A program made the position numbers and the translations under genes. A DNA stretch of 5,153 nt from Thermococcus sp. (GTDB taxonomy: Archaea; Methanobacteriota_B; Thermococci; Thermococcales; Thermococcaceae): NCBI GenBank assembly GCA_027035445.1, contig JALVUT010000027.1:1-5153 (forward strand), in the 5' to 3' direction. The notes below the pieces were generated by a model. It was not told the DNA's origin. It worked only from the letters and a program-made list of their open reading frames with translations, and did no database searches. This document shows, piece by piece, positions 1 to 5,153 of the stretch. Every line of letters begins with the position of its first letter. Within the stretch, counting starts at the first letter, position 1.

Positions 1-355
1 ATTTCGGCCCCTCGTATCCCTTCACGAGGTGCTCGTGGGGAAGGAAGCGGTCGATGGCGTATATCAGGAGGACGCCGAGGGCCACCCCTATCCCAGCCGG
101 GGAGAAGGAGCCGGTGCTCTCTATGGCGGGGAGGATGAGGGAGATGAAGGAAGCAACAATCATGACCCCAGCGGCGAAGCTGAGTGCGAAGTCAACGCCC
201 TCCTCGGGGAGCCGTTTGGCAAATATTGCCACCAAAGCGCCGAGCGAGGTCATTATGACCACGAATAGGCCGGCGTAGAAGGCCACCCACATTATCTCGC
301 CGTTTGAAACCCTTAGTATCCATTCCGCGAGGTTCGTGATGAAGTTCTCGAGCAT
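1..355 (-). CDS. ZIP-family metal cation transporter, N-terminal part (runs off window)
   Basis: A predicted inner-membrane carrier for divalent metals such as zinc, iron or manganese; which metal cannot be read from the sequence. The minus-strand frame is open from an ATG at 355 to the window edge and gives 118 residues. Three hydrophobic segments are visible: about residues 22-46, 55-79 and 86-101. The second contains FAAGVMIVASFISLILPAIE, which has the small-residue-rich character and PAIE ending of ZIP/GufA-like transporters. After the third comes a PHEH histidine cluster (about 106-109), where ZIP proteins carry their metal-associated loop. The family is usually about 250-300 residues, so more than half lies outside. 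The start is supported by a GTGAT ribosome-binding sequence just upstream, by a promoter at 391-410, and by a palindrome resembling a metalloregulator site. ZIP membership is fairly secure; the subfamily is not. Confidence 0.85.
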   Translation of the reverse strand, partial: MLENFITNLAEWILRVSNGEIMWVAFYAGLFVVIMTSLGALVAIFAKRLPEEGVDFALSFAAGVMIVASFISLILPAIESTGSFSPAGIGVALGVLLIYAIDRFLPHEHLVKGYEGPK

Positions 356-368
356 GATATCACTTTTA

Positions 369-382
369 TTAGGTTAACCTAA
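369..382. promoter_or_regulatory. 14-bp palindrome TTAGGTTAACCTAA, likely metalloregulator operator
   Basis: A perfect 14-bp inverted repeat lies between the ZIP TATA box and its start codon, at the predicted transcription start. The TTAGG...CCTAA arms match the half-site style of the DtxR/IdeR consensus (TTAGGTTAGSCTAACCTAA). Placement over the start site suits repression of a metal-uptake gene by a metal-loaded repressor. It also lies about 36 bp upstream of the TATA box of the divergent small gene/radical SAM operon. The palindrome is seen directly; the identity of the regulator is inferred. Confidence 0.6.
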
Positions 383-390
383 CAGTCTTA

Positions 391-410
391 GGGTTTTTAA
401 GGGTTTTGGT
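391..410 (-). promoter_or_regulatory. Archaeal promoter (BRE/TATA) of the ZIP transporter gene
   Basis: On the minus strand ACCAAAACC is followed by CTTAAAAAC, an A-rich BRE-like element abutting a TATA-like box. The box centre is about 40 bp upstream of the ATG at 355. With the usual 24-26 bp TATA-to-start distance, transcription would begin near base 371, inside the palindrome at 369-382. Position and composition support it; no start site is proven. Confidence 0.5.
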
Positions 411-426
411 GAAAGCGTATTTAAAG
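409..426 (+). promoter_or_regulatory. Archaeal promoter (BRE/TATA) of the orf49/radical SAM operon
   Basis: GAAAGCG followed by TATTTAAAG (418-426) is a good BRE/TATA pair. Initiation 24-26 bp downstream of the box centre falls near base 447. That makes the upstream in-frame TTG at 406 unlikely as a start, because it precedes the promoter itself, and it favours the GTG at 457. Confidence 0.6.
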
Positions 427-456
427 GCCGGACGCAAATTAGTAAGGGTGTCCGGG

Positions 457-606
457 GTGAAAGAAAAAGGAGAGGCTCTCAAAGAACGCCTTAGGGAACT
501 TCACAGCGGATCGCTGTGGAAGAGCATCGGGCTGCTTGATACGGAGGAGAAAGATTTGAGCGAGGTGGACGACTGGGGCGTTGTTGAGTGGGATGGAGAG
601 GAATGA
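457..606 (+). CDS. 49-residue protein of unknown function, possible peptide substrate of the adjacent radical SAM enzyme
   Basis: I do not recognise a family. The frame is open from a TTG at 406, but the promoter at 418-426 lies inside that longer version. The GTG at 457 is the better start: it follows AAGGGTG (444-450) by six bases and sits about 10 bases from the predicted transcript start. A GTG at 448 is the alternative. The N-terminal half is lysine/arginine/glutamate-rich and probably helical (to about residue 17). A middle segment reads SGSLWKSIGLLDTEE, and the C-terminus is acidic with two tryptophans (DDWGVVEWDGEE). There is no cysteine, signal peptide or membrane segment. The stop at 606 is nine bases before the radical SAM start, so the two are surely co-transcribed. 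A small ORF directly before a radical SAM protein with a PqqD-like N-terminus resembles a RiPP precursor, but this is inference; it could instead be a small regulatory subunit. Confidence 0.6.
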   Translation: MKEKGEALKERLRELHSGSLWKSIGLLDTEEKDLSEVDDWGVVEWDGEE

Positions 607-615
607 GGTGGTAGA

Positions 616-1671
616 ATGCTCCTCTACGGCGACGGAAGGGTGTTCTTCGCCTTCTGCCCTTCTTCCGGCGGAATCTTTGAGCTTGAGCCGGGAGAGTTCA
701 AAGCCCTGAAGGAGAATCTCCCAGAGGCGGAAGAACTGGTAAAGGCCATGCGCGAGTACGAGGGGGAGACATACACGGTCGGGGACTTCCTAAGCCACCT
801 CACAAGCCTCGGGATAGAGCTTGAGAGGCTCAACGCGCCGGCGAGCGTGATCTTCGAACTTACAAGGGACTGCAACTGCAAATGCAAGCACTGCATAGTC
901 TCGGCTGGAAAGCCGCTTCCAAACGAACTCACAACCGGGGAGTGGTTACAACTCGTTGACGAGATAAGCGATTACGCGGTGAGGCTCACCCTCACCGGCG
1001 GAGAACCGTTAATCCACCCGGGCTTCTTCCGAATCCTCGAGCGCGCGAAGGAGAAAGGCCTCTCGATAAGGCTCCTCACGAACGGGACTTTAATTGAAGA
1101 GCACTCCGAAGAGCTTGGAAGGCTTTTGGATGCGAGAATTGATGAAGTTCAGGTTTCCCTCGATGGGAGAAAGGAAGCGCACGACTCGATAAGAGGGGCT
1201 GGAAGCTATGAGAAGGCCATCGCAGGAATCAAAGCGCTCGTAAGGGAGAACCTCCCGGTTTCCGTTGCGTTCACCCTGGTTCCAGAGAACAGGGGCGAAG
1301 CTTTACCTCTATACCGGGAGGTCACAAAGCTCGGGATAGAATCCTTCAGGATAGCGTGGGGTTTACCAGCTGGAAGATTGAGGGAAGCCGTTCCCTACGC
1401 TGAGTATCTGAAGACCGTTGAAGAGGTGAAGAGGGCGAGTGAAGAACTCGGCGTCCCGGTTTCCGGCGGTGAGCTGGGTGCACCGCTGGAGGTTAAGCCG
1501 GAATCCTTCTACCCCTGCGCGGCCGGAACCTCGCAGGTCTTCATCTCCTCAACGGGCGACGTCTACCTCCTTGACGCTCTTATGTGGCAACACGATTATC
1601 CTGCTGTCTGCCTTTCTGACTACTTCGATGTTTGTTCCTGGATATTTTTCTACCCTGTCTCCTTCTTCTAA
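616..1671 (+). CDS. Radical SAM/SPASM-type enzyme, 3'-truncated
   Basis: An iron-sulphur enzyme predicted to cleave S-adenosylmethionine and start radical chemistry on a peptide or other substrate. The ATG at 616 follows GAGGTGGT. Residues 1-75 form a small domain (with FELEPGEFKALK) that resembles PqqD-like peptide-recognition regions. The radical SAM core follows: CNCKCKHC with C86, C90 and C93 (CX3CX2C) for the 4Fe-4S cluster, LTGGEP at 126-131 for SAM binding, and VSLDG at 180-184. Near residue 301 a SPASM domain begins (CAAG, then STGDVYL). In SPASM proteins GDVY is normally followed almost at once by cysteine, as in YPC or YLC. Here the sequence changes after L318 (base 1569) to a 33-residue tail with no family character. 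The remaining auxiliary-cluster cysteines, probably 50-80 residues, are missing. The core is complete but the product is probably non-functional or altered. Family call secure; substrate unknown. Confidence 0.85.
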   Translation: MLLYGDGRVFFAFCPSSGGIFELEPGEFKALKENLPEAEELVKAMREYEGETYTVGDFLSHLTSLGIELERLNAPASVIFELTRDCNCKCKHCIVSAGKPLPNELTTGEWLQLVDEISDYAVRLTLTGGEPLIHPGFFRILERAKEKGLSIRLLTNGTLIEEHSEELGRLLDARIDEVQVSLDGRKEAHDSIRGAGSYEKAIAGIKALVRENLPVSVAFTLVPENRGEALPLYREVTKLGIESFRIAWGLPAGRLREAVPYAEYLKTVEEVKRASEELGVPVSGGELGAPLEVKPESFYPCAAGTSQVFISSTGDVYLLDALMWQHDYPAVCLSDYFDVCSWIFFYPVSFF

Positions 1672-2367
1672 CGGGATCCCCTTGTACTCCCTGCCAGTTT
1701 GCCGTACTCCTCCATACTTCGCTCCCACTGTCCGTCCTTGAAGCTCAGCGAGTGCCTCCTCTTCGATCTTCCGTATTTCTTCTTCAGGTATTCCCTTTAT
1801 TCTCAAAAGGTTTTCTACCCCACTCTTCTTCTCGAAGAACCCTGGAAGCGTGTGGTATAGCTTCACATGCAGCTTATGCAGTGTCTTCAGATCTTCTGGA
1901 GTGAGGTAGTCCAGAACCACTGATTCTGGTGCAGGGTGCTCGGCAAGTTGCTCAAACGCTTCTATCTCGTCTCTGGCTCTGTACCTCTTCTTATGCTCTG
2001 TCACGATTTTCTTGAAAATGAGCCCCGCTTTCAGCATTTCCGGGAAAGTCCTCTTCAAGACTTCTAGCACGTTTTCGGGAACCTTGTCTTTGAGACTTTT
2101 TTCAAGCGCGTTCCACGCTTCTTTTTCGTCAAGGAATCGGATATAGTCAAGCTTGTTGATGTCTCGGCCCCCGCGAACCCAGCTAACTTCTGAGTATCTG
2201 TTTGGCCTTGTAAAGTCTGAGGAATACCAAGATGCCGTTTTTGGCTCCACTCCCTTTCCTGTAAGTACTAGGCAGATGAGGTAGTTTGGAATACCATACG
2301 CTATACTCTGATCCCAACCTCTAGCATATCCTTCTTTCCAGTCTGTGAGTGTGATTTTATCTACCAA
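1549..2367 (-). CDS. ORF272, hypothetical protein with possibly chimeric C-terminus
   Basis: I do not recognise this protein. It has 272 residues, is charged and soluble, and shows no signal peptide, membrane helix or cysteine cluster. The N-terminal third is aromatic-rich (WKEGYARGWDQSIAYGIPNY, residues 10-29). The middle (about 78-200) looks helical and charged. Near residues 201-212 there is a helical Glu-rich segment (GIPEEEIRKIEEE), then a Gly/Arg-rich stretch and a short beta-like end. The TTG start at 2367 follows GGAGGT (2380-2385) by about 12 bases and overlaps the orf48 stop, implying coupled translation. The last residues (about 264-272) lie over the radical SAM gene in antisense, so the original C-terminus is probably lost. 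Lower GC than the flanks suggests acquisition from elsewhere, perhaps a plasmid or virus; that is inference only. Confidence 0.6.
   Translation of the reverse strand: MVDKITLTDWKEGYARGWDQSIAYGIPNYLICLVLTGKGVEPKTASWYSSDFTRPNRYSEVSWVRGGRDINKLDYIRFLDEKEAWNALEKSLKDKVPENVLEVLKRTFPEMLKAGLIFKKIVTEHKKRYRARDEIEAFEQLAEHPAPESVVLDYLTPEDLKTLHKLHVKLYHTLPGFFEKKSGVENLLRIKGIPEEEIRKIEEEALAELQGRTVGAKYGGVRQTGREYKGIPLEEGDRVEKYPGTNIEVVRKADSRIIVLPHKSVKEVDVAR
1567..1576. other. Recombination or insertion junction: two genes truncated tail to tail
   Basis: The plus-strand radical SAM frame loses its SPASM similarity after base 1569. The minus-strand ORF272 reads through the same point and ends with about eight residues encoded by the reverse complement of the radical SAM gene, to the stop at 1549. 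Spot counts show GC falling from about 50-63% to the left to about 42-57% to the right. No transposase, tRNA gene, terminal inverted repeat or target duplication is visible here. The junction is placed by protein-family expectation, so it is accurate to a few bases at best. Confidence 0.55.
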
Positions 2368-2507
2368 CTTGCTTTTTTGACCTCCTCGCGCATCGGAGGT
2401 GTGAGTATCCCGTGAAAATCTGGAACTTCTCGTAATGTTACTTTTGCGTGCGCTACTTTATTTTGTGTATAGTGCGGATCACCATCAATCTCCGGAAACG
2501 GCACCAT
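2361..2507 (-). CDS. orf48, small hypothetical protein coupled to ORF272
   Basis: A 48-residue frame from ATG 2507 to TAG 2361-2363. It begins with MVPFPEIDGDPHYTQNK, and near residues 32-40 it carries HGILTPPMR. It contains no cysteine, membrane segment or recognisable motif, and I cannot assign it. Support for it being real: a purine-rich leader with GTGGAGAAG just before the ATG, and a stop that overlaps the TTG start of ORF272 by seven bases (2361-2367), a typical coupled gene pair. It lies 64 bases downstream of the vapC stop in the same direction, so it could be the tail of the toxin-antitoxin transcript. It might instead be the N-terminal piece of ORF272 separated by a -1 frameshift. 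The in-place ribosome binding site for ORF272 argues for two genes. Confidence 0.5.
   Translation of the reverse strand: MVPFPEIDGDPHYTQNKVAHAKVTLREVPDFHGILTPPMREEVKKASW
2380..2400 (-). promoter_or_regulatory. Hairpin able to mask the ORF272 ribosome binding site
   Basis: In the minus-strand transcript ACCTCC (2400-2395), a nine-base loop, and GGAGGT (2385-2380) form a perfect six-base-pair stem. The 3' arm is the presumed Shine-Dalgarno sequence of ORF272, and the 5' arm lies inside the orf48 coding sequence. Ribosomes finishing orf48 would open the stem, which would tie ORF272 synthesis to orf48 translation. The complementarity is directly visible; function is inferred, and a short stem may be weak at high growth temperature. 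Confidence 0.35.
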
Positions 2508-2571
2508 TCTTCTCCACTTCTACTACTTCTAACTACACCCCACGGTTGGTTCTTCTTCAGCGCGGGAGGAC

Positions 2572-3006
2572 TTAAACGTTTCCCGGGACGAGCTCCACAA
2601 CGTCCCCGACGACCTTAAAGTCTTCATCCAGGGTTGCCAGCCTTTCACAGCCGTACTCGATTGCCGTAGCGTCGTGGGGTAGGAGGCCGTATCGTCTGAG
2701 GAAAGTTGAAGTCTTCGCCCAGTTGTGGGAGTCTCGAACAACCACGACTCCGTAGGCGTTCAGAAAAGCTAGAATCCCTGCGAGGTATTCGACTGCCTTA
2801 GTTCTGAACTCCTCGTCCTTTTGGAGGAGCCTCCAAACCTTTCCAACGGAGCCCCCTTCTCTCTTCATGAGGACGAACCACACCTCATCTACGACTATGT
2901 CAGAGGTTATCTTGACTTCCTTCTCCTCGAAGACCCTCTCGGCAAGGGGCGTCAGCTCCGTTTTAACGAGGGCGTTGTAGACCACGCTTGAGTCAATGAA
3001 AATCAC
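2572..3006 (-). CDS. vapC: PIN-domain ribonuclease toxin, VapC type
   Basis: A predicted metal-dependent endoribonuclease and the toxic half of a VapBC-type pair. The 144 residues match the family's usual 125-150. The PIN acidic residues are all present: D5 in IFIDSS at the N-terminus, D40/E41 in VVDEVWF, D112 in LPHDATAIEYG, and D127/D129 in LATLDEDF. These would bind Mg2+ or Mn2+ in the active site, so the nuclease should be active. Translation starts at a GTG at 3006 that overlaps the stop of the upstream small gene by four bases (GTGA). A GGAGGTGT ribosome binding site lies within that gene, so synthesis is coupled to the antitoxin. Which RNA is cut cannot be told. The PIN-fold assignment is strong; the toxin role rests on gene order. 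Confidence 0.88.
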   Translation of the reverse strand: MIFIDSSVVYNALVKTELTPLAERVFEEKEVKITSDIVVDEVWFVLMKREGGSVGKVWRLLQKDEEFRTKAVEYLAGILAFLNAYGVVVVRDSHNWAKTSTFLRRYGLLPHDATAIEYGCERLATLDEDFKVVGDVVELVPGNV

Positions 3007-3179
3007 TCCTCATACACCTCCAGCCTCAGCCTGAAGAACTCCTCGGCCTTCCCCCCGCCGAACATCCCTATCCTAGCCTTTTTCTTCATCTCCCGGACGA
3101 GCTTCAGGAACTCTTCCTCGGCCATAAACTCCTTCAGGGCGGCATTCCTCAGGTGCAAATTTCCGGCAACGTCTTCCAT
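3003..3179 (-). CDS. vapB: VapB-like antitoxin, 58 residues
   Basis: A small protein encoded immediately before the PIN toxin, with stop and start codons overlapping by four bases, the standard antitoxin-toxin arrangement. The ATG at 3179 follows GGATGGTGGG. The sequence is helical and highly charged, with many glutamates and lysines. A central Lys/Arg patch (MKKKARIG, about residues 31-38) leads to MFGGGKAEEFF and a C-terminal helix. I do not see a clear AbrB or ribbon-helix-helix DNA-binding motif, so the family is unassigned; the C-terminal half is the likely toxin-wrapping segment. The antitoxin role is inferred from position and size. It lies 45 bases downstream of the MNT gene and may also be read through from the HEPN promoter. 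Confidence 0.72.
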   Translation of the reverse strand: MEDVAGNLHLRNAALKEFMAEEEFLKLVREMKKKARIGMFGGGKAEEFFRLRLEVYEE

Positions 3180-3208
3180 TTTCCCACCATCCTAACGTAT
3201 GCAATCCG

Positions 3209-3226
3209 CCTAAAATAGCTTTCTCT
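3209..3226 (-). promoter_or_regulatory. Probable promoter of vapBC
   Basis: On the minus strand GAGAAAG is followed by CTATTTTAGG (3209-3218), a BRE/TATA-like pair overlapping the end of the MNT gene. Initiation about 25 bases downstream falls near 3188, giving a leader of roughly 8-10 bases before the vapB ATG, normal for this group. This suggests vapBC can be expressed independently of the HEPN/MNT operon. Confidence 0.45.
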
Positions 3227-3869
3227 AAAGCCGGTAGAACAGATCAGCCCCCTTGAGCAGGGTGAAGGCCTCGTATCCAACGCCCCAGAGGTCGAGGAAC
3301 TCCTTAAAACGATAGGTGTTCTCTACCGGGACAAGGACAACCCAGGCCCCGAGCTGAAGGGCACCAAGCTCCTTCAGGATGCCCCCCTTTCCGTCCCTGC
3401 CCCTGAGCGCGTACTGGAACCTAACGCGGTCCTTTCTCTCCATCCCGCGTAGCGTGAAGCGGAAGAGCGTGTATGCCTTCCCGTTCATCAGCTCGGCCAG
3501 CGGTTTTCCCCGGGTGAGCGAAAGCCCCTCTATGACGACGCCGAGCGAGGCCAGGTTGTTCGGGTCGAAGAGATCTTCGATGGCCATCGTCCTAATGTCC
3601 AGTCTCTTCCCGGGAAGAATTCCCTTCAGTTCTGCCTTGAATTCGAGCACGAGACTTCTGACTTCACCGGGATGCAGTCTCTCTTTTGTAAGTATCATGA
3701 TGTCAATGTCGTTCGGGGAAGGCTTTCCAATCACGGTGGAACCGTATAGAACAACATCAAAGACCTCCCGATGTTTTTCAGCAAACTTTCTGGCGGCTTC
3801 ACCGAGGGCATCCATAACATCCACCGGAAGAGAAAAATCAGAGGGAAGAGCATACTCTGTGAACGTCAT
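3225..3869 (-). CDS. MNT-domain nucleotidyltransferase, partner of HEPN, with C-terminal extension
   Basis: A minimal nucleotidyltransferase of the polymerase-beta superfamily. In HEPN/MNT toxin-antitoxin pairs such proteins neutralise the HEPN ribonuclease by transferring AMP from ATP to it. The signature is intact: G43-S44, then D54 and D56 (GSTVIGKPSPNDID), with the third acidic residue probably D91 in KRLDIRTM. The core spans about residues 20-115. At 214 residues it is much longer than the roughly 100-140 residues of stand-alone MNT proteins. The extra part (about 130-214) has an Arg/Lys-rich stretch, RGMERKDRVRFQYALRGRDG, then alternating hydrophobic strands and helices (WVVLVPVE, FKEFLDLWGV) of unknown fold. 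The ATG at 3869 lies inside the HEPN gene, giving a 32-base overlap and tight translational coupling. Such proteins are often labelled DNA polymerase beta subunit, which would be misleading. Confidence 0.8.
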   Translation of the reverse strand: MTFTEYALPSDFSLPVDVMDALGEAARKFAEKHREVFDVVLYGSTVIGKPSPNDIDIMILTKERLHPGEVRSLVLEFKAELKGILPGKRLDIRTMAIEDLFDPNNLASLGVVIEGLSLTRGKPLAELMNGKAYTLFRFTLRGMERKDRVRFQYALRGRDGKGGILKELGALQLGAWVVLVPVENTYRFKEFLDLWGVGYEAFTLLKGADLFYRL

Positions 3870-4167
3870 TTCTCAGCACCTCCACCCACTCCCTTTCAAC
3901 CCGCTTCATGTAAGAACTCCTGTAGTAGTTGAAGTGAAAGTCCACCACCTCATAGAGCTCCGGATACCTCTCCTTCAGTATCCTGAACCTCTCGGTGTGG
4001 TTCCGGGGCAGTCTGCCGGTATCCCTCAGGATAACGTAGTCGCACAGCGCCACCAGCGCTTTAAAGTAAAGGTTCATCGCCGAATTGTAATGGCCCTTTG
4101 AAAAGAGCAGATCTGCGTCTTCTAGGTACTCCCTTGCGTTTTCCAACAACTCAGTAGGAGTCGTCAT
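3838..4167 (-). CDS. HEPN-domain protein, probable ribonuclease toxin of a HEPN/MNT pair
   Basis: A 109-residue all-helical protein of HEPN type, predicted to be a metal-independent RNase working as a dimer. The N-terminal helices carry AREYLEDADLLFSKGHYNSA (11-30), typical of HEPN proteins. The catalytic Rx4H motif is R52 to H57 in GRLPRNHTE. In the well-studied HepT toxins the motif continues as HxY and that tyrosine is AMPylated by the MNT partner. Here the residue is glutamate (E59); other tyrosines lie at 81, 82 and 86. The ATG at 4167 follows GAGGTGGGG. The gene is first in its operon, 32 bases overlapping the MNT gene, under a strong promoter at 4201-4218 flanked by two palindromes. 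Pairing with MNT makes a toxin-antitoxin role likely; which RNA it cuts is unknown. Confidence 0.82.
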   Translation of the reverse strand: MTTPTELLENAREYLEDADLLFSKGHYNSAMNLYFKALVALCDYVILRDTGRLPRNHTERFRILKERYPELYEVVDFHFNYYRSSYMKRVEREWVEVLRNDVHRVCSSL

Positions 4168-4178
4168 CTCCCCACCTC

Positions 4179-4192
4179 GTTATCATGATAAC
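4179..4192. promoter_or_regulatory. Palindromic operator copy 1, GTTATCATGATAAC
   Basis: A perfect 14-bp inverted repeat between the HEPN TATA box and its start codon, over the predicted transcription start near 4180. A protein bound here would block initiation of HEPN/MNT. It is the first of three copies with start-to-start spacing of 39 bp. Confidence 0.75.
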
Positions 4193-4200
4193 AAAAAGGC

Positions 4201-4218
4201 AATATATAAATCCTTTGG
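4201..4218 (-). promoter_or_regulatory. Strong archaeal promoter of the HEPN/MNT operon
   Basis: Minus-strand CCAAAGGA followed by TTTATATATT is close to an ideal BRE/TATA combination for Thermococcales. Initiation about 25 bases downstream falls near 4180, leaving a leader of about 13 bases with its GAGGTGG ribosome binding site. Palindromes at 4179-4192 and 4218-4231 flank it on both sides. Confidence 0.75.
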
Positions 4219-4231
4219 TTATCATGACAAC
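4218..4231. promoter_or_regulatory. Palindromic operator copy 2, GTTATCATGACAAC
   Basis: The same 14-bp palindrome as copy 1 with one change (T to C at position 11). It abuts the upstream edge of the HEPN BRE, sharing its first base with it. It starts exactly 39 bp from copy 1 and exactly 39 bp from copy 3. Confidence 0.7.
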
Positions 4232-4256
4232 GAATCTATGAGGATTAGGCTTTTCT

Positions 4257-4270
4257 GTTATCATAATAAC
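4257..4270. promoter_or_regulatory. Palindromic operator copy 3, GTTATCATAATAAC
   Basis: The same palindrome with one change from copy 1 (G to A at position 9). It lies about 14 bp upstream of the TATA box of the plus-strand UPF0201 gene, next to where its BRE would be. One regulator could therefore affect both divergent promoters. Confidence 0.7.
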
Positions 4271-4277
4271 ACTCCCG

Positions 4278-4290
4278 CTGCCCTTATAAG
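4278..4290 (+). promoter_or_regulatory. Probable promoter of the UPF0201 gene
   Basis: TTATAAG (4284-4290) is a TATA-like box 31 bases before the ATG at 4321. Predicted initiation near 4312 gives a leader of about 8-10 bases holding GGTGGTGGGA. The upstream C-rich sequence is a weak BRE, so activity may be moderate. Confidence 0.5.
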
Positions 4291-4320
4291 CCCCCGCTCC
4301 AACCGATTCCGGTGGTGGGA

Positions 4321-4734
4321 ATGGAGCTGTTCGAGGAAGTTGAAGCTGAGGCTTACGTTTACCCGACCGAGGACATCGAGAGGGTAAAAAGGGCCATGCT
4401 GAACCTTATTCCAGAGCTTGAGTTCGAGGCCTTTGATAGGAGCGAGTATATCATCCTCACCGGGAAGACTAAGAGCAGGAAGGCCCTCCAGAGGCTCTAC
4501 GAGCTCTTCCGGGGGCAGGCGATACTCGACACCGCGCGCTCCTTCCTTGAGGAGGGTTACTTCGGGGAGGAGATAATCATCAGGATGAACAAGCAGGCCG
4601 CCTACGCCGGTTCCGTGAACTTCAACGAGGAGAGCCCGCTCGGCCCGATAACAATAGTCATAAGGACGAAAGACCCGAAGAAGCTTATGAAGTGGCTCGC
4701 ACCGAGGACGAAGGACGGCGTGCCGATAGAGTGA
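4321..4734 (+). CDS. UPF0201 (DUF54) family archaeal protein, predicted RNA-binding
   Basis: A 137-residue protein of the archaeal UPF0201/DUF54 family, predicted from fold to bind RNA and sometimes described as exosome-associated; no biochemical function is established to my knowledge. The family hallmark is the start: an acidic beta strand leading to [17 protein letters not shown] (residues 14-30), then an alpha/beta core with [20 protein letters not shown] (45-64). Later come [21 protein letters not shown] (81-101) and [10 protein letters not shown] (105-114). The length is normal for the family. ATG 4321 is preferred over the in-frame GTGs at 4312 and 4315 because those bases form the GGTGGTG ribosome binding site. 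It is divergent from HEPN and ends 33 bases before the convergent ABC-2 gene. Codon use and GC look native, so it is probably a core gene bordering the accessory island. Confidence 0.87.
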
Positions 4735-4767
4735 CAGACCTGACAAAATAGAGGTGGAACCGGAAGG

Positions 4768-5153
4768 TCATCCCTTCTTCCTTTTCCTCCCCCAGCCTAT
4801 CTTGGCCGTCAGTATCTTCTCGCTGGAGAATATCCTTGCGGCGAAGTACAGTGTTATGAGGGCCATGATGCTGAGGTAGGCGATGCTGAGCGCCATCGGC
4901 CCGTAGCTCTCTGAGAGGGCGTACCTGTAGGCCAGTATCGGGTGCGTGAAGGGGATGGCCATGAGGCCGTAGCGTGCCGGGGCTGGCAGTGCGTTGATGT
5001 CAGTGAACATCAGGATGAAAGCGGGAAAGGCGAGGGGCAGTATAACCGAGCTCACAACGGTGTTGGCACTCTGGATGTCCTCGGCAAACACCGCCAGTAT
5101 CATCGCAAGGCTCAGGGCGAAGACTATCGTCAGGAACACCACGAGGGCGAAGA
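4768..5153 (-). CDS. ABC-2 type transporter permease, C-terminal part (runs off window)
   Basis: The membrane subunit of an ABC-2 family transporter (NatB/ABC-2 permease type), which would move an unknown substrate using a separate ATPase. The visible 127 residues end at the stop 4768-4770. The frame is open to the window edge, so the GTG codons near 5142 are not the real start. Hydrophobic segments are at about residues 1-20, 31-49 and 88-107. Between them lies APARYGLMAIPFTHPILAYR, a membrane-proximal stretch typical of archaeal ABC-2 permeases. The protein closes with a basic cytoplasmic tail (GRKRKKG). The ATPase gene is expected upstream, beyond 5153. Substrate unknown. Confidence 0.78.
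   Translation of the reverse strand, partial: FALVVFLTIVFALSLAMILAVFAEDIQSANTVVSSVILPLAFPAFILMFTDINALPAPARYGLMAIPFTHPILAYRYALSESYGPMALSIAYLSIMALITLYFAARIFSSEKILTAKIGWGRKRKKG

Follow-up and report, generated by a model that had tools for sequence, protein, structure and literature searches.

Three near-identical palindromes at an exact 39-bp step, situated upstream of a predicted HEPN/MNT toxin-antitoxin operon in Thermococcus, probably constitute the operator of that operon. The comparisons described below favor a model in which the MNT antitoxin, alone or together with HEPN, would use its C-terminal domain to bind the array, with consequent repression of the operon by its own product. The window, i.e., the whole 5,153-bp stretch of DNA that was analyzed, includes the following features:

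3225..3869, minus strand: MNT gene (PF18765 nucleotidyltransferase with a C-terminal extension), 214 aa, predicted antitoxin and predicted binder of the array
3246..3485, minus strand: MNT residues 129–208, the C-terminal domain, with a predicted ferredoxin-like fold
3402..3437, minus strand: MNT residues 145–156, the predicted recognition helix, in which residues 149, 152 and 153 vary with operator class
3838..4167, minus strand: HEPN gene (PF05168), 109 aa, predicted toxin, beginning 11 bp past copy 1
4179..4192, unstranded: palindrome copy 1, HEPN-proximal, GTTATCATGATAAC, 0 mismatches, covering the predicted HEPN start site
4203..4210, minus strand: TATA-like box TTTATATA of the HEPN/MNT promoter, within the 25-bp spacer of copies 1 and 2, read from the sequence
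4218..4231, unstranded: palindrome copy 2, middle, 1 mismatch to GTTATCATGATAAC
4257..4270, unstranded: palindrome copy 3, distal, 1 mismatch to GTTATCATGATAAC
4283..4290, plus strand: TATA-like CTTATAAG of UPF0201, 12 bp past copy 3, a bystander or second target, read from the sequence
4312..4734, plus strand: UPF0201/PF01877 RNA-binding protein gene, a bystander

The window was scanned with GTTATCATGATAAC allowing up to three mismatches, which returned exactly three matches and confirmed the first-pass annotation of three 14-bp palindromes with an exact period (39 + 39 bp) in which copies 2 and 3 each deviate by one base. As three matches were attained in none of 200 dinucleotide shuffles of the window (mean 0.14), the three-copy array is not a product of chance. 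The HEPN TATA-like box on the minus strand is bracketed by palindrome copies. The glycolytic motif of the Thermococcales, which defines the TrmB regulon, is TATCAC-N5-GTGATA, and the SurR regulon motif is GTT-N3-AAC. Direct reading bore out the earlier opinion that the palindrome corresponds to neither: TATCA and TGATA are adjacent instead of five bases apart, and GTT is separated from AAC by eight bases. An RNA element was dropped as a candidate identity for the array because an Rfam search of the window produced no family at the gathering threshold.

The window HEPN scored 25.7 bits against PF05168 (cut-off 22), and the MNT protein scored 30.8 bits against Polbeta (cut-off 26.9) and 22.7 bits against NTP_transf_2 (cut-off 21). 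Neighboring HEPN (PF05168) and MNT (PF18765/PF01909) genes are a feature of class II HEPN/MNT systems, and the window pair has it. The MNT motif GSX9-10DXD was present in 40 of 41 MNT proteins, including that of the window, and was absent in L044, whereas RX4HXY (R.{4}H.Y) occurred in none of 33 HEPN proteins, six short or broken ones having been left out. In both traits the family resembles the class II HEPN/MNT systems of thermophiles as these are defined in the accessible part of PMC7641770, whose authors state there that they know of no biochemical study of the class; no account of promoter control appears in that part. The nearest relatives of the UPF0201 protein are in Thermococcus assemblies (91% protein identity).

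A search for HEPN homologues covered 94 genomes of the family, and 70 listed matches, excluding weaker ones and the second pieces of split genes, were examined (30 returned loci and 40 that were fetched). Two or three copies of the window motif, designated class A, were located directly upstream in 16 of 16 returned loci in which HEPN is at least 68% identical, and class A copies also precede the gene in the fetched locus L070. Absence upstream of homologous HEPN/MNT operons, which the first-pass annotation had named as an observation that would count against a regulatory array, was thus not what was found. The 190 bp upstream of HEPN in these loci differ outside the array except in close relatives, and therefore common ancestry of a single neighborhood does not by itself account for the array. 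A double class A site was detected in 21 of 94 genomes and a reversed control pattern in none. Along with the scan of genome G024 described below, these counts do not bear out a motif that is common and randomly placed, although 11 genomes without a cognate MNT have double sites. One solitary exact copy of the motif in G003 was attributed to chance, since it resides within a coding sequence resembling that of a CheY receiver. Two loci are unusual in other respects. L048 (G010:C1) has two perfect copies, no TATA-like box in the spacer and a HEPN match in two pieces, and is probably a dead promoter. In L073 (G087:C1) the region ~160–200 bp upstream of HEPN resembles cloning-vector sequence left in a public assembly.

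A profile of the MNT C-terminal extension was searched against 115 genomes of the phylum and identified 45 places, all of which are within MNT genes or MNT gene fragments. By our own tally the array is upstream of 42 of the 44 assessable genes or fragments, the 45th (G004:C179) being at a contig end; it is absent from L153 (G013) and L158 (G034, a gene fragment). The arrays comprise two or three sites that are nearly always 39 bp apart, usually with a TATA box in the proximal spacer. A match to MNT with the C-terminal domain was downstream in 37 of the 70 HEPN loci. Of the other 33, sites are present in L047 (at a contig end) and L071 (where HEPN is decayed); the 31 that are left, which lack a match to this form of MNT, produced zero lag-39 palindrome pairs, with <600 bp of downstream DNA available in L078 and L095. 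Moreover, sites are kept at five loci in which HEPN is, by eye, reduced to scraps: MNT is full length in two of these (L152 and L154) and shortened or broken in L155, L156 and L157, of which L155 and L157 are almost the same in sequence and could represent a single locus in two assemblies. Some genomes have two or three classes, with a separate array upstream of each MNT gene: classes A and F in G009 and classes A, B and H in G056, although the latter may be mixed assemblies. No MNT protein with the C-terminal domain was found in two scans of viral contigs; a plasmid search retrieved only a Thermococcus barophilus plasmid and a phage search retrieved nothing, and a Pfam search that included control genomes offered no way to locate such proteins outside Thermococci.

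The array was present in three of 18 UPF0201 loci (L001, L002 and L005) and HEPN/MNT accompanies it only in L002. UPF0201 was ruled out as the main owner, since 15 of the 18 loci are devoid of the array and most arrays are elsewhere. Location between divergent promoters, as originally described, is accurate for the window, but for the same reasons the UPF0201 side of the arrangement looks incidental. We assign the array to the HEPN/MNT operon and not to UPF0201.

The geometry of the arrays was assessed in 160 bp upstream of 40 loci (the window and 39 HEPN loci; 6,354 bp) using palindrome pairs that score at least 22. Lag 39 accounted for 56 pairs and lag 78 for 20; the remaining lags between 15 and 90 contributed five in total. 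Of the 40 loci, 34 had one or more lag-39 pairs with this score; the six below it are L044 and, in class H, L060, L061, L066, L069 and L071. By comparison, 181,257 bp of other sequence contained 13 pairs at all lags with one at lag 39, which was taken to be the L005 array that is part of the set, and the rest of the same HEPN loci (102,104 bp) contained none. In 400,000 bp of the G024 genome, nine pairs were noted at all lags, with one of a different motif at lag 39, and no 14-mer was within one mismatch of the window motif. Exceptions to the 39-bp step are one step in L035 (38 bp), one in L044 (31 bp) and L066 (40 bp). The proximal spacer contains a TATA-like 8-mer (7 or 8 of 8 positions) in 37 of 40 loci, and in 27 the 8-mer starts at position 7 of the spacer (0-based). 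In 38 of the 40, HEPN residue 1 follows the proximal copy at a distance of 8–20 bp. GT at the start and AC at the end were found in 91 of 104 picked copies, a count biased by picking with a preference for these ends; GT...AC palindromes also were top for most loci with the C-terminal MNT domain in a scan without end preference. The copies picked in L061 and L066 for the palindrome-pair analysis are out of register.

Operons in which HEPN is ~36–53% identical have other palindromes at the same place and with the same period. The 42 arrays were assigned as 16 class A, six class B, three class C, six class D, three class E, three class F, one class G and four class H, with the following operators for the further classes:

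Class B: GTTAATnnATTAAC
Class C: GTTTATnnATAAAC
Class D: GTAGGAATTCCTAC
Class E: GTATArTAyTATAC
Class F: GTAGTCATGACTAC
Class G: GTAAT...ATTAC-like, at one locus
Class H, half-palindromic: GTGGTCATGAGAAC / GTTCTCATGACTGA

The eight operator classes require seven changes, the least possible, on a tree built without the predicted recognition helix. Class H is not one clade and its operators are only half-palindromic. On the sequences compared, the eight palindrome classes follow the MNT tree with a fixed geometry and a class-specific sequence.

The MNT C-terminal domain has no Pfam, NCBIfam or PHROG match. In fold searches it matched many unrelated ferredoxin-like proteins, with E2/EBNA1 absent among the matches listed; such a fold is common and indicates no function. 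Of the archaeal relatives P0076–P0085, three proteins (P0076, P0077 and P0083) have Q-Y at 152–153 of the helix. Residues 149, 152 and 153 of this helix do not change within an operator class but differ between classes, columns 149 and 152 being invariant within class with five residues across the eight classes. The identity of residue 152 correlates with half-site base 4 (Q or I with A, L with T, S with G and N with C), and this column was the sole informative one without conflict for that base among 114 tested. Label permutations performed as well in 40 of 1,680 cases for base 4, eight of 70 for base 3 and 46 of 280 for base 5, which provides modest support for covariation based on eight classes that are mostly clades. 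Base 5 was explained by no helix column. When HEPN columns were subjected to the same test, none predicted base 4 and column 78 separated base 3 without conflict. Forecasts for class E succeeded in the case of residue 152, where L accompanies base T, and failed for residue 153, which is H and not F; forecast and check were recorded together, which leaves the forecast-first order unproven. The first-pass annotation observed that neither protein shows an obvious helix-turn-helix, which is correct, but MNT possesses an unnamed C-terminal domain that is predicted to be ferredoxin-like and in which the first helix differs according to the operator. The objection that a DNA-binding domain is missing is probably answered by this domain. 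A more tentative proposal, to which we attach appreciably less confidence, is that the domain might represent a new class of sequence-specific DNA-binding domain in which residues 149, 152 and 153 would set the outer half-site bases, each lineage would possess a private operator within a fixed 39-bp TATA-bracketing geometry, and the timing of HsdR would be controlled in type I operons.

Archaeal start sites are located ~25 bp after the TATA box and the proximal copy therefore lies over the predicted start site. The middle copy ends where the BRE is expected to start. We suggest that the C-terminal ferredoxin-like domain of MNT, probably as a dimer on each palindrome and alone or in concert with HEPN, would bind the array and that the copies would be filled cooperatively at the fixed 39-bp step. 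Because the array is positioned over both TATA and start site, its occupation would block TBP/TFB and RNA polymerase: copies 1 and 2, which flank the BRE/TATA and cover the start site, would exclude these factors and copy 3 would add cooperativity. A rise in the level of MNT, or of MNT-HEPN, would thereby repress its own operon. Action of an MNT on its own promoter has a precedent in SO_3165 of Shewanella (PMC4621449). The constancy of the 39-bp step across eight putative operator classes suggests protein-protein contact between neighboring sites. The term cooperative repressor array, applied to the palindromes at first pass, suits a layout that is family-wide (fixed period, bracketed TATA box and a copy over the predicted start), whereas binding and cooperativity themselves are proposals that derive from sequence. 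The accompanying guess that the HEPN/MNT complex itself is the regulator is probably right, being favored by co-occurrence of array and MNT in 42 of 44 cases, retention of arrays at HEPN-decayed loci and the apparent covariation of palindrome and helix. The data point to a domain inside the antitoxin and not to an outside DNA-binding partner, and eight natural operator/protein pairs are now available for specificity testing. A literature search found no paper for the exact motif and no title or abstract opening that describes the array, with subscription papers mostly uncovered.

The C-terminal domain profile search of 115 genomes left 12 double sites in 11 genomes without a cognate MNT. These orphans are of class A in G001, G052 and G063, and class B/C-like in G001, G007, G021, G038, G064, G066, G067, G085 and G087. 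A double class A site is at a UPF0201 locus without HEPN/MNT in G001, G004 and G063; in G004 a fragment of a class A MNT gene is present on a different contig (L159). In G052, a pair of perfect class A copies with the 39-bp step (L112:1501–1554) is upstream of a gene for a DNA methylase (N6_N4_Mtase), and the search detected no MNT with this domain in that genome. The class B/C-like orphan is followed by an HsdR gene, recognized in a tblastn search with the L222 HsdR (itself confirmed by Pfam) as query, in nine of nine genomes, with an antitoxin-PIN pair intervening in two. HsdS is on the other side in seven of the nine and was not seen in the available stretch of L196 and L197. The type I restriction orphan loci are L187, L188, L191, L195–L198, L202 and L203 (site at 1501–1553), with L213, L215 and L218 also listed. 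The HsdR slot is occupied by array-HEPN-MNT in G025 and G039, and by array-MNT with a decayed HEPN in G028; neither HsdR nor HsdS was seen in the DNA retrieved around the class B/C operons of G094, G056, G004 and G069. The orphans all consist of two sites whose spacer lacks a TATA box. By our own reading, a reading frame passes through the site in L187, L191 and L197 and is closed in L195. Coding constraint may play a part at some HsdR orphans; a pure coding artefact cannot explain all of them given the closed frame in L195. In the UPF0201 orphans of three genomes, 25 of 28 positions in the distal copies are invariant compared to 15 of 25 in the spacer (Fisher p 0.02). The orphan sites are probably relics or, given their paired form and the conservation of the UPF0201 copies, may be other or second targets of the putative regulator.

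Might the HEPN/MNT operator instead be recognized by an unlinked regulator that acts in trans and with which the operons coevolve? Neither HEPN nor MNT matches a named DNA-binding family, double sites exist in genomes without a cognate MNT, and Makarova et al. (2009) proposed, in the available part of PMC2701414, that an outside DNA-binding partner in trans might be needed for HEPN/MNT. We nevertheless regard this explanation as unlikely, as eight operator sequences that track MNT would demand as many outside factors, different arrays stand before their own MNT genes in a single genome (G009, and G056 with the reservation about mixed assemblies), and the MNT helix covaries with the operator. 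A role for the array in expression of UPF0201, or elsewhere of HsdR or the DNA methylase, instead of or besides the toxin-antitoxin pair would amount to a small regulon. Better conservation of the distal UPF0201 copies than of the spacer and the double sites before HsdR in nine genomes, two with the antitoxin-PIN pair between, are in keeping with such a regulon. Its probability is lower still, however, considering the 15 UPF0201 loci without an array, the lack of a cognate MNT in the HsdR-orphan genomes, the open frame through the sites of L187, L191 and L197 that makes coding constraint possible, and the sharing of the HsdR slot with array-HEPN-MNT and array-MNT modules, so that the HsdR sites may be relics.

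Contact with DNA by HEPN, or by HEPN and an N-terminal surface of MNT, with the C-terminal domain of MNT serving something else, was also considered. Column 78 of HEPN separates base 3 without conflict and there is precedent in Shewanella oneidensis, where the MNT protein SO_3165 binds and represses the promoter of its own SO_3166/SO_3165 operon with no DNA-binding domain predicted, and promoter activity is 1.6-fold higher without the pair, according to the accessible portion of PMC4621449; the two Shewanella proteins form a hetero-octamer in the part of PMC7641770 that was available. This explanation is quite improbable, as the 31 HEPN loci without the C-terminal MNT domain have no array, arrays remain where HEPN has decayed, and base 4 is predicted by no HEPN column. 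The Shewanella promoter, as depicted in the same portion of PMC4621449, has palindromes near –10 and –35, and its operon resembles the window operon in the self-repression that we propose for the latter; it has two dissimilar palindromes and a short MNT (15.6 kDa), whereas the window operon has the order HEPN-MNT, a 214-aa MNT with a C-terminal domain, and near-identical palindromes at a fixed 39-bp step. Finally, chance or a non-regulatory repeat, such as recombination or mobility sites, might be entertained as the modules are at different places in different genomes. That explanation is scarcely credible in light of the shuffles, the lag-39 control and the G024 scan, the fixed position relative to TATA box and start codon, and a sequence that changes by class while the layout does not. 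Operation of the array as an autoregulatory operator of HEPN/MNT is the reading that we prefer.

Among known regulators, the controller (C) proteins of restriction-modification systems are small autoregulators encoded in the operon of the restriction gene. The array-HEPN-MNT-HsdR arrangement in G025 and G039 is comparable in that a putative autoregulator is part of a restriction operon, but C proteins are helix-turn-helix proteins without a toxin role. Papillomavirus E2, which has a dimeric ferredoxin-like DNA-binding domain, binds palindromes by means of a recognition helix. The dimeric domains of LANA and EBNA1 combine a ferredoxin-like alpha/beta domain with a recognition helix in the part of PMC3798461 that was accessible; the likeness of these three proteins to MNT is an analogy only, as they showed no sequence kinship with its C-terminal domain and are absent among the structural matches listed.

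The vicinity of the operon has additional features. A PIN-domain toxin gene and a gene for a 58-aa VapB-like protein (window 2572–3006 and 3003–3179, minus strand) are directly downstream of MNT. This pair or its remains adjoin an array remnant in L019/L005 and L116, and L001 starts within the small gene. The stretch from a ZIP-type transporter or radical SAM gene to UPF0201 has the look of a hot spot; the short L003 stretch contains neither the HEPN/MNT nor the PIN module there. A 272-aa protein encoded on the minus strand (1549–2367) has no Pfam match and weak similarity (20% over 172 aa) to the PIN neighbor in L019. Its gene apparently cuts the radical SAM gene (window 616–1671) at ~1560–1580, and the radical SAM gene is cut in L116 as well.
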